DNA of 64,000 bases from Agreia sp. COWG (GTDB taxonomy: Bacteria > Actinomycetota > Actinomycetes > Actinomycetales > Microbacteriaceae): positions 2,604,001-2,668,000 of the forward strand of contig NZ_LR882035.1 in assembly GCF_904528075.1 (NCBI RefSeq), given 5' to 3'. The position numbers were made by a program, and so were the translations under genes. Each line of letters opens with the position of its first letter. The stretch's first letter is position 1. Shown here one piece after another: positions 1 through 64,000 of the stretch. Below the pieces are notes generated by a model that was not told where the DNA came from, ran no database searches, and saw only the letters and a program-made list of their open reading frames with translations.

Positions 1-17
1 TTGGTTAAGGAGCCACC

Positions 18-737
18 ATGGCCACAGTCCTTCTCGTCCGGCACGGGCGCACCGCCGCCAACGTGCAGGGAATCCTCGCCGGACGCACCGCGGGCGTCGA
101 CCTCGACGACATCGGTCGCGAGCAAGCCGCGCGTTCGGCGGGTCGGCTCGCCGATGTGCCGCTCGCCGCAATCGTGTCGAGCCCGCTCGATCGTTGTCTG
201 CAGACGTCGGCCGCCATTCTCGAGCGCCAGTCGCACGCGCCACAGCTCACGATCGACGAGGGCATCGTGGAGTGCGACTACGGCGACTGGCAGGGCCGCA
301 CGCTGAAGGAGCTGTCGGGGGAACCGCTCTGGAAGGTCGTGCAGTCCACCCCGTCGGCCGCCCAGTTCCCCGGCGGCGAGTCGATGGCGACCATGCAGGC
401 GCGCGCGGTCGCCGCCATCCGGCACCGTGACGCCGAGGTCGAGAAGCAGCACGGGCCCGGCGCCGTGTGGGTCGCCGTCAGCCACGGCGACATCATCAAG
501 GCCGTGCTCGCCGATGCCTACGGCATGCACCTCGACCTGTTTCAGCGCATCACCGTGGGCCCCGCCTCGATCTCGGTCGTACACTACGGAGCTGGTGCGC
601 CGAGCGTGCACTCGACGAACACCGAGTTGGGCGATCTGTCGTGGCTGCGCACCGCGACTCCCCCCGCCGACGCCCCCGTGGGCGGCGGCGCAGGAACCGT
701 GCCCGATACGGGCCCCGGCGCCCCGACCCGCTCGTAG
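18..737 (+). CDS. Histidine phosphatase family protein, MSMEG_4193 type
   Basis: A 239-residue phosphoglycerate-mutase-like phosphatase. The N-terminus LLVRHGRT carries the RHG phospho-histidine motif of the family, and a second conserved histidine lies in VSHGDIIKAV in the C-terminal half. The tail after about residue 200 is Pro/Gly/Ala rich and probably disordered. An AAGGAG ribosome binding site sits 6 nt before the ATG. The next two genes, DUF3090 and SCO1664, form a cassette conserved in Actinobacteria, in which this subtype is usually called MSMEG_4193. The substrate is unknown. The family is secure; the biological role is not. Confidence 0.9.
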   Translation: MATVLLVRHGRTAANVQGILAGRTAGVDLDDIGREQAARSAGRLADVPLAAIVSSPLDRCLQTSAAILERQSHAPQLTIDEGIVECDYGDWQGRTLKELSGEPLWKVVQSTPSAAQFPGGESMATMQARAVAAIRHRDAEVEKQHGPGAVWVAVSHGDIIKAVLADAYGMHLDLFQRITVGPASISVVHYGAGAPSVHSTNTELGDLSWLRTATPPADAPVGGGAGTVPDTGPGAPTRS

Positions 738-747
738 ACTGGTGGCT

Positions 748-1317
748 ATGGCTCCCCTCGTCCACAGTTTCGACTGGCCCGACCGGGTCGTCGTCGGCAC
801 CGTCGGTGCGCCCGGCTCGCGTTCCTTCTACCTGCAGGCTCGATCGGGCAGGCGACTGGTCAGCATCGGGCTCGAGAAAGAGCAGTCGAAGGCCCTCGCC
901 GACAAGATCGAAGAGGTGCTCGACGAGCTCATGGCCCAGGAGGGCAACCCGGCGAGCGTTCCCGCCGCGACCCCCGTCGAACTCGTCGACAACGATCCCC
1001 TCGAGCAGCCGGTGGAGCCCGAGTTCCGCACCGGCGTGCTGAGCCTCGGCTGGGATCCGTCGACCGCGCAGGTCGTCATCCAGGCCTTCCCCATCGTCGA
1101 GGTCGAGGTCGACGACGATGCCGACGAGATCGAGATCGACCTCGAAGACATGCAGGCCGACGAGATGCTCCTCGTGCGCATCCCCGTCGGAACGGCCCGC
1201 GCGTTCGCCAAGCGCACCCTCGAAGTGGTCGGTGCCGGTCGCGTGATCTGCATGTTCTGCGGCGAACCGATGGATGCGGCGGGGCACGTCTGCCACCTGC
1301 CCGACGGTCTGGAATGA
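748..1317 (+). CDS. DUF3090 family protein
   Basis: A 189-residue protein of the actinobacterial DUF3090 family. The start is the ATG at 748, ten bases after the phosphatase stop; a longer upstream reading would run through that gene. The middle is strongly acidic (a Glu/Asp-rich stretch around residues 110-135). The C-terminus has CMFCGEPM followed by HVCH, a short zinc-ribbon-like Cys/His cluster. It overlaps the next gene by 4 bp (ATGA), so the three genes are probably co-translated. Function unknown; the zinc binding is inferred from the Cys/His spacing. Confidence 0.88.
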   Translation: MAPLVHSFDWPDRVVVGTVGAPGSRSFYLQARSGRRLVSIGLEKEQSKALADKIEEVLDELMAQEGNPASVPAATPVELVDNDPLEQPVEPEFRTGVLSLGWDPSTAQVVIQAFPIVEVEVDDDADEIEIDLEDMQADEMLLVRIPVGTARAFAKRTLEVVGAGRVICMFCGEPMDAAGHVCHLPDGLE

Positions 1318-2075
1318 CCGCGGCGACCGAGCCGGAGCTCGTGCTCACCGGTCGCATCACGATCGCCTCGAACGCGACCTTCCTCGGCCAGATCGATGAG
1401 ACCACGGTCGTCTACAAGCCTATCGCCGGCGAGAACCCCCTGTGGGACTTTCCCGACGGCACCCTCGCCCAGCGTGAGGTGGCTGCCTATCTGGTGTCAG
1501 AGGCATCCGGCTGGAACGTCGTGCCGCGCACCTGGCTGCGCGACGGGCCGATGGGCCCCGGCATGGTGCAGCTCTGGCAAGACGTCGATCCCGAGCAGGA
1601 TGCCGTGGACCTCGTGCCCTCCGACGCCGTTCCCGACGCGGGCTGGCGCCGAGTGCTCGACGGCACAGACGAAGACGATCGCGAGGTCACGCTCATCCAC
1701 GAGGACGGTGACGAGCTTCGCCGCATGGCGATCTTCGACATCGTCGTGAACAACGCAGACCGCAAGGGTGGCCATGTTCTGGAGATGCCGGGCGGTCACC
1801 GCCACGGCGTCGATCACGGCCTCACGTTTCACCAGGAGCACAAGCTGCGCACCGTGCTGTGGGGCTTCGCCGGCGAGACTCTCACCGCAGACGAGCTCGC
1901 GATCGTGGAGCGAATCCGCACCGCCCTTTATGAGGATCTCGGCGACGCCCTGGCGGAGCTCATCATGCCGGCCGAGCTCGACGCGCTCGACGCGCGGTGC
2001 GAGCGGCTGCTCTCGCGAGCGCGCTTCCCGGCTCCGCACGGACAGATGCCCGCCGTGCCCTGGCCGCTGTTCTGA
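1314..2075 (+). CDS. SCO1664 family protein (kinase-like fold)
   Basis: A 253-residue protein of the SCO1664 family, related in fold to phosphatidylinositol 3/4-kinase-like phosphotransferases. Visible family features are VYKPIAGE near the N-terminus, where a nucleotide-binding lysine would lie, NNADRKGGH in the middle (catalytic-loop-like Asp and Asn) and GVDHGLTF (a metal-binding-like Asp). It starts inside the stop of DUF3090 (ATGA) and closes the three-gene cassette. No substrate is known for the family. The family assignment is firm; kinase activity is inference. Confidence 0.86.
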   Translation: MTAATEPELVLTGRITIASNATFLGQIDETTVVYKPIAGENPLWDFPDGTLAQREVAAYLVSEASGWNVVPRTWLRDGPMGPGMVQLWQDVDPEQDAVDLVPSDAVPDAGWRRVLDGTDEDDREVTLIHEDGDELRRMAIFDIVVNNADRKGGHVLEMPGGHRHGVDHGLTFHQEHKLRTVLWGFAGETLTADELAIVERIRTALYEDLGDALAELIMPAELDALDARCERLLSRARFPAPHGQMPAVPWPLF

Positions 2076-2096
2076 CCAGGGCGCCGGCGGTGCGGC

Positions 2097-2342
2097 CTAC
2101 TCCTCGTTCTTGAGCGCGAGGCCCACGGCGAAGAACGTCGGTGCCCAGTGGCCCACGAAGATTCCCCAGCGGTCTGACTGGGCCTTGTCGTCGGACTTCT
2201 TCGCACGCGAAGCGAGCCAGGCGAACAGGGCGAGGCCGATCGACGCGAATCCGGCCAGGTAGGCGTACTCGCTGCGAATGCCCAGATCGTGGGCGGTGCG
2301 GATGGGGTTGAAGGCGGCTTTCTCGATGGTTTTCTTCGCCAC
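2097..2342 (-). CDS. Small membrane protein, hypothetical
   Basis: An 81-residue protein with two hydrophobic stretches, about residues 26-44 (YLAGFASIGLALFAWLA) and 60-76 (FVGHWAPTFFAVGLAL), separated by a charged Lys/Asp linker; it ends in a charged NEE tail. It is transcribed away from the retron-like locus, with its start 220 bp from the candidate msr-msd RNA, and converges on the SCO1664 gene 21 bp away. No family is recognised. Two-TM proteins are effectors in some retrons, but the opposite orientation argues against simple co-transcription here. Confidence 0.7.
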   Translation of the reverse strand: MAKKTIEKAAFNPIRTAHDLGIRSEYAYLAGFASIGLALFAWLASRAKKSDDKAQSDRWGIFVGHWAPTFFAVGLALKNEE

Positions 2343-2562
2343 GATGGCGTCCTTTCGTCAGGAGCCCGACAGAGGGCTAACGCCACTGTTGCACGATCGC
2401 GCGCACAGCCCAATGGGCTTGCGCTGTGAGGCTGGGCGTAGTCGCGCTGAGGCGCGGGATACGGCCGCTTCGACTCGCTCAGATGCGGCCGCTCTCCGAA
2501 ACTCAGGGCAGGCGGTCGAGGCCCCGCGCTCGATATGCCGCGCAACAGCCGATAGCGTGGCC
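2343..2562. other. Non-coding spacer upstream of the retron-like RNA
   Basis: 220 bp without a convincing gene. It must hold the divergent promoters of the small membrane protein (-) and of the retron-like RNA (+). Several inverted repeats are visible: a 5-bp stem with an AAT loop at 2407-2419, a 7-bp stem CGGCCGC/GCGGCCG at 2462-2468 and 2485-2491, and TCGAG/CTCGA at 2516-2520 and 2529-2533. None is followed by a T-run. They may be upstream RNA structure or chance in GC-rich sequence. Confidence 0.5.
2553..2558 (+). promoter_or_regulatory. Possible -10 element of the retron RNA
   Basis: TAGCGT fits the actinobacterial TANNNT -10 pattern. Its last T is 5 nt before the first base of the 22-bp inverted repeat at 2563, so transcription would start at or very near the 5' end expected for the RNA. 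No clear -35 is visible at the normal distance. Weak evidence taken alone. Confidence 0.3.
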
Positions 2563-2733
2563 GCATGCGACGGTCCGCGAGCGAGGTGGGTGGCGTCTCG
2601 CGATGCTCACCCTCTCCGGGGCTACCCCGGGGCACTTCTCCTAGCCTCCACACGGAACCGCAGGCACTACACCGCGCTTCGCGCGGCCATGTGCCCGCAC
2701 CGATCGACTGGTCGCTCGCTGGCCGTCGCATGC
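2563..2733 (+). ncRNA. Candidate retron msr-msd RNA
   Basis: A 171-nt stretch bounded by a long inverted repeat: arm 1 at 2563-2584 and arm 2 at 2712-2733 pair over 22 positions with 20 Watson-Crick pairs, one G-U and one mismatch. This matches the a1/a2 repeat that closes retron RNAs. Between the arms are three hairpins: 2588-2612 (a 10-bp stem, TCGC loop, one bulge), 2616-2630 (CCGGGG-CTA-CCCCGG) and a long irregular hairpin at 2653-2702 whose apex is CCGCGC-TTC-GCGCGG. The first two could form the msr and the last the msd. An AGC at 2580-2582 near the end of arm 1 could hold the branching guanosine. The RNA ends 31 nt before the reverse transcriptase start, the usual retron order. The structure is read from the sequence; its role is inferred from the RT next door. 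Confidence 0.65.
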
Positions 2734-2764
2734 TCTCGCTCAGAATCGGCGAGAGGGGCCGTCT

Positions 2765-4120
2765 GTGAGGCCCGGCGCCACCGCACAGCCGAGCGCCACG
2801 ACGCTCGCAGCCGGCCTGGCGCATGCCATGCTCGCCTGCCCCCTGTGGACTTTCGATGTGCTCGTCGATGGCTGCGGTCGAGCCCTCGGATCGCGGCCCG
2901 GCTGGCTCTGGCCTCTCGTCGAACGAGTGCTGTCGAGCTACCACCGCCCGCCCCACGACGCCACGCGCGAGCTCGCGCGGTTCATCGCGCAGACGCGGGC
3001 GCTGCACGACGCCGTGGAGGCCGCCCGCGCCGACGGACGCACCATCGCTCTTCAGCATCTCGAGACGACCCCGGCCCGCTCGGGCGAGAACGGGGCCCGT
3101 GGTGTGCCACGGATCGACGGACTCAACCAGCTCGCCGAGTTCTTCGCCGTCACGCCGGGCCAGCTCGACTGGCTCACCGACACAGCGCACTACAACGGTC
3201 GCACCCGGCGGGGCAGGCTGCACCACTACAGCTACGACTGGATGCGCCGCGAAGGCCGGGCGCCACGCCTACTCGAGGTGCCGAGCCGGCGCATGCGAGA
3301 GGCCCAGCGGCTCGTGCTCGCAGAGATCCTCACCCCGCTGCCCCTGCACGACGCGGCCCACGGCTTCGTTCCCTCACGTTCGGCCATCACGGGGGCTGCG
3401 GCCCATGTCGGCGCCGAGACGCTGATCACCCTCGACCTGTCGACGTTCTTCGCTCGGGTTCCGGCTCGGCGGGTCTTCGGCATCCTGCGCCGGGCGGCAT
3501 ACCCCGAGGCCGTGGCGCACGCCCTCACCGGGCTATGCACGCACGCGGTGCCCTCGTGGGTGCTGGCCCGGATGCCCCCGGGCGGCTCCCCCGAAGAACG
3601 CGCCGCACTGCGCGAATCGCTCACCCGCTCGCATCTTCCGCAGGGATCCCCCACCTCGCCGGCACTGTCGAACCTGTCCGTTCGAGGCCTCGACGGGCGC
3701 CTCGACGGGTGGGCCGCGGCATCCGGTTTTTCGTACACCCGTTACGCCGACGACCTGTGCTTCAGTGGGCCACACCTCACCCACCGGGCTGCGGCCTCGT
3801 TCATCGCCGGCGCCGAGCGCATCGTGGCGGCCGAGGGGCACCGAGTGAACCGCCGGAAGACGCGCATTTCAGGCGCCGGATCGCGGCAGAGCGTCACAGG
3901 GATCGTCGTGAACGAGCGACTCAATGCCACCCGCGAGCATGTCGACGAGTTGAAGGCGATCCTGCACAATTGCGCAGTACACGGGCAAGCAAGCCAGAAT
4001 CGATTCGGTCACCCCGAGTTTCGTGCGCACCTCGAGGGTCGCATCACCTGGGTCGCCGCGCTGAACCCCGGGCGCGGTGCCCGGCTGCGCCGCCAGTTCG
4101 ACCTCATCGACTGGGGTTGA
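2765..4120 (+). CDS. Retron-type reverse transcriptase
   Basis: A 451-residue RNA-directed DNA polymerase. The RT core runs from about residue 120 to 430. Visible blocks are LDLSTFF (223-229, first catalytic Asp 224), HLPQGSPTSPALSNL (290-304, motif B), YADD (327-330, catalytic Asp pair), VNRRKTRI (361-368) and SVTGIVVN (376-383), the VTG-type block typical of retron RTs. AAHGF (197-201) resembles the retron-specific NAxxH region. The first ~115 residues are an extra, largely helical and Arg/Ala-rich segment without a recognised domain; many retron RTs are only about 320 residues. The GTG start is chosen for the GAGAGGGG ribosome binding site 7-8 nt upstream. It follows the candidate msr-msd RNA directly and has no co-directional partner downstream. 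Group II intron or DGR RTs are less likely: there is no maturase domain, no template repeats and no variable-protein gene. Confidence 0.9.
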   Translation: MRPGATAQPSATTLAAGLAHAMLACPLWTFDVLVDGCGRALGSRPGWLWPLVERVLSSYHRPPHDATRELARFIAQTRALHDAVEAARADGRTIALQHLETTPARSGENGARGVPRIDGLNQLAEFFAVTPGQLDWLTDTAHYNGRTRRGRLHHYSYDWMRREGRAPRLLEVPSRRMREAQRLVLAEILTPLPLHDAAHGFVPSRSAITGAAAHVGAETLITLDLSTFFARVPARRVFGILRRAAYPEAVAHALTGLCTHAVPSWVLARMPPGGSPEERAALRESLTRSHLPQGSPTSPALSNLSVRGLDGRLDGWAAASGFSYTRYADDLCFSGPHLTHRAAASFIAGAERIVAAEGHRVNRRKTRISGAGSRQSVTGIVVNERLNATREHVDELKAILHNCAVHGQASQNRFGHPEFRAHLEGRITWVAALNPGRGARLRRQFDLIDWG

Positions 4121-4142
4121 GGCTGGCCTGCCCAGCTACCGC

Positions 4143-4304
4143 CTATTTGCTCGCAAGGGTGGCGCAGGCGGGGCAGTGCGGGTAGCCGTTCGTTCCGAAC
4201 TTCTTGTTGTCGACCGGGATGGCCTTGCCCTCGGGGCAGTTGCGGTCATCGTGGAAGACATGAGTGTCTTGCGGCTTCTTCGAGTAGTACGGGTTGACCT
4301 TCAT
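4143..4304 (-). CDS. Small Cys-rich protein, hypothetical
   Basis: A 53-residue ORF starting MKVNPYYSKKP. It contains HVFHDDRNCPEG in the middle and PHCPACATL near the end, so one Cys plus a CPAC pair and several His could bind a metal (zinc-ribbon-like). It is short but has an ATG start, good composition and a sensible place: it converges on the RT gene 22 bp away and lies upstream of no other gene. Reading it as a genuine protein is inference from the Cys/His pattern. A role with the retron is possible but unsupported. Confidence 0.65.
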   Translation of the reverse strand: MKVNPYYSKKPQDTHVFHDDRNCPEGKAIPVDNKKFGTNGYPHCPACATLASK

Positions 4305-4329
4305 GCGTCAATCCTACGAAGGGCCGCGA

Positions 4330-4533
4330 CTAGGGTGAGCCGGGCCTGACTGTGGCGTCGTCGCGCACATCGATGCGGGTGACACCGTCATGGCTCGAGA
4401 CGTCGATGCGCGGCTCGGCGTCGGCGTCGGTCGACTTGGGTGCGGTCGTGAGTTGATCGCGACGCTTCTCTTCGGCGCTCATCTCGCTGGCGCCCGATGC
4501 ATCTGCGCTCGATTCAGCAGTACCGGATGCCAC
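4330..4533 (-). CDS. Small acidic hypothetical protein
   Basis: A 67-residue hydrophilic protein, rich in Ser, Ala, Asp and Glu, with no hydrophobic segment. It ends in alternating RIDV-type strands (RIDVSSHDGVTRIDVRD). The start is GTG, 3 nt after the stop of the upstream YtxH-like gene, so the two are probably co-transcribed. No family is recognised and function is unknown. Confidence 0.55.
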   Translation of the reverse strand: MASGTAESSADASGASEMSAEEKRRDQLTTAPKSTDADAEPRIDVSSHDGVTRIDVRDDATVRPGSP

Positions 4534-4536
4534 GGC

Positions 4537-4800
4537 TCAGCTCACCGAGTTCGGCGACGACGAACCGGTCACCTTGTCTTTGGCGGCCTTGGCGACGTCG
4601 GCGATTTTCTCCTGCACCACGGGAGCGGCCTCGCGCACCATGTCGCCGGCATCGCTGACCGCCTTCTGCACGTGCGGGTCGTGCCACACGTCGCTCGCGC
4701 GCGACTTGAGCTCGGCGTACTTCGTGCGACCGGCGCGTGTGCCGAGAACGTAGCCGGCAGCAAGTCCGACGCCGAGTCCGAAAATGAGTCGTGAAGCCAT
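4537..4800 (-). CDS. YtxH-like small membrane-anchored protein
   Basis: An 87-residue protein with an N-terminal glycine-rich hydrophobic segment (LIFGLGVGLAAGYVLGTRAG, residues 4-23), followed by an amphipathic helical Lys/Ala/Val stretch. This is the layout of YtxH-like proteins, which are general-stress or envelope-associated. The start is taken at the ATG giving MASRLIFG, because upstream residues are Arg/His-rich and look non-coding. It leads a two-gene unit with the acidic protein downstream. The family call is by pattern only. Confidence 0.65.
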   Translation of the reverse strand: MASRLIFGLGVGLAAGYVLGTRAGRTKYAELKSRASDVWHDPHVQKAVSDAGDMVREAAPVVQEKIADVAKAAKDKVTGSSSPNSVS

Positions 4801-4897
4801 GAGACATGTCCTTTGTTCGACCGTGTGCCCCCGTGCAGGGCGGTGGCTCCAGCGTGGCACGTACAGGGCGATCGATTGAAGGGGGTTGCGAAATGCT

Positions 4898-5338
4898 TTA
4901 CGGCTCCCAGCGCTTCGCTGCCGAGGAGTCGATCACCTGCAGCAGCATCTGTCGAAACAACTCGGAATCGTTCACGGTGGGCATCATGTCGCGTTCCAGC
5001 GACTGCGCCGCGTTCCAGACATCGATGCCGGCCTGCGTGACCGTCACGACATGCCGCCGCCTGTCGCTCTCGTCGGGCCGACGCTCTACGAAGTCCTCCC
5101 GCTGCAGCCGCTCGAGCGTACGCGAGATGGTCTGGTTCTCTACGCGGGCGAGCCGGGCGAGGTCTGTCTGGCTCAGCGGCCCGTCTTGCAGCAGGTGCAG
5201 CACCACGAGCCCGGCGTGGGTGAGGCCCAGTCGGTCGAGCTTCTGGGTCCACGCGTGCTCCACGAGTCGAGAGGCCGTGGCGAGAAGTCGACCCGTGGGC
5301 CAGGCATGCATCCCCTCGGCTCGCTCCTCGCTCATCAT
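4898..5338 (-). CDS. MarR family transcriptional regulator
   Basis: A 146-residue MarR-type winged-helix repressor. The recognition region reads LSQTDLARLARVENQTISRTLERLQREDFVERR, followed by DESDRRRHVVTVTQAG, the Asp/Arg wing diagnostic of MarR proteins. It is divergent from the TspO-like gene, and the 55-bp gap between them holds a near-perfect 22-bp palindrome. Regulation of both genes by this protein is therefore likely. Two in-frame ATGs open the gene (5338 and 5335). The ligand is unknown. Confidence 0.9.
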   Translation of the reverse strand: MMSEERAEGMHAWPTGRLLATASRLVEHAWTQKLDRLGLTHAGLVVLHLLQDGPLSQTDLARLARVENQTISRTLERLQREDFVERRPDESDRRRHVVTVTQAGIDVWNAAQSLERDMMPTVNDSELFRQMLLQVIDSSAAKRWEP

Positions 5339-5358
5339 GCAAATGTAAGCTACGGTCG

Positions 5359-5380
5359 ATTAGTAAGCTAGCTGACTAAT
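5359..5380. promoter_or_regulatory. Probable MarR operator
   Basis: A 22-bp near-palindrome, ATTAGTAAGC followed by TAGCTGACTAAT, in which 10 of 11 base pairs of the dyad match. It lies between the divergent MarR and TspO-like genes, 13 bp before the TspO-like ATG. It is AT-rich in a GC-rich setting, and its size fits a MarR dimer. A protein bound there would block transcription of the TspO-like gene. Confidence 0.6.
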
Positions 5381-5393
5381 TGAGGAGCACCGG

Positions 5394-6209
5394 ATGTCGA
5401 CCACCGCCCAGACCGCGAACGCGGCCACCCGAAACGACAGAGCAAGACAGATCGTCGTCGTCGTGAGCGCTGTGATCGCCGTCGTCGGCGCGTACATCGG
5501 ATCCGGTGCGGCGGGCGGAACCCCCATTCAGAACGCCGCGGGCGGCACACTCACCGCCGACTCGACTCCCATCGCGCCGGCCGGACCCGCCTTCTCGATC
5601 TGGTCGGTCATCTACGTCGGCCTGCTCGCCTACGCCGTGTGGCAGGCTCTGCCGAAGCAGGCGGCCGCACCCCGCCAGCGCCTCGTCGGGTATTGGGTCG
5701 CCGCCTCGCTCATCCTCAATGCCGCGTGGATCCTCAGCGTGCAGTTCGACCAGCTCGCCCTGTCGTGCATCGTCATCGTGGCGCTGCTGGCCGTGCTGGC
5801 CCGCACGTTCCTCCTGCTGATCGGTACCCGCCCCGCCGCACTGGTCGAGACCATCGTGCTCGACGGAACCATGGGTCTCTACCTCGGCTGGGTCTCCGTC
5901 GCCACGGCAGCGAACCTCGCCGCCGGCCTGACAGCCGCCGGTTTCGGCGGCTTCGGCCTCGGCCGAGATGCCTGGGCCGTGATCGTGCTCGGAGTTGCCG
6001 GTCTCGTCGGAGTGCTGCTGGCCGTACGCGGCCGGGGCCGTCTCGCGCCCGCGGCCTCGCTCGCCTGGGGACTGTCGTGGGTCGCCGTCTCGCGCACGAC
6101 CGGCGAGCTGGTCTCGGCCCCGGCGGCCGCCACCGCCGTGATCGCCGCCATCGCCGTGGTCGTCGTCACCGTTGCCGTGCGGATCGCGGATCAGCGCGTC
6201 CAGCGGTAG
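5394..6209 (+). CDS. TspO/MBR-related tryptophan-rich membrane protein
   Basis: A 271-residue membrane protein with about seven hydrophobic segments. The first segment (residues 20-40) is followed by the PAGPAFSIWSVIYVGL stretch characteristic of TspO/MBR-like tryptophan-rich sensory proteins. It is longer than canonical five-TM TspO (about 160 residues), as in the actinobacterial branch annotated tryptophan-rich sensory protein. A GAGGAG ribosome binding site precedes the ATG. It is probably controlled by the divergent MarR repressor. It overlaps the convergent GNAT gene by 19 bp. The ligand (tetrapyrrole or other) is not predictable. Confidence 0.78.
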   Translation: MSTTAQTANAATRNDRARQIVVVVSAVIAVVGAYIGSGAAGGTPIQNAAGGTLTADSTPIAPAGPAFSIWSVIYVGLLAYAVWQALPKQAAAPRQRLVGYWVAASLILNAAWILSVQFDQLALSCIVIVALLAVLARTFLLLIGTRPAALVETIVLDGTMGLYLGWVSVATAANLAAGLTAAGFGGFGLGRDAWAVIVLGVAGLVGVLLAVRGRGRLAPAASLAWGLSWVAVSRTTGELVSAPAAATAVIAAIAVVVVTVAVRIADQRVQR

Positions 6210-6676
6210 AGCACGTCTGGCTCGCCGTAGGCGTCACCACTCGAATGCCTGCCCCGGGTCCAGCCCTCGCGCACGCGGGCGAAGCCGACGCTCTCGAGAA
6301 ACCGGATGGCCACGGCGTTGCGCCGGAATGCCCAGAGCTGCAGGCCATCCGGGCTCTCGCGCTTCGCGACCTCGATGAGGCTATGGCCGACGCCGAAGCC
6401 CTGCGCCGTGGTGCGAACGAAGAGCTGGCTCAGCCAGCCGTCGTGCAGCGCGACGACGCCGGCGATGTTGCCGTCGACGGTGGCCACCCACGCGCGGGTC
6501 TTGTGAAGGAGCACGTTCGACGTCCACCAGCGATCCTCGTCGAGGGAGTTCCGCTCGTCGAGCCAGGGCATCGAGTCGGCGGTCGAATAGTGGATCACCT
6601 CGGCGATCGCCGCCGCATCGGCCGGCTCGGCGCGTCGGACCTCGTCGACGTGCAGGCGGATGCGCTCGGAGTGCAC
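6191..6676 (-). CDS. GNAT family N-acetyltransferase
   Basis: A 161-residue acetyltransferase of the GNAT fold. The acetyl-CoA-binding stretch is LSQLFVRTTAQGFGVGHSLIEVAK (motif A, with the GxGVG-like turn), followed by LQLWAFRRNAVAIRFLESVGF, the usual motif B with the closing FLESVGF. The substrate is unknown. It lies 6 bp downstream of the zinc metallopeptidase gene on the same strand and is probably co-transcribed with it. Confidence 0.88.
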   Translation of the reverse strand: MHSERIRLHVDEVRRAEPADAAAIAEVIHYSTADSMPWLDERNSLDEDRWWTSNVLLHKTRAWVATVDGNIAGVVALHDGWLSQLFVRTTAQGFGVGHSLIEVAKRESPDGLQLWAFRRNAVAIRFLESVGFARVREGWTRGRHSSGDAYGEPDVLYRWTR

Positions 6677-6682
6677 GATGAC

Positions 6683-7579
6683 CTACAGCTGGGATCCGTC
6701 GAGGGAGAACGTGTCGCAGCCGCCCGCGCCGTTCGTCATGCCCGCCTGGAACCACTTCTCTCGCTGCGAGGAGGAGCCGTGGGTCCACGTCTCGGGGTTC
6801 ACCTCGCCCGATCCCCTCTGCTGGATGCGGTCGTCGCCGATGACCGAGGCGGCGTTCAGGGCATCGGCGAGCTGCGCATCGGTCACCGGCTGCAGGAAGG
6901 CGACGCCATCTGTGTCTTCGGTCGTGGATGCCGCGGCCACCCAGGCGCCGGCGTAGCAGTCGGCCTGCAGCTCGGTGCGCACCGAGTCGGAGGTGGGGCC
7001 GGTGCCTGAACGGTCGGTGTTGTCCATCACCCCGGCGAGGTTCTGGATGTGGTGGCCGAACTCGTGCGCCACCACGTACATCTCGCTGAGGGTGCCACCC
7101 GAGGCTCCGAACTGCGAGCGCAGCTCGTCGAAGAACGCGGTGTCCACGTAGATCGAGGAATCGGTCGGGCAGTAGAACGGGCCGGTCGCGCTCGACGCCT
7201 GGCCGCAGCCGGTGTTCGTCGCGGCCGTGAACAGGTTGAGCTTGGTGACCGGCGCGTACGAGATGCCGAGGGCCGGCGCCTCCGCCCTCCAGTAGGCGTC
7301 GAGCGAGTTCTCGGTGCCCACCATCAGGCAATCGAGGTTCGCGTTCGCGTCGGCACCCGTGTCGCACTGCAGGGAGGTGACCTCGCCCTGCTGAGCCTGG
7401 CCGGCCGTGCCGCCCCCGACAAGGCCGGCGAGGCCGGTGAGGTCGACGCCGAGAAGCTGCGAGAGCAGGAAGAGTCCGACGACCACGACCGCACTGCCGC
7501 CACCGACGGCGATGCCCCTGCTGCGACCCCGTTTAGAGACCCGGCTCGTGTCGAGCTTGGCGTTGTCGTTGAACGTCAT
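6683..7579 (-). CDS. Neutral zinc metallopeptidase (YpfJ-like)
   Basis: A 298-residue membrane-anchored protease of the neutral zinc metallopeptidase family. A Gly/Val/Leu-rich transmembrane helix lies at residues 22-45 after a short basic cytoplasmic tail. The zinc motif HEFGHH is at about residues 172-177, inside VVAHEFGHHIQNLAG. The extracytoplasmic domain contains several Cys residues (in QCDTG, LDCLM, GCGQ, YCPTD), probably in disulfides. Length agrees with the family. The physiological substrate is unknown. Confidence 0.88.
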   Translation of the reverse strand: MTFNDNAKLDTSRVSKRGRSRGIAVGGGSAVVVVGLFLLSQLLGVDLTGLAGLVGGGTAGQAQQGEVTSLQCDTGADANANLDCLMVGTENSLDAYWRAEAPALGISYAPVTKLNLFTAATNTGCGQASSATGPFYCPTDSSIYVDTAFFDELRSQFGASGGTLSEMYVVAHEFGHHIQNLAGVMDNTDRSGTGPTSDSVRTELQADCYAGAWVAAASTTEDTDGVAFLQPVTDAQLADALNAASVIGDDRIQQRGSGEVNPETWTHGSSSQREKWFQAGMTNGAGGCDTFSLDGSQL

Positions 7580-7634
7580 ACGACGAAGCTAGTGCTTCGC
7601 GCGCGGACAAGGCGGTTTTCGGCGGGGGCTTGAT

Positions 7635-8816
7635 TTAGCTGTACGCGCTCGGGGTGGGGAAGGCACCGGTCAGCGCGAAGTCGCCGACCTCCTGAGCCTT
7701 GTACACCACCGGATCGTGCAGGGTGAGGGTACGGGCGTTACGCCAGAACCTGTCCATACCGGCGGATCCGCTCGTCGACCGCGCACCCATCAGCTCGAAC
7801 GCGGTCGACGCGACGTGCAGCGCGGTGCGGGTGGTGACGACCTTCGCCGCCGCGATCTCGACGGCCGCGCGGCCCCGCTCGTCGTCGCCGAGCTCTGCGC
7901 CGGCGCTCGCCGCGTCGACGAACAGGTTGGTCGCGCTCCAGGTGAGCGCGTCGGCGGCGCGGGTCTCTGCCGTCAGCTCGCCGATGCTCTGCCGGATGTA
8001 GGGATCGTCGGTCGCCCTGTCGACTCCGGAGGTCGCCCACGGCCGCGTCGTCGTTCGTGCGTACGACGCGGCCTCGGCGAGGGCGCCCTCGGCGATGCCC
8101 ACGTGCAGGTGGTTGAGCACCAGCTGGAACGCCAGGATCGACAGGGAGCCGAAGGGTCGGTAGAGCTCGCCGTCTTGCTCGTTCGGTCCGAGAACGTGGG
8201 AGTGCGGAACGGCCACGTTCGTGAACGACACCGAGCCGGATGCGCTCAGCCGCTGCCCGATGTTGCTCCAGTCGTCGTGGTGCAGCACCCCGGCCGACTT
8301 CGCATCGATCACGATCGCAAGGCGCTCCCCCGTGTCGACTCGGGTTCCGCTCGCCGTGACCCTGTCGGCGAGCTGCGCGCCCGTGGCGAAGAACTTGCGG
8401 CCAGAGACGGTGAACCCATCCGGTGTCGGGGTGAGCTCGAGACCCGCGTCTCGCGGGTTGCCGGCCCCGCCCCAGAACCACGAGTTGGAGACGAGCCCGC
8501 GATAGAGGTCGTCGACCGCGTGCCGGTTCTCATTCAGCTGCAGCCGCCAGGAGTTCACGAAGTGGTACGCGATCACGTGGCCGAGGCCCGCATCGGCCCG
8601 CACGATGGGGCGTAACGCCCGCAGCACGGTGTGCCAGTCGAGTCCGCCCCCGCCGAGCCGTGCGGGCACGAGCGCGGGCAGCAGGCCGGATGCGCGGAAC
8701 GCCGCGATCTGCTCGAACGGCGCGCGGCCCTCGGCATCCGCCCGCACGGCGTCGGCCGCGAAGCGCTCGGCGAGGAGCTCCGCCGCGTCGAGCGCGGCGG
8801 CCTCGGTGCTGATCAC
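7635..8816 (-). CDS. Acyl-CoA dehydrogenase-like flavoprotein (monooxygenase-type)
   Basis: A 393-residue protein with the full acyl-CoA dehydrogenase layout: helical N-terminal domain, middle beta domain with SGRKFFATGAQLADRV, and C-terminal helices. It looks closer to the DszC/SfnB sulfur-compound flavin monooxygenases than to fatty acyl-CoA enzymes. That placement is inferred from overall look and context. The GTG start overlaps the mtnD stop (GTGA), so the two are translationally coupled. This points to a role on a sulfur-containing side product or precursor of methionine salvage. Oxidation of a methylthio compound is conjecture. Confidence 0.72.
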   Translation of the reverse strand: MISTEAAALDAAELLAERFAADAVRADAEGRAPFEQIAAFRASGLLPALVPARLGGGGLDWHTVLRALRPIVRADAGLGHVIAYHFVNSWRLQLNENRHAVDDLYRGLVSNSWFWGGAGNPRDAGLELTPTPDGFTVSGRKFFATGAQLADRVTASGTRVDTGERLAIVIDAKSAGVLHHDDWSNIGQRLSASGSVSFTNVAVPHSHVLGPNEQDGELYRPFGSLSILAFQLVLNHLHVGIAEGALAEAASYARTTTRPWATSGVDRATDDPYIRQSIGELTAETRAADALTWSATNLFVDAASAGAELGDDERGRAAVEIAAAKVVTTRTALHVASTAFELMGARSTSGSAGMDRFWRNARTLTLHDPVVYKAQEVGDFALTGAFPTPSAYS

Positions 8817-9388
8817 GCGGGAACGCTGGCCAGCTCGTCGTAGGTGGCGAAGTCCTTCGCGATCTCGCTGCCCGTGAAGTTGCCGATCCAGCCGTCGTCG
8901 TCGTGGAAGAAGCGCACCGAGACGTATTCGGGGCGCGTGCCCATGTCGAACCAGTGAGTGGTATTCGCGGGAACCGAGATCAGGTCGCCGGCCTCGCAGA
9001 GCACGGCGTTGACCTTGCCGTCTGCGCGCAGGTAGAAGACGCCGCTGCCGCGGGCGAAGAAGCGATCCTCGTCGTCGTCGTGGCGATGCTCGCTCAAGAA
9101 CTTCTGGCGCGCGGCGGCAGACTGCTCGAGGTATTCGGGGGTGTCGTTCGGCGCGATCGACACGACGTCGACGAGCGTGTAGCCGTGCTCGGCGTTCACG
9201 GCATCGATCTCGGCGCGATACGCCTCGAGAACGTCGTCTTGCGTCGGTTCGGCAGGAAGCTCCTTGAGCTCCCAACGGCTGAAGCGGGCGCCGAGGGTGG
9301 CGAGCACCCGGGTGATGACCTCGGCGTCGCGCGTCTGGAGTTCGGGAATGGACGCGTTGTTCTCGTCCCACACGGTGAGAAGTGTCAT
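8813..9388 (-). CDS. mtnD: Acireductone dioxygenase
   Basis: A 191-residue cupin. It cleaves acireductone (1,2-dihydroxy-3-keto-5-methylthiopentene): the Fe form gives 4-methylthio-2-oxobutanoate and formate, while the Ni form gives methylthiopropionate, CO and formate. The metal-binding signature HRHDDDEDRFF (HxH plus Glu) and the distal His in TTHWFDMG are present. The start is the ATG giving MTLLTVWDE; upstream in-frame sequence does not resemble the family. It heads a two-gene unit with the flavoprotein and is divergent from the ABC importer operon. It supplies the last ring-opening step of the salvage pathway encoded around it. Confidence 0.92.
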   Translation of the reverse strand: MTLLTVWDENNASIPELQTRDAEVITRVLATLGARFSRWELKELPAEPTQDDVLEAYRAEIDAVNAEHGYTLVDVVSIAPNDTPEYLEQSAAARQKFLSEHRHDDDEDRFFARGSGVFYLRADGKVNAVLCEAGDLISVPANTTHWFDMGTRPEYVSVRFFHDDDGWIGNFTGSEIAKDFATYDELASVPA

Positions 9389-9542
9389 GCGGCAATCGTA
9401 CGATCCCCGGCCGCACGCATCACAGGCGAGCGAGCGAGCGAAGTAACACAGCGACACACGAGGCAAGAAGGCCCAGGTGATGCTGGTTGAATTCAGATCA
9501 CCGAGACCCCGCGCTCCCCACACCGCACCCCCAGGAGATCCC

Positions 9543-10631
9543 ATGGCCATCCCGCGCCGCATCCCCCTCATCGTGCTCGCCGCGACGACAGTGCTCGCCC
9601 TGTCGGCGTGCGCCCAGTCGAACGGCACGTCTACCGAGTCCACCTCGCAGGCGGCCAACACGGCCTCGGCCGCCCTGCCCTCGCCGTTCAACGCAGAACC
9701 GGTCAAGGTCGCCCTCGTTCGCCAGTCGGGTGCCGGCGACTACTTCGAGGCCTGGGGTTCGGGGGCCCAGACCCAGGCCAAGGCCGCGAACATCGACCTC
9801 ACGGTCACGGATGCCCGCAATGACAACGCGAAGCAGGCCAGCGACCTCGAGCAGGCCATCGCGAGCAAGCCCGATGCGATCATCGTCGACCACGGCCAGA
9901 CCGACACCCTGCAGCCCCTCATCAGCGAGGCGGTCAAGGCCGGCATTCCCGTGGCCGTCTACGACCTCGCGCTGACCGACGCCACCGGCGTCGTCACCAC
10001 CAGCCAGTCCGACGAGTCCATGGCCTCGGGCGTGCTCGATGCACTCATCGACGACGTCGGCGACGGCGCGAAGGTCGGCTACGTCTCGGCCACGGGCTTC
10101 GCCGCTCTCGACCGCCGTGCCGTCGTCTGGAACAAGTACGTCGCTGAGCACAAGCTCGACGTGGTGTTCTCGACCGGCAAGGTCTCGGAGTCCACCGCCA
10201 CCGACAACATCCCGCTCGTCGACGCGGCCCTCAAGCAGAACCCCGACGTGCAGGCGATCTTCGCCCCCTACGACGAGATTACGAAGGGCGTCGTGCAGGC
10301 CGTCAACCAGAACAACCTCGGCTCGAAGGTCAAGGTCTACGGAATCGACATCTCGAACGCCGACATCGAGGTCCTCACGGCCGACGGCAGCCCCTGGGTC
10401 GCCACCTCGGCGACGGATCCCTCCGCCGTCGGCGCGGCCGTCGTTCGCTCGCTGGCCCTCAAGCTGGCCGGCCAGCTTCCCGAAGACGACGTGCAGTTCC
10501 CCGCGAAGACCATTACGCAGTCGTTCTTGAAGGACAACTCGATCGACAACGTCACGAAGCTCCGCGAGAAGGAGCCCAGCCTCGACCTGAGCGACCAGGT
10601 CACGGCTGATTGGCTTCCCGCCAACTCGTGA
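9543..10631 (+). CDS. Sugar ABC transporter substrate-binding lipoprotein (probable methylthioribose binder)
   Basis: A 362-residue periplasmic-binding-protein-type lipoprotein. The signal peptide ends in the lipobox LALSAC, so the mature protein is anchored through Cys 22. The rest is a type I, LacI/RbsB-like fold: KVALVRQSGAGDYF near the start, DAIIVDHGQTD, and VYGIDISNADIEVL late. An AGGAG site precedes the ATG. It is the first gene of a four-gene run (binding protein, ATPase, permease, MtnK) with 4-bp overlaps between the first three. The neighbouring kinase makes 5-methylthioribose or a similar 5-modified ribose the likely ligand (inference from context). Confidence 0.88.
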   Translation: MAIPRRIPLIVLAATTVLALSACAQSNGTSTESTSQAANTASAALPSPFNAEPVKVALVRQSGAGDYFEAWGSGAQTQAKAANIDLTVTDARNDNAKQASDLEQAIASKPDAIIVDHGQTDTLQPLISEAVKAGIPVAVYDLALTDATGVVTTSQSDESMASGVLDALIDDVGDGAKVGYVSATGFAALDRRAVVWNKYVAEHKLDVVFSTGKVSESTATDNIPLVDAALKQNPDVQAIFAPYDEITKGVVQAVNQNNLGSKVKVYGIDISNADIEVLTADGSPWVATSATDPSAVGAAVVRSLALKLAGQLPEDDVQFPAKTITQSFLKDNSIDNVTKLREKEPSLDLSDQVTADWLPANS

Positions 10632-12220
10632 GCGAATCGACCACTCCCGCGGGAGGCGGCCTGGCGACGGCGTCGCCGGTCGTCTCCCTGTCGGGCGTCT
10701 CCGTCTCGTACGGCTCCAACCTGGTGCTGAGAGACGTGACGCTCGACTTCTTCCCCGGCCGTATCACCGCCCTGCTCGGGGCCAACGGTGCCGGCAAGTC
10801 CACACTCATCAAGGCGCTCTCCGGCGCCAACCCTCGCTACTCGGGCGACATCGCCATCGACGGCGAGGTTCTGCACCTCACGTCGCCGGTGCTCGCCAAG
10901 GCACGCGGCATCTCCACGGTGCACCAGAAGGTGGCCGACGGCATCGTGCCGGGGCTCTCGATCGCCGAGAATGTGGTGCTCGACGACCTCGCACAGGCCG
11001 CCAGGCATCCGCTGCGCAATCGCCGCCGGTCGCTGGCCGATGCCAGGGCAGCGCTCGCCACCCTCGGCCTCGACTGGCCCGACTCTCTGCTCGAACAGGA
11101 TGCCGCCCGGCTCAGCATCTCCGACGCGCAGCTGCTCGTTCTGGCCAGGGCGCTGCGCGGAACGCCACGGCTGCTGATCCTCGACGAGCCCACGTCGGCC
11201 CTCACGGCGGCCGAGGCCGAGCGGCTCTTCGAGGTGCTGCGCGCCCTCCGCGACACCGGCCTCTCGATCGTCTACGTCTCGCACCGCTTCGGCGAGATCG
11301 AGGCCCTCGCCGACCGCGTCGTCGTTCTGCGCGACGGCACGGTGCAGCATAGCTCCGAGCGTCCGTTCGCCTGGCACGACATCCTGCACGACATGCTCGG
11401 CCGGGCCACCTCGCTCGTCGAGCACCGCAGCGATGTGAGGCGCGGAGCGCAAGTGATCGCCGAGGTGCGCGGCGTCTCCCTTCTGCCGGATGCCGCCCCG
11501 CTCGACCTCGAGATCCGCTCGGGCGAGGTGCTCGGCATCCTGGGCCTCATCGGCGCGGGCAAGACCGAGCTGGCCGAGCTGCTCGCGGGGCTGGCGCAGC
11601 CGGCATCCGGCACCCTGGCCCTCGGCGGCGAGCCGTACAGCCCGAAGCGGCCATCCGATGCCCTCGGCAAGGGCGTGGTGCTGGTGCCGGAGGACCGACA
11701 GCGGCAGGGCCTGCTGCCCGGCTGGTCGGTCGCCCACAACATCTCGCTGCCTTTTCTCAAGCTCTCCTCTGCGCTCGGAACACTGCGTCGCTCGCGCGAA
11801 CAGAGCCGCGCAGACGAGGTGATCACGTCTCTCGGCGTCGTCACCGCCGGTGCGGATGCCTCGATCGACGACCTCTCGGGCGGCAACCAGCAGAAGGTCG
11901 TGGTGGGCCGGTGGCTCTCCGCCGGGCCGCGGCTCGCCCTGCTCGACGAGCCGTTCCGCGGGGTGGACATCGCCGCCCGCCGCGAGATCGGCGCTCGCCT
12001 CAGGCACCTCGTGGCCGACGGCGATGCGGGTGCCGTCGTGCTCTCGAGCGATGTCGACGAGATTCTCGAGGTCGCCGACCGCGTGATCGTTCTCGTGGCC
12101 GGCGCGATCGAATACGACGCCTACGCCGACGACAGCGACCGATCCACCATCGTGGGCGCCTTTCTCGGAGCCCGAAACAGCACCCATCACGACGCGTCAC
12201 CCGAAGGACAGCCGACATGA
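10628..12220 (+). CDS. Sugar ABC transporter ATPase, tandem NBD (RbsA-like)
   Basis: A 530-residue protein with two fused nucleotide-binding domains, as in ribose-class importers. NBD1 has a canonical Walker A (GANGAGKST), a D-rich LSISDAQLL signature region and LILDEPTSALT. NBD2 has the degenerate GLIGAGKTE Walker A usual for the second half of this class, then LSGGNQQKVVVGRWL and LLDEPFRGVD. The GTG start overlaps the stop of the binding-protein gene (GTGA) and is preferred to an in-frame ATG 18 bp upstream inside that gene. It powers uptake with the permease that follows. Confidence 0.9.
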   Translation: MSESTTPAGGGLATASPVVSLSGVSVSYGSNLVLRDVTLDFFPGRITALLGANGAGKSTLIKALSGANPRYSGDIAIDGEVLHLTSPVLAKARGISTVHQKVADGIVPGLSIAENVVLDDLAQAARHPLRNRRRSLADARAALATLGLDWPDSLLEQDAARLSISDAQLLVLARALRGTPRLLILDEPTSALTAAEAERLFEVLRALRDTGLSIVYVSHRFGEIEALADRVVVLRDGTVQHSSERPFAWHDILHDMLGRATSLVEHRSDVRRGAQVIAEVRGVSLLPDAAPLDLEIRSGEVLGILGLIGAGKTELAELLAGLAQPASGTLALGGEPYSPKRPSDALGKGVVLVPEDRQRQGLLPGWSVAHNISLPFLKLSSALGTLRRSREQSRADEVITSLGVVTAGADASIDDLSGGNQQKVVVGRWLSAGPRLALLDEPFRGVDIAARREIGARLRHLVADGDAGAVVLSSDVDEILEVADRVIVLVAGAIEYDAYADDSDRSTIVGAFLGARNSTHHDASPEGQPT

Positions 12221-13266
12221 CCAGCACCCCCCTCCCCTCGCGATCCACGTCGCTCGCCGAGCGCGGCGCAGCATTCGTGGTGCGCTGGGGCTTCATCGCC
12301 GTGACCGTGGCGCTGATCGCGTTCTTCGTGATCACCGAGCCCAACTTCCGCACCGCCGACAACGTCTTCGGCATGCTCAAGTTCATCGCCCCGACCGCCA
12401 TCGCCGGCCTCGGCGTGATGCTCGCGATCACGGTCGGCGGCATCGACCTCTCGGTGGGCGCCTCGGCCGGCTTCGCCGTATCGATCGCGGCGTGGACCAT
12501 GGTGATCGGCAACCAGGTCGGTGGCGTCGCGATCGGCGTCGTGCTTCTCAGCGGGCTGCTCATCGGCGGCCTGAACGCCTTCCTCATCGTGGTCGCCCGC
12601 ATCCCCGACCTGCTGGCGACCCTCGCGACCTCGTTCGTGATCGTCGGACTCAAACTGCTGATCGTCGACGGCAAGTCCATCTCGTCGCAGATGTCGCTGG
12701 CCGACGGATCGACGGCGCCCGGCAAGTTCACCGCCGACTACCTCTGGCTCGACCGGGGCAGCCTCGGCCCTGTGCCCGTTCCCGTGATCATCTTCGTGGC
12801 CATCACGGCGCTGCTCTGGTTCATCCTCGAGCACACGCGCTGGGGCCGCGCCCTCTACGCGGTGGGGGCGAACGCCGAGGCAGCCCGGCTCGCCGGCATC
12901 CGGGTTCAGCTCTACCGCACCGTCGCCTACATGGGCTGCGGCCTTCTCGCCTCGATCGCCGGCCTGCTGCTGGGCGCGCGCATCGGTCAGGGGGACGTCT
13001 CCGCGGGCAACTCGCTGCTGCTGGATGCCGTGGCCGTGGCGCTCGTGGGCGTCTCGGTGCTCGGCATCGGCCGGCCCAACGCCTGGGGGACGGCGCTCGG
13101 CGCCATCCTGATCGCCGTCATGGTGACCGGCTTCACCATGGTGGGCCTGCCGTACTATGCGCAGGACTTCGGCAAAGGTATCGTTCTGCTGATCGCGCTG
13201 CTGTTCAGCTTCACGTTCAGTCGCCGTCGCACCGTGGTGACGGCCGGCAGCACGACCTCGTCGTAG
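12217..13266 (+). CDS. Sugar ABC transporter permease (RbsC-like)
   Basis: A 349-residue membrane protein with about 8-10 hydrophobic helices, of the BPD_transp_2 family. Typical ribose-permease stretches are seen: TVGGIDLSVGA, LYAVGANAEAARLAGI (the loop that contacts the ATPase) and the LLLDAVAVALVGVSVLG segment. It starts within the ATPase stop (ATGA). With a single permease gene, a homodimeric channel is expected. The end of the gene is 44 bp before mtnK. Confidence 0.9.
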   Translation: MTSTPLPSRSTSLAERGAAFVVRWGFIAVTVALIAFFVITEPNFRTADNVFGMLKFIAPTAIAGLGVMLAITVGGIDLSVGASAGFAVSIAAWTMVIGNQVGGVAIGVVLLSGLLIGGLNAFLIVVARIPDLLATLATSFVIVGLKLLIVDGKSISSQMSLADGSTAPGKFTADYLWLDRGSLGPVPVPVIIFVAITALLWFILEHTRWGRALYAVGANAEAARLAGIRVQLYRTVAYMGCGLLASIAGLLLGARIGQGDVSAGNSLLLDAVAVALVGVSVLGIGRPNAWGTALGAILIAVMVTGFTMVGLPYYAQDFGKGIVLLIALLFSFTFSRRRTVVTAGSTTSS

Positions 13267-13310
13267 CCGGTCTTCTCGCCTCGCCCTGCTCGTCTCGTCG
13301 AAAGCGTCCC

Positions 13311-14564
13311 ATGACCGACTTCAGCCAGCTCACCGTCGAGACCGTGCCCGCCTATGTGGCCCAGCGGCCCGCCTTGGCACGGCGCATCCGTTCGACGGGC
13401 GAGCTCGACGTGGTCGAGGTCGGCGACGGAAACCTGAATCTGGTCTTCATCGTTCGCGATGCCGAGGGCGGCTCGCTCGTGCTGAAGCAGTCCCTGCCGC
13501 ACGTGCGCACCGATCCGAGCTGGCCGATGACGCGCGAACGCAGCGCTCGCGAGGCACTGGTACTGAAGACGCACGAGGGGGCGGATGCGCGACACGTTCC
13601 GGCCCTGTACGACGTCGACGGCGACGACTACGTGCTCGCGATCGAGAACCTCGACGACCACGTGGTCTGGCGAACAGAGCTGAACGAGGGGCGCCCGCAC
13701 GGCTACGCGGCGGGCGAGATCGGTCGTTACGTGGCCCGCACGGCATTCCACACGTCGATCTTCGGCCTCGATCCGCTCGAGCAGAAGAAGCTGGCGGCGG
13801 CGGCGATCAACCCGGAGCTGTGCGAGATCACAGAAGACCTCGTCTTCACGGAGCCGTATATCGAGCACGCACACAACGCGGTGCTGCGGGGGAACGAGGC
13901 CGACGTCGCCGCGCTGCGCGCCGATCGCCGGCTGCTGACCGAGATCGGCATCGCGAAGTACCGCTTCATGACGAGCGCCCAGTCGCTGATCCACGGCGAT
14001 CTGCACACGGGATCGGTCTTCGTGCGCGAGGCTTCCGGCACGCCAGGCGCCGGTGCCGCGGCGGCTACCGGCACCTCCGTTCGCGCGTTCGACAGCGAGT
14101 TCGGCTTCTTCGGACCCACGGGCTTCGACCTCGGCATCCTGTGGGCGAACCTCGTGATCGCGGCTGCCCGCGCCCGGGCGCTCGGCGAGGCAGATCGAAC
14201 GCAGCACATTCTGAGCCTGCCCGCCGAGCTGTGGAACGCCTTCGAGGCCGAGTCGCGTGCCCTCTGGCCCGCACGCCGCGACCCGCGCGTGTTCGGAGAC
14301 GAGGTCCTCGAGGCGCTGCTCACGGAGTTCCGCGAAGATGCGGCCGTGTACGCGGGAGCCGAGGCTATTCGTCGCATCGTCGGCTTCGCCAAGGCCACCG
14401 ACATCGAGACGCTCGAGCCCGGTCTGCGGGAGGGCGCCGCTCGGGCAGTGCTGCGCGCTGGGCGTGCGCTCATCGTGGAGCGACGCGGCCTCACGAGCGT
14501 CGAGGCCCTCTCTTCCGAGACCGCAGCGATCTTCGACGAGACGATCAACCCCGCCGAGCTCTGA
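13311..14564 (+). CDS. mtnK: S-methyl-5-thioribose kinase (transport-linked copy)
   Basis: A 417-residue aminoglycoside-phosphotransferase-fold kinase that phosphorylates 5-methylthioribose at O1. Visible features are GDGNLNLVFIV (nucleotide loop), LVLKQSLPHVR (ATP-binding Lys), LIHGDLHTGS (catalytic loop, near residue 228) and FDSEFGFFGPTGFDLG (metal-binding Asp). An Ala/Gly/Thr-rich insertion of about 17 residues sits between the last two. It follows the ABC importer, so it probably traps incoming methylthioribose. A second, clearly different MtnK lies at 17267-18487 on the other strand. The ribosome binding site is weak. Confidence 0.88.
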   Translation: MTDFSQLTVETVPAYVAQRPALARRIRSTGELDVVEVGDGNLNLVFIVRDAEGGSLVLKQSLPHVRTDPSWPMTRERSAREALVLKTHEGADARHVPALYDVDGDDYVLAIENLDDHVVWRTELNEGRPHGYAAGEIGRYVARTAFHTSIFGLDPLEQKKLAAAAINPELCEITEDLVFTEPYIEHAHNAVLRGNEADVAALRADRRLLTEIGIAKYRFMTSAQSLIHGDLHTGSVFVREASGTPGAGAAAATGTSVRAFDSEFGFFGPTGFDLGILWANLVIAAARARALGEADRTQHILSLPAELWNAFEAESRALWPARRDPRVFGDEVLEALLTEFREDAAVYAGAEAIRRIVGFAKATDIETLEPGLREGAARAVLRAGRALIVERRGLTSVEALSSETAAIFDETINPAEL

Positions 14565-14609
14565 TCTGTTCCGAGCTCAGCGGGGTAACTGTTCGCCTAG
14601 GCTCGTCGG

Positions 14610-15350
14610 GTGGATGCCTTGCTCGCGTTCTGGGAGCGCGTCACGTCCCAGCAGCCCGCCCTCCCCGCGATGGAAAGCTGGATCGCCATTGCGGGAGCGG
14701 CCGCGATCGTGCTGCTGCCGCCCGTGTGGAAGGTGGCCCGCAACGCGATCACCATCGCGCACGAGGCCGGCCACGCCGTCGTCGCGACGCTGACCGGTCG
14801 AAAGCTGTCGGGCATCCGGCTGCACTCGGATACCTCTGGAGTAACGGTCAGCCGCGGCAGCACTCGAGGTCCGTCGATGGTGCTCACGCTGCTGGCCGGC
14901 TACACCGCCCCGGCCCTCATCGGCCTGGGGGCGTCGTGGCTGCTCGGCGCGGGCTATGGCACCGGGGTGCTCTGGGCGCTGCTCGGCGCACTTCTGCTGG
15001 TGCTCGTCAAGGTGCGCAACTGGTTCGGGCTGTGGAGCGTACTGGTGACCGGAGTGCTCGTCTTCTCTGCGACCTGGTTCCTCGACGCCGAGTGGAGGGC
15101 CCGCGTCGCCACGACCGTGGTGGCCTTCCTCCTGCTGGGAGCCGTGCGCACCACCGTCGAGCTGCAGAGGGTGAGGCGCACGGGCCGCGCCCGCAACTCG
15201 GATGCGGACCAGCTCGCGCGCCTCACCCATCTGCCCGGCATCGTCTGGGTCGGGGTCTTCGTCGCCGTGGCTGTGGCGTGCGCCGTCGTGGCGGGCACCT
15301 TCCTCGGGCTCACTCCCCTTCCCAGCATCGCCGGGCTCGGGGTGCTTTAG
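14610..15350 (+). CDS. M50 family membrane metallopeptidase
   Basis: A 246-residue integral membrane protein with six or so hydrophobic segments. The zinc motif HEAGHAVVATLTGRKLSGI (HExxH) follows the second helix. This is the arrangement of the M50B-like actinobacterial family, which lacks the PDZ domain of full site-2 proteases. The start is GTG, chosen because the first helix follows at normal distance. It sits between the two halves of the salvage island but shows no sign of a role in it. It converges on the SRPBCC gene with a 4-bp overlap. Confidence 0.82.
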   Translation: MDALLAFWERVTSQQPALPAMESWIAIAGAAAIVLLPPVWKVARNAITIAHEAGHAVVATLTGRKLSGIRLHSDTSGVTVSRGSTRGPSMVLTLLAGYTAPALIGLGASWLLGAGYGTGVLWALLGALLLVLVKVRNWFGLWSVLVTGVLVFSATWFLDAEWRARVATTVVAFLLLGAVRTTVELQRVRRTGRARNSDADQLARLTHLPGIVWVGVFVAVAVACAVVAGTFLGLTPLPSIAGLGVL

Positions 15351-15808
15351 GCGTCGCGGTCGACCGTGCCGCGCCAGCCGCCGTTAGCGTTGCCCTCGTC
15401 TTCGATGAACTCCTTGAAGTCCTTCAGCGACTTCTTCACGGCGTGGTTGTCGACGCCGACAGCCGCTCCGAGCTTCTCGAGCAGGCCCTTGGCCTCCCAA
15501 TCGATCTGCACCGCGAGGCGCGACGTCGTGTCGCTCAGCTTGTGGAACGTGACGACACCGGCGTGGACCTCGTCGCCGCCATCGCTCTTCCAGGCGACAC
15601 GCTCGTCGGGCAGCTGCTCGCTGATCTCGGTGTCGAAGGTGCGCTCGGCGCCCGCGATCTCGACGGTCCAGCGCACGTGGGTGTCATCGAGCTGCTCGAT
15701 GCGCTTCACGAAGTGGAGGAAGTGCGGGAATGACTCGAACTGAGTCCACTGGTTGTACGAGGTGGTGACGGGAACGTTCACGTCGATGGTCTCGATGATC
15801 TGGGGCAT
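15347..15808 (-). CDS. SRPBCC family protein (polyketide cyclase/dehydrase-like)
   Basis: A 153-residue START-like helix-grip protein of the cyclase/dehydrase group. It opens with the strand IIETIDVNVPVTTSYNQWTQFESFPHF, the standard beginning of this family, and contains the expected long C-terminal helix (AVKKSLKDFKEFIEDEG). It binds a small hydrophobic ligand or lipid in related proteins; none can be assigned here. Its start is isolated by more than 90 bp from mtnB, so it is probably outside the mtn operon despite the same strand. Confidence 0.83.
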   Translation of the reverse strand: MPQIIETIDVNVPVTTSYNQWTQFESFPHFLHFVKRIEQLDDTHVRWTVEIAGAERTFDTEISEQLPDERVAWKSDGGDEVHAGVVTFHKLSDTTSRLAVQIDWEAKGLLEKLGAAVGVDNHAVKKSLKDFKEFIEDEGNANGGWRGTVDRDA

Positions 15809-15900
15809 GACTGTACTCCTTGGCTTGTGGCGGAATACCTTCGACGCTACGCCGTGGCCCACGCAGGTGCCCGGGGCGTCGACAGGATTCGGCGCGCGTG

Positions 15901-16551
15901 CTATCGCGTCACGAGGGCGATCTGCAGCAGCGCCTCGGTGAGCTCGAGATGCCAGCGCGCCTGGCGCAGATCGCGACCCCACGCGTAGATTCCGTGGCTG
16001 GCCACGATCAGCGCGGGCACGTCGTTCGCCCCCTCGCACGGCCGCACGTAGCGCGCCTCGAACGCGTCGCCCAGCACCGTCATGTCTTGGCCGTTCTCGA
16101 TCACGGGAATCGTGACCGTCTCGCCATGGGCCGCGTGCCCGATGCCCTTCAGCATCTCGAGGTCGCTCAGCACCACCCCGTCCGGCCACACGTGCGCGGC
16201 CGTCACGGCCGCGAGCGCGTGCACGTGGATGACGGCACCGGCACCGGTGACGCGGGCGATGCGCGCGTGCAACCCCGCCTCGGCGGAGGGCCGCTGCTCC
16301 GAGCCGCCCTCGCCCAGAACGCTGTCGCCGCGCTCGTCGACGATCACGATGTCGGCCGGCGTCAGCTCGCCCTTGTCGAGACCGGATGCCGTGACCGCCA
16401 GCCGAAGCGGCTCACGGCCCAGGGTCACCGACAGGTTGCCCGCGGTCCCCGGCATCCAGCCCCGCGCCGCGAAGCGGGCGCTCTCTGCCGCCAGCCCGGA
16501 GCCGACCTCGACGAGCGCCGCCTTGGGGAGCGGGGTCACGGCGTCGCTCAC
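15901..16551 (-). CDS. mtnB: Methylthioribulose-1-phosphate dehydratase
   Basis: A 216-residue class II aldolase/adducin-fold enzyme. It removes water from 5-methylthioribulose 1-phosphate to give the diketone substrate of MtnC. The motifs PGTAGNLSV (substrate loop), SAEAGLHARI, VIHVHA (zinc HxH) and IVASHGIYAWG (third zinc His) are present. The GTG start overlaps the mtnC stop (GTGA). It is the last gene of the operon mtnA-mtnK2-mtnC-mtnB. Confidence 0.9.
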   Translation of the reverse strand: MSDAVTPLPKAALVEVGSGLAAESARFAARGWMPGTAGNLSVTLGREPLRLAVTASGLDKGELTPADIVIVDERGDSVLGEGGSEQRPSAEAGLHARIARVTGAGAVIHVHALAAVTAAHVWPDGVVLSDLEMLKGIGHAAHGETVTIPVIENGQDMTVLGDAFEARYVRPCEGANDVPALIVASHGIYAWGRDLRQARWHLELTEALLQIALVTR

Positions 16552-17270
16552 GGCGTGACGACCTCGACGTCGGCGAACGACGACACCACGGGGGCGTCTC
16601 CGAAGTCGGCACCGAAGAACGGCTCACCCTCGCGAGAGAAGGCGACCACCTGCCATCCGGCATCTGCAGCCGCGCTCACCTCGTCGGGGTTGTCCGTGAA
16701 GAAGACCAGCTCGCCGGCGGGCGTGCCGAGCTCGGCCGCGATCGCGTCGTACGACGACGCGATCTTCTTGGGACCGGCGTTCACCGTGTCGAAGTAGTCG
16801 GTCACAAGCGGGGTCAGGTCGCCCCCCGGCGAGTGCCTGAACCACGGCACCTGCGAGGTCACGGAGCCGGAGGAGAACACGGCGAGACGCACGCCGGCGC
16901 CGTGCCAGCGCACGAGGTTCGGAATGACGTCGTCGAAGAAGTGCGAGGTGATCTCTCCGCGACGAAAACCCTCGGCCCAGATCTGGCCCTGGATCGTCTT
17001 GAGGGGCGTGGCCTTGACGTCCTTCGCCATCCAGTCGTGCAGCACGCCGACGACCTGTGTGGTGTCGGCGCCCGACGGCAGGCCCGCCTCGACGATCGCC
17101 TGCGCGCGAGCCTCCGAGACGGCGGCGTCGTTCGCGTGTGCCTCGAGCCAGTCCTGCAGCCGCGGTCGGGCGTAGTCGTAGAGGTCGCCCAGAATGAATC
17201 CCGCGGCGCTGGTGGTTCCTTCGAGGTCCACGACGAGGGTGCGCGCGGTCACGGTGAGGGTGTCGGTCAC
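16548..17270 (-). CDS. mtnC: Acireductone synthase (enolase-phosphatase)
   Basis: A 240-residue HAD-superfamily enzyme that enolises and dephosphorylates the diketone phosphate, making acireductone for MtnD. Motif 1 reads VVDLEGTTS, where Asp and Glu replace the classic DxD, as in all MtnC. Motif 2 is VFSSGSVTSQ, followed by GPKKIASSY (Lys) and FFTDNPDEV (acidic motif 4). The GTG start is taken from the GTGA overlap with the upstream kinase gene; in-frame upstream residues belong to that gene's shadow. Confidence 0.9.
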   Translation of the reverse strand: MTDTLTVTARTLVVDLEGTTSAAGFILGDLYDYARPRLQDWLEAHANDAAVSEARAQAIVEAGLPSGADTTQVVGVLHDWMAKDVKATPLKTIQGQIWAEGFRRGEITSHFFDDVIPNLVRWHGAGVRLAVFSSGSVTSQVPWFRHSPGGDLTPLVTDYFDTVNAGPKKIASSYDAIAAELGTPAGELVFFTDNPDEVSAAADAGWQVVAFSREGEPFFGADFGDAPVVSSFADVEVVTP

Positions 17271-18487
17271 GGGGTGTCTCCTGTTGGGTGAGGGGGCGCA
17301 TTCTCGAGGGGCGCCTCTGTTCCGGTCACGATCCAGTGCCGGGCGAGATCGAACACGGCGAGCTGCGCCTCGGCGGCGGCCTCGTCGGGCAGCGTCTCGA
17401 GGTCGGCCGCGTGCGACCAGCCGGCCACCCGGCGCATGGCCTCGACGCCGGCGAAGCGCCAGGCATCCGAGCGCACGCCCTCGAAGAAGTCGTCGTCGAT
17501 GTCTATCGAGTCGTCGTCGTCCCACGCCCTGACGAAGGCCTGCCAGCTGGCATCGATGGCGTCTTCGCGTGCGGCGGCGAGGCCGTCGTGGCCGGCTGCC
17601 CTGGCCGCGACGCCGGCGATGGCGATGTTCGCCCAGAACAGCCCCAGGTCGAGGCCGATGGGGCCCACGAAGCTGAACTCGGGGTCGAAGACGGTCACCT
17701 TCTGGCCGCCATCGTCGGCGCGCCCGATCATGACAGAGCCCGAGTGCAGATCTCCGTGCAACAGCGCCTGCCTGCTCGATACGAACGTCTCGCGCACGCC
17801 AGCGACGGCGGCCAGCACGTCGCGGTCGGCGTAGAGCGCGGCGATCCGCTCGCCGAGCGCCGGATGCCAGTGGTTGTGCTCGTGCGCCCGGAACGGCTCG
17901 TCGAGAACCACGTCGAGTGTGAGCTGACACAGGGCTGCGTTGGTGCTCTCGCGCACGAGATCGGCGTGCTCTGCCGCTCCCAGCAGCTGGATGCTCGTCG
18001 CTCGGCTCAGCTCACCCACGAAGCGGCCGACCACGTCTCCGATGCCGCCGTAGTCGAGATAGGCGACCGGCCGCCCGGCCGTCGCATCCTGCACCTGGCG
18101 CACCAACTCGTCACGCAATACCTCGAGGGCCGAGAGGTCTTCCATGACCATCACGAAACGGTCGAGGTCGACGTGCACGATCGCGGGCACCGCATCCGGA
18201 ACGAGACGCCCCAGCACCTCGTAGGCCCGCGCCTCCGCCCCGATGCGGGCGGGGTCGATGGGCCACTCCGGTCCGGCCGCCTGCACGAAGGGAGGAGCCT
18301 GCTTCACCGCGAGGCTGCCGAGCGGGCCGCGCGCGATGAACACGCGGTTCATGTTGCCGGCGGTCACCTCGCGCACCTCGACGTGTGCCTCGGAACCGTT
18401 CTCGACAAGAGCATCGAGCAGACCCGTGGCGCGGAGGTAGCCGACCACGTCGTCGCGGTCGGTGAGCAGGGCGTAGTCGAGGGTCAC
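17267..18487 (-). CDS. mtnK: S-methyl-5-thioribose kinase paralogue (operon copy)
   Basis: A 406-residue MtnK-family kinase with VTAGNMNRVFIA (nucleotide loop), LAVKQAPPFVQ (Lys), LLHGDLHSGS (catalytic loop) and FDPEFSFVGPIGLDLG (metal Asp). It diverges widely from the transport-linked MtnK at 13311-14564 outside these motifs. It lies inside the mtnA-mtnK-mtnC-mtnB operon, with GTGA overlaps at both ends. It may take methylthioribose made inside the cell, or a different 5-modified ribose such as 5-deoxyribose; the sequence cannot decide. Confidence 0.86.
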   Translation of the reverse strand: MTLDYALLTDRDDVVGYLRATGLLDALVENGSEAHVEVREVTAGNMNRVFIARGPLGSLAVKQAPPFVQAAGPEWPIDPARIGAEARAYEVLGRLVPDAVPAIVHVDLDRFVMVMEDLSALEVLRDELVRQVQDATAGRPVAYLDYGGIGDVVGRFVGELSRATSIQLLGAAEHADLVRESTNAALCQLTLDVVLDEPFRAHEHNHWHPALGERIAALYADRDVLAAVAGVRETFVSSRQALLHGDLHSGSVMIGRADDGGQKVTVFDPEFSFVGPIGLDLGLFWANIAIAGVAARAAGHDGLAAAREDAIDASWQAFVRAWDDDDSIDIDDDFFEGVRSDAWRFAGVEAMRRVAGWSHAADLETLPDEAAAEAQLAVFDLARHWIVTGTEAPLENAPPHPTGDTP

Positions 18488-19596
18488 TCGTGGCCTCCCT
18501 CGAAGGGCGCGTCGTGTGGCGCGTCGAAGTAGCTCGCGATGTCGCCAGGGGCGAAGTCGCCGCGGTCGGTCACGATGCGAGTCACGAAACGCGGCGGGGT
18601 CACGTCGAAGGCCGGGTACCAGGCCTCGGTGACGAGGCCGGATGCGGTGCGCACCCCGAGGGTCGAGAGCACCTCTGCCGGGTCGCGGTCTTCGATCGTG
18701 ATGTCCGAGCCTGAGGCGAGCGTCGCATCCGGCGTCTGTGCCAGCGCGTAGAACGGCACGCCGAACTCGCGGGCGGCGATGGCGAGGCCCAGGGTGCCCA
18801 CCTTGTTGGCGATCGAGCCGTCGAGGCTCACCCGGTCGGCCGCGGTCACCAGCGCGTCGATGGGCCCGATGCTCGATGCGGGCGATAGCGCCGCCGCACC
18901 CATGCCATCGGTGATGAGCGTGACGTTCTGGCCGAGCTCCCGCAGCGTGTGCGCGGTGAGGCGAGCGCCCTGAAGATAGGGGCGCGTCTCTGTGGCCACC
19001 CAGTCATAGCGACGTCCGGCCGAGGCCGCCGCCGCGACGAGCTCGATCAAGTAGGAGTCCATCCAGCAGTGCGTGAGGATACGCGCTCCGTCTGGCAGCA
19101 GCAGCGCCGCGTGCCGGGCGAGGCGACGGCTGCGGGCGTGGTACTCGTCGAGGCCTGTCACGACCGCATCGATCGCGCGTTCGACGAGCTCGTCGGTGCT
19201 CGCGGCCTTCCCGATCGCGTGCAGTACCAGATCGACCGCCTCTCGCGGGTGGCCGTTGGTGGGCCGGGCCGTGGCGAGGGCGTGTCCGGCCGCCGCCATG
19301 GATGCCCGCGCCTCGGCAAGCGGCAGGCCGCGTGCCTGCAACGCGGCGAGTTCGAGACCCGCGTAGGCGGCGTAGAGCGGACCGGAGCTCTGCGTGACCA
19401 TGGCGCGGATGGCCTCGGCGACCTCGGCCGGCGTCTCGGCGCGAACCCACTCGGTGCGCTCCGGAAACACACGACGATCGAGGATGAGCACGGCGTGCGT
19501 GCCCGCCGGCTCGTCGGCGACGAGCCGCACGGAGTCGTCGAGCGTGGCGACCGGCCGCCTCGCCTGCGACCGTTGCGGCCATTCGATGTGGGTCAC
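18484..19596 (-). CDS. mtnA: Methylthioribose-1-phosphate isomerase, divergent
   Basis: A 370-residue protein of the eIF2B-alpha/MtnA fold that isomerises 5-methylthioribose 1-phosphate to the ribulose form. The catalytic-Cys region is ILTHCWMDSYL (THC kept, but WMD replaces the usual NAG) and the Asp region is LITDGMGAAAL. The end matches well: SIANKVGTLGLAIAAREFGVPFYALAQ. The GTG start at 19596 is chosen because GAGGAG lies 5 nt upstream. It heads the mtn operon. The function is supported by context; the altered motif leaves a small chance of a related eIF2B-like isomerase. Confidence 0.82.
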   Translation of the reverse strand: MTHIEWPQRSQARRPVATLDDSVRLVADEPAGTHAVLILDRRVFPERTEWVRAETPAEVAEAIRAMVTQSSGPLYAAYAGLELAALQARGLPLAEARASMAAAGHALATARPTNGHPREAVDLVLHAIGKAASTDELVERAIDAVVTGLDEYHARSRRLARHAALLLPDGARILTHCWMDSYLIELVAAAASAGRRYDWVATETRPYLQGARLTAHTLRELGQNVTLITDGMGAAALSPASSIGPIDALVTAADRVSLDGSIANKVGTLGLAIAAREFGVPFYALAQTPDATLASGSDITIEDRDPAEVLSTLGVRTASGLVTEAWYPAFDVTPPRFVTRIVTDRGDFAPGDIASYFDAPHDAPFEGGHE

Positions 19597-19717
19597 GCGC
19601 ACTCCTCGACGTCGGGGCCAATCCCCGCCCACGAGGATATCGAGCTTCGGCGACGGGCACCTGCGAGTGACGCTGTGTGGCGCCGACCGCGGCGCGGGCC
19701 TCATCTATCGTGTGATC

Positions 19718-21028
19718 ATGCCCAAGAGCAAGAAGCGCAAACCGTCGACCACCCGAACCGGAGCCTCCCGCACCGTCGGCACCTCCCCCACCGCCATCTC
19801 GGCGCTGACGCTGGCGTTCGGCAGCTGGTACCGACTGCACGCCGAGGGCCTCGACGACCACCCGACGCCGGATGCGATGGTCGCCTCGTTCTCGCGGGTC
19901 GCCTCGATCGCGGCCGGGCTCCCGGGCAGGCACACCCTCGCGCATCCGGTGCCCGACACCCTCGACGCGCTGCTCGACCACTTCGACGATGCCGACGACG
20001 ACCCGAGTGACGACGAGCTCGACGACCCCGTCTGGGAGGGAGCGTCGCTGATCGAGGTGCTCGACCACCTGCTCGACTTTCTCGCTGAGACCGAGCGTTG
20101 GCGCGGTACCGCGGCCGAGCTCGACGAGAGCTATGAGATCGTGCACGAGCTGTCGGGCGACGACGGCGCGGCAGCGTCGGCCTTCTTCACGCTGCTCGTC
20201 GACAGCCTGCAGACCGTCGCCGACGCACCGGTTGGCGCGCAGCTGGCGGCGCTCGACCGCTGGAGCGTGCTCGGCGCGGTGAACACCTTCCTCGATTGGG
20301 TCGGCGAGGGCAGGCCCGTCTCGGCCAGTGGAGCCCTGCGCGTCGCAGACATCCCGATGCTCTGCGACATGCTCGGCCTGCCACAGCAGAAGCTCGCGCC
20401 CGGGGCCGGCATGTGGGACGTACGTGCGCTCGCCGCCTGGTGGACCGCGGTGACCGAGATCGGACTCATCGAGGTGGAGGGCGACACCGCGCGGTTCGGT
20501 GCCGCCGCCGAGGCCTGGAGAGGTGGCGACGACGAGCGCCTCGCCCTCAGCAGGGCCTTCGTGCGGCACTACCTCGCCTGGTACCTCACGAGGGAGCTGG
20601 ATGCCGACACCGAGCTGGGCTCGGAGGTCGCCATCCGGATCATCGGGCAGCTCTGCGTCGCCATCTCGCCCGAGCTGCTGCCCGGTGCGTCGGCGGACGC
20701 CCTCAACGCCGTCTTCGACGACGCATACGAGAACCATGACGATCCCGACGAGGAGGGCCTGTTCGGCGACGACGACGAGGAGCTCTCCGCCGAGGTGCAC
20801 AGGCTGTCGAACGAGTACGCCTCGGAGCGCACGACGGCGGTACTCGGCGAACTGGCCGCCTCCGGCGCCGTCGACGAGACGCCCGTGCCCGCCGGTGGGA
20901 AGCGCTACGTGGTCGAGGGCGATCGCCGGCACGCCTTCGCCTCCGCACTCAGCCAGGTCGTCGCCGGCTTCACCGGTGACGACGAGCTCCTCTCGGCCGA
21001 GGGGCTCCTCTCTGCCGACGGGGCCTGA
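19718..21028 (+). CDS. Large acidic hypothetical protein
   Basis: A 436-residue soluble protein. After a basic N-terminus (MPKSKKRKPS) it is strongly acidic, with Asp-rich runs near residues 88-106 and 343-365. It has no signal or membrane segment. The middle is helical with Trp and Leu patterns and might hold a winged-helix-like fold. No family is recognised. It shares a 121-bp divergent intergenic region with mtnA, in which I see no clear riboswitch or terminator. It meets the convergent proline iminopeptidase end to end. Confidence 0.75.
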   Translation: MPKSKKRKPSTTRTGASRTVGTSPTAISALTLAFGSWYRLHAEGLDDHPTPDAMVASFSRVASIAAGLPGRHTLAHPVPDTLDALLDHFDDADDDPSDDELDDPVWEGASLIEVLDHLLDFLAETERWRGTAAELDESYEIVHELSGDDGAAASAFFTLLVDSLQTVADAPVGAQLAALDRWSVLGAVNTFLDWVGEGRPVSASGALRVADIPMLCDMLGLPQQKLAPGAGMWDVRALAAWWTAVTEIGLIEVEGDTARFGAAAEAWRGGDDERLALSRAFVRHYLAWYLTRELDADTELGSEVAIRIIGQLCVAISPELLPGASADALNAVFDDAYENHDDPDEEGLFGDDDEELSAEVHRLSNEYASERTTAVLGELAASGAVDETPVPAGGKRYVVEGDRRHAFASALSQVVAGFTGDDELLSAEGLLSADGA

Positions 21029-21988
21029 TCAGGCAGCGAAGCGATCCGTCGCCTCGATGAGCGCATCGAGGATCCCCGGCTCGTCGAAAGCGTGGCCCGC
21101 ATCGTCGATGATCCTGAACTCGGCGTGCGGCATGGCCTCGAAGAGGTGCCAGGCCGTGACCGCGGGCGTGCACAGGTCGTAACGGCCCTGGATGATCACG
21201 GTCGGAATGTCGCGCAGAACTCCGGCGTTCGCGATCAGCTGGCCGTCCTCCAGCCAACCCTCGTTGACGAAGTAGTGGTTCTCTATGCGGGCGAATGCGA
21301 GCGCGAACACCGGGTCGGCGAAGGCGGCAACCAGCTCGGGTCGGGGCAGCAGGGTGATGGCGGAGGCCTCCCACGTGGCCCAGGCGACGGCCGCCCGCCC
21401 CGCGATGGCCGGGTCGTCATCGTTCAGCAACCGGGAGTAGGCCTCGATGAGCGAGCCGCGCTCGGCACGAGGCACCTGCGCCACGAACGACGGCCATAGC
21501 TCGGGCAGCACGTGGTTGGCGCCTCCGCCCTCGTAGAACCAATCGAGTTCCGACCGGCGCAGAGTGAAGATGCCGCGCAGCACGAGCTCGGTCACGCGCT
21601 GCGGGTGCGTCTCGGCGTACGCGAGCGCAAGCGTGCTGCCCCATGAGCCGCCGAACACCTGCCAGCGGTCGATGCCGAGGTGTTCGCGCAGCGCCTCGAG
21701 GTCTCCGACCAGGTTCCACGTGGTGTTCGTCGACAGATCGGCGCCGTGCTCGCTGGCGTGCGGCAGACTGCGCCCGCACCCGCGCTGGTCGAGCACCACG
21801 ATGCGGTACTTCGCCGGGTCGAACTGTCGCCGGTGCGCCGGGCTCGCTCCCCCTCCCGGACCGCCGTGGAGAAAGACCACGGGCTTGCCCCGCGGGTTGC
21901 CGCAGGTCTCCCAGTAGATCTGCTGGCCGTCACCGACATCGAGCAGGCCGGAGTCGTACGGGTCGATCTCGGGATACAGGGTGCGCAT
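21029..21988 (-). CDS. pip: Proline iminopeptidase
   Basis: A 319-residue alpha/beta hydrolase that removes N-terminal proline from peptides. It shows VVFLHGGPGGG (oxyanion HGGPGGG), VLDQRGCGRS (family signature), FGGSWGSTLALAYA (nucleophile Ser in GGSWGS), and a C-terminal DDAGHAFDEP with the catalytic His. The length matches bacterial Pip. It is cytoplasmic, without a signal peptide. It lies 23 bp downstream of the response-regulator gene on the same strand and could be read through from that operon. Confidence 0.93.
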   Translation of the reverse strand: MRTLYPEIDPYDSGLLDVGDGQQIYWETCGNPRGKPVVFLHGGPGGGASPAHRRQFDPAKYRIVVLDQRGCGRSLPHASEHGADLSTNTTWNLVGDLEALREHLGIDRWQVFGGSWGSTLALAYAETHPQRVTELVLRGIFTLRRSELDWFYEGGGANHVLPELWPSFVAQVPRAERGSLIEAYSRLLNDDDPAIAGRAAVAWATWEASAITLLPRPELVAAFADPVFALAFARIENHYFVNEGWLEDGQLIANAGVLRDIPTVIIQGRYDLCTPAVTAWHLFEAMPHAEFRIIDDAGHAFDEPGILDALIEATDRFAA

Positions 21989-22011
21989 GCCCCGAGTCTA
22001 GAAGGGCGGGC

Positions 22012-22710
22012 CTATCTGCCGACGAGACCCGTCTCGTAGGCCAGGATCACGGCCTGCACGCGGTCGCGCAGCTCGAGCTTCTGCAGGATGCGCCCCACGT
22101 GCGTCTTCACCGTCGACTCCGAGAGCACGAAGCGGCCCGCGATCTCCATGTTCGACAGTCCCTCGCCGATGGCGGTCAGCACCTCGAGCTCACGCTCCGT
22201 GAGCACGGCCAGCCGCGCGGCCGCGCTCGTCTGCCCGGGCTGACCCGAGGCATCCGGCAGGCTGTCGCCGAACAGGGTGAGCAGCTCGCGGGTGACGCGC
22301 GCCGACACGGCCGCATCACCGGATGCCACGGCCCGGATGGCCGAGGCGAGCTCGGCCGGTCGGGCGTCTTTGAGCATGAAGCCGCTCGCCCCAGCGCGCA
22401 GCCCCGCGAACGCGTACTCGTCGAGGTCGAACGTGGTGAGGATGATGACGCGGCTGCCCGGCGTCTCCCGCACGATCTCACGGGTGGCCTCGATGCCGTC
22501 GAGCACGGGCATGCGCACGTCCATGAGGATGACGTCGGGTCGCACGCTGCGCGCCGCGCGAATCGCCTCGCGCCCATCACTCGCCTCGCCCACCACCTCG
22601 AAGCCGGGCTCGGCCTCGAGCACCATTCGCATGCCCACCCGCAGCAGGGCCTGATCGTCGACCAGCAGGATGCGGATGGTCGTCTGGGCGGATTCCGGAA
22701 TGGTGCTCAT
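22012..22710 (-). CDS. LuxR-family (NarL) response regulator
   Basis: A 232-residue two-domain regulator. The receiver has the acidic pair near residues 18-19 (LVDDQ), the phospho-acceptor Asp 64 in LMDVRMP and a conserved Lys in FMLKDARP. The C-terminal LuxR helix-turn-helix (about residues 168-228) reads LTERELEVLTAIGEGLSNMEIA. It overlaps the upstream kinase gene by 4 bp and is its partner. The probable target is the ABC transporter in the same operon. Confidence 0.92.
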   Translation of the reverse strand: MSTIPESAQTTIRILLVDDQALLRVGMRMVLEAEPGFEVVGEASDGREAIRAARSVRPDVILMDVRMPVLDGIEATREIVRETPGSRVIILTTFDLDEYAFAGLRAGASGFMLKDARPAELASAIRAVASGDAAVSARVTRELLTLFGDSLPDASGQPGQTSAAARLAVLTERELEVLTAIGEGLSNMEIAGRFVLSESTVKTHVGRILQKLELRDRVQAVILAYETGLVGR

Positions 22711-24074
22711 GAGGTGATGCTCCTCGAGGTCGTTTCTACGGGTGTCGTCGGGATGACGGCCCGCACCTGCCAGCCGTGAGGGTGCAGGGGGCCGGCTTCG
22801 ACGGTTCCGCCGTAGAGCGCCACGCGCTCGCGCATGCCGATGAGGCCTCGGCCGGAGCCGAGCGACGCGGCGGCGGGGGCATCGCCGGCCAGGGCCAGGC
22901 CGTCGTCGGTGATGCTGGCCGACGCCTCGTTCGCCGCGGAGAAATCCACCACGACATCGACTCGCGACGGAGTGCGGGCGTAGCGCAGGGCGTTTGTCAG
23001 CGACTCCTGCACGACGCGGAAGACGGTCAGCTGCACCGCAGGCTCCTGCGGAACGGCGCCGGACACGGTGAGCATGATCGGCAGCCCGGCCGCGCGATAG
23101 GAATCGACGAGGGGCCGCAGCTCGTCGAAGGTGGGCTGCGGGGCCAGGGGGGCGAGCGCAAGGCCAGAGTCCGCAGCGGTCTCACCGTCCGCGCCATCGC
23201 CGGAGGCCTGGGTGAGCACGCCGAGCACGCGACGCATGTCGGTGAGCGAGGTGCGGCCGATCTCCGCCACGTGGCCCATCGCATCCTTCGCGCGCTCGGG
23301 ATCGCTGGTGGCCGTCGAGGTGGCCCCGTCGGCCAGCGCGATCATCACGGTAAGGCTGTGCGCCACGATGTCGTGCATCTCGCGGGCGATCCGCGCGCGT
23401 TCCGACGCCGTGGCGAGCTGAGCCTGCTGGTCTCGCTCCCTGGCGAGCTGGGCCGCCCGCCCGAGGAGTGCATCGAGGTAGCGGGCCCTGTTGCCCACGG
23501 TGATGCCGATCAGCGTGGCCATCACGAAGCTCATGGAGTAGCCGATGAAGGCCACGAACAGTGTGATCGGGTCGAGTTGGCCCGACATGGCCGTTCCTGC
23601 GACCGCCGCGCCCGTTCCGATCAGCGTGAAGATCCACGCCGACCTCGCCGACCTGTAGACGGCGAGCGCGTAGAGGGCGATCACGAAGGCGAATGAGGCC
23701 GTCGAGCCGGGTGAGCTACCGGGAACGACGATCAGCAGCGACGCGCAGGTCACACCGGCCAGAATGCGCGGCACGAATCGCCGAAACAGGATGCCGGCTG
23801 TCGTCACGATGGCGAACAGCGCGACCAGCAGGGTGAGGGGAAGACTGACGTCCGTCACCGCGACCGCGATCACGGAGGCCAACGTGGCGTAATAGAACAT
23901 CGCCATCAGCGCCGTGTCTACGATCCACGGGTTGCGGCGGAAGAAGGTGCGGATGAAGCCCGGGGGCTTCGGCAGGCCGAGGCGCTCCGGGTCGTACTCC
24001 TCGATTCGGCGCTGGCGCAGCATGCGCGACGGTCCAGCGGGCGCGCCGGGCGCCACCGCTGGACCTGTCGACAT
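22707..24074 (-). CDS. Sensor histidine kinase (HisKA_3 type)
   Basis: A 455-residue membrane kinase. About five or six hydrophobic helices lie between residues 52 and 195. The HisKA_3 phospho-acceptor is His 234 in REMHDIVAHS. The ATPase domain closes with GSGRGLIGMRERVALYGG. It is the DesK/NarX-like class often paired with LuxR regulators and drug or antibiotic-peptide ABC transporters. It starts 5 bp after the permease stop and overlaps the regulator by 4 bp. The signal sensed is unknown. Confidence 0.9.
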   Translation of the reverse strand: MSTGPAVAPGAPAGPSRMLRQRRIEEYDPERLGLPKPPGFIRTFFRRNPWIVDTALMAMFYYATLASVIAVAVTDVSLPLTLLVALFAIVTTAGILFRRFVPRILAGVTCASLLIVVPGSSPGSTASFAFVIALYALAVYRSARSAWIFTLIGTGAAVAGTAMSGQLDPITLFVAFIGYSMSFVMATLIGITVGNRARYLDALLGRAAQLARERDQQAQLATASERARIAREMHDIVAHSLTVMIALADGATSTATSDPERAKDAMGHVAEIGRTSLTDMRRVLGVLTQASGDGADGETAADSGLALAPLAPQPTFDELRPLVDSYRAAGLPIMLTVSGAVPQEPAVQLTVFRVVQESLTNALRYARTPSRVDVVVDFSAANEASASITDDGLALAGDAPAAASLGSGRGLIGMRERVALYGGTVEAGPLHPHGWQVRAVIPTTPVETTSRSITS

Positions 24075-24079
24075 GAGTG

Positions 24080-24904
24080 CTACGCGTCCCTTCGCTTCAT
24101 GAGAACGGCAGCGGCGGCGAGCACCACGGCAACCCATCCGAGCATAACGAGCAGAGCCTGCCACGGCTCGAAGGGTCCACCGACGTAGTACAAGGCCTTG
24201 CCCACCGAGCCCGGCGTCCAGTCGGCCAGCGTCGTCGACCACGCCGCAGGGATCACCAGGAGGACGGTGGGAACGACGAGCAGCAGTCCGAGGCTCGCGG
24301 CGATTCCACCGGGGGTCGAGCGCAGGATCGCGCCGATGCCGAGGGAGATCAGTCCGATGAGCACGAGGTAGCCCGCGGCACCTACGAAGCGGGCCCACAT
24401 GGCGGGGTCGCTCGGATCGGTCGGCACTCCACGGCCGGCGAAGATGGGCAGCGAGACCAGGTAGCTCGCCGCGATGCTCGTGAAGGCGACCACGAATGTG
24501 GCGGCCGCGAACACGGCGGCCTTCGCGGCAAGCACCGGAACACGGTTCGGTACAGCCATGAACGAGGAGCGGATCTGACCCGTGGAGTATTCGCCACTGA
24601 CCACCAGCACGCCGAGCACGGCGATCACCAGCTGTCCGAAGACGAGGCCGACGGTGCCGACGGTGATCGCGGCCTCGGTCACCGCCTCGGCCGGAATGGT
24701 GCCACTGGGCGTGGAAGCAGTGAGCGCGAAGAGCACGGCCATGCCCACCTCGATGAGCACGATGATGCCGAACGACCACCAGGTCGAGCGCAGGCTCCGC
24801 AGCTTGATCCACTCGCTGCGCAGGACGCCCGCGGCGCTCAGGCCGCGGCCCGTCACGTCGATGTGGCTGGAACGGGACTGGGTGGGCTGGGCAAGGGTGC
24901 TCAT
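24080..24904 (-). CDS. ABC-2 type transporter permease
   Basis: A 274-residue membrane protein with six hydrophobic segments. It begins with a cytoplasmic LRSEWIKLRSLRSTWW segment typical of ABC-2 permeases; the remaining helices include GQIRSSFMAVPNR, the usual conserved loop. It overlaps the ATPase gene by 4 bp (ATGA). Together they look like an exporter for a peptide or lipid-like drug. The start ATG is set by that overlap. Confidence 0.87.
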   Translation of the reverse strand: MSTLAQPTQSRSSHIDVTGRGLSAAGVLRSEWIKLRSLRSTWWSFGIIVLIEVGMAVLFALTASTPSGTIPAEAVTEAAITVGTVGLVFGQLVIAVLGVLVVSGEYSTGQIRSSFMAVPNRVPVLAAKAAVFAAATFVVAFTSIAASYLVSLPIFAGRGVPTDPSDPAMWARFVGAAGYLVLIGLISLGIGAILRSTPGGIAASLGLLLVVPTVLLVIPAAWSTTLADWTPGSVGKALYYVGGPFEPWQALLVMLGWVAVVLAAAAVLMKRRDA

Positions 24905-25827
24905 CGGACGACCTCCGGGGTGACGGACTGGGTGTGATATTCGACTTCGTCTGCTGTGAGCCGCAGATAGGCCTCCTCGAGCGAGCCGGTGACCGTGGTC
25001 AGCTCGTGCAGCACGAGGCCGTGGGATGCGGCGATGCCGCCGATGGTCGCGGCAGGAACACCGGCCACGTCGAGAACGAACTCGCTCGCGGAGGTGATCT
25101 GCACATCCGGCGCAGCCAGCATGCGGGCCAGCTCTGCGGCCTGCGGGCTGGCGACGCGTACCGAGGTGACCGCTCCGTTTCCGACGATGTCGGCCACCGG
25201 GGCATCGGCGATGACCCGGCCACGGCCGAACACGATGATGTGGTCGGCGGTAAGGGCCATCTCGCTCATGAGGTGACTCGACAACAGAACAGTGCGGCCC
25301 TCGGCGGCGAGGTGCTTGAGTAGCCCGCGCACCCACAGAACACCCTCGGGGTCGAGGCCGTTGATGGGCTCGTCGAGGATGAGGGTCTGCGGGTCGCCGA
25401 GAAGGGCGGCGGCGATGCCCAGGCGCTGGCCCATTCCGAGAGAGAAGCCGCCGACGCGCTTGTTCGCCACGGCGTCGAGTCCGGTGAGCGTGATGACCTC
25501 GCGCACCCGAGCGGCACCGATGCCGTGCGTCGCCCCGAGGGCGAGCAGGTGGTTGTAGGCCGAGCGACCCGAATGGATGGCCTTCGCGTCGAGCAGCGCG
25601 CCCACCTCGTGAAGCGGCGCGGCATGCTCGGCGTAGAAGCGGCCGTTCACGGTGACGCTGCCCGACGTGGGCCTGTCGAGGCCCACGATCATGCGCATCG
25701 TTGTGGACTTGCCTGCGCCGTTCGGGCCCAACAGGCCCGTGACCTTGCCGGGTCGCACGGTGAAGGTGGCAGAATCGACCGCCGCCTTCTGCCCATAGCG
25801 TTTGGTCAGGGACTGCGCTTCGATCAT
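24901..25827 (-). CDS. ABC transporter ATP-binding protein
   Basis: A 308-residue ATPase with Walker A GPNGAGKS at residues 34-41, signature FSLGMGQRLG and Walker B LILDEPINGLDPEG. The C-terminal 80 residues form the extra domain seen in BcrA/DrrA-like exporters. It is the first gene of the four-gene operon ATPase, permease, kinase, regulator. The 126-bp gap upstream probably holds the operon promoter. The layout resembles systems that sense and expel cell-envelope drugs. Confidence 0.9.
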   Translation of the reverse strand: MIEAQSLTKRYGQKAAVDSATFTVRPGKVTGLLGPNGAGKSTTMRMIVGLDRPTSGSVTVNGRFYAEHAAPLHEVGALLDAKAIHSGRSAYNHLLALGATHGIGAARVREVITLTGLDAVANKRVGGFSLGMGQRLGIAAALLGDPQTLILDEPINGLDPEGVLWVRGLLKHLAAEGRTVLLSSHLMSEMALTADHIIVFGRGRVIADAPVADIVGNGAVTSVRVASPQAAELARMLAAPDVQITSASEFVLDVAGVPAATIGGIAASHGLVLHELTTVTGSLEEAYLRLTADEVEYHTQSVTPEVVR

Positions 25828-25953
25828 CGTGATCTCCTGTACGTAGACGTGGAGGAGGCCGACCCTCCCCCACTTCTTCGACAGTAGAAGCTGCGCGTAC
25901 GCCGCGAATCAGCCGTGAGGCTGGTTCTCACGAACGCACGTGGTACCGCGGTA

Positions 25954-28095
25954 CTACAGGCGCTCCTTCTGCTTTTTCGACAGGGACTTCTCGTCGATCG
26001 GAGCCTCGCCCGATGCGCGCTGCTCGCGGTAGTAGTCGCGCGCCTCGCTCTGGCGTTCGGCCTCGGCACCCGTGGCGATCTTCGCCCGGATGTGCTCGGG
26101 GCCGTAACCGAAGGCATCCACCAGGTCTTGGGCGTGCGGCCGGAGCCGGGAGATCAACCGGTCGATGTAGGCCGTGACGGCCTGCGCGCGCTTCGGCGAT
26201 AGACGCCCGTGAATGAGGTACCAGGCGAGGTGCTTCTCGACGAGGCTCAGACCGAAGAGATCGCGTACCCACGTGAGCACCACGCGCGTGCCTTCATCGT
26301 CGATGTTCTCGAGCGCGTCGGTGAACGCCTCCCACTGCAGCAGCTCGGCGTGGGCCCGCGCGGCGTCGATGACCGCGCTCTGGTTCGCGTTGAACAGGTC
26401 TGCCGCGACCTGCTTCGGCGCCTTCGTGCCCGGGCGAAGGCGAGCGGCGACCTCGGCCACCATGGTCTCGACCCGGTCGGTGAGCAGCGCGCGCTGGGCG
26501 CTCGTCTCCCGCAGCTGCTCGACGCTGCGCGCAACGCTTCCGCGGTCGGAGAGATTCTGCGCGAGCGTGCGCAGCCCGGCCCCGTTCACCGTGCGATCGG
26601 CCGCTTGCTCGACGACGTAGCGCGCGAGCACTCCCACGTCGGCCTTGGCGAAGCGGCGACTGTAGTCGGTGAGCAGGCGCTTGGCCACCAGCTGCAGCAG
26701 CACGTGGTTGTCGCCCTCGAAGGTGGCGTAGACGTCGAGGTCTGCGCGCAGCCCGACGAGGCGGTTCTCGGCGAGGAATCCCGCGCCGCCACACGCCTCG
26801 CGTGCCTCCTGCAGAGTGTCGAGCGCGTGCCAGGTAGAGAGCGGCTTCAGCGCCGCCGCGAGGGTCTCCAGGTCTTGCCGGTCGGCATCCGTATCGCTGG
26901 CCCCCGAGAAGACGCCATCGAACTTGGTGAGCAGCTGCTCGTGGGCGAAGCTCGCCGCGTAGGTCGTTGCGAGAAGGGGCAGCAGTCGCCGCTGGTGCAC
27001 CTGATAGTCGAGGATGACCTCTTCGTCGGTATCGCTGCCCGCGGTGAACTGGCGCCGCTCGTTGCCATAGCGCACCGCGATCGCGAGCGCTATCTTGGCC
27101 GCGGCCACGGATGCGCCGTCGAGCGACACCCGGCCCTGCACGAGCGTGCCCAGCATCGTGAAGAACCGGCGACCGGGGCTCTGGATGGGCGAGGAGTACG
27201 TGCCGTCGACGTCGACGTCGCCGTAGCGGTTGAGCAGGTTCTCGCGCGGGATGCGCACGTCGGTGAAGTGCAGTCGGCCGTTGTCTATGCCGTTGAGGCC
27301 GCCCTTGAGGCCGTCGTCTTCGCCGCCGACCCCCGGAAGGAACGTGCCCGAAGCGTCCCGCAGCGGAACGTAGAACGCGTGCACCCCGTGGTTCACGCCT
27401 TCGGTGATGAGCTGGGCGAACAGCACCGCGGCCGTTCCGTGCACGGCGCCGTTGCCGAGGTAGTCCTTCCAGGCCCCTCGGAACGGGGTGTCGATCACGA
27501 ACTCCTGGGTGGCGACGTCGAACGTGGCCGTGGTCGCAATGGCCGCCACGTCGGAGCCGTGCCCGGTCTCCGTCATGGCGAACGCACCCGGCACCTCGAG
27601 GCTCATGATGGCGGGCAGGAACGCCCGGTGGTGGCGTTCCGTTCCGAGGTGCAGCACGGCCGCGCCGAAGAGGCCCCATTGCACTCCCGACTTGATCTGC
27701 AGCGAGGGGTCGGCGGTGACCAGCTCCTCGAAGCCGGCGATGTTTCCGCCGTGGTCGTCTTCGCCGCCGAGGCTCTTCGGGAAGGCCTTGTGCACACCGC
27801 CGTGCTCGACGAGCAGGCCGAGCTGTCGGAACACCGAAGCGCGGTGATCGTCGAGACTCTGCCCGTCGACTCTCTGCATGTCGGGGCGCCCCGTCAACGC
27901 CCGGGCGGCAAGCCTGGCGTCGGCCCAGGTGCCGAGCAGGTAGCGCTCCAGCGCCTCGGTGTCGACGCGGGCATCGGCCTTCGAGATCGCCATGCCGCCG
28001 GCCGCCTCACCGAGCTTCTCGCTGTGCTCGATCCGATCGGCGAGCTCCGCCGCCGTCGTGTGTGCCGCTTCGTGCCGTTCCACCGTGTCAACCAT
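25954..28095 (-). CDS. Acyl-CoA oxidase/dehydrogenase family protein
   Basis: A 713-residue flavoprotein with the long acyl-CoA oxidase architecture: N-terminal helices, a beta domain (FAMTETGHGSDVAAIATTATFD), and two C-terminal helical domains (EACGGAGFLAENRLVGLRADLDVYATFEGDNHVLLQ, a signature of this family). It would oxidise fatty acyl-CoA at C2-C3 in the first step of beta-oxidation. The start is the ATG giving MVDTVERHEA. Oxidase and dehydrogenase cannot be told apart by reading. It is a monocistronic gene with more than 100 bp either side. Confidence 0.88.
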   Translation of the reverse strand: MVDTVERHEAAHTTAAELADRIEHSEKLGEAAGGMAISKADARVDTEALERYLLGTWADARLAARALTGRPDMQRVDGQSLDDHRASVFRQLGLLVEHGGVHKAFPKSLGGEDDHGGNIAGFEELVTADPSLQIKSGVQWGLFGAAVLHLGTERHHRAFLPAIMSLEVPGAFAMTETGHGSDVAAIATTATFDVATQEFVIDTPFRGAWKDYLGNGAVHGTAAVLFAQLITEGVNHGVHAFYVPLRDASGTFLPGVGGEDDGLKGGLNGIDNGRLHFTDVRIPRENLLNRYGDVDVDGTYSSPIQSPGRRFFTMLGTLVQGRVSLDGASVAAAKIALAIAVRYGNERRQFTAGSDTDEEVILDYQVHQRRLLPLLATTYAASFAHEQLLTKFDGVFSGASDTDADRQDLETLAAALKPLSTWHALDTLQEAREACGGAGFLAENRLVGLRADLDVYATFEGDNHVLLQLVAKRLLTDYSRRFAKADVGVLARYVVEQAADRTVNGAGLRTLAQNLSDRGSVARSVEQLRETSAQRALLTDRVETMVAEVAARLRPGTKAPKQVAADLFNANQSAVIDAARAHAELLQWEAFTDALENIDDEGTRVVLTWVRDLFGLSLVEKHLAWYLIHGRLSPKRAQAVTAYIDRLISRLRPHAQDLVDAFGYGPEHIRAKIATGAEAERQSEARDYYREQRASGEAPIDEKSLSKKQKERL

Positions 28096-28269
28096 CGTTG
28101 GCCTTCTTCCGTGCGTCGTGGAGAAATCTCCGTACACGTTAAGAGCGGCCCGGCCCACACGAAGAACAGCCCGTTCCGGCCCTACAAAAGCCGGCCGTCG
28201 ACATCCATCGCCCTATGAGGATGTCTACAGGCGATCAGCCGGATCACAGGCAGTCCTCGACAACGCGAG

Positions 28270-29409
28270 CTATTTCGCGTCTTGGCGCGGGAACACGACC
28301 TTCTGGATGATGATGATCGCCGAGGCGGCCGCGGGGATGGCCACGAGCGCGCCGAGGATTCCGCCGAGGGTGCCTCCGGCAATGGCGGCGATCACCACGA
28401 CGGCTCCCGGCACGGAGACCGCGCGGTTCATGATGCGGGGAGAGAGGAAGTACGCCTCGACCTGCATGTAGACCAGGTAGTAGATGAGCGCGACCAGGGC
28501 GGTGAGCGGTGAGGCGAACAGGCAGGTGAGCACGATGACGAGCGAGCCCGAGATGGTTCCCACGAGCGGCACGAGCGAGAACAGGAACGCCACGAAGGCG
28601 AGCAGCACGAACTGGGGCGCCCCGATGATCCAGAGGAAGATCGCGCTCAGCACACCGTTGACGGCGGCCAGCGTGAACTGGCCCACGACGTAACGACCCA
28701 CGGCCGACGTGATGTCTTCAGACACGTCGATGAAGCCGGCCCGCTTGGACGCCGGCACGAAGCGGTAGGTGACCCGCTTGATCGAGCGCAGCGACGCGAG
28801 AAAGTACAGGGTGAGAATGAGAACGACCGTCGCGCCCGTGACGGCACTGGCGAGGCCCGCGCCCACGGCGAGGATGCCACCACCCAGGCTGAGGAAGTTG
28901 TTCGGGTCGCTCGCGAAGTCTGTGGCGCTCTTCGCCAGCGCGTTCAGGTCGACCACCCCGGAGAGCTGCTTCTCGGACGACTGCAGGAAATCGCTGGCGA
29001 GGAAGTCGTTGACGATGCCGGGGAAGTTGGTGATGAGGTTCGTGATCTGATCGACGATCACGGGAATGATGGTGAGCAGCAGGCCCGCGAACGCGGCGAT
29101 GACGCCGGCGAACACGATCAGGATGGCGAGCCAGCGGGGCACCTTCTTCTCGAGCCACGAGACCAGGGGGTCGAGCCCGAGCGCCAGGAAGAGGGCGACG
29201 CCCACGTAGATGAGTACGGTGGCGAGCTGTCCGATGACGCTGCCGATGAGGATCGAGACGAGCACGCCGAGACCGCCGACGAGACCGATGCGGAACGCGT
29301 TGATGCGCACGGGCGGCAGGGACAGGGCTCCCGGAGCGCCACCCACGACGGTGATGTCCGAGTCCGGACGGTGAAGCGAGGCGCTCGGTCGTGTCTTTCG
29401 CTTGAACAT
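28270..29409 (-). CDS. AI-2E family transporter
   Basis: A 379-residue membrane protein of the AI-2E family (YdiK/PerM-like) with about eight hydrophobic segments. A large soluble insertion lies near residues 120-180. Then come the conserved late helices FLFSLVPLVGTISGSLVIV and YFLSPRIMNRAVSVPG. Some homologues export autoinducer-2 or act as Na+/H+ antiporters; no role can be assigned here. The start is uncertain: the ATG giving MFKRKTRP is used, but TTG/GTG/ATG starts up to 48 bp upstream are in frame. Confidence 0.86.
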   Translation of the reverse strand: MFKRKTRPSASLHRPDSDITVVGGAPGALSLPPVRINAFRIGLVGGLGVLVSILIGSVIGQLATVLIYVGVALFLALGLDPLVSWLEKKVPRWLAILIVFAGVIAAFAGLLLTIIPVIVDQITNLITNFPGIVNDFLASDFLQSSEKQLSGVVDLNALAKSATDFASDPNNFLSLGGGILAVGAGLASAVTGATVVLILTLYFLASLRSIKRVTYRFVPASKRAGFIDVSEDITSAVGRYVVGQFTLAAVNGVLSAIFLWIIGAPQFVLLAFVAFLFSLVPLVGTISGSLVIVLTCLFASPLTALVALIYYLVYMQVEAYFLSPRIMNRAVSVPGAVVVIAAIAGGTLGGILGALVAIPAAASAIIIIQKVVFPRQDAK

Positions 29410-29459
29410 GGCTGGCCTGTCTGGTCGCGGGTGCGCGATCATGCGCACTGGCGACAAGC

Positions 29460-30170
29460 TTAGGAGGGTCTGTTACGTCCGAACGCGCGCTTGACTTTCT
29501 CCAGCGGCGTGGCGGCCGGCACCTCGTTGTAGGCGTTGGCCTTCTCCTGGCCCGACATCCGCTGGATGTCGTCCATCACCACGTCGGTCAGTCGCCGACG
29601 GGCGCGGGCCGAGTTCGCCTGCCCGTACTCGGAGGCGTCGATCGGCCGACCGAACTCCACGGTCACCCGGTGCAGCCTCGGCAGCTTCGATCCCACGGGC
29701 TGCAGCTCCTGCGTTCCCGTCAGCGCGACCGGAACGATGAGGCTCGAGGAACTCATCGCGAGCCACGCCGCCCCGGTCTTGCCCTTGTAGATGCGACCGT
29801 CGCGCGAACGGGTCCCCTCGGGGTAGATCGCGAACGCCTCATCGCGTTCCAGCACGGCGAGACCCGCATCGAGCGCGTCCTGGGCCGCCTGGCCGACCGC
29901 ACGCTCGACCGGGATGGCACCGATCGCGGTGAAGAAACCACGCGACAGGCGACCCTTGACGCCCTCGCCGGTGAAGTAGTCGCTCTTGGCCAGAAATGAC
30001 ACGGTGCGCGGGGCCACCAGGGTGAGCACGACGCTGTCGATGAAGCTCAGGTGATTGCTCGCCAGCAGCACCCGGCCCGTGCGGGGCACGTTATCGCGGC
30101 CGATGACGCGGGGTCTGTAGAGCGCGCGTGCTGCGGGAGCCAGCAGGGCGCGGCTGAGGAGGGTAAGCAT
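29460..30170 (-). CDS. 1-acyl-glycerol-3-phosphate acyltransferase (PlsC-like)
   Basis: A 236-residue PlsC-type acyltransferase that adds the second fatty acid in phospholipid synthesis. The catalytic NHLSFID (His 40, Asp 45) and the phosphate-binding YPEGTRSRDG (about residues 116-125) are intact, as is the IPVER block. It lies 50 bp upstream of the AI-2E gene on the same strand. Exact acyl and acceptor specificity is unknown. Confidence 0.9.
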   Translation of the reverse strand: MLTLLSRALLAPAARALYRPRVIGRDNVPRTGRVLLASNHLSFIDSVVLTLVAPRTVSFLAKSDYFTGEGVKGRLSRGFFTAIGAIPVERAVGQAAQDALDAGLAVLERDEAFAIYPEGTRSRDGRIYKGKTGAAWLAMSSSSLIVPVALTGTQELQPVGSKLPRLHRVTVEFGRPIDASEYGQANSARARRRLTDVVMDDIQRMSGQEKANAYNEVPAATPLEKVKRAFGRNRPS

Positions 30171-30250
30171 CCGGCCAGTCTCGCAGAGCGGTCATAGCCA
30201 TTGCGGCATGCACTTTGATACAGGCTGTTTCCATGCCGTAGTGGGGATAT

Positions 30251-32263
<2,013 letters not shown>

Positions 32264-32370
32264 GCGTTCGAGTTTACCGGCGGCATCCGGCAAGAGCCCG
32301 CCGCCCTCCACCCATCCGGCCTCCGCCCATCCGCCCACCACCCGCCATCCACCCCCGCGACCGAACCACG

Positions 32371-32440
32371 CCGAGCGCGGGTGTTGTCACCGAGCGCACC
32401 CGGCCTGGCCACCGCGCTCGGCGACAACACCCGCGTTGGG
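32371..32440. repeat. 70-bp palindromic repeat, copy 1
   Basis: An inverted repeat with 27-bp arms at 32371-32397 and 32414-32440, of which 24 positions match, and a 16-base loop. The core is GCGGGTGTTGTC and its complement GACAACACCCGC. It begins 108 bp upstream of the recQ start and ends 4 bp before the end of the AbiEi-like gene. A second copy lies at 33587-33656, beyond the other end of that gene. There is no T-run, so a plain terminator is unlikely. It looks like a REP-like dispersed repeat. Confidence 0.75.
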
Positions 32441-32444
32441 CGAC

Positions 32445-33452
32445 TCACCACCGCGGAAAGACGGCAAATCCGTCTGCGTGGCCGGGAGGCAGGCGAGGAA
32501 GGCCGAGTTCGACGAGGCGTCGGCCGAGAGCGGGAAGACTGTTGGCCACCGCCCACGGCCATCGCCCGAAGCCGTCCGACTGCGTGCGCAGCCAGTCTTC
32601 TCTCTCTTTCTCCTCCCACAGCGCCTGCTCGGGTGTCCTGCCGCGCAGATACGCGGGGTCGCTGTACTTGATCCGGCCATCTGTCTCGCCGATACGACGC
32701 CAGCGCTCCCACCAGAAGTCGACGAAGTACGACCGTCCGTCTGGGCGCACGAACTGCCGCTGCAGAACCGGCCGGGGAAACCGGAGCCGGGCCATGTTAA
32801 CCAGGCTCACAGATTCCTGAACCGAACCGCTGAGCGGATTCGCGAAGGCGATGACACCGCGCGCCTGGCGGGATCCCCGGAATGGCAGCAGCTCATTCCA
32901 GGTCGCAAGCAGTTCGTCTTTCGTGACGAGCCCCTGGCGCAGCGCATGGTCGGCGCTGACCACACCCGAGATGAACGGCCCCTGAGCGGCGATGTCGACG
33001 ACGGTGCGAGCCACGTCGGTCACGAAGACCCCCGAAGGCAGCCGCACGGGCGATGCGGGAAGGCCCACCGCATGACGCCGAATACCCGGGTCGGATCGAC
33101 CACCGGCAGCCCTGTCCGAGACGACATGAACCTCCCGCGGCCACCGCCCCACTATCGGCAATCCCCAGAGGGCCGCAGCAGACCAACTGGAGAATACGGG
33201 CGCGATCGTCCTCGTGCCCGCCACCGCGAGTACCTGAGCTCTGTAGCGATCGTCCCGATCGAGCGATCTCCACTGCGACGCCCGAACGTAGGCACCCCTG
33301 CGGACACGGACGAGTTCGCCGCGCTCGGCAAGCCGACCCAGCCGGGAGTCCGAGCCCATAAGCAGGGTCCGCTCGCGAGTGAAGAGAAGCGACCCGTCGA
33401 GCTGTACGTCGTCTTCGATATGCCGTGGGGAGCGTTCGGGAGGGTGCGTCAT
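32445..33452 (-). CDS. AbiEi antitoxin-like protein with nuclease-like C-terminus
   Basis: A 335-residue protein. The N-terminal winged helix (about residues 25-60, SRLGRLAERGELVRVRRGAY) is of the AbiEi_4 antitoxin type, followed by the usual middle domain (SSWSAAALWGLPI). The C-terminus has VDFWW (Asp 245) and ETDGRIK (Glu 256, Asp 258, Lys 262), which resembles the PD-(D/E)xK core of DUF559-type endonucleases. No AbiEii toxin gene is adjacent, so it is an orphan. The gene sits alone between two palindromic repeats, which suggests it moves with them or was inserted there. Nuclease activity is inferred. Confidence 0.75.
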   Translation of the reverse strand: MTHPPERSPRHIEDDVQLDGSLLFTRERTLLMGSDSRLGRLAERGELVRVRRGAYVRASQWRSLDRDDRYRAQVLAVAGTRTIAPVFSSWSAAALWGLPIVGRWPREVHVVSDRAAGGRSDPGIRRHAVGLPASPVRLPSGVFVTDVARTVVDIAAQGPFISGVVSADHALRQGLVTKDELLATWNELLPFRGSRQARGVIAFANPLSGSVQESVSLVNMARLRFPRPVLQRQFVRPDGRSYFVDFWWERWRRIGETDGRIKYSDPAYLRGRTPEQALWEEKEREDWLRTQSDGFGRWPWAVANSLPALGRRLVELGLPRLPPGHADGFAVFPRW

Positions 33453-33586
33453 GGGTTCACAGTGCCGACACGGCCACTCCTCTGGCCGCCGGCTGAGCGC
33501 ATCTGTGGACTATTCCATTGCACCCGGTGCTCTAGAGGAGCAGTCCACCCGGCTCCGCCGAGCACCACGTCTGCCCTCGCGGATCG

Positions 33587-33656
33587 TCGAGCGCGGGTGT
33601 TGTCGTCGAACGCCCCTGGCCACACCACCGCGCTCGGCGACAACACCCGCGTTCGG
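33587..33656. repeat. 70-bp palindromic repeat, copy 2
   Basis: The second copy of the palindrome, with arms at 33587-33613 and 33630-33656 and the same GCGGGTGTTGTC core. It shares most bases with copy 1 at 32371-32440, including the GGCCAC loop segment. It lies between the AbiEi-like gene and the DMT transporter, in an otherwise empty 257-263 bp gap. Confidence 0.75.
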
Positions 33657-33715
33657 CGCGCACCCTCGAAACGCAGCGCGGCGGCATCCGGCCCGAGCCC
33701 GTAGGCTCGGTGACC

Positions 33716-34585
33716 ATGCTCGCCAGTGCGCTCGGACTCATGGGCGCGTTCGTCTACGGAGGGGCGGACTTTCTCGGGGGTCTCGCATCGCGGCGCCTCA
33801 GCCCCTTCGCGGTAACGGGCGTCGCCGCCGGCTCCGGGCTTCTCCTCCTGCTTCTGGCCTATCCCTTCGTCGGCGGGGCCTGGAGCGCGGAGGCGGTTCT
33901 CTGGGGAAGCCTGTCCGGCATCTCGGGGGCTGCCGGCATCTCGTTGCTCTACGCCTGCCTCGCGATCGGGCCCATGAGCATCCTGTCGCCACTCACGGCT
34001 ATCGTGTCCGCCATCGTGCCGCTGACCGTCGGCCTCGTTCGGGGCGCGACCTTCCAGCCGATCGGTTATGTCGCGCTGGCCTTGGCCCTCGTCGCAGTGC
34101 TGCTCGTGGGCTTCGTTCCCGAGAAGACGGCCGTGCGGCCGAGCCTGCGCGGCATCCTCATGGCCATCGGCTCCGGTGCGATGATCGGCGCCTTCCTCGT
34201 ACTGATCGACCTCACGCCCGACGACTCCGGCCTCGTTCCCCTGTTCTTCAATCGCGCCGTGAACGGTTCGATCATGGCTGTCATCGTCGTCATCGCCCTC
34301 GTCATCGCGCGGCGGCGACCGGATGCGGCCACGCGTAGCCGCCCGGGCCTCCGAGGCGCCCTCACCCTCGCTCTCTGCTGCGGCCTCGTCGATGCCGTAG
34401 CGAACACTCTCCTGCTGCTGGGACTGCGCCTCGGCGAGCTCGCTGTGATGAGCGTTCTCACCGCCCTCTACCCGGCAGGAACGATCGTGCTCGCGGCGGT
34501 GGTGCTGAAGGAGCGCATCGCCACGGCCCAGATCGTCGGCCTGGTCTTGGCGATCGCGGCGGCGGCGATGCTGGCCCTGGCCTGA
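33716..34585 (+). CDS. DMT/EamA family transporter
   Basis: A 289-residue membrane protein with about ten helices and the EamA repeat structure. The first half ends near LLVGFVPEK, and the second half ends with LYPAGTIVLAAVVLKERIATAQIVGL, the family signature in the last two helices. The substrate is probably a small metabolite or amine; direction of transport is unknown. An in-frame GTG at 33710 is an alternative start (2 residues longer). Confidence 0.88.
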   Translation: MLASALGLMGAFVYGGADFLGGLASRRLSPFAVTGVAAGSGLLLLLLAYPFVGGAWSAEAVLWGSLSGISGAAGISLLYACLAIGPMSILSPLTAIVSAIVPLTVGLVRGATFQPIGYVALALALVAVLLVGFVPEKTAVRPSLRGILMAIGSGAMIGAFLVLIDLTPDDSGLVPLFFNRAVNGSIMAVIVVIALVIARRRPDAATRSRPGLRGALTLALCCGLVDAVANTLLLLGLRLGELAVMSVLTALYPAGTIVLAAVVLKERIATAQIVGLVLAIAAAAMLALA

Positions 34586-34687
34586 CGAGTCCACGGCGGG
34601 TGTCCTGGCGCCGAATTGGGTACTGACAGGGCATTCCAAATAGGAATACGATGCCTACGACCACTCGTGCCAGCGTGAGGAACAACC

Positions 34688-36424
34688 GTGGATCTCGTTC
34701 GTCTCATCATTCGCCATCTCAAGCCCTATAGGGGATGGGTGATCGCGGTCGTCGTCTTCCAGTTCATCTCCACCCTCGCCGCCCTGTACCTGCCGAGCCT
34801 GAACGCCCAGATCATCGACAAGGGTGTCGCCACGGGCAACACCGATTTCATCGTCTCGACCGGCATGACCATGATCATCGCCTGCATCGTGCAGGTCGCC
34901 ACCGCCATCGCCGGCATCTACTTCGGGGCTCGCACGGCGATGGCCGTGGGCCGCGACCTGCGCCGAGAGATCTACCGCAAGGTCGATTCGCTCGGCGCGA
35001 TCGACGTCGCCAAGTTCGGCACGGCCACCCTCATCACCCGCGGCACCAATGACGTGCAGCAGGTGCAGATGCTCGTCCTGATGCTGCTCAACTTCATGGT
35101 CTCCACGCCCATCATGTGCATCGGCGGCATCATCTTCGCCCTCCGGGAAGACGCGGGGCTCAGCTGGCTCGTGTGGGTCTCCGTGCCACTGCTGTTTCTC
35201 ATCGTCGGCTTTCTCGTCTTTCTCCTCCTCCCCCTCTTCCGTCTGATGCAGGACCGCATCGACGGCATCAACAGCGTCCTGCGCGAGCAGATCATGGGCA
35301 TCCGGGTGGTGCGGGCCTTCGTTCGCGAGCCCTTCGAGTCCGAGCGCTACCGCCGCTCGAACGAGGCGATCACCGAGGTGTCGGTCAAGGTCGGCAACAT
35401 CTTCGTGCTGATGTTCCCCGCCATCATGATGATCCTGCACCTGGCCACGGCCGCCGTGCTCTGGTTCGGCGGGCAGCGGGTCGAGGCCGGAGACATCCAG
35501 GTGGGTTCGCTCACGGCCTTCCTGCAGTACCTGCTGCAGATCCTTACCGCCGTCATGATGGGCGTCTTCATGGTGATGATGATCCCGCGCGCGGTCGTGT
35601 GCGCCGAGCGCATCACCGACGTGCTGTCGACGACGCCGAGCATGGCCGTGCCCACCACCGCCGCCTCGCGCGTTCCGAGCGCGGGGATCGTCGAGTTCAG
35701 CCACGTGACCTTCGGCTATCCGGGCGCAGAGAGGCCCGTGCTCGACGACGTGTCGTTCGTCGCCGAGCCCGGTCAGACCACCGCCATCGTGGGGTCGACC
35801 GGCGCCGGTAAGAGCACCATCCTCAACCTCATCCCCCGGCTCTACGACCCGCAGTCCGGCACGGTGAGCATCGACGGAATCCCAGTGTCGGAGCTGAACC
35901 GCAGCCAGATCGCGCGCGTGGTGGGCCTCGTGCCGCAGAAGCCCTACCTGTTCTCGGGCACGATCGGCACGAATCTGCGGTTCGGGCGGCCGGATGCGGA
36001 CGACCGAGAACTCTGGCGGGCGCTGGTCACCGCCCAGGGCGACGAATTCGTGAAGGCGAAGGAACACGGCCTCGACGAGCGCGTCTCGCAGGGAGGCACG
36101 AACGTCTCCGGGGGTCAGAGACAGCGGCTGTGCATCGCGCGGGCTCTGGTTGCCGACCCCCAGGTCTACCTCTTCGACGACTCGTTCTCGGCACTCGACG
36201 TGGCGACGGATGCGCGACTGCGCGAGGCCCTCTTCGAGGCTACGCGCGGGGCCACCGTGATCATTGTGGCCCAGCGCATCTCCACCATCCGCGAAGCCGA
36301 CCAGATCCTCGTGGTCGACGATGGCGTCATCGTCGACAGGGGCACCCACGACGAGCTTCTCGAGTCGAGCGAGACCTACCGCGAGATCGTCGGGTCGCAG
36401 CTGAGCGTCGAGGGGGTGGCGTAG
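34688..36424 (+). CDS. ABC exporter subunit, degenerate-site half
   Basis: A 578-residue half-transporter with six TM helices (residues 15-300) then an ATPase domain. It has GSTGAGKST (Walker A), VSGGQRQRLCIARAL (intact signature) and VYLFDDSFSALD, where the catalytic Glu is replaced by Asp. Its partner 2 bp downstream has the opposite pattern, so the pair should form a heterodimer with one degenerate and one working ATP site, like BmrCD, LmrCD or TM287/288. The start is GTG after a GAGGAA site. Substrates are probably drugs or lipids. Confidence 0.9.
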   Translation: MDLVRLIIRHLKPYRGWVIAVVVFQFISTLAALYLPSLNAQIIDKGVATGNTDFIVSTGMTMIIACIVQVATAIAGIYFGARTAMAVGRDLRREIYRKVDSLGAIDVAKFGTATLITRGTNDVQQVQMLVLMLLNFMVSTPIMCIGGIIFALREDAGLSWLVWVSVPLLFLIVGFLVFLLLPLFRLMQDRIDGINSVLREQIMGIRVVRAFVREPFESERYRRSNEAITEVSVKVGNIFVLMFPAIMMILHLATAAVLWFGGQRVEAGDIQVGSLTAFLQYLLQILTAVMMGVFMVMMIPRAVVCAERITDVLSTTPSMAVPTTAASRVPSAGIVEFSHVTFGYPGAERPVLDDVSFVAEPGQTTAIVGSTGAGKSTILNLIPRLYDPQSGTVSIDGIPVSELNRSQIARVVGLVPQKPYLFSGTIGTNLRFGRPDADDRELWRALVTAQGDEFVKAKEHGLDERVSQGGTNVSGGQRQRLCIARALVADPQVYLFDDSFSALDVATDARLREALFEATRGATVIIVAQRISTIREADQILVVDDGVIVDRGTHDELLESSETYREIVGSQLSVEGVA

Positions 36425-36426
36425 CC

Positions 36427-38415
36427 ATGGCGAACAACGACATCGTCGACGAGGCTGAGACCGAGTACGTGCCCACCGAGGCCGACGGCGACATGTTCGG
36501 CGGCTCGCCCGCCAAGAAGGCGCAGCAGTTCTGGCCCTCCGCCAAGCGACTCATGGGACTGCTCAAACCGGAGCGCATGAAGATGGCGGTGGTCGTCGCC
36601 CTCGTGGTGGCGTCGGTGGTTCTCACCGTGATCGCGCCGAAGATCCTCGGGCAGGCCATGGACACGATCTTCAACGGGGTGCTCGGTGCTCAGCTGCCGG
36701 CAGGGGTGCCCCTCGAGACGGTGGTTGCCCAGACGAGGGCCGCCGGCAACAACGACTTCGCGGACCTGCTCGAGAAGTCGTCGATCGTGCCGGGTGCGGG
36801 CATCGACTTCATGGTGCTCGGCCGGCTCATCATCATCGTGCTGCTGATGTACACGGTCGCCTCGCTCTTGAACTGGGCTCAGGGCTACGTTCTGAACGGC
36901 CTCGTCATGCGCGTGGTGTTCACGCTGCGGCAAGACATCGAGGTGAAGATCAACAGGCTGCCCCTGAAGTACTTCGACACCCGGCAGCGTGGAGACGTCA
37001 TGTCGCGCGTCACGAACGACGTCGACAACATCCAGGCGGCGCTCCAGCAGGCGTTCTCCCAGCTCGTGCAGTCGGCCCTCACCGTCGTGGGCATCACGGT
37101 CATGATGTTCATCGTGTCGTGGCAGCTGGCGCTCATCGCCCTGATCGCCCTCCCCCTCTCGGCCGTGATCGCGGGAGTGATCGGCTCCCGCTCGCAGAAG
37201 CTCTTCTCTGCCCAGTGGAAGAACACCGGATCGCTCAACGGCCACATCGAGGAGTCCTTCTCGGGCCTCGAGCTGGTGCGCGCGTTCGGACGCGACAAAG
37301 AGATGGTGGCGGAGTTCGACGAGCGGAACGACAGGCTCTTCACCGCGTCCTTCGGCGCTCAGTTCGTGTCGGGCATGATCATGCCCGCCATGACGTTCGT
37401 CTCCTATCTCTCGTACGTGCTCATCGCGGTGGTCGGTGGGCTGCGGGTGGCCTCCGGCCAGATGACCCTCGGAGACGCGACCGCGTTCATCCAGTACTCG
37501 CGCGAGTTCTCGCAGCCCCTCGGCCAGATCGCCGGCATGGCCAACATGCTGCAGTCGGGCGTGGCATCGGCAGAGCGCACGTTCGAGCTTCTGGATGCCG
37601 AGGAGCAGGATACCGACACGGTCACCGCCGAGCTGCCCCCGCGCACAGACGGTCACGTTCAATTCGATGACGTCTCGTTCAGCTACGACCCCGAGACGCC
37701 GCTCATCGAGGGCCTCTCGCTCGAGGCGAAGCCCGGCCAGACGGTCGCGATCGTCGGCCCGACCGGCGCGGGCAAGACGACCCTGGTGAATCTCGTGATG
37801 CGCTTCTACGAGCTCACGGGCGGGCGCATCCTGCTCGACGGCGTCGACATCACGCAGATCTCGAGGGGAACCCTGCGTTCGCGCGTGGGCATGGTGCTGC
37901 AAGACGCGTGGCTGTTCGAGGGCACCATCCGCGAGAACATCCGCTACGGGAGGCTCGATGCAACCGACGACGAGGTCGTCGACGCGGCTCAGGCCACGAT
38001 GGTCGACCGCTTCGTGCGCCAGTTGCCTGACGGCTACGACACCGTCCTCGACGCGGACGGAGGCAGCGTCTCGGCCGGCGAACGACAGCTCATCACGATC
38101 GCCCGCGCCTTCATCGCGAACCCCTCGCTGCTGATCCTCGACGAGGCGACCTCGTCGGTCGACACCCGCACCGAGCTGCTGGTGCAGCACGCCATGGCCG
38201 CCCTCCGAACAGATCGCACCTCGTTCGTGATCGCGCACCGGCTGTCGACCATCCGAGACGCCGACCTCATTCTCGTCATGCAGAGCGGCCGCATCGTCGA
38301 GACGGGCACGCACGAGGAACTGCTGGCCGCACACGGCGCGTACTTCACCCTCTACATGACCCAATTCCGCGGAGAAGAAGAGGTCGTCGCGCCAGAGACC
38401 CCGCCCGTTCCCTGA
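36427..38415 (+). CDS. ABC exporter subunit, catalytic-site half
   Basis: A 662-residue half-transporter: an acidic N-terminal tail of about 40 residues, six TM helices and an ATPase domain. It has GPTGAGKTT (Walker A), a degenerate signature SVSAGERQLITIARAF (SAGER in place of SGGQR) and an intact LLILDEATSSVD. The consensus ATP site is therefore made of this Walker B and the partner's signature. The TM region contains an extra extracytoplasmic stretch near residues 80-120. The ATG lies 2 bp after the stop of the first subunit; the two are co-translated. Confidence 0.9.
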   Translation: MANNDIVDEAETEYVPTEADGDMFGGSPAKKAQQFWPSAKRLMGLLKPERMKMAVVVALVVASVVLTVIAPKILGQAMDTIFNGVLGAQLPAGVPLETVVAQTRAAGNNDFADLLEKSSIVPGAGIDFMVLGRLIIIVLLMYTVASLLNWAQGYVLNGLVMRVVFTLRQDIEVKINRLPLKYFDTRQRGDVMSRVTNDVDNIQAALQQAFSQLVQSALTVVGITVMMFIVSWQLALIALIALPLSAVIAGVIGSRSQKLFSAQWKNTGSLNGHIEESFSGLELVRAFGRDKEMVAEFDERNDRLFTASFGAQFVSGMIMPAMTFVSYLSYVLIAVVGGLRVASGQMTLGDATAFIQYSREFSQPLGQIAGMANMLQSGVASAERTFELLDAEEQDTDTVTAELPPRTDGHVQFDDVSFSYDPETPLIEGLSLEAKPGQTVAIVGPTGAGKTTLVNLVMRFYELTGGRILLDGVDITQISRGTLRSRVGMVLQDAWLFEGTIRENIRYGRLDATDDEVVDAAQATMVDRFVRQLPDGYDTVLDADGGSVSAGERQLITIARAFIANPSLLILDEATSSVDTRTELLVQHAMAALRTDRTSFVIAHRLSTIRDADLILVMQSGRIVETGTHEELLAAHGAYFTLYMTQFRGEEEVVAPETPPVP

Positions 38416-38443
38416 GCCCGGCGAAGAGAGAAAGAAGCTATCC

Positions 38444-38848
38444 ATGGACTGGACACTCGAGGTCATTGTTCTGCCCGTCACCGACATCGGCAGGTCGATC
38501 GCCTTCTACCGAGACCAGCTCGGGTTTCGCCTCGACCACGACACCGACACGGGGCAGATGCGCGTGGTGCAGCTCACTCCCCCGGGTTCGGGCTGTTCCA
38601 TCGTGATGGGAATGTCCCAAATGGAGCCTGGAACGATGAAAGGGCTGCAACTCGTGGTGTCCGATGCGACCGCAGCCAGGCAGGAGTTGATCTCGCGCAA
38701 GGTCGAGGTCAGCGAGCTGACCGTTTTCGATACCGAGCGCGACGGCAGCACGTTCTTCTTCTTCGATGACCCCGACGGTAATTCCTGGGCTGTGCAGCAG
38801 ATGGAGATCCGCGCGAGCAAGCCGCTCATCCCGCTCGACGCGCGCTGA
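38444..38848 (+). CDS. VOC (glyoxalase/bleomycin-resistance) family protein
   Basis: A 134-residue vicinal-oxygen-chelate protein built of two beta-alpha-beta-beta-beta units. LPVTDIGRSIAFYRDQLGF opens the first and FFDDPDGNSWAVQQ closes the second, the usual metal-site end. It lies 28 bp after the ABC exporter and probably belongs to its transcript, which ends at the terminator downstream. The catalytic role (glyoxalase, dioxygenase or drug binding) is not predictable. Confidence 0.85.
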   Translation: MDWTLEVIVLPVTDIGRSIAFYRDQLGFRLDHDTDTGQMRVVQLTPPGSGCSIVMGMSQMEPGTMKGLQLVVSDATAARQELISRKVEVSELTVFDTERDGSTFFFFDDPDGNSWAVQQMEIRASKPLIPLDAR

Positions 38849-38900
38849 GCCGAGTGCCGGCCCGCGGCATCCGTCGCTCGTTACCACCCAACGCCCAACG

Positions 38901-38940
38901 CAGAAGCGCCCCCCTCCCGAATGGGAGAGGGGCGCTTCTG
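38901..38940. terminator. Bidirectional terminator hairpin
   Basis: A 40-bp inverted repeat with a perfect 12-bp outer stem CAGAAGCGCCCC/GGGGCGCTTCTG, one mismatch, a 5-bp inner stem and a GAAT loop. It stands between the convergent VOC and DEAD-box genes. No T-run follows, but it is very stable and placed to end both transcripts. Confidence 0.8.
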
Positions 38941-38949
38941 GTGTGAAGG

Positions 38950-41196
38950 CTAGACGCTGCGCAGGTCGTCGAGCAGCTGATCGCCGGGGCGGGCGTTCAC
39001 GGTGTTCGCACGGATCTCCGCGCGACCGAGAAGCTCGTCCATACGACGCTGGCGCGAACGGTTGATGAGCGTGATGACCATTCCCTTCTTACCCGCGCGA
39101 CCGGTGCGGCCCGAGCGGTGAAGGTAGGTCTTGTACTCGTCGGGCGCATCGGCCTGGATGACCAGGTTGATGTCGTCGACGTGGATGCCGCGCGCGGCGA
39201 CATCGGTCGCGACGAGCACATTGACCCGGCCGCTGGTGAGCAGCTGCAGGTTGCGCGTGCGGCGCGACTGGTTGAGGTCTCCGTGCAGGCTGGTCGCCGG
39301 GATGCCGGCGTCGTCGAGCTGGTCGGCCAGCTCTTCGGCGAAGGCACGGGTGCGGGCGAAGACGAGGGTCTTGCCAGGGCCCGAGGCGAGCTGCTGGATG
39401 ATCTCGCGCTTGTCGCGCTGCTCGATGAGAAGCACGCGGTGATCGATCGTCGAGGAGGCCTGGTCTTCACCGGCGACCTCGTGCACGGCCGGGTTCACGA
39501 GGAACTCGTTCACCAGCTGGGCGACACCCTTGTCGAGGGTCGCCGAGAACAGCAGGCGCTGTCCGCCGGGCGCGACCAGACGCAGGATGCGCTGCACCGG
39601 CTCGAGGAAGCCCAGGTCGCACATGTGGTCGGCCTCGTCGAGCACGGTGATGGTGACCTTGGAGAGGTCGAGACGACCCTGCTCCACGAGGTCCTCGAGA
39701 CGGCCGGGGGTCGCGATGATGATGTCGGTTCCCCGCTGCAGGGCCGAGACCTGCTTGAACTGCGGAACGCCGCCGAACACCGTTGTGGTGTTCAGGCCGA
39801 CGGCGCGAGCGAGAGGCTGCACGGTTCCGTCGATCTGCATCGCCAGCTCGCGCGTCGGGGCGAGGATCAGGGCGCGGGGCAGGCGACCGGGCTTGCGGCC
39901 CTTGGCTCCACCGTTCTCCATGAGGCGTTCGACGACGGGAGCACCGAACGCGATCGTCTTGCCGGAGCCGGTCTTGCCGCGTCCCAGAACGTCTTTGCCG
40001 GCGAGCACATCGGGAATGGTCGCGGCCTGGATCGGGAACGGGCTGAGAGCGCCCATGGACTGCAGCTGGCGCTCGAGGTTGTCACCCAGACCGAGGTCTT
40101 TGAAGGTCACACCCTCGACCTCGACGGCGGTCGTCGCCTGCGCCTCGAGGCGCTCGAGAACGACGTCGTCGACCGGAGCGTGTCCAGCAGAGGGGCGGTC
40201 GTCGCGCTTCGGGTAGAAGTCCGAGCCACGGTCGTTGCCTCGCTGGGGGCGGTCGTCGAAGGAGCGCTTCGGACGATCGCTGTACGACGGACGCTCGCTG
40301 CGCTCGGGGCGGTCACCATACGAGGGACGCTCGCTGCGCTGGGGACGGTCACCGTACGACGGACGCTCCGTGCGAGCAGGGCGGTCACCGTACGAAGGAC
40401 GGTCGCTGCCGCGCTCGGGGCGGTCGCCATACGACGGACGCTCGCTGCGCTGCGGGCGGTCACCATACGCGGGACGCTCGCTGCGGGCCGGACGGCCACC
40501 ATACGACGGACGATCCGAGCCAGCGGAACGCTGCGGACGGTCACCATACGACGGACGCTCGCTGCGCTGCGGGCGGTCACCATACGAAGGACGATCCGAA
40601 CCGGCGGAACGCTGCGGACGGTCACCGTAGGACGGACGCTCGCTGCGGGCCGGACGGTCACCGTACGAGGGACGGTCCGAGCCAGCGGAACGCTGCGGGC
40701 GGTCAGCGTAGGACGGACGCTCGCTGCGCTGCGGACGGTCACCATACGACGGACGATCCGAACCAGCGGAACGCTGCGGGCGGTCACCGTAGGACGGACG
40801 CTCGCTGCGCTGCGGACGGTCACCATACGACGGACGATCCGAACCAGCGGAACGCTGCGGGCGGTCACCGTACGCGGGACGGTCGTTGCTGCGCTGCGGA
40901 CGGTCACCATACGCGGGACGCTCGTTGCGCTGCGGGCGATCGCCATACGACGGACGCTCGCTGCTGTTGCTCCGCTGCGGGCGGTCGCCATACGACGGAC
41001 GCTCGTTGCTGTAAGAGGGGCGCTCGGCGGCGCGGGAGGCGCGCTCGTCGGCATTCCAGCGAGCCTTCTTGGGGGCGCCGGATGCGGGAGCCGCCTGGTA
41101 GCCGCGGTGGCCGGGAGACTTGCTTCCCGACTTCGAGCCGTTGGGAACGTAGTTCTTGGCGGGCTTGAAGCCGCCTGACTTGTTGTTTTTGGGCAT
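38950..41196 (-). CDS. DEAD-box RNA helicase with N-terminal repeat domain
   Basis: A 748-residue helicase. Residues 1-57 are basic. Residues 58-320 are about 20 copies of a short unit such as ERPSYGDRPQRS, low-complexity and probably disordered. The core follows: Q-motif region from 364, GRGKTGSGKT (Walker A, to 414), APTRELA, VLDEADHMCDLGF (DEAD at 520-523), SAT at 551-553, VLVATDVAARGIHVDDI and HRSGRTGRAGK. Most bacterial homologues carry a basic RNA-binding tail at the C-terminus; here the C-terminal tail is very short and the repeats are at the front. It unwinds RNA in ribosome assembly or mRNA decay. The 5' leader can hide the ribosome binding site (41202-41273). Confidence 0.92.
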   Translation of the reverse strand: MPKNNKSGGFKPAKNYVPNGSKSGSKSPGHRGYQAAPASGAPKKARWNADERASRAAERPSYSNERPSYGDRPQRSNSSERPSYGDRPQRNERPAYGDRPQRSNDRPAYGDRPQRSAGSDRPSYGDRPQRSERPSYGDRPQRSAGSDRPSYGDRPQRSERPSYADRPQRSAGSDRPSYGDRPARSERPSYGDRPQRSAGSDRPSYGDRPQRSERPSYGDRPQRSAGSDRPSYGGRPARSERPAYGDRPQRSERPSYGDRPERGSDRPSYGDRPARTERPSYGDRPQRSERPSYGDRPERSERPSYSDRPKRSFDDRPQRGNDRGSDFYPKRDDRPSAGHAPVDDVVLERLEAQATTAVEVEGVTFKDLGLGDNLERQLQSMGALSPFPIQAATIPDVLAGKDVLGRGKTGSGKTIAFGAPVVERLMENGGAKGRKPGRLPRALILAPTRELAMQIDGTVQPLARAVGLNTTTVFGGVPQFKQVSALQRGTDIIIATPGRLEDLVEQGRLDLSKVTITVLDEADHMCDLGFLEPVQRILRLVAPGGQRLLFSATLDKGVAQLVNEFLVNPAVHEVAGEDQASSTIDHRVLLIEQRDKREIIQQLASGPGKTLVFARTRAFAEELADQLDDAGIPATSLHGDLNQSRRTRNLQLLTSGRVNVLVATDVAARGIHVDDINLVIQADAPDEYKTYLHRSGRTGRAGKKGMVITLINRSRQRRMDELLGRAEIRANTVNARPGDQLLDDLRSV
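40237..41025 (-). repeat. Tandem coding repeats of the helicase N-terminus
   Basis: About 790 bp of imperfect repeats, mostly of 36 or 45 bp, encoding SYGDRPQRS units alternating ERP and SDRP. Variation is mostly at third codon positions plus a few Ser/Ala, Gln/Ala and Gly/Ala changes. This indicates the array is under protein-level selection but copy number is probably variable. The repeats also give long open frames on the other strand that are not genes. Confidence 0.85.
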
Positions 41197-41201
41197 GATA
41201 C

Positions 41202-41273
41202 TTTCCGGGTTTTATTCGATTGCATGGCAAAGCGACAACCCGAATTGGCTGTGGCCCTGCTAGAACCCGGAAA
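41202..41273 (-). promoter_or_regulatory. RBS-masking stem in the DEAD-box helicase leader
   Basis: On the minus strand, TTTCCGGGTT (41273-41264) pairs perfectly, 10 bp, with AACCCGGAAA (41211-41202). The second arm contains GGAAA, the only Shine-Dalgarno-like sequence, which ends 6 nt from the ATG at 41196. The loop is 52 nt. When formed, the stem would block ribosome binding. Cold-inducible leader control is known for DEAD-box helicase mRNAs, so a temperature- or helicase-responsive switch is plausible (inference). Confidence 0.6.
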
Positions 41274-41473
41274 TCGACTGCGTCCGGGGCCGTTGTCATA
41301 CGTTGACATTCCTATCGAGCAGCGGGGGTATTCGCATACAACGCGAATGACCGCTGGTCAGTGCGTCCATACACTGACTGAGGAAACCGGCCCACCAGAC
41401 TTACAAACCCTTCCGCGACGAATCGCGGTGTCTAGAGCCGACTTGTCAACGTTACACGACCGAGGCCGTCCTG
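41274..41473 (-). other. Upstream part of the helicase leader, structured, non-coding
   Basis: 200 bp without a gene. On the minus strand it contains small hairpins: CGCGA-TTCG-TCGCG, GTCAGTG/CACTGAC around 41358-41380 and ATTCGC/GCGAAT around 41333-41351. A TTGACA at the upstream end could be a -35 element, but no good -10 is seen at 17 bp. A long structured 5' UTR for the helicase is the simplest reading. Confidence 0.4.
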
Positions 41474-44400
41474 TCACGCGCTGCGCACGGGGCCGGGCAG
41501 TCCTTCGAGGCGCTCACGTTCGGCCCGCCGATTCGCACGACGCTCGAGGCCCCCGTAGACCACGGAGTAGAGCACGGGCAGCACGAGCAGCGTCAGCACC
41601 GTCGACGAGATGAGCCCGCCGATGACGACGATCGCGAGCGGCTGGGAGATGAATCCGCCGTGGCCCGTGAGCCCGATCGCCATCGGCAGGAGCGCGAAGA
41701 TCGTGGCGAGGGCGGTCATGAGAATCGGTCGGAGCCTGCGCCCCGCGCCCTCGATCATGGCCTCCCGCACCGAGCGACCCTTCTCGCGGTACTGGTTCAC
41801 CAGGTCGATGAGAACGATGGCGTTGGTCACGACGATGCCGATCAGCATGAGCACCCCGATGATCGATGGAACGCCGAGCGGGATGCCGGACACGAGCTGC
41901 AGGATGATGGCACCGGTCGCCGCGAAGGGAACCGAGATCAGCAGGAGCACGGGCTGCAGCAGGCTGCGGAACGTCGCCACCATCACCACGTAGACGATGA
42001 GGATGGCCACCAACAGGGCGAGTCCGAGCTGGCTGAACGCATCGCCCTGGTCGCTCGTGGCGCCGCCGAGCGTGGCCGATGCCCCCGCGGGCAGGGTGGT
42101 GTCGTCGACGGCCTTCTGCACCTCGGCGCTGGCCGTGCCCAGGTTGTCACTCGCGGGTGTGGCGGTGATGGTGGCCGTGCGAACACCCTTGATCGTGGTG
42201 ATCGACGCGGGTCCGTCGACGGTGGCGACGCTCGCGAGCGAATCCAGTCGCACCAGCCCCGCCGCGGTGGGTACCTGCAGGGCGGCGAGCTCCGCCTCTG
42301 TCGACGGCGAGGTCTCGCTCTGAACGTAGATCGAGTAACTCGTGTCGTCGATGAAGATGGTGCCAATCGTCTGCGGCTGCATGGCCTGGGAGACGAGGCC
42401 TCCGACGATCGTCTCGCTGAGGCCGGCGGCCGCCGCCTTGGCGCGGTCGACCGTCACGGCGATGTACGGCCGCGAGTTGCTCAGATTGCTCTCGCTCTGC
42501 GTGATGGCGTCGAGCTTCGAGACCGACGCGAGGATCGCATCCGAGGCCTTCTGCAGGTCTGCCTGGCTGGTCGCCGTCACGTCGATCGCGATGTCGCTCG
42601 AGGCGCCGAAACCGGATGATGCCGCGACGGAGATGTCGCCCGCATCGCTCGTCTTCTCCAGGGCCGAGCGCACCGTGGCCGTCAGCGCCTCCTGGTCGGC
42701 GTTCTCGTCGGTGGTGATGGAGTACGTGATCGCCCCCGCGCCGCCGCCGGTGAAGGCGTCTCGCAGCGAAGACCCGCTCGAGCCGATGCTGAGCTGCACG
42801 GTCTCGATGCCCGAGATGCCGAGGAGCGTCTTCTCGACCGTCTGCGCGGCCGCGTTCTGGGCATCCAGGCTCGTGCCCTCGGGCACCGTCTGGGTGACCG
42901 TGAGGGTGTTCTGCCCGCTCGAGCCGAGGAAGTTCGTCTTCATGAGCGGCGTGAGGCTGACCGTGATGATCAGCAGCAGGAAGGCCGAGACGAGGGTGAC
43001 CACGGGCCGCTTGAGGGTCCAGCGCAGAACGGGCAGGTAACGCTTCTGCAGGGCGGTCGGCTTCTCGTCGTCGTCTCCACCGGCAGGATTCGCGGCGACG
43101 TGGGCGTGCTGCTTTGCCGTGCGAGCGCGAAGGAACCAGTACGCGAGCACGGGCACGATCGTGAGCGCCACGACGAGCGAGGCGAGCAACGCGATGGTGA
43201 CCGTGAGCGCGAAGGGCCTGAAGAGCTCGCCGGTCGTTCCCTCGACGAAGGAGATGGGCAGGAACACCGCCACCGTGGTGATGGTCGATGCCGTGATGGC
43301 GCCAGCCACCTCGCGCACGGCCTCGACGATGATGGCGGCCCTGGCGGCTCCCGCGGTCTGCGTTCCGCCCCGCATTCGGGCGAGGCCGTCGGGCGAGGCC
43401 AGATGTCGACGGATGTTCTCGATCACCACGATGGAGTCGTCGACGACACGGCCGATGGCGATCGTCAGCGCGCCGAGAGTGAGGATGTTGAGCGAGTAGC
43501 CGAAAGCCTGCAGCCCGATGAAGGTGATGAGCAGCGAGGTCGGGATCGAGATGGCGGTGACGAGCGTCGAGCGGATCGACAGCAGGAACACCAGGATCAC
43601 GACCACGGCGAAGAAGAGACCGAGCAGACCCTCCTCTGTGAGCGCCTGGATGGATTGCTGGATGTAGGGCGCCTGGTCGAAGACCACGGTGAACGTGGCT
43701 CCGCCCAGGGCGTCCTTGAGCTTCGGCAGCAGATCCTGAACCGCGTTCGACACCTCGACGGTGTTGGCCGCCGGCAGCTTGGTGATCGCGATGGTGAGCG
43801 CGGGCTTTCCGTCGACCCGGGAGATGGAGGTGATCGGGTCGTCGGTGAGGGCGACGGCGGCGACATCGGCGACCGTGTACACGCCGCCGCCCGGCTTCGC
43901 TGCACCCTCGAGCGGGAGGCCCTGGATATCGGCGACGCTCGTCAGCTTCGTTCCAGCCTGCACCGAGAGTGTCTTGTCGTTCTCGGTCAGTGACCCCGCA
44001 GGAATGAGGAGTCCGTTGTTCTTCACGGCATCCCGAATCGCCTGGGTCGACAGGCCGGCCGCACCGAGCAGGGCCGGATTCGGGGTGATCGTCACGCGTT
44101 GGCCGATGTCGCCCACCAGCTGCGCGTCTCGAACACCGGTCACGTCGGTGATGGCCGGGAGGGTGTTGCTGCGAACGAGCGCCGCGAGTGCCTTCGTATC
44201 GGTGGCACCGTCTGCGGGGGTGACGGCGATCTGCACCACGGGGAAGTCATCGATGCTGCCGGAGAGCACCTGCGGGTCGAGGTCTGCCGGCAGGGTCGAC
44301 TTGATGCGGTTGATGGCCTGGCTCATCTTCTGCTCGGCCGTGGCGAGATTGGTTCCGTAGGCGAAGGTGGCGCTGATGATCGACAGGTTCGTGCTCGACG

Positions 44401-44650
44401 TCGCGGTGGTGGTCTCGATGCCGGCGACGCCCTGGATGGCCGTCTCGATGGGCACGGAGACGTCATCGTTGACGACCTCAGGGGCCGCGCCCGGGTAGCT
44501 CGTGAGCACCGCGAGCTGGGGAAACTCGATCGACGGGATCAGCTCCTGCTTGAGGCTCGTCAGCGCCAGGGAACCGAACACGGCCACGACGATGGTGATG
44601 AGCGCGATGAGCGCACGGTTCTTCATGCTGAGGACGGCAAGGAAATGCAC
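41474..44650 (-). CDS. RND family efflux transporter, AcrB-like
   Basis: A 1058-residue permease of the AcrB/MdtB type with 12 TM helices in the 1+5+1+5 pattern and two large extracytoplasmic loops. The first loop begins YPGAAPEVVNDDVSVPIETAIQGVAGI, the family signature. The conserved GRVVDDSIVVIENIRRH holds the proton-relay Asp pair in helix 4. The GTG start is taken for the AGGAAG site upstream. There is no membrane-fusion protein gene next to it and no outer membrane in this type of organism, so it must work differently from tripartite pumps. The substrate is unknown. Confidence 0.9.
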   Translation of the reverse strand: MHFLAVLSMKNRALIALITIVVAVFGSLALTSLKQELIPSIEFPQLAVLTSYPGAAPEVVNDDVSVPIETAIQGVAGIETTTATSSTNLSIISATFAYGTNLATAEQKMSQAINRIKSTLPADLDPQVLSGSIDDFPVVQIAVTPADGATDTKALAALVRSNTLPAITDVTGVRDAQLVGDIGQRVTITPNPALLGAAGLSTQAIRDAVKNNGLLIPAGSLTENDKTLSVQAGTKLTSVADIQGLPLEGAAKPGGGVYTVADVAAVALTDDPITSISRVDGKPALTIAITKLPAANTVEVSNAVQDLLPKLKDALGGATFTVVFDQAPYIQQSIQALTEEGLLGLFFAVVVILVFLLSIRSTLVTAISIPTSLLITFIGLQAFGYSLNILTLGALTIAIGRVVDDSIVVIENIRRHLASPDGLARMRGGTQTAGAARAAIIVEAVREVAGAITASTITTVAVFLPISFVEGTTGELFRPFALTVTIALLASLVVALTIVPVLAYWFLRARTAKQHAHVAANPAGGDDDEKPTALQKRYLPVLRWTLKRPVVTLVSAFLLLIITVSLTPLMKTNFLGSSGQNTLTVTQTVPEGTSLDAQNAAAQTVEKTLLGISGIETVQLSIGSSGSSLRDAFTGGGAGAITYSITTDENADQEALTATVRSALEKTSDAGDISVAASSGFGASSDIAIDVTATSQADLQKASDAILASVSKLDAITQSESNLSNSRPYIAVTVDRAKAAAAGLSETIVGGLVSQAMQPQTIGTIFIDDTSYSIYVQSETSPSTEAELAALQVPTAAGLVRLDSLASVATVDGPASITTIKGVRTATITATPASDNLGTASAEVQKAVDDTTLPAGASATLGGATSDQGDAFSQLGLALLVAILIVYVVMVATFRSLLQPVLLLISVPFAATGAIILQLVSGIPLGVPSIIGVLMLIGIVVTNAIVLIDLVNQYREKGRSVREAMIEGAGRRLRPILMTALATIFALLPMAIGLTGHGGFISQPLAIVVIGGLISSTVLTLLVLPVLYSVVYGGLERRANRRAERERLEGLPGPVRSA

Positions 44651-44826
44651 GGTGAGTCTTCCTGTCGAGCGCGGCGCAGACGGATGTCGGACCTTTGTCA
44701 ACTATCTCATTCCCGAGGCACCCTCGGTCCGGCAGCGATTCACCACTCGGACCCCACGTCATAGGGCGAACGCTTCAACAATGCAAGCAGTTGTCAGCAC
44801 CGATTTTCGACCGTCACACTGAAGTC

Positions 44827-45195
44827 ATGAAGAGCATCCTCTACAGCGGCGGCACGGTGATCACCGGCGACGACATCGCTGATGCCGTGCTCGAATACGC
44901 CAGTGAACTCGCCCGCCACGAGTCGAGCGATACCCTCGAGATCCCTACCGTCGATGCGGAGGGCCAGACCGGCCGCACCAAGCTGCTGCTCGGCCCCGCC
45001 AGCCAGTTCGTCGTGGCCCAGAGCACCGTCCCCGCCGAGGATCCGGTCGACGACGAACTCGTGAAGTCAGTGCTGCTGAAGACCGCGCATCTGCAGGCCC
45101 CCAAGCCCGTCGCCTCGGCCGACACCACCGGCTACCCCGACTTCGACGAACCGACCGAGGTTCCCGACCCACCCCTGGCCGACGCCGACTCCTGA
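44827..45195 (+). CDS. Hypothetical protein
   Basis: A 122-residue acidic protein. The first 40 residues predict helix (DDIADAVLEYASELARH); the middle carries TKLLLGPASQFVVAQS, which looks like beta strands; the end is a Pro/Asp-rich tail. No signal or membrane segment is present. It is divergent from the RND gene and converges on MocR 21 bp away. No family is recognised. Confidence 0.7.
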   Translation: MKSILYSGGTVITGDDIADAVLEYASELARHESSDTLEIPTVDAEGQTGRTKLLLGPASQFVVAQSTVPAEDPVDDELVKSVLLKTAHLQAPKPVASADTTGYPDFDEPTEVPDPPLADADS

Positions 45196-45216
45196 CGTCG
45201 ACCGTCGAGCGCGGGG

Positions 45217-46656
45217 CTACGCCACCTCGCCGAACAGCCTCGTATCGGGCAGCGGGTTGCGCAGGATGCTCTGCCACGAGCGCTCCAAGGCATCCATGCC
45301 GCGCTCGAGCTGATCGACAGGCGCCCCCAGGGGAATGCGCACAAATCGTTCGAGTGCCCCGTCGATCCCGAAGCGTGGCCCCGCGGTGATGAGGAGGCCC
45401 TCGGCCCTCGCCGCGAGCGCGAGTTGCGACGAACTGGCGGATCCGAGGCCGACCCATGCCGCTATTCCCCCGTGGACCCGGGGCATCGTCCACTCGACGA
45501 AGCGATCCGCGATGATCTCCTCCAGCCGATTCCTGTTCGTGCGCAACTGCTCCCGGCGATGCTCGAGAATCTCGGGCATATCGGCCAGCATGCGGGCGAC
45601 GATGAGCTGCTCCAGAACGGGCGTGCCGAGGTCGTTGGCCGGCCGCGCCGCGGCGAGAGACCGGATGAGCCCGGGTTCGGCACGAATCCAGCCCACACGC
45701 AGGCCGTCCCAGATCGTCTTACCCACGGATCCGATCATGACCACGCTCTTCTCGGCGCCCGAGCCCGCATAGGCGCCGAAGGGCAGAAGGGTGTCGGCCC
45801 TGTCGATGTCGAGCTCGCCCGACGTCTCATCGGCCACGATCGTGGTTCCCGATCGAGTTGCCCAGTCGATGGTGCGCTCTCGGAGCTCGGCAGACATCGA
45901 CTCCCCCGTGGGATTGTGGAAGTCGGGCATGAGATAGCCCACCGTCGGGTTCGTCCGCTGCATCAGCTGCTGCAACGCCTCCGCGTCCCATCCCTCGCCG
46001 GCGGTCACGTTCACGGGCACCAGTCGGGCGCCGGCCTGCGCGAGGGCCTCATAGGCGTGCGGGTAGCTCGGAAGCTCGACAAGGGCACGATCCCCGCGAC
46101 CGAGCAGCAGTCGGGACAGCAGCGCAATAGCATTCTGCGCACCCGTCGTGATGAGGATCTGCTCGCGACTCGTGGGCAGGCCGCGAGCGCCGTAGCGTTC
46201 GGCCACGGCGTCACGCAGCTCGGTTATGCCCTCGAAGTTGTAACCCGGCCCGCCCAGGTAACGAGCGAAGTCGCTCATCGCGGCTTCGGTCGCCTCGATG
46301 ATCCCTGGGCTCGCGGGCATCACGGCCTTCGTTAAGTCGAGGTATCCCGGAACGGATCGGGTATCTGCCGGCGGGCGCCCCGGCGCACGCGTCACGCTGC
46401 CCGAGCCGCGAACGCTCGAACTGTATCCGGCCTCTCGCAATTCGCGGTACGCGCTCGTCACGAGGGTTCGGCTCACGGCCAGCGCCTGGGCGAGCTCCCG
46501 CTCGGCCGGAAGCCTCGTGCCGGCCGGGATGCGGCCATCGAGAATCAGCAGCCGGATGCGGTCGAACAGCGCGTGATAGAGCGCGCCCGGGGCCGCCTCC
46601 CTCCAATCGCCGAGAAGCGAGCGAAGAGCGCGAGTTCCGATGAGCGAGTCCGACAT
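45217..46656 (-). CDS. MocR-type regulator (GntR HTH plus aminotransferase domain)
   Basis: A 479-residue regulator with an N-terminal GntR winged helix (LPAERELAQALAVSRTLVTSAYRELREAGY) joined by a linker to a fold-type I aminotransferase domain (LITTGAQNAIALLSRLL, MPDFHNPTGESMS). PLP binding is expected, though the Lys lies in the degenerate region IGSVGKTIWDGLRVGW. In the related PdxR it senses PLP and controls vitamin B6 genes. Here the divergent YczE-like gene and the ATTGG sites between them identify its probable target. Confidence 0.88.
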   Translation of the reverse strand: MSDSLIGTRALRSLLGDWREAAPGALYHALFDRIRLLILDGRIPAGTRLPAERELAQALAVSRTLVTSAYRELREAGYSSSVRGSGSVTRAPGRPPADTRSVPGYLDLTKAVMPASPGIIEATEAAMSDFARYLGGPGYNFEGITELRDAVAERYGARGLPTSREQILITTGAQNAIALLSRLLLGRGDRALVELPSYPHAYEALAQAGARLVPVNVTAGEGWDAEALQQLMQRTNPTVGYLMPDFHNPTGESMSAELRERTIDWATRSGTTIVADETSGELDIDRADTLLPFGAYAGSGAEKSVVMIGSVGKTIWDGLRVGWIRAEPGLIRSLAAARPANDLGTPVLEQLIVARMLADMPEILEHRREQLRTNRNRLEEIIADRFVEWTMPRVHGGIAAWVGLGSASSSQLALAARAEGLLITAGPRFGIDGALERFVRIPLGAPVDQLERGMDALERSWQSILRNPLPDTRLFGEVA

Positions 46657-46673
46657 GAGACCACATTATCCAG

Positions 46674-46709
46674 ATTGGCCTCTTGATCAAGAGCCAATTT
46701 AGACATTGG
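46674..46709. promoter_or_regulatory. Probable MocR operator
   Basis: ATTGG sites at 46674-46678 and 46705-46709 form a direct repeat. A CCAAT at 46694-46698 adds an inverted copy, around the perfect palindrome CTCTTGATCAAGAG (46680-46693). All fall in the 62-bp gap between MocR and YczE. MocR proteins are known to bind two direct repeats, so this pattern fits. Confidence 0.5.
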
Positions 46710-46718
46710 ATATGCGAT

Positions 46719-47372
46719 ATGCCCTTCTCCTACGCGCGTCGCCTCCTCCGCCTGATCTGCGGACTGGCCCTCTACGCCTTCGCCGACGCCCTGATGATCC
46801 GCGCCGTGGTCGGCGTCGATCCGTGGACGGTCTTCGCCCAGGGCGTCGGCGTGCACACGGGCCTGAGCATCGGTGTTCTGACGAACATCATCGGCCTGCT
46901 CGTGCTGCTGCTCTGGATCCCCCTCAGGCAGAAGCCCGGGGTGGGCACTGTGCTCAACGTCCTTCTCTTGGGCCCGATGATCGACCTCAGCCTGTGGCTG
47001 GTGCCCACGGTCACCCTGTGGTGGGCGCAGATCCTGGTCTTCGCCGCCGGACTCGTGCTACTCGCGGTCGCCAGCGGCATCTACATCGGCGCGCACCTCG
47101 GCCCCGGCCCACGAGACGGCCTGATGACCGGCATCCACAATCGCACCGGATGGCCGATCTGGGTGGGCCGCACCTGGGTCGAGGCCAGCGTGCTGCTCGC
47201 GGGCTGGCTCCTCGGCGGCAACGTGGGCTTCGGAACCCTCGCCTTCGCCCTGCTCATCGGCCCGCTGTGCTCGGTCACGCTCCCCCTGCTCGGGGTGCGG
47301 TCGCCGGAGAAGGCCAGGGCGGCCGCCTCCGCTGCGCGCGGCTACGCCCCGATGAGCCGCTCCGCCAGGTAA
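46719..47372 (+). CDS. YczE/YyaS-like integral membrane protein
   Basis: A 217-residue protein with about five TM helices, of the YczE family (related to YitT). It opens with [29 protein letters not shown] and has [28 protein letters not shown], the family's central signature. MocR-YczE divergent pairs are common in Actinobacteria. A role as a transporter controlled by the MocR is the usual inference. Its end overlaps the convergent glyS gene by 31 bp. Confidence 0.85.
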
Positions 47373-48724
47373 CCCTGCAGGCGATCGAGCGACACGCGCT
47401 CCTGCGCCATGGAGTCGCGCTCGCGCACGGTCACCGCGTTGTCTTCGAGCGATTCGAAGTCGACGGTGATCGCGAAGGGCGTGCCGATCTCGTCTTGACG
47501 ACGGTATCGACGACCGATTGCACCGGCGTCGTCGAAGTCCACGTTCCAGTTCTGGCGCAGGTCCTGCGCCACCTTGCGGGCGAGCGGCGAGAGGGCCTCG
47601 TTGCGTGAGAGCGGCAGCACGGCGGCCTTGACGGGCGCGATGCGGGGGTCGAGCTTCAAAACGGTGCGCTTATCGACTCCGCCCTTCGAGTTCGGCGCCT
47701 CGTCTTCGTGGTACGCGTCCACCAGGAACGCCATCAGCGCGCGCGTGAGTCCGAACGACGGCTCGATCACGTACGGGATCCACCGCTCGTTCGAGGTCTG
47801 ATCGAAGTACGACAGATCGGTGCCGGACGCCTCGGCGTGCGTCTTGAGGTCGTAGTCGGTGCGGTTGGCGACACCCATGAGCTCGCCCCACTGGCTGCCG
47901 GGGAACTGGAAGCGGTACTCGATGTCGACGGTGCGCTTGGAGTAGTGCGACAGCTTCTCTTGCGGGTGCTCGAACTGGCGGATGTTCTCGGGGTTGATGC
48001 CGAGCCCGATGAACCACTCCCAGCTCTGATCGATCCAGTACTGGTGCGCCTCCTCGTCCGTTCCGGGCTGCACGAAGTACTCCATCTCCATCTGCTCGAA
48101 CTCGCGCGTGCGGAAGATGAAGTTTCCGGGCGTGATCTCGTTGCGGAACGCCTTGCCGACCTGGGCGATACCGAAGGGCGGCTTCTGACGCGAGGTGTTC
48201 AGCACGGTGGCGAAGTCGACGAAGATGCCCTGCGCCGTCTCGGGCCGCAGGTAGGCCATGCCGCTCTCGTCCTCGAGTACACCGAGGGTGGTCTTGAGCA
48301 TTCCCGAGAACTTCTTGATCTCCGACCACTGGCCCACATTGCCCGTGTCGGGGTCGCGCACGTCGGCGAGGCCGTTGACAGGCGGATGCCCGTGCTTGGC
48401 CTCGTAGGCCTCGAGCAGGTGGTCGGCACGGTAGCGCTTGTTGGTCGCGAGCGACTCCACCATCGGGTCGTTGAAGACCTCGACGTGACCGGATGCCTCC
48501 CACACCTGGCGCGGGAGGATGACGGCCGAGTCGAGGCCGACGACGTTGTCGCGGCTCTGCACCATGAACTTCCACCACTGGCGCTTGATGTTCTCTTTGA
48601 GCTCGACACCGAGGGGTCCGTAATCCCAGGCACTGCGAGTGCCGCCATAGATCTCTCCCGTGGGAAAGACGAATCCCCGGCGCTTCGCGAGGGCAATGAC
48701 AGAATCAAGAGGAGATGTGGGCAT
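47342..48724 (-). CDS. glyS: Glycyl-tRNA synthetase, single-chain class II
   Basis: A 460-residue alpha-2 type glycyl-tRNA ligase. It has [22 protein letters not shown] (insertion), motif 2 [24 protein letters not shown], the glycine-pocket Glu in EMEYF, and motif 3 [17 protein letters not shown]-terminal anticodon-binding domain follows. Start ATG, length as expected. It is an essential gene of translation. Confidence 0.94.
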
Positions 48725-48795
48725 AACAGCTTCCGTAAGTCGCCCACCGGCCGGCTGCCAGCGGGTGGATAAGCCACAATCTTATGGGAGGGGCC

Positions 48796-49872
48796 ATGAA
48801 CGACCGCGACACCGAGCGCTGGATGCGCTACCACGGCCTGCCCTACTTCGTTCGCCGTCGCGCTCGGTCGCAGCACCTGCTCGCCCGCACCGCTCCCTTT
48901 CTCGTGGCGGCCGTCGCGTTCGACGTGCTCAGCTCCGTCGCGGTCGACCTCACGCTCGACCCCGATACGGCGACGGTCGGCGACCTGGTCATCGCCCTCG
49001 TCGCCTTGGCCCTGGTCGTCGCGGTTCCGGTCGTACCGATCGTGCTGGGCCTCTGGTCCGCTCGGTTGTTGCGCACCCGCGCGGGAGCCAAGACCCCGGT
49101 CGCCATCGTGGCGCTCCTTCTCTATCTGCTCGTCGAGCCCCTCTGCTTCGGTCTGATCGACCGAGAGAACCCCGTGTGGGGCGCCCTGCAGAACGCGGGC
49201 GTCACCATCGGCGCGCTGGCGCTCACCTGGCTGGGCATCGGCGCGCTCCTCGCCTGGGCCTCCCGCGCGGCGCTGCGCCAGCTGGGCGCGCTGGGCCAGC
49301 TGGCAACGCGAGCCCTCCCCATCCTGATGCTCGTCGTGGTGTTCGCCTTCTTCGCCCGCGCCCTGTGGGAGGTGACCAGCAGCATGAGCGGCGCCCGGCT
49401 TCTCGGTGTCGCACTGTTCTTTCTCGTGCTCGGGCTGCTCTTCACCATTCCGATCATGCGCAGCGAGATGGCGCAGGGAGAGCACGACTCGATCTCGGGA
49501 ACGCCGTTGTCGAAGCTCGAGAGATTCAATCTGGCGGTGGTCATGGTGCTGGCCCAGGCCTTCCAGGTCGCCTTCTTCGCCCTGCTCGTCTGCGTCTTCC
49601 TTCTCGCGCTCGGCCACCTGGCCTTCAGCCCGGAGGTTCTCGACCGGTGGCTCGGGTCGCACGCCGGCAACGCTCAGGCGTTCGGCATCGAGCTGCCGGT
49701 GCGCGTCGGCATGGTGAAGACGGCGGTGTTTCTCAGCTGCGTCTCGTCGCTCAACTTCCTCGTCTCCGTCTCGACGGCCGCGGCCTACAAGTCGGCCTTC
49801 TACGACCCCCTGCTCGCCGAGGTGCGAGAGGCCCTCGCCGTGCGCGCCGAGTACCGGTCGAGAGCTGCCTGA
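48796..49872 (+). CDS. Multi-pass membrane protein, hypothetical
   Basis: A 358-residue protein with about seven TM segments. A basic N-terminal cytoplasmic stretch (YFVRRRARSQHLLARTAPF) precedes the first. The start at the second ATG is chosen because GGGAGGGG lies just before it; an ATG 12 bp upstream is in frame. No family is recognised. A KLERFNLAVV amphipathic segment lies between helices 5 and 6. It is divergent from glyS. Confidence 0.7.
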   Translation: MNDRDTERWMRYHGLPYFVRRRARSQHLLARTAPFLVAAVAFDVLSSVAVDLTLDPDTATVGDLVIALVALALVVAVPVVPIVLGLWSARLLRTRAGAKTPVAIVALLLYLLVEPLCFGLIDRENPVWGALQNAGVTIGALALTWLGIGALLAWASRAALRQLGALGQLATRALPILMLVVVFAFFARALWEVTSSMSGARLLGVALFFLVLGLLFTIPIMRSEMAQGEHDSISGTPLSKLERFNLAVVMVLAQAFQVAFFALLVCVFLLALGHLAFSPEVLDRWLGSHAGNAQAFGIELPVRVGMVKTAVFLSCVSSLNFLVSVSTAAAYKSAFYDPLLAEVREALAVRAEYRSRAA

Positions 49873-49961
49873 ACGTTCACCGGGTGCCGTAGCGAACCGT
49901 GACCTGAGCGGCTGCCCAGCGCCGTTTGACAGGGCGGGCAGCCGGAGTAGTGTTCTCACTC

Positions 49962-51992
49962 GTGACTAACGAAGTCAAGTCGGCAAAACGCTGGTTTATC
50001 GGCGAACCCCTCCCGACCGACAAACTCGAAGGCCAGCTCCTCCCGAAGCGCCTCGCCCTCCCGATCTTCGCCAGCGACCCCCTCTCCTCGGTGGCATACG
50101 CCCCGCAGGAACTGCTGATGATCCTGCTCATCGGCGGGCTCGCCTTTCTGAGCTTCGCCCCCTGGGTCGCCGCAGCGGTCGTACTGCTGCTCGTCGTGGT
50201 CGTCGCCTCGTATCGCCAGCTCGTCAAGGCCTACCCGTCCGGCGGCGGCGACTACGAGGTCGCCCACAAGAATCTGGGCGAGAAGGCCGGGCTCGTGGTC
50301 GCCTCGGCGCTACTCGTCGACTACGTCCTCACCGTCGCGGTGTCCGTGGCATCCGGCGTCGACAACATCATCTCGGCCCTGCCGTTCCTCAACAGCTATC
50401 GCGTCGAGATCGCCGTCTTCTTCGTGATCGTGCTCGCGGCGGTCAACCTGCGCGGCGTCGCGGAGTCGAGCAAGGCGTTCGCCATCCCCACCTATCTCTT
50501 CGTCGGCAGCGTTGCACTGATGATCGTCGTGGGGCTCGGCCAGGCCGCCTTCGGCAATGCGCCTGTCGCCGAGTCGGCCGACTACGGCGTCAAGGCCGAG
50601 AGCCTCGGACAGGCCGCCGTCATCCTGCTTCTGCTTCGAGCTTTCTCGAGCGGCTGCAGCGCCCTCACCGGCGTCGAGGCCATCTCGAACGGCGTGCCCG
50701 CCTTCCGCACACCCAAGGTCAAGAACGCCCAGCGCACCCTCGTGCTCATGGGCAGCATCGCCATCGCGCTCTTCGCCGGTCTCGTGGCACTCGCCCTCAT
50801 CTCGCGGGTGCACTATGCAGAAGATGCCTGCCATCTCATCGGATTCCAGAACTGCACCACCGAGCCCCAGCGCAGCCTGATCGCGCAGATCGCCTCGAGC
50901 GTCTTCGGCAATAACTCGGTGCTGTTCTACGTCATCCAGGCCGCGACCGCCGCGGTTCTGCTCCTGGCCGCGAACACGGCGTTCAACGGCTTCCCGCTGC
51001 TCGGCTCGGTTCTGGCAAAGGACTCCTACGCGCCCAAGTCGCTGCTGACCCGCGGCGATCGCCTCGTGTTCTCGAACGGCGTGCTCATCCTCGGCCTGTT
51101 CTCGACGCTCATCATCGTGGTGTACCAGGCCAGCCTCACCCATCTCATCCAGCTCTACATCATCGGCGTCTTCGTCTCGTTCACCCTGGGCCAGACCGGA
51201 ATGGTGAAGCACTGGTGGGGCATGCTGAAGAACGGTTGCAGCAACCGCGGAGCCGTCTGGCGCGGCCTCGCGATCAACGCGTTCGGGGCCCTGCTCACCG
51301 CCGTCGTGCTTCTCGTGGTGACCATCACCAAGTTCACGCACGGTGCCTGGCTGGTCTTCGCCATCATGCCCGTCCTCTACGTGCTGATGCTCGGAGTGAA
51401 CCGCTACTACCGCGACGTGAACAAAGAGATCGAGGTCGACCCGACCACGACGTTCGGTGCAGACGGCGACCACGCGATCGTGCTCGTCGGGCGCATGCAG
51501 AAGCCTGTGCTGAAGGCACTCGACTACGCCATCGCCGCCCAGCACGACAGCATCGAGGCCGTCCACCTGTCGATCGACGACGAGTCGACCCTTGCGCTCG
51601 AGAAGGCGTGGGACGAGATGAACATCAAGGTGCCGCTCAAGATCATCGTGTCGCCGTATCGTGATGTGGCCGAGCCGCTGTGCCACTACATCGAGAAGCG
51701 TCGATCGCTGCACGGCTCCGAAGTCGTGACCGTGTACACGCCTATCTTCATCGTCGGACACTGGTGGGAGCTGCTGCTGCACAACCACAAGGCCCGCCGC
51801 ATCCGCAAGCGGCTGATGCTCGTGCACGGCGTCACCATCGCCCTCGTGCCGTGGCTGCTCGACTCGTCCGAGCTCATCTACGGGCGCCGCTCCCGCCCCC
51901 TGCCCGGCGCCGATCGGCGCGGTGTGCCGGTGCGCCCGATCGAGAGGACGCCCCGACAGGAGCGTCGCTACGTGAAGTCGCAGCAGCCTTAA
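49962..51992 (+). CDS. APC family amino acid permease
   Basis: A 676-residue transporter with 12 TM helices (residues 40-500) and a C-terminal cytoplasmic domain of about 170 residues. PIFASDPLSSVAYAPQELLMILLIGG matches the start of the APC fold, and the SGGGDYEVAHKNLG region is the conserved segment after helix 2. The C-terminal half contains a USP-like stretch (HAIVLVGRMQKPVLKALDYAIAAQHDSIEAVHLS). The GTG start is chosen because the region before it does not resemble coding sequence. No ribosome binding site is close, so leaderless translation is possible. Substrate unknown. Confidence 0.87.
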   Translation: MTNEVKSAKRWFIGEPLPTDKLEGQLLPKRLALPIFASDPLSSVAYAPQELLMILLIGGLAFLSFAPWVAAAVVLLLVVVVASYRQLVKAYPSGGGDYEVAHKNLGEKAGLVVASALLVDYVLTVAVSVASGVDNIISALPFLNSYRVEIAVFFVIVLAAVNLRGVAESSKAFAIPTYLFVGSVALMIVVGLGQAAFGNAPVAESADYGVKAESLGQAAVILLLLRAFSSGCSALTGVEAISNGVPAFRTPKVKNAQRTLVLMGSIAIALFAGLVALALISRVHYAEDACHLIGFQNCTTEPQRSLIAQIASSVFGNNSVLFYVIQAATAAVLLLAANTAFNGFPLLGSVLAKDSYAPKSLLTRGDRLVFSNGVLILGLFSTLIIVVYQASLTHLIQLYIIGVFVSFTLGQTGMVKHWWGMLKNGCSNRGAVWRGLAINAFGALLTAVVLLVVTITKFTHGAWLVFAIMPVLYVLMLGVNRYYRDVNKEIEVDPTTTFGADGDHAIVLVGRMQKPVLKALDYAIAAQHDSIEAVHLSIDDESTLALEKAWDEMNIKVPLKIIVSPYRDVAEPLCHYIEKRRSLHGSEVVTVYTPIFIVGHWWELLLHNHKARRIRKRLMLVHGVTIALVPWLLDSSELIYGRRSRPLPGADRRGVPVRPIERTPRQERRYVKSQQP

Positions 51993-52124
51993 GGGCGGCG
52001 GTTCGCCCGCCGTTTCGCTGCCGGGTTCGCCTGGTTTCACCGTGCTAAACTGGCCCAAGTTTTGTAATTTATCCGTCGCCCGGGTGCGCTAACATCCCCC
52101 GGCCCGAAAGGTGAGGGGTCTCGG

Positions 52125-52358
52125 ATGGGGCGCGGCCGTCAAAAAGCTAAGCACACCAAGGTTGCTCGCGAACTGAAGTACTTCAGTCCCGACACGAACT
52201 ATTCTGCACTCGAGCGCGAGCTGAGCCACCCGTCCGACGGTGAGCCCGACTACTCGAAGTGGATCGACGAAGACGAAGACGAGACAGAGGTCGACGACAC
52301 CGTCATCGTCAATCCAGAACTCCTCGACACCGACGACCGGCACCAGCGCCGCGCGTAG
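52125..52358 (+). CDS. DUF3073 family protein
   Basis: A 77-residue conserved actinobacterial protein. MGRGRQKAKHTKVARELKYFSPDTNYSALERELS is the family's invariant basic start, followed by an acidic C-terminal half (EDEDETEVDD). The 132-bp leader before it carries an AT-rich patch. Function is unknown; in many relatives the gene lies near purine genes, as here within 4 kb of purD. Confidence 0.9.
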   Translation: MGRGRQKAKHTKVARELKYFSPDTNYSALERELSHPSDGEPDYSKWIDEDEDETEVDDTVIVNPELLDTDDRHQRRA

Positions 52359-52364
52359 CCCGAT

Positions 52365-52709
52365 TCAGTCTTGCGGCTGGTCGGCTTCGTCGTCTGCCTC
52401 GCGGCGAGCGGCGATGCGCTCGCTCGACATCGTGACAGTGCGTGCACGCCTCGTCGACGACCTGTCGACGAGAACCGCGACGAGCGAAGCGAGGCCGACG
52501 AACACGGTCACCAGGATGATGCCCACGAAGCCGAACACCTGCGCCCGCGAATAATTGGGCGTCTCGGGGAACGAGAAGGTGAGAACAAGGGTGATCACGA
52601 TCGCCACCACCACCCCGACGAGCATGAAGCGCACGATCCGCGGCGAGCGCCGCACCGTTACATCGTGAGTCATCGGAGCGGAGGGGGTCGAGTCGTCGGG
52701 AAGGGCCAC
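52365..52709 (-). CDS. Two-TM membrane protein, hypothetical
   Basis: A 114-residue protein with two hydrophobic segments (residues 28-46, FMLVGVVVAIVITLVLTF, and 58-82, VFGFVGIILVTVFVGLASLVAVL) and a charged C-terminal tail. It matches the general layout of small actinobacterial membrane proteins annotated as DUF-type, but no family is named here. GTG start. It converges on DUF3073 with 6 bp between stops. Confidence 0.7.
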   Translation of the reverse strand: MALPDDSTPSAPMTHDVTVRRSPRIVRFMLVGVVVAIVITLVLTFSFPETPNYSRAQVFGFVGIILVTVFVGLASLVAVLVDRSSTRRARTVTMSSERIAARREADDEADQPQD

Positions 52710-52783
52710 ACCCTATTGTCTCCCAGATTCCGCGTACCTTCGCTGCCCTTGACGGCCGGCCCGCGGGCCGTCGGCCGCATACT

Positions 52784-53578
52784 GTGCACATGAGGGCACA
52801 CCGACTTCAGGTCGACGACATCGTTCTGCGATTGCGCGCAGCCGGATGCGTGTTCGCCGAAGAGGAGGCAGCCCTCCTACTCGAGGCGGCCGACTCCCCT
52901 GCGCTGCTCGACGCCATGCTCGCGCGCCGGGTGTCCGGGGTTCCCCTCGAGCACGTGCTCGGCTGGGCCGAATTCGGCGGGCTGCGCGTGCGGGTCGGGG
53001 CGGGAGTGTTCGTTCCGAGGCACCGAACCGAGTTTCTCGCACACCGGGCGATCGAGCTGGCGGCCGGGCTGAAGCATCCGGTCGTGCTCGATCTGTGCTG
53101 CGGTTCTGGTGCCCTCGCCGCCGTCGTCTCGGCGGCCCGACCCGAGGCGGAGGTCTACGCGGCCGACGTCGATGAGGCCGCGGTCTCGAGCGCACGCCTG
53201 AACCTGCCGCATGCACGGGCGGTGCTCTGCGGAGACCTCTTCGCACCTCTTCCGGCGACGCTGCGCGGCCGCGTCGACGTGCTGCTGTGCAACACCCCGT
53301 ACGTACCGACCGGCGCCATCGCGCTGATGCCACAGGAGGCCAGGCTGCACGAGGCGCTCGGGGCGCTCGACGGCGGAGCAGACGGGCTCGATGTGCAGCG
53401 TCGCGTGGCCACGGATGCCATGGCGTGGCTCGCCGTCGGGGGGCACCTGCTCGTGGAGGCCGGTGAGGCGCAGGCCTCCACCTCCGTGCGATTGTTCGAA
53501 GACCACGGGCTCGCGGCCAGGAGCGAGTTCTCGAAGGAGCACGACGGCACCATCGTGATCGCCACCCGCTTGGAGTGA
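52784..53578 (+). CDS. Putative protein N5-glutamine methyltransferase (PrmC/HemK-like)
   Basis: A 264-residue SAM-dependent methyltransferase. VLDLCCGSGALAAVV is the SAM-binding glycine loop, preceded by VFVPRHRTEFL, typical of HemK. The substrate motif is NTPYVP instead of NPPY. This fits the actinobacterial side-branch (short, no release-factor-linked operon) rather than true PrmC. The start is GTG at 52784, with an ATG two codons later as alternative. The methylated protein is not known. Confidence 0.82.
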   Translation: MHMRAHRLQVDDIVLRLRAAGCVFAEEEAALLLEAADSPALLDAMLARRVSGVPLEHVLGWAEFGGLRVRVGAGVFVPRHRTEFLAHRAIELAAGLKHPVVLDLCCGSGALAAVVSAARPEAEVYAADVDEAAVSSARLNLPHARAVLCGDLFAPLPATLRGRVDVLLCNTPYVPTGAIALMPQEARLHEALGALDGGADGLDVQRRVATDAMAWLAVGGHLLVEAGEAQASTSVRLFEDHGLAARSEFSKEHDGTIVIATRLE

Positions 53579-53585
53579 ATCAGGG

Positions 53586-54485
53586 TCACAGGGCGTGAAG
53601 GCTCGACGCCGCCCCCGACCGCACCGAGTTCGTCAATGCATCGAGCAGGGGCGAGGTCAGGTTCCAGCGCTGCCAGTAGAGCGCGATGTCGGTGCGACTG
53701 CCCGGAACCAGCTCGACGAGCTCTCCCCTCTGCAGCTCGGCCAGGCACTGCTGTTCGGGCAGCAACGCCCAGCCGAAGCCGAGCACCACCGCCCGCGCGA
53801 ATTCGCTCGACGAGGGAACGTAGTGACGCGCAGACCCGACCTCGGTTCTTCCCGACGCCGCGAGGAAGTCCGCTTGGAGCGTGTCTTTCCGGTCATAGGT
53901 GACGGCCGGAGCACTGCCATAGTCGACCGGGTCGCCGGGGCCACCGGCCCACGCCTGCGCGAATGCCGGGCTGCACACGGCGCGATAGCGCATCACCCCC
54001 AGTGGAACCACCGAGCATCCCTGCACGGCCGTGGCCGTCGACGTGACGGCGGCCATCACGGCCCCGGAACGCAACAGGGCCGTCGTGTACTCCTGGTCCT
54101 CCCGGTGGATGTCGAAGACGACACCGAGCGACCGCGAGAGACCGGCGACGGCAGAGAGAAACCAGGTGGCGAGGCTGTCTGCGTTCACGGCGAGCGAGAT
54201 CGAGAGGAGCCCCCGCCGGTCCGCATCCGGGTGCAGGGCCGCCTCGGCATCGGCGTGCAACAGGGCCAGCTGCCGCGCCAGACGCAGCACGACCATTCCC
54301 GCATCGGTCATGAGCACCGGGTTGCTGCGCTGCACGAGCACCTGGCCGCTCGACTGTTCGAGCGCCTTGATGCGCTGCGAGATCGCCGAGGGGGTCACGT
54401 GCAATCGCGCTGCGGCGGACTCGAACGTGCCCTCCTCGGCGAGAGCGAGAAGAGTGTCGAGGTGGTCGGTCTGGAACGCCATCAT
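53586..54485 (-). CDS. LysR family regulator, LysG/ArgP type
   Basis: A 299-residue LysR-type regulator. The HTH reads LDTLLALAEEGTFESAAARLHVTPSAISQRIKALE (residues 9-43), which matches ArgP/LysG closely. The rest is the effector domain. It is divergent from a LysE-type exporter, the classic LysG-LysE arrangement in which lysine or arginine induces export. The operator is probably in the 68-bp gap. Confidence 0.9.
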   Translation of the reverse strand: MMAFQTDHLDTLLALAEEGTFESAAARLHVTPSAISQRIKALEQSSGQVLVQRSNPVLMTDAGMVVLRLARQLALLHADAEAALHPDADRRGLLSISLAVNADSLATWFLSAVAGLSRSLGVVFDIHREDQEYTTALLRSGAVMAAVTSTATAVQGCSVVPLGVMRYRAVCSPAFAQAWAGGPGDPVDYGSAPAVTYDRKDTLQADFLAASGRTEVGSARHYVPSSSEFARAVVLGFGWALLPEQQCLAELQRGELVELVPGSRTDIALYWQRWNLTSPLLDALTNSVRSGAASSLHAL

Positions 54486-54493
54486 TAGCTCCT

Positions 54494-54508
54494 CTTATCT
54501 AGAGTAAG
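54494..54508. promoter_or_regulatory. Possible LysR-type operator
   Basis: A 15-bp imperfect dyad, CTTATCTAGAGTAAG, in the 68-bp gap between the divergent LysG and LysE genes. It follows the T-N11-A pattern of LysR boxes and is AT-rich. Assigned by position and shape only. Confidence 0.4.
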
Positions 54509-54553
54509 AAACATTAGCTGGACGCATCTTCCGTGCGCTCCTAGTTTCGACAC

Positions 54554-55180
54554 ATGAGCCCCGCCACGACCCTGCTGCCCGCCCTTCTCGGACTCGGCAC
54601 GGGCCTGGCCCTGATCGTCGCCATCGGCGCCCAGAACGCTTACGTACTGAGACTCGGAATCGCCGCGCGACCCCGACTCGTCGCGCTCGTCGTCGTCATC
54701 TGCGCCGTGTCCGATGCAGTGCTGATCGCGGCGGGCGTCCTGGGTGTCGGCGCGATCATCGAGCGGGCACCCGTCGTGCTGATCATCATCCGGATCGTCG
54801 GCTCGGCATTCCTTCTCGCATACGGCCTGATGGCCGCGCGACGAGTGCGTCGTCCGTCATCGCTCGTACCCGCCGCGATCGGCAACACCTCCGCGAGATC
54901 GGCGGCGCTGACGATCCTCGCCCTGACCTGGCTCAACCCCCACGTCTACCTCGACACGGTCATCCTGCTGGGCTCCATCGCCAACCAGCAGGGCCAGGAT
55001 GAGCGGTGGTGGTGGGCAGGCGGAGCCGTGCTGGGCAGCCTCCTCTGGTTCGGTGCCCTCGGATTCGGCGCGCGCCTCCTGCGGCCCTTCTTCGCGCGCC
55101 CGTCGTCGTGGCGCATCCTCGACGCCGTGATCGCCGTGGTGATGCTGACCCTGGGCATCCGGCTGGCGATCGGGCTCTAG
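54554..55180 (+). CDS. lysE: LysE/ArgO family amino acid exporter
   Basis: A 208-residue exporter with six hydrophobic helices. LIVAIGAQNAYVLRLGI is the signature first helix and loop of the LysE family (GAQNA motif), and NPHVYLDTVILLG the second conserved block. It exports lysine, arginine or related amino acids. It is divergent from its LysR regulator and 23 bp before a RidA-type gene. Confidence 0.92.
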   Translation: MSPATTLLPALLGLGTGLALIVAIGAQNAYVLRLGIAARPRLVALVVVICAVSDAVLIAAGVLGVGAIIERAPVVLIIIRIVGSAFLLAYGLMAARRVRRPSSLVPAAIGNTSARSAALTILALTWLNPHVYLDTVILLGSIANQQGQDERWWWAGGAVLGSLLWFGALGFGARLLRPFFARPSSWRILDAVIAVVMLTLGIRLAIGL

Positions 55181-55203
55181 CGGCTCGTCGCTAGGGTTGC
55201 CGG

Positions 55204-55608
55204 ATGACCGCCGTCTCGCTCATTCGCTCTCCCTCACTCGCCGCCTCGGTGCCGTACGCCTATGCGGCGACCGCTCCGGCGGGCACACGCTACGTCTTTC
55301 TGGCCGGCGCGTGCCCGCTCGACGCGGCCGGAACGGTATCGACCGACTCGGGCTACGTCGAGCAGGCGCGGGCGTGCATGGGCAACCTCGTCGCGGCCCT
55401 GGGCGAAGCTGGGGCGACACTCGACGACGTGATCTCCACGCGCGTGCTGGTCGCGTCGAACAGTCGTGCCGACCTCACGGCAGCGTGGAACGTCGTTCGC
55501 GATCGCTTCGGTGAACACGACGCTCCGAGCACGCTGCTCGGCGTGACTGTGCTCGGGTACGAACACCAGCTCGTCGAGATCGAGGCGATCGCGGCCGTCG
55601 TCGACTGA
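55204..55608 (+). CDS. RidA family deaminase-like protein
   Basis: A 134-residue YjgF/YER057c/UK114 protein. It begins SLAASVPYAYAATAPAGTRYVFLAGACPLD and has the late LLGVTVLGYEHQLVEIEAIAAV. A conserved Arg lies in TRVLVAS, where RidA binds imines. RidA clears reactive enamines made by PLP enzymes. The tail differs from standard RidA, so specificity is open. Co-directional with lysE. Confidence 0.85.
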   Translation: MTAVSLIRSPSLAASVPYAYAATAPAGTRYVFLAGACPLDAAGTVSTDSGYVEQARACMGNLVAALGEAGATLDDVISTRVLVASNSRADLTAAWNVVRDRFGEHDAPSTLLGVTVLGYEHQLVEIEAIAAVVD

Positions 55609-55621
55609 GGTCGCGCCGAAA

Positions 55622-55987
55622 CTAGGGCCGCTCGACCGGCACGTAGCCCGTGAGATCGGCTCGCTGCCCCGAGGCGTGGATGCGCGCCGACGCCGTTCCC
55701 TCGGCCCACGTCAGCCGGCCCGTCGCGAGGTCGAGCCAGGTGGCGGCATCCATCTCGACGACGTTGGGCGGTGTTCCCCGCGTGTGCCCCGGACCCTCGA
55801 TGCACTGAACGGCCCCGAACGGCGGCACACGAACCTCGACGGTATTGCCCGTGGCGTTGTCGCTGAGACACTGCAGCAGGAAGCGCGTGGCCGTGGCCCT
55901 GGCATCGCGGGAGGCGTCGGCGCCGCCCGCCATTGCCGCCGCGAGGGCAGCCTCACCATCGGTGGAACGGATGCGTGTTTTGGCCAT
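55622..55987 (-). CDS. Sterol carrier family protein (SCP2-like)
   Basis: A 121-residue protein of the SCP2-like family. VEVRVPPFGAVQCIEGPGHTRGTPPNVVEMDAATWLDLATGRLTWAEG is the family core. The start is the ATG giving MAKTRIRS. In Actinobacteria this gene is typically next to purine genes; here it is divergent from purD. A lipid-binding role is possible, but no ligand is known. Confidence 0.83.
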   Translation of the reverse strand: MAKTRIRSTDGEAALAAAMAGGADASRDARATATRFLLQCLSDNATGNTVEVRVPPFGAVQCIEGPGHTRGTPPNVVEMDAATWLDLATGRLTWAEGTASARIHASGQRADLTGYVPVERP

Positions 55988-56028
55988 GCCATCACGATAG
56001 GCCGCTCGAGGCGCGACGCACAAAGGTC

Positions 56029-56069
56029 GTGTGGCAGGTCGAGATGGGGGGTAAATCGGCCTGCCACAC
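56029..56069. promoter_or_regulatory. Perfect 10-bp inverted repeat upstream of purD
   Basis: GTGTGGCAGG (56029-56038) and CCTGCCACAC (56060-56069), separated by 21 bp that include GGGGGG. It lies in the 193-bp gap between the sterol-carrier gene (-) and purD (+), about 110 bp before the purD start. It could be an operator or an RNA hairpin in a leader. It does not look like a purine riboswitch. Confidence 0.5.
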
Positions 56070-56180
56070 GCCTCATCAAGAGAGAGTTGCTCAGAGTGGA
56101 TTCATTACGGCGGTTGGTGAAGAAGTTTCTCCACTCCGTCGTCCCACGGCCCGCTTCATCAGCCTCGCTAAGCTGATCCC

Positions 56181-57452
56181 GTGAAAATTCTCGTTCTCGG
56201 ATCCGGCGCGCGAGAGCATGCCATCATCACCGCTCTCCTTCGGGAGCCCGGCCAGCACGACATCGTGGCCGCGCCCGGCAACGCCGGCATCGCGCTGGTC
56301 GTGCCGGTCGTCGGCATCGACGCCAACGACCCCGAGGCCGTGCTCGAGTTCGCTCACGAGGGCGATATCGACCTCGTGGTGGTCGGCCCTGAGGCTCCGC
56401 TGGTGGCGGGGGTGGCCGACGCCCTCCGCAGCCGCGGCATCCCGGTGTTCGGTCCAGGCCGGGAGGCGGCTACGCTCGAGGGCAGTAAGACGTTCGCCAA
56501 GCGCATCATGGCCGAGGCCGGCGTGCCCACCGGGCGCGCCGAACGGGCGGGAACCCTCGAGGACGCCGTGCGCATCCTCGACGAATTCGGAGCCCCCTAC
56601 GTGGTGAAGGCCGATGGGCTCGCTGCCGGCAAGGGCGTGCTGGTGACCGAATCGCGCGACGCCGCCATCGAGCATTCCGCCCATTGGCTGGGGCACGGCG
56701 ACGTGCTGATCGAGGAGTTCCTCGCGGGCCAAGAGGTCTCGCTCTTTCTGCTGAGCGACGGCCACACTGTGCGCCCGCTCTCCCCTGCGCAGGACTACAA
56801 GCGCTTGAAAGACGACGACGAGGGCCCGAACACCGGCGGGATGGGCGCCTACTCGCCGCTTCCCTGGCTCGACGAGCGTTTCGGCAGCGAAGAGGCTTTC
56901 GTCGACGAGGTGATCGAGACCGTGGCGCTGCCCACCATCCGCCAGCTGGCCGCCGAGGAGAAGCCGTTCATCGGCCTGCTCTACTGCGGCCTGATTCTCA
57001 CGGATGCCGGCATCCGGGTGATCGAATTCAACGCGCGTTTCGGCGACCCCGAGACCCAGGTGGTTCTGCCGAGACTCGAGACCCCGCTCAGCGACCTGCT
57101 CTTCGCCGCGGCCAGCGGCACGCTGGTCGATCAGCCCCGGCCCGCGTTCACGAACGACGTCGCCGTCACGGTCGTTATCGCCAGCGAGAACTACCCCGGC
57201 ACGCCCGTGGTCGGCAGGGTGCTCTCGGGTCTCGTCGAGGCGGAGGCGGTCGAGGGAGTCAGCCTGGCCCACGCGGCAACGGCTGTCGAGGAGGGAGAGC
57301 TCGTTGCCACCGGCGGCCGCGTGCTCAGCGTCGTGGCCACCGCCGCAGGCTTCGCCGAGGCCCGCCGCAGGGCATACGAGGCCGTCGACCTCATCGGGCT
57401 CGAGGGCTCGCAGCACCGCAGCGACATCGCCGCGAAGGTGGCCGGCTCATGA
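56181..57452 (+). CDS. purD: Phosphoribosylamine-glycine ligase
   Basis: A 423-residue ATP-grasp ligase making GAR in purine synthesis (step 2). [14 protein letters not shown] is the N-terminal nucleotide fold, [12 protein letters not shown] the substrate site, and [16 protein letters not shown] the ATP-grasp lysine loop; [17 protein letters not shown] is the family signature. GTG start. It overlaps purC by 4 bp (ATGA). Confidence 0.95.
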
Positions 57453-58327
57453 CCATCGAGATCGAAGGGTTCACCGACGCCTACAGCGGCAAGGTCCGCG
57501 ACCTCTACATTCCTACCGACGCCGTGTCCATCGACGACGCCGAGACCCTCCTGGTGGTCGCGAGCGACAGGGTCAGCGCCTACGACCACGTGCTCGAGCC
57601 CGGCATCCCGGGAAAGGGCGAGTTGCTCACCACACTCAGCCTCTGGTGGTTCGAGCAGCTCTCTGGAATACCGAACCACCTGCGGGGCCCACAGGGCGAC
57701 GTTCCCGCAGAGGTCGCTGGCCGCGCGATGCTCGTGAAGCCGCTCGACATGTTCCCGATCGAGTGCGTCGTTCGCGGCTACCTGTCGGGCAGCGGATGGC
57801 TCGAGTACCAGGAGTCGCAGTCGGTCTGCGGCGTCCCGCTTCCGGCCAACCTCGCCAATGGCGACCGACTCCCCGAGCCGATCTACACCCCCGCGTTCAA
57901 GGCGGAACTCGGCGAGCACGACGAGAACATCACCTTCGAGCGCACGGTCGAGCTCGTCGGTGCAGACGTCGCTACCCGGCTGCGCGAGCTGTCGCTCGAG
58001 ATCTACGCGCGGGCATCCGCCATCGCCGAGGCTCGCGGGGTGATTCTGGCCGACACCAAGTTCGAGTTCGGTGCCGACCGTGCGACCGGCGAGATCACTC
58101 TGGCCGACGAGGTTCTCACCAGCGACTCGAGCCGCTACTGGGATGCCTCGGCCTACGCGGCCGGCGACCGCCTCGCGAGCTTCGACAAGCAGATCGTGCG
58201 CAACTGGCTCTCGGCCAATTGGAACACGACAGATCCGAAGGCGGGCCCGCCGCCGGCGCTCCCGACCGAGATCGTGGAACGCACGGCGGCGCGCTATCGC
58301 GAGCTGCTGCACCGGCTCACCGCCTGA
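57449..58327 (+). CDS. purC: SAICAR synthetase
   Basis: A 292-residue phosphoribosylaminoimidazole-succinocarboxamide synthase. SGKVRDLYI (start), VASDRVSAYDHVLEPGIPGKGELLT (ATP and CAIR contacts), VVRGYLSGSGW and ILADTKFEFG are all diagnostic. The enzyme joins aspartate to CAIR. The start is fixed by the overlap with purD. It ends 11 bp into a convergent GNAT-like gene. Confidence 0.95.
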   Translation: MTIEIEGFTDAYSGKVRDLYIPTDAVSIDDAETLLVVASDRVSAYDHVLEPGIPGKGELLTTLSLWWFEQLSGIPNHLRGPQGDVPAEVAGRAMLVKPLDMFPIECVVRGYLSGSGWLEYQESQSVCGVPLPANLANGDRLPEPIYTPAFKAELGEHDENITFERTVELVGADVATRLRELSLEIYARASAIAEARGVILADTKFEFGADRATGEITLADEVLTSDSSRYWDASAYAAGDRLASFDKQIVRNWLSANWNTTDPKAGPPPALPTEIVERTAARYRELLHRLTA

Positions 58328-58766
58328 GGTTCGCGAGGCGGCGCGCCCTGTCGGCCGGCGTGGCGTGCGCGTCCGACTCCGCGCGATCGACGCGGTCGTT
58401 CGGGGCGCTGACCGTGGTCAAGGCGACCGTGTCGACGTCACCGTGCGCGCGGAACGCGGTGAGTGCAGAACGCACCAGCGCCCCGCTCCACACTTCGGGG
58501 TGGGGAACGCTCGGGTCGACCAGCAGGCAGTCGAGGCGGGTCGGATTCGGTGCGCCTGGCGGGCCCCACCACACGGCCCGTGCGATGGGGCGGCCATCGA
58601 GAATGGCCAGCCATGTCCAGCCGTCGCGATAGTTTCCTGCGTCGTGACCCGACAGAAACGTCAGAGCATCGACCCATGGGGCGGCGTGCAGACGATCGGC
58701 GCCTGCTTGGCGAAGAGAGAAGGAGAGTACGGCGCCGAGATCGGCGCTCGTTGTCGAGCGAAACAC
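58317..58766 (-). CDS. GNAT-like protein, probably divergent or truncated
   Basis: A 149-residue protein with an acetyltransferase-like first part: FRSTTSADLGAVLSFSLRQAG, then WTWLAILDGRPIARAVWW, the strand-turn where GNATs read substrate. The expected acetyl-CoA pyrophosphate loop (R/QxxGxG/A) is not seen, and the last 40 residues look unlike GNAT. The GTG start is chosen for AAGGA 7 nt upstream. Either a shortened GNAT or one whose binding part has diverged. Confidence 0.55.
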   Translation of the reverse strand: MFRSTTSADLGAVLSFSLRQAGADRLHAAPWVDALTFLSGHDAGNYRDGWTWLAILDGRPIARAVWWGPPGAPNPTRLDCLLVDPSVPHPEVWSGALVRSALTAFRAHGDVDTVALTTVSAPNDRVDRAESDAHATPADRARRLANLRR

Positions 58767-58810
58767 GGGAGTGTCCTTCGTGTGAGAGTGAAGGCGCGAA
58801 TACTCCGAGA

Positions 58811-58903
58811 TCAGGCGGTGGGAACCCGAGGGAGGCGCGCAGGAACGGTTACATCGGTGATGCACGAATTCGTTGTGTGTGACTTCGTGATGTCCATTGC
58901 CAT
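58811..58903 (-). CDS. Possible 30-residue leader peptide
   Basis: A short ORF, MAMDITKSHTTNSCITDVTV and on to residue 30, with a strong GGAAGGGAG ribosome binding site 3 nt before the first ATG and 9 nt before a second ATG. It ends 44 nt before the GNAT-like gene and is the first coding unit on its transcript. The good ribosome binding site and normal codon use suggest real translation; it could be a leader peptide. No family recognised. Confidence 0.4.
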   Translation of the reverse strand: MAMDITKSHTTNSCITDVTVPARLPRVPTA

Positions 58904-58944
58904 CAACTCCCTTCCTGATCGATGCACACCCGGGTTGGCGTGCT

Positions 58945-58972
58945 TGACGAAGCTAGCGTCTGACTTTCGTCA
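58945..58972. promoter_or_regulatory. Inverted repeat, possible operator
   Basis: TGACGAA (58945-58951) and TTCGTCA (58966-58972) form a perfect 7-bp inverted repeat with a 14-bp spacer. The same bases include a minus-strand TTGACG that could be a -35 for the leader-peptide ORF. No known regulator is adjacent. Confidence 0.4.
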
Positions 58973-59067
58973 AAAACAAGCCACCGTTACCCAACCGAGA
59001 CATTCCTTGCGGTGCATATTCATGTCGCTCAACCAGACCTCGGGCTGGGGAGCCGCCATGAAGTCAG

Positions 59068-60165
59068 CTACGCGTAAGACCCGATCAGCCGCACGGCTCC
59101 GCCGTCGACGCCCTTGGCGCCCTGCTCGAAACCGGCGAGATCGCGCGCACCGGTCGAGATGACGCCGGCCTGCCAGGTGGGGATTCCGTCAGCGGTGAGG
59201 GCCGCGGCGATGGCGGCGGCGGCATCCGGTGCGACCACGGCGAACATGCCGATGCCGAGGTTCCAGGTGCCCTCGGAGCTCTCGAGGGTCGAGGAGGCGA
59301 AGTCGGAGAGCACTCGGAAGACGGGTGCGGGAGACCAGCTGGAGCGGTCGACCTCGACCCAGGAGCCGCGCGGAAGCACGCGAGCGAGGTTCGCCGCGAT
59401 ACCGCCGCCGGTCACGTGCGAGAGCGAATGGATGGCGCCGGAGAGCGCGGGGTCTTCGAGTACCCGCAGGAGCGGCGAGGTGTACAGGCGGGTCGGCTCG
59501 AGGAGGACCTCGCCGACGACGCCTCCGAGCTCATCGGATCGATCGGAGTAGCCGATGCCGCGCTGGGAAAGGATGTGACGCACCAGCGAGAAGCCGTTCG
59601 AGTGCAGCCCGGAAGACGCCAGGGCCAGCACGATGTCGCCCTCTTCGACGAGGTGCGCCCCGAGCAGGGCGTCGGCTTCGACAGCGCCGACGGCAGCCCC
59701 GGCCACGTCGTAGTCATCGGGCGCGAGTAGCCCGGGGTGTTCGGCGGTCTCGCCGCCGACGAGCGCCGTGCCGGTCTGGGCGCAGGCCCGGGCGATGCCG
59801 GCAACGATGTCGGCGATGCGCTCGGGCACCACCTTGCCGCAGGCGATGTAGTCCGTCATGAAGAGCGGCTTGGCGCCCACGACGACGATGTCGTCGACCA
59901 CCATGCCCACGAGGTCTTGCCCGATCGTGTCGTGCTTGTCGATGGCCTGCGCGATGGCCACCTTCGTTCCCACGCCGTCTGTCGATGTCGCGAGCAGCGG
60001 CCGCTCGAACGCCTTCAGGGCGGAGACATCGAAGAGACCGGCGAATCCGCCGAATCCGCCGACGACCTGGGGGCCGTGCGTGTTCGACACGGCGGCTTTC
60101 ATCAGCTCGACGGCACGGTCTCCGGCGTGGGTGTCGACGCCGGCCTGGGCATAGCTGTTGCTCAT
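59068..60165 (-). CDS. purM: Phosphoribosylformylglycinamidine cyclo-ligase
   Basis: A 365-residue AIR synthetase that closes the imidazole ring in purine synthesis. The start MSNSYAQAGVDTHAGDRAV, STDGVGTKVAIAQ (ATP site), MVVDDIVVVGAKPLFMTDYIACG and LVGGETAEHPG are diagnostic, as is SHVTGGGIAANLARVLP late. In relatives it is usually next to purF in the same direction. Here it faces away, with three other genes between. The 164 bp downstream, to the leader-peptide ORF, hold no other gene. Confidence 0.95.
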   Translation of the reverse strand: MSNSYAQAGVDTHAGDRAVELMKAAVSNTHGPQVVGGFGGFAGLFDVSALKAFERPLLATSTDGVGTKVAIAQAIDKHDTIGQDLVGMVVDDIVVVGAKPLFMTDYIACGKVVPERIADIVAGIARACAQTGTALVGGETAEHPGLLAPDDYDVAGAAVGAVEADALLGAHLVEEGDIVLALASSGLHSNGFSLVRHILSQRGIGYSDRSDELGGVVGEVLLEPTRLYTSPLLRVLEDPALSGAIHSLSHVTGGGIAANLARVLPRGSWVEVDRSSWSPAPVFRVLSDFASSTLESSEGTWNLGIGMFAVVAPDAAAAIAAALTADGIPTWQAGVISTGARDLAGFEQGAKGVDGGAVRLIGSYA

Positions 60166-60294
60166 GGTGTCATTCTTCCCTATCCGCGAGCGCCACTCAT
60201 GAGGCCGCCGGAGTTTGTCCAGCCCTCGCGGCCACACGGCAGACGGGAGTAGCGTGAATGCCGGTGGCCAGACATCCACCCGGAGGGAGACACG

Positions 60295-60552
60295 ATGGGT
60301 ATCAACGACGAGGACATCACAACAGACACCGGTAACGCAGGCGAGGGCCCCGCTGATGGCGGAGCAAACGTCGGCGGACACGACGGCGGGGCAGACGGCG
60401 CTGCAGCTGCGGGCGAAGGCACCGCAGACGGCGGAGCCAACCCCGACGGACACGACGGCGGCGCTGACGGATCGGCCGACGAGGGAGAGGGCACCGCTGA
60501 CGGCGGAGCCAACCCCGGCGGACACGACGGCGGAGCCGACGGATCGGCGTGA
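60295..60552 (+). CDS. Small Gly/Asp-rich repeat protein
   Basis: An 85-residue, very acidic, glycine-rich protein. After MGINDEDITTDTGNAG it is three tandem units of about 24 residues around EGTADGGANPDGHDGGADGS. Unit edges differ slightly, so the DNA repeats (60340-60545) are not identical. The GGAGGG site upstream is strong. It resembles small actinobacterial BatC-like proteins by composition; no function is known. Its TGA overlaps the ATG of the next gene (TGATG), implying coupled translation. Confidence 0.65.
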   Translation: MGINDEDITTDTGNAGEGPADGGANVGGHDGGADGAAAAGEGTADGGANPDGHDGGADGSADEGEGTADGGANPGGHDGGADGSA

Positions 60553-61808
60553 TGAACCCTAGCCCTCACGCGGGGGCGGAGCGCGGGTCGGGAAACCGGC
60601 CCGCGCTTTCTCGCTGTATCCGCGTCGGTGCCGCAGAGTTCGCCGCCGACTACTGGGGCAAAGGCCCCCTGCTCTCCACAGCAGACACTCTCGAGCACGA
60701 CTTCTCCGACCTCTTCTCGTCCGAGGCGGTCGACGAGCTCGTCTCGGAGCGAGGGCTGCGCACGCCATTCATGCGCATGGCCGTCGAGGGCTCCGTTCTC
60801 TCCAAAGACCGCTTCACCTCGGCGGGCGGTTTCGGCGCCGAGATCTCCGACCAGGTCTCGAGCGAGAAGGTTCTCGCCGAGTTCGCGGGCGGAGCCACGA
60901 TCGTGCTGCAGGGACTGCACCGCACGTGGTCCCCCATCATCGACTTCACCACCCGCCTGGTGGCCGACATCGGCCACCCCGTGCAGGTGAATGCGTACAT
61001 CACTCCCGCATCGTCGCGCGGATTCGACCCCCACTACGACGTGCACGACGTCTTCGTGCTGCAGATCGCGGGCGAGAAACGCTGGAGGATCCACGCCCCC
61101 GTGCACCCCGATCCCCTCTCCGACCAGCCGTGGTCGCAGCACAAAGCCGCGGTCGCTGCCGAAGCCCAGAACACCCCCGTCATCGACGAGGTTCTGCGCC
61201 CGGGCGACGCCCTGTACCTGCCCCGTGGCTGGATCCACTCCGCCGAGGCGCTCGGCGACACCTCGGTGCATCTCACGATCGGAATGTCGGCGTTCACCCG
61301 CGCAGACCTCGTGCGCCGAGTGCTCGACCGCACCCGTGACGACGCCTCGCTGCGCTCGTCACTGCCGCTCGGGCTCGACCTCGCCGATCCGGATGCCCTG
61401 GCCGGCGTTCTCGCCGAGACCCTGGCCGATCTGGTGGCCGCGATCCAGAACGATCCGCCCGGTGTCGAAGCCGTGGGGGCCTCGCTCGCCCGACGGTTCA
61501 CCGAGGTCACGCGGCCGGAGCCGGTGCGGCCGCTGGCGACCGTGGCCGGGCTGGCAACGCTCGACGGCACATCGGTCGTGCGCTGGCGGCTCGGGCTCGC
61601 GGGCGACCTTCGGCTGAACGGTGAGAAGGTTCTGCTGACTGTCGGCGGTCGCTCGCTCGCCCTGCCCGCCAGCTGCGAGCCGGCACTCGCGCACCTGCTG
61701 AGCGGGGCATCCACGTCTCTGTCCGCGTTGCCGGGACTCGACGTCGACGACGCGGTCGTGGTGTGTCGTCGCCTGATTCGCGAGTCGGTGCTGGTTCTCG
61801 AGCGATGA
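60552..61808 (+). CDS. Cupin/JmjC-type Fe(II)/2-oxoglutarate oxygenase
   Basis: A 418-residue protein of the bacterial ribosomal-oxygenase-like (RoxA/JmjC) group. The core has FDPHYDVHDVFVLQIAGEKRW, whose HYD supplies the HxD metal pair (about residues 161-163), and LYLPRGWIHSAEA with the distal His near residue 228. The rest is a C-terminal winged-helix-like part. It probably hydroxylates a protein, perhaps ribosomal. It overlaps the sucrase-ferredoxin gene by 4 bp (ATGA). Confidence 0.83.
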   Translation: MNPSPHAGAERGSGNRPALSRCIRVGAAEFAADYWGKGPLLSTADTLEHDFSDLFSSEAVDELVSERGLRTPFMRMAVEGSVLSKDRFTSAGGFGAEISDQVSSEKVLAEFAGGATIVLQGLHRTWSPIIDFTTRLVADIGHPVQVNAYITPASSRGFDPHYDVHDVFVLQIAGEKRWRIHAPVHPDPLSDQPWSQHKAAVAAEAQNTPVIDEVLRPGDALYLPRGWIHSAEALGDTSVHLTIGMSAFTRADLVRRVLDRTRDDASLRSSLPLGLDLADPDALAGVLAETLADLVAAIQNDPPGVEAVGASLARRFTEVTRPEPVRPLATVAGLATLDGTSVVRWRLGLAGDLRLNGEKVLLTVGGRSLALPASCEPALAHLLSGASTSLSALPGLDVDDAVVVCRRLIRESVLVLER

Positions 61809-62689
61809 GCATCCCCCTCGATTGGCGCCCCTGCTCCGATCGGTCCAGGGAGCGGGGCGACCCCCTGCCGGGCACCGGGTCGCGCGGCACCGAGTGGTTC
61901 CTCGTCGAGATCTCGGGTGCCTGGGGACAGCACGCGTTCCTCGAGTCGACCCTCCCGGTCGAGATCGGTCGAGCGCTGGTGAAGAAGGTCGAGGGGCGCG
62001 GCATGCGCCCGCTCGCCATCAGGCGCACGGGCCGGCGGGAGCCCCAGGTCGGCTACCGCTGGGCCTACGTCGACTCGCGCCCGGGATCGGAGGGCGTGCG
62101 CTGGGGCTGGGTGGAGACCGCCGAGGAGCTGCTCGACGTTCCCCTCGACGGATCGACAGGCACGGTCTCGCACAAGCCCATCGTCGCCGTCTGCGCGCAC
62201 GCGAAGCACGACCAGTGCTGCGCCGTGCGCGGTCGCCAGGTCGTGAAGACTCTCGCCGACGCGTTCCCCGACGAGACGTGGGAGTGCTCCCACCTCGGCG
62301 GCGACCGGTTCGCCGGCACACTCGTGCTGCTGCCGCACGGCCTGTACTACGGCCGGGCAGACGGGGCGGATGCGGTCGGGCTCGTGACGCGCTACCTCGA
62401 GGGCCGGGTCGACGAGCGTTTCTTCCGCGGCCGCAGCTCCCTTCCCAACGCCGTGCAGGCCGCCCAGCACCACGCGCGGGCCACCCTCGACGACGAGCGA
62501 ATCGACATCCTGGGCCCGACCTCGGCTCACTTCGCCGACGGCGTCTGGAGGATCGAACTGGAGTACCCCGCGGCCAACATCAAGGTCATGCTGGCCGAGA
62601 CTCTGTCGGAGCCGCTTCTGTCGACCTGCTCGGCAACCCGAACGGGCCGCAGCCGCGAATACCGCCTGCTCTCGGTCGAGATCCTCTGA
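61805..62689 (+). CDS. Sucrase/ferredoxin-like family protein
   Basis: A 294-residue protein with a thioredoxin-like 2Fe-2S ferredoxin domain: CAHAKHDQCCAVRG and ECSHLGGDRFAGTLVLLPHGLYYG provide Cys and His for a cluster. The N-terminal half (EWFLVEISGAWGQHAFLEST) is the family's own domain. The name comes from a plant homologue; no sucrase activity is implied. The oxygenase encoded just before could take electrons from it (inference). Confidence 0.83.
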   Translation: MSIPLDWRPCSDRSRERGDPLPGTGSRGTEWFLVEISGAWGQHAFLESTLPVEIGRALVKKVEGRGMRPLAIRRTGRREPQVGYRWAYVDSRPGSEGVRWGWVETAEELLDVPLDGSTGTVSHKPIVAVCAHAKHDQCCAVRGRQVVKTLADAFPDETWECSHLGGDRFAGTLVLLPHGLYYGRADGADAVGLVTRYLEGRVDERFFRGRSSLPNAVQAAQHHARATLDDERIDILGPTSAHFADGVWRIELEYPAANIKVMLAETLSEPLLSTCSATRTGRSREYRLLSVEIL

Positions 62690-62763
62690 GGGACCGACGC
62701 CTCCGCCCCTCACGTACACTGGTGCACGGCCTATTTCTCTACAGCGTCTGGAGTCCGCCCGGT

Positions 62764-64000
62764 ATGTGCGGCATCGTCGGTATCGTCTCGTCCGGTCCGG
62801 TCAATCAACAGGTGTACGACAGCCTGCTTCTTCTTCAGCACCGCGGACAGGACTCGACGGGCATCGCCACCGCCGACGACTCCACGTTCCACATCGTCAA
62901 GGCCAAGGGCCAGGTGCGTGAGGCATTTCGCACCCGCGACATGCGATCGCTGCTGGGAAACGTCGGCCTCGGTCACGTGCGTTACGCCACGAAGGGTGTG
63001 GCGGGCAACGAGCAGGAGGCCCAGCCGTTCTACGTGAACGCTCCCTATGGCATCGTGCTCATCCACAACGGCAACCTCACGAACACGCGCGAGCTCAACC
63101 AGGAGCTCTTCCACATCGATCGCCGTCACCTGAACACGTCGAGCGACACGGAACTGCTGCTCAACGTGCTCGCAACCGAGCTCCAGTCGCAGGTCTCCGG
63201 GCTCGATCTCGAGCCCGACCAGGTGTTCGACGCCGTGGCAAACGTGCACGAGCGCATCGAGGGCTCTTACGCGGTGATCTCCATCATCGCCGGCCACGGG
63301 CTGCTCGCCTTCCGTGACCCGTTCGGCATCCGGCCCCTGGTTCTGGGCAAGCGCAGCGATGCCAACGCGCTCGCCGGTGTTCAGCGCGACGAGTGGATCG
63401 TGGCGAGCGAGTCCCTGGTGCTCGAAGCATCCGGTTACGAGGTCGTACGCGAGGTCGCGCCCGGCGAGGCCATCTTCATCACGCAGAACGGCGAGATGTA
63501 TTCCCGTCAGTGCGCGAAGAACCCCGTGCTCGTGCCGTGCTCCTTCGAGTACGTGTACCTGGCCCGCCCCGACAGCGTCATGAACGGCATCTCGGTCTAC
63601 GAGGCTCGGTTGCGGCTCGGAAACCGGCTGGCCTCGACCATCGCGGACCTCACCCCGATGGGCGACATCGATGTGGTCATGCCGATCCCGGATTCGTCGA
63701 GGCCCGCTGCCATGCAGGTCGCCCAGAAGCTGGGGGTGGAGTACCGCGAGGGCTTCTACAAGAACCGCTACGTGGGTCGCACCTTCATCATGCCCGGGCA
63801 GGCGGAGCGCAAGAAGAGCGTTCGGCAGAAACTCAACGCCATGTCGACAGAGTTCAAGGGAAAGAACATCTTGATCGTCGACGACTCGATCGTGCGCGGA
63901 ACGACCTCGAAAGAGATCGTCGAGATGGCCAGAGCGGCCGGGGCCAACAAGGTCACGTTCACCTCGGCCGCTCCCCCCGTGCGCTTTCCGCACGTCTACG
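62764..64000 (+). CDS. purF: Amidophosphoribosyltransferase, 3' end outside window
   Basis: The first 412 residues of PurF, which makes phosphoribosylamine, step 1 of purine synthesis. MCGIVGIV supplies the N-terminal nucleophile Cys. HRGQDSTGIAT, GHVRYATKG and LIHNGNLTN form the glutaminase site. VMPIPDSSRPAAMQ and ILIVDDSIVRGTTSKEI form the PRPP site. The frame stays open to the window end; the remaining C-terminus of about 80 residues is missing only because the window stops. A GGAG site lies 9 nt before the ATG. Confidence 0.95.
   Translation, partial: MCGIVGIVSSGPVNQQVYDSLLLLQHRGQDSTGIATADDSTFHIVKAKGQVREAFRTRDMRSLLGNVGLGHVRYATKGVAGNEQEAQPFYVNAPYGIVLIHNGNLTNTRELNQELFHIDRRHLNTSSDTELLLNVLATELQSQVSGLDLEPDQVFDAVANVHERIEGSYAVISIIAGHGLLAFRDPFGIRPLVLGKRSDANALAGVQRDEWIVASESLVLEASGYEVVREVAPGEAIFITQNGEMYSRQCAKNPVLVPCSFEYVYLARPDSVMNGISVYEARLRLGNRLASTIADLTPMGDIDVVMPIPDSSRPAAMQVAQKLGVEYREGFYKNRYVGRTFIMPGQAERKKSVRQKLNAMSTEFKGKNILIVDDSIVRGTTSKEIVEMARAAGANKVTFTSAAPPVRFPHVY

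Follow-up and report, generated by a model that had tools for sequence, protein, structure and literature searches.

Excerpts of a 2019 review list experimentally validated retron reverse transcriptases (RTs) only from Gamma- and Deltaproteobacteria, putative actinobacterial retrons being known before from bioinformatic surveys (PMC6868368). Retrons typically guard a toxin (PMC12548924, in the part consulted), and PADLOC holds models of retron RNAs (PMC9252829, likewise in part). The locus described here belongs to Agreia sp. COWG and lies in a 64-kb stretch of DNA (hereafter the window) from contig C1 of a genome of 3.44 Mb. Among solved structures, its RT is most similar to that of retron Ec86 (Eco1), a likeness known for the RT only: the Ec86 enzyme is shorter (a chain of 314 residues) and is matched in the RT part, and Ec86 has an effector partner in the solved complex 7v9x, whereas none is visible at the window locus. 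An N-terminally extended RT, as in the window, is reported for Mx162 (Mxa1), Mx65 (Mxa2), Sa163 and Ne144 (PMC6868368, excerpts), Mx65 being likened to our retron by description only. In the same excerpts the priming motifs of myxobacterial retrons (CAGC, GAGC) can be likened to the GAGG of the window, and the vertical inheritance suggested for Mx162 and Sa163 is a further likeness. The Mx162 transcript of 241 nt, with 162 nt of DNA (same excerpts), compares with 171 nt for the window RNA.

Layout of the locus and identity of the reverse transcriptase

The original prediction, made from the sequence alone, read this region as a retron in the order a1, msr, msd, a2, RT, a reading supported by the covariation and by the presence of the RNA beside RT homologues described below. 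The features are as follows.

2553..2558, plus strand: -10-like element TAGCGT (TANNNT kept across co-oriented loci); predicted to set the transcription start close to the 5' end of a1
2563..2584, plus strand: a1 arm of the priming stem (22-nt inverted repeat and covariation, 19 rows)
2585..2585, plus strand: predicted priming (branch) guanosine, within GAGG 2583-2586 (motif conserved; its role would follow from that)
2588..2612, plus strand: msr hairpin 1 (double changes in 8/9 pairs, 83.6% of cells paired, 19 rows)
2614..2632, plus strand: msr hairpin 2, CTCCGGGG-CTA-CCCCGGGG, the family's most conserved helix
2633..2659, plus strand: linker; reverse transcription predicted, from its position, to stop in or near it
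2660..2698, plus strand: hairpin 3, the interrupted msd template core (covariation and DNA hairpin fold)
2711..2711, plus strand: predicted first template base G, the first DNA base being dC (G precedes a2 in 52/55 rows; putative role)
2712..2733, plus strand: a2 arm of the priming stem (basis as for a1)
2751..2758, plus strand: ribosome-binding-like GAGAGGGG, 6 nt ahead of the GTG start (read from the sequence)
2765..4120, plus strand: retron reverse transcriptase, 451 aa, GTG at 2765 to stop at 4120 (Pfam, PADLOC, PDB, Foldseek)
2765..3094, plus strand: N-terminal RT domain, all-helical, residues ~1-110 (the model shows five helices; N-terminus profile)

The order along the DNA is a1, the priming G (2585), two msr hairpins, the msd hairpin, a2 and the RT, with inverted repeats enclosing msr and msd beside the RT as is characteristic of retrons. 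The arms 2563-2584 and 2712-2733 (22 nt, 91% complementary, 127 nt between them) form 20 Watson-Crick pairs, one G-U pair and one mismatch when counted base by base, exactly as first proposed; the 171-nt region does contain three hairpins, the last of which (2660-2698) is interrupted and irregular, and the RT starting at 2765 does carry YADD, QGSP and VTG.

A Pfam search assigned the RT to RVT_1, and the presence of YADD together with VTG agrees with the signature of retron-type RTs (YXDD, and VTG in region Y). In region X the RT has HDAAH, which agrees with NAXXH at the H only, so that the strict motif is absent; the motif is not universal, since excerpts of PMC4244168 state that it was identified in 59% of the retron RT sequences studied there. 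Among the PADLOC models, RT_other (542 bits) and RT_outgroup (509 bits) scored best on the window RT and RT_XIII came next (286 bits), which places the RT_outgroup match above the numbered retron types, as expected of a PADLOC outgroup retron, and RT_XIII below both, out of line with a Type XIII or Mx162-like retron. Five RTs of the clade (from Myxococcus, Actinoplanes, a Planctomycetaceae MAG, Amycolatopsis and Paraburkholderia) likewise matched RT_other best and RT_outgroup second, in models that cover the protein only. Judged by these matches, the RT clade is already known (PADLOC RT_outgroup); in a scan of named genomes it reaches beyond actinobacteria. The best PDB sequence match was the retron Ec86 RT, and so was the best Foldseek match (TM-score 0.71 by target length, 0.51 by query length), the query being an AlphaFold2 model with a mean pLDDT of 84.6 and a pTM of 0.61.

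The RNA matched no Rfam family at gathering scores, the sub-threshold rows looking like chance, and in the literature, where the relevant retron surveys were partly covered, we found no description of such an actinobacterial RNA. To that extent the suggestion that the RNA may be undescribed stands, but we do not claim novelty for it.

Covariation, predicted priming site and promoter-like element

The segment 2555-2740 has a predicted RNA fold of -107.2 kcal/mol (z -5.67), with 0 of 200 shuffles as low. By our own inverted-repeat script, the arms rank second among the 229 distinct best tile repeats of the 64-kb window, and the strength of the repeat was rejected as proof by itself. Since the repeat is unexceptional in a GC-rich window, it is the comparative evidence, and not the repeat, that decides. 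The same script scored another inverted repeat, at 40773-40964 of the window, above the retron arms.

Among the 27 loci scanned first by script (L002-L028), 18 have paired arms that enclose 124-128 nt, 17 of these being titled Micrococcales and one (L008) Vibrio cholerae. The window and these 18 loci were aligned with MAFFT, structure not being used (alignment A2, 19 rows), and RNAalifold found 50 pairs, 31 of them with compensatory changes. Three doubtful pairs (columns 30-32 with 103-105) that would engage the priming G were removed, and all counts were made on the remaining 47. Paired cells amount to 94.3% (76.2 in shuffles), 30 of the 47 pairs are changed on both sides (21.8 in shuffles) and the covariation score is 0.506 (0.175 in shuffles), with none of 500 shuffles as high in any of these measures; the number of extra pair types is reached by 4 of 500 shuffles, and slid controls gave covariation scores of 0.06-0.13. 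The compensatory changes in homologues by which the original prediction proposed to be judged are thus many. They extend to 16 of the 18 scored pairs of the a1/a2 stem and to 6 of the 12 pairs in the two helices of hairpin 3, where more than 96% of cells are paired; hairpin 2 has 99.3% of cells paired and no double changes. The complement of 2640-2711, moreover, folds as a DNA hairpin (z -2.59).

A wider alignment (A3) comprises 55 of 77 sources, hand-picked to thin near relatives, with 48 rows outside the training set. It has 92.6% of cells paired and double changes in 47 of 50 pairs, figures that are flattered by the fitting of this alignment to the model and weigh less than those of A2. In it, hairpin 2 shows 99.8% of cells paired and double changes in 5 of its 8 pairs.

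At the inner end of a1, GAGG is present in all 19 rows of A2, and any base followed by AG is found there in 43 of the 55 rows of A3, across phyla, the other 12 rows being without it at the aligned place. Immediately before a2, 52 of the 55 rows have G and three have a gap. A conserved guanosine at the inner end of a1 is what a retron is expected to have; known retrons show TAGC, CAGC, GAGC, CAGA and ACGC around the priming G (PMC6868368, excerpts).

Upstream of the RNA, TANNNT lies 26-31 nt before GAGG in 44 of the 44 co-oriented loci counted, and the 80-nt stretches scanned contain just one more TANNNT, in a count that left aside duplicates of named loci (L084, L094, L107, L108, L160), L007, the partial match L105, the more distant actinobacteria and five unfetched family genomes. 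From TAGCGT at 2553-2558, transcription would begin around 2563-2566, at the 5' end of a1. The element came from this comparison; a sigma-70 consensus scan of 2400-4400 yielded no promoter and was dropped as a source of promoters.

Distribution, inheritance and an inverted form

A scan of named genomes returned at least 568 RT relatives, of which the best 80 were kept. The covariance model R1, built from the 19 rows of A2, was run on the window and these best 80, and it matched at E up to 0.02 in 77 of the 81 sources, just upstream of the RT and on the same strand except in L024. RT homologues lacking an upstream structure, which the original prediction had named as evidence against itself, are therefore few among these best 80 of at least 568. 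No good match was found in L022 (whose contig starts 117 nt before the RT match), L075, L054 (E 0.021) and L080 (E 1.7). The titles of R1-positive sources, again among the best 80, include Myxococcota, Planctomycetota, Acidobacteriota and Pseudomonadota, with Myxococcus, Pyxidicoccus, Paraburkholderia, Gemmatimonas and a Verrucomicrobiales MAG; phyla are given by record title, and many of these sources are MAGs that may be misbinned. L008 (titled Vibrio cholerae) and L007 (an Acidobacteria MAG) have Micrococcales-like RNAs scoring 158 and 127 bits; the RNA of L008 resembles those of Arthrobacter agilis and the RT of L007 groups with Micrococcales in the tree, and both are likely cases of contamination or misbinning. 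The RTs of L068, L072, L075 and L080 have a different N-terminus with a hydrophobic-looking start, and R1 gives weak matches to their RNAs or none.

Of 299 family genomes, 35 have the RT (E up to 1e-60), and exactly these 35 also have the RNA, with one match each; in one of these (G153) they lie on separate contigs, the RT match being near a contig end. None of the 264 RT-less family genomes has the RNA, and RNA was found in 29 of 29 family-genome loci, some of which repeat named loci of A2 (e.g., L084 = L002). In the window's own genome the sole other R1 match scores 19 bits (E 0.62). The RT is absent from 264 of 299 family genomes and 380 of 394 class genomes; the RNA is near the RT in all 14 RT-positive genomes of the class sample (13 and the window). 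An RNA search of 296 class genomes found it in nine, all RT-positive, with no match for the RT-positive G416, G436, G587, G604 and G678, which may lie outside that sample. Three myxobacterial genomes (L125-L135) have three to four RT matches each (E 1e-10), one per genome with a significant RNA; the eight further RT loci there gave no significant RNA match (best E 4.8), and the one RT tested among them scored best on RT_XIII.

The RT is under purifying selection. None of the 35 family matches contains an internal stop, and dN/dS by the NG86 method is about 0.13-0.20 in the ten pairs of five genus relatives and 0.24-0.29 in the five pairs that include the window, whose dS is high; the YN00 method failed for 7 of the 15 pairs, among them all five window pairs. 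Within the genus the RT is present in 7 of 8 genomes, and in 5 of the 5 relatives compared it lies between the same flanking blocks. Of the 146 plasmid and 16 phage records with a match, none reaches 60% identity. Upstream of the RNA, the five genus relatives carry an additional block of ~2.7-3.8 kb, which is missing at the window site (near 2440-2550); in L114 this block holds an 859-aa frame (11124-13703) of ClpB/ClpC-type ATPase, a relative of which is found in L115, and at E 1e-20 the window genome matches this frame elsewhere only (47-53% identity).

A different arrangement occurs in genus g46 of the same family, where the RT is present in 12 of 15 genomes. An intact RNA (108-125 bits) lies just upstream of the RT on the opposite strand in 10 of the 12, and in the two deeper RT genomes it is co-oriented with the RT. 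The ten inverted loci (L149-L158; L091, L096 and L098 are the same places as L155, L149 and L150) group with 100/100 support in a tree of 31 RTs. This tree needs two orientation changes, apparently one inversion event in g46 and a second in L024 (RNA 54 bits). Between RNA and RT, 9 of the 10 inverted loci have a palindrome with overlapping TAGGCT on both strands, and all 10 have TANNNT 27-29 nt before GAGG, which by sequence suggests a divergent promoter pair. The inversion is a natural experiment, and it suggests that RNA and RT can be expressed separately.

Neighbours, rival readings and proposed working

Clustering of the reading frames in 81 loci (the window and the best 80 of at least 568; flanks of up to 6 kb, many contigs being shorter) revealed no clade-wide neighbour besides the RT, the remaining clusters being frames antisense to the RT, families lying at varying distances or near relatives. 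Likewise, reading the next gene by GC frame gave no common partner in 30 other actinobacterial loci; the rows for the window, L005, L013 and L042 were in a wrong frame. The nearest frames in the window, both on the minus strand, are 2097-2342 (81 aa) and 4143-4304 (53 aa). An effector gene beside or fused to the RT, as in tripartite retrons, was thus not found in the fetched flanks of the 81 loci, but an unrecognised effector may reside in the N-terminal domain. In the AlphaFold2 model the first ~110 residues form five helices ahead of the RT domain; neither Pfam nor NCBIfam matches them. With a profile built from 21 N-termini, the domain is detected at E 0.01 in 67 RTs, those 21 included, of the best 80 of at least 568. 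Three Amycolatopsis RTs are without it and keep the RNA, so that over evolution the domain is not needed for pairing with the RNA. In four Amycolatopsis loci (L042, L047, L061, L073), three of which have an RT without the N-terminal domain, a pentapeptide-repeat-like frame follows just after the RT stop (Pfam was run on that of L061 only); it could be a partner, or mere synteny of close species.

We consider it very probable that an intact and working retron of the 'outgroup' RT clade is present here and operates as proposed below, with production of msDNA as the expected outcome. The upstream structure could instead be a cis-acting leader of the RT message, an attenuator or riboregulator rather than a template. 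As such a leader would, it immediately precedes the RT and shares its strand, both in the window and in 75 of the 76 other matched sources (among the best 80 of at least 568). In g46, however, the intact RNA with its own -10-like element lies on the strand opposite to the RT in 10 of 12 RT genomes and therefore cannot lead the RT message there; an interior of almost constant length (124-128 nt across the 18 A2 loci), the geometry of the priming stem and the retron-type RT also fit a template, and we regard a leader as very unlikely. We give still less credence to the idea that the enzyme belongs to other defence RTs (DRT, Abi) or is related to group II intron maturases, the RNA being part of such a system. 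The NCBIfam group II RT and Drt2 models do match weakly, at 43.9 bits (cut-off 300) and 34 bits (cut-off 390), but PADLOC retron models score far higher (although NCBIfam retron models also fall below their cut-offs), the enzyme has VTG, its closest solved relatives in both sequence and fold are retron RTs, and the RNA has the a1-msr-msd-a2 order. Equally improbable in our view is a decaying remnant, folded but no longer working. The patchy occurrence between genera would suit it, as would L148, where an RNA of 76 bits lies ~600 nt from an RT match spanning query residues 284-450 only, the RT there being probably broken; against it stand the uninterrupted frames of the family RTs, their purifying selection, the conserved promoter-like element and the compensatory changes.

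Compatible with an intact retron, and a real though not a leading possibility, is a tripartite-like anti-phage system that has the fused helical N-terminus or an unlinked gene as its effector, and in which a phage would disturb the RNA-DNA-RT complex and so free a toxic or signalling activity. Known retrons typically work in this way (PMC12548924, in the part consulted), and the N-terminal domain is kept in most of the RTs profiled. The lack of a common neighbour gene in the fetched flanks of the 81 loci, the single site in the genus relatives compared, the dearth of close plasmid or phage matches and the Amycolatopsis RTs that keep the RNA without the domain all speak against it. With no effector common to the loci, the usual defence mechanism would be without a visible executor. 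As a matter of judgement, we assign about a third to phage defence via the N-terminal domain or an unlinked partner, and about a third to a product that serves a cell function.

For the intact retron that we favour, the fold of the RNA, its co-occurrence with the RT, their conservation and the selection on the RT are established by sequence comparison; the steps from transcription to the branched product are drawn by analogy with known retrons. A short transcript, probably starting near a1, would fold via a1 and a2 into the structure that the covariation tests. The RT would bind this RNA, prime DNA synthesis at the 2'-OH of G2585 and copy from G2711 back through hairpin 3 to a stop in the linker, while host RNase H would strip most of the copied RNA. 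The product would be a branched RNA-DNA molecule with ~55-80 nt of DNA carried by hairpins 1 and 2, a length guessed from the position of the linker. As a first guess, it may act as a sensor or regulator in phage defence through the RT N-terminal domain or an unlinked partner.

More tentatively, and with considerable doubt, the locus may represent a two-part retron family of RNA and RT only, which record titles place in at least six phyla and which some genera keep at a fixed site. In it the RNA would be a free-standing unit and the product would serve a cell function, or defence with the RT N-terminal domain as executor. An RNA fold shared across phyla beside no visible effector raises the question of what role a toxin-less retron may have. 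The RNA-RT pair could also serve as a compact tool for DNA production in high-GC hosts. With its predicted priming G, promoter and stems, this defined actinobacterial pair makes msDNA directly testable in another phylum.
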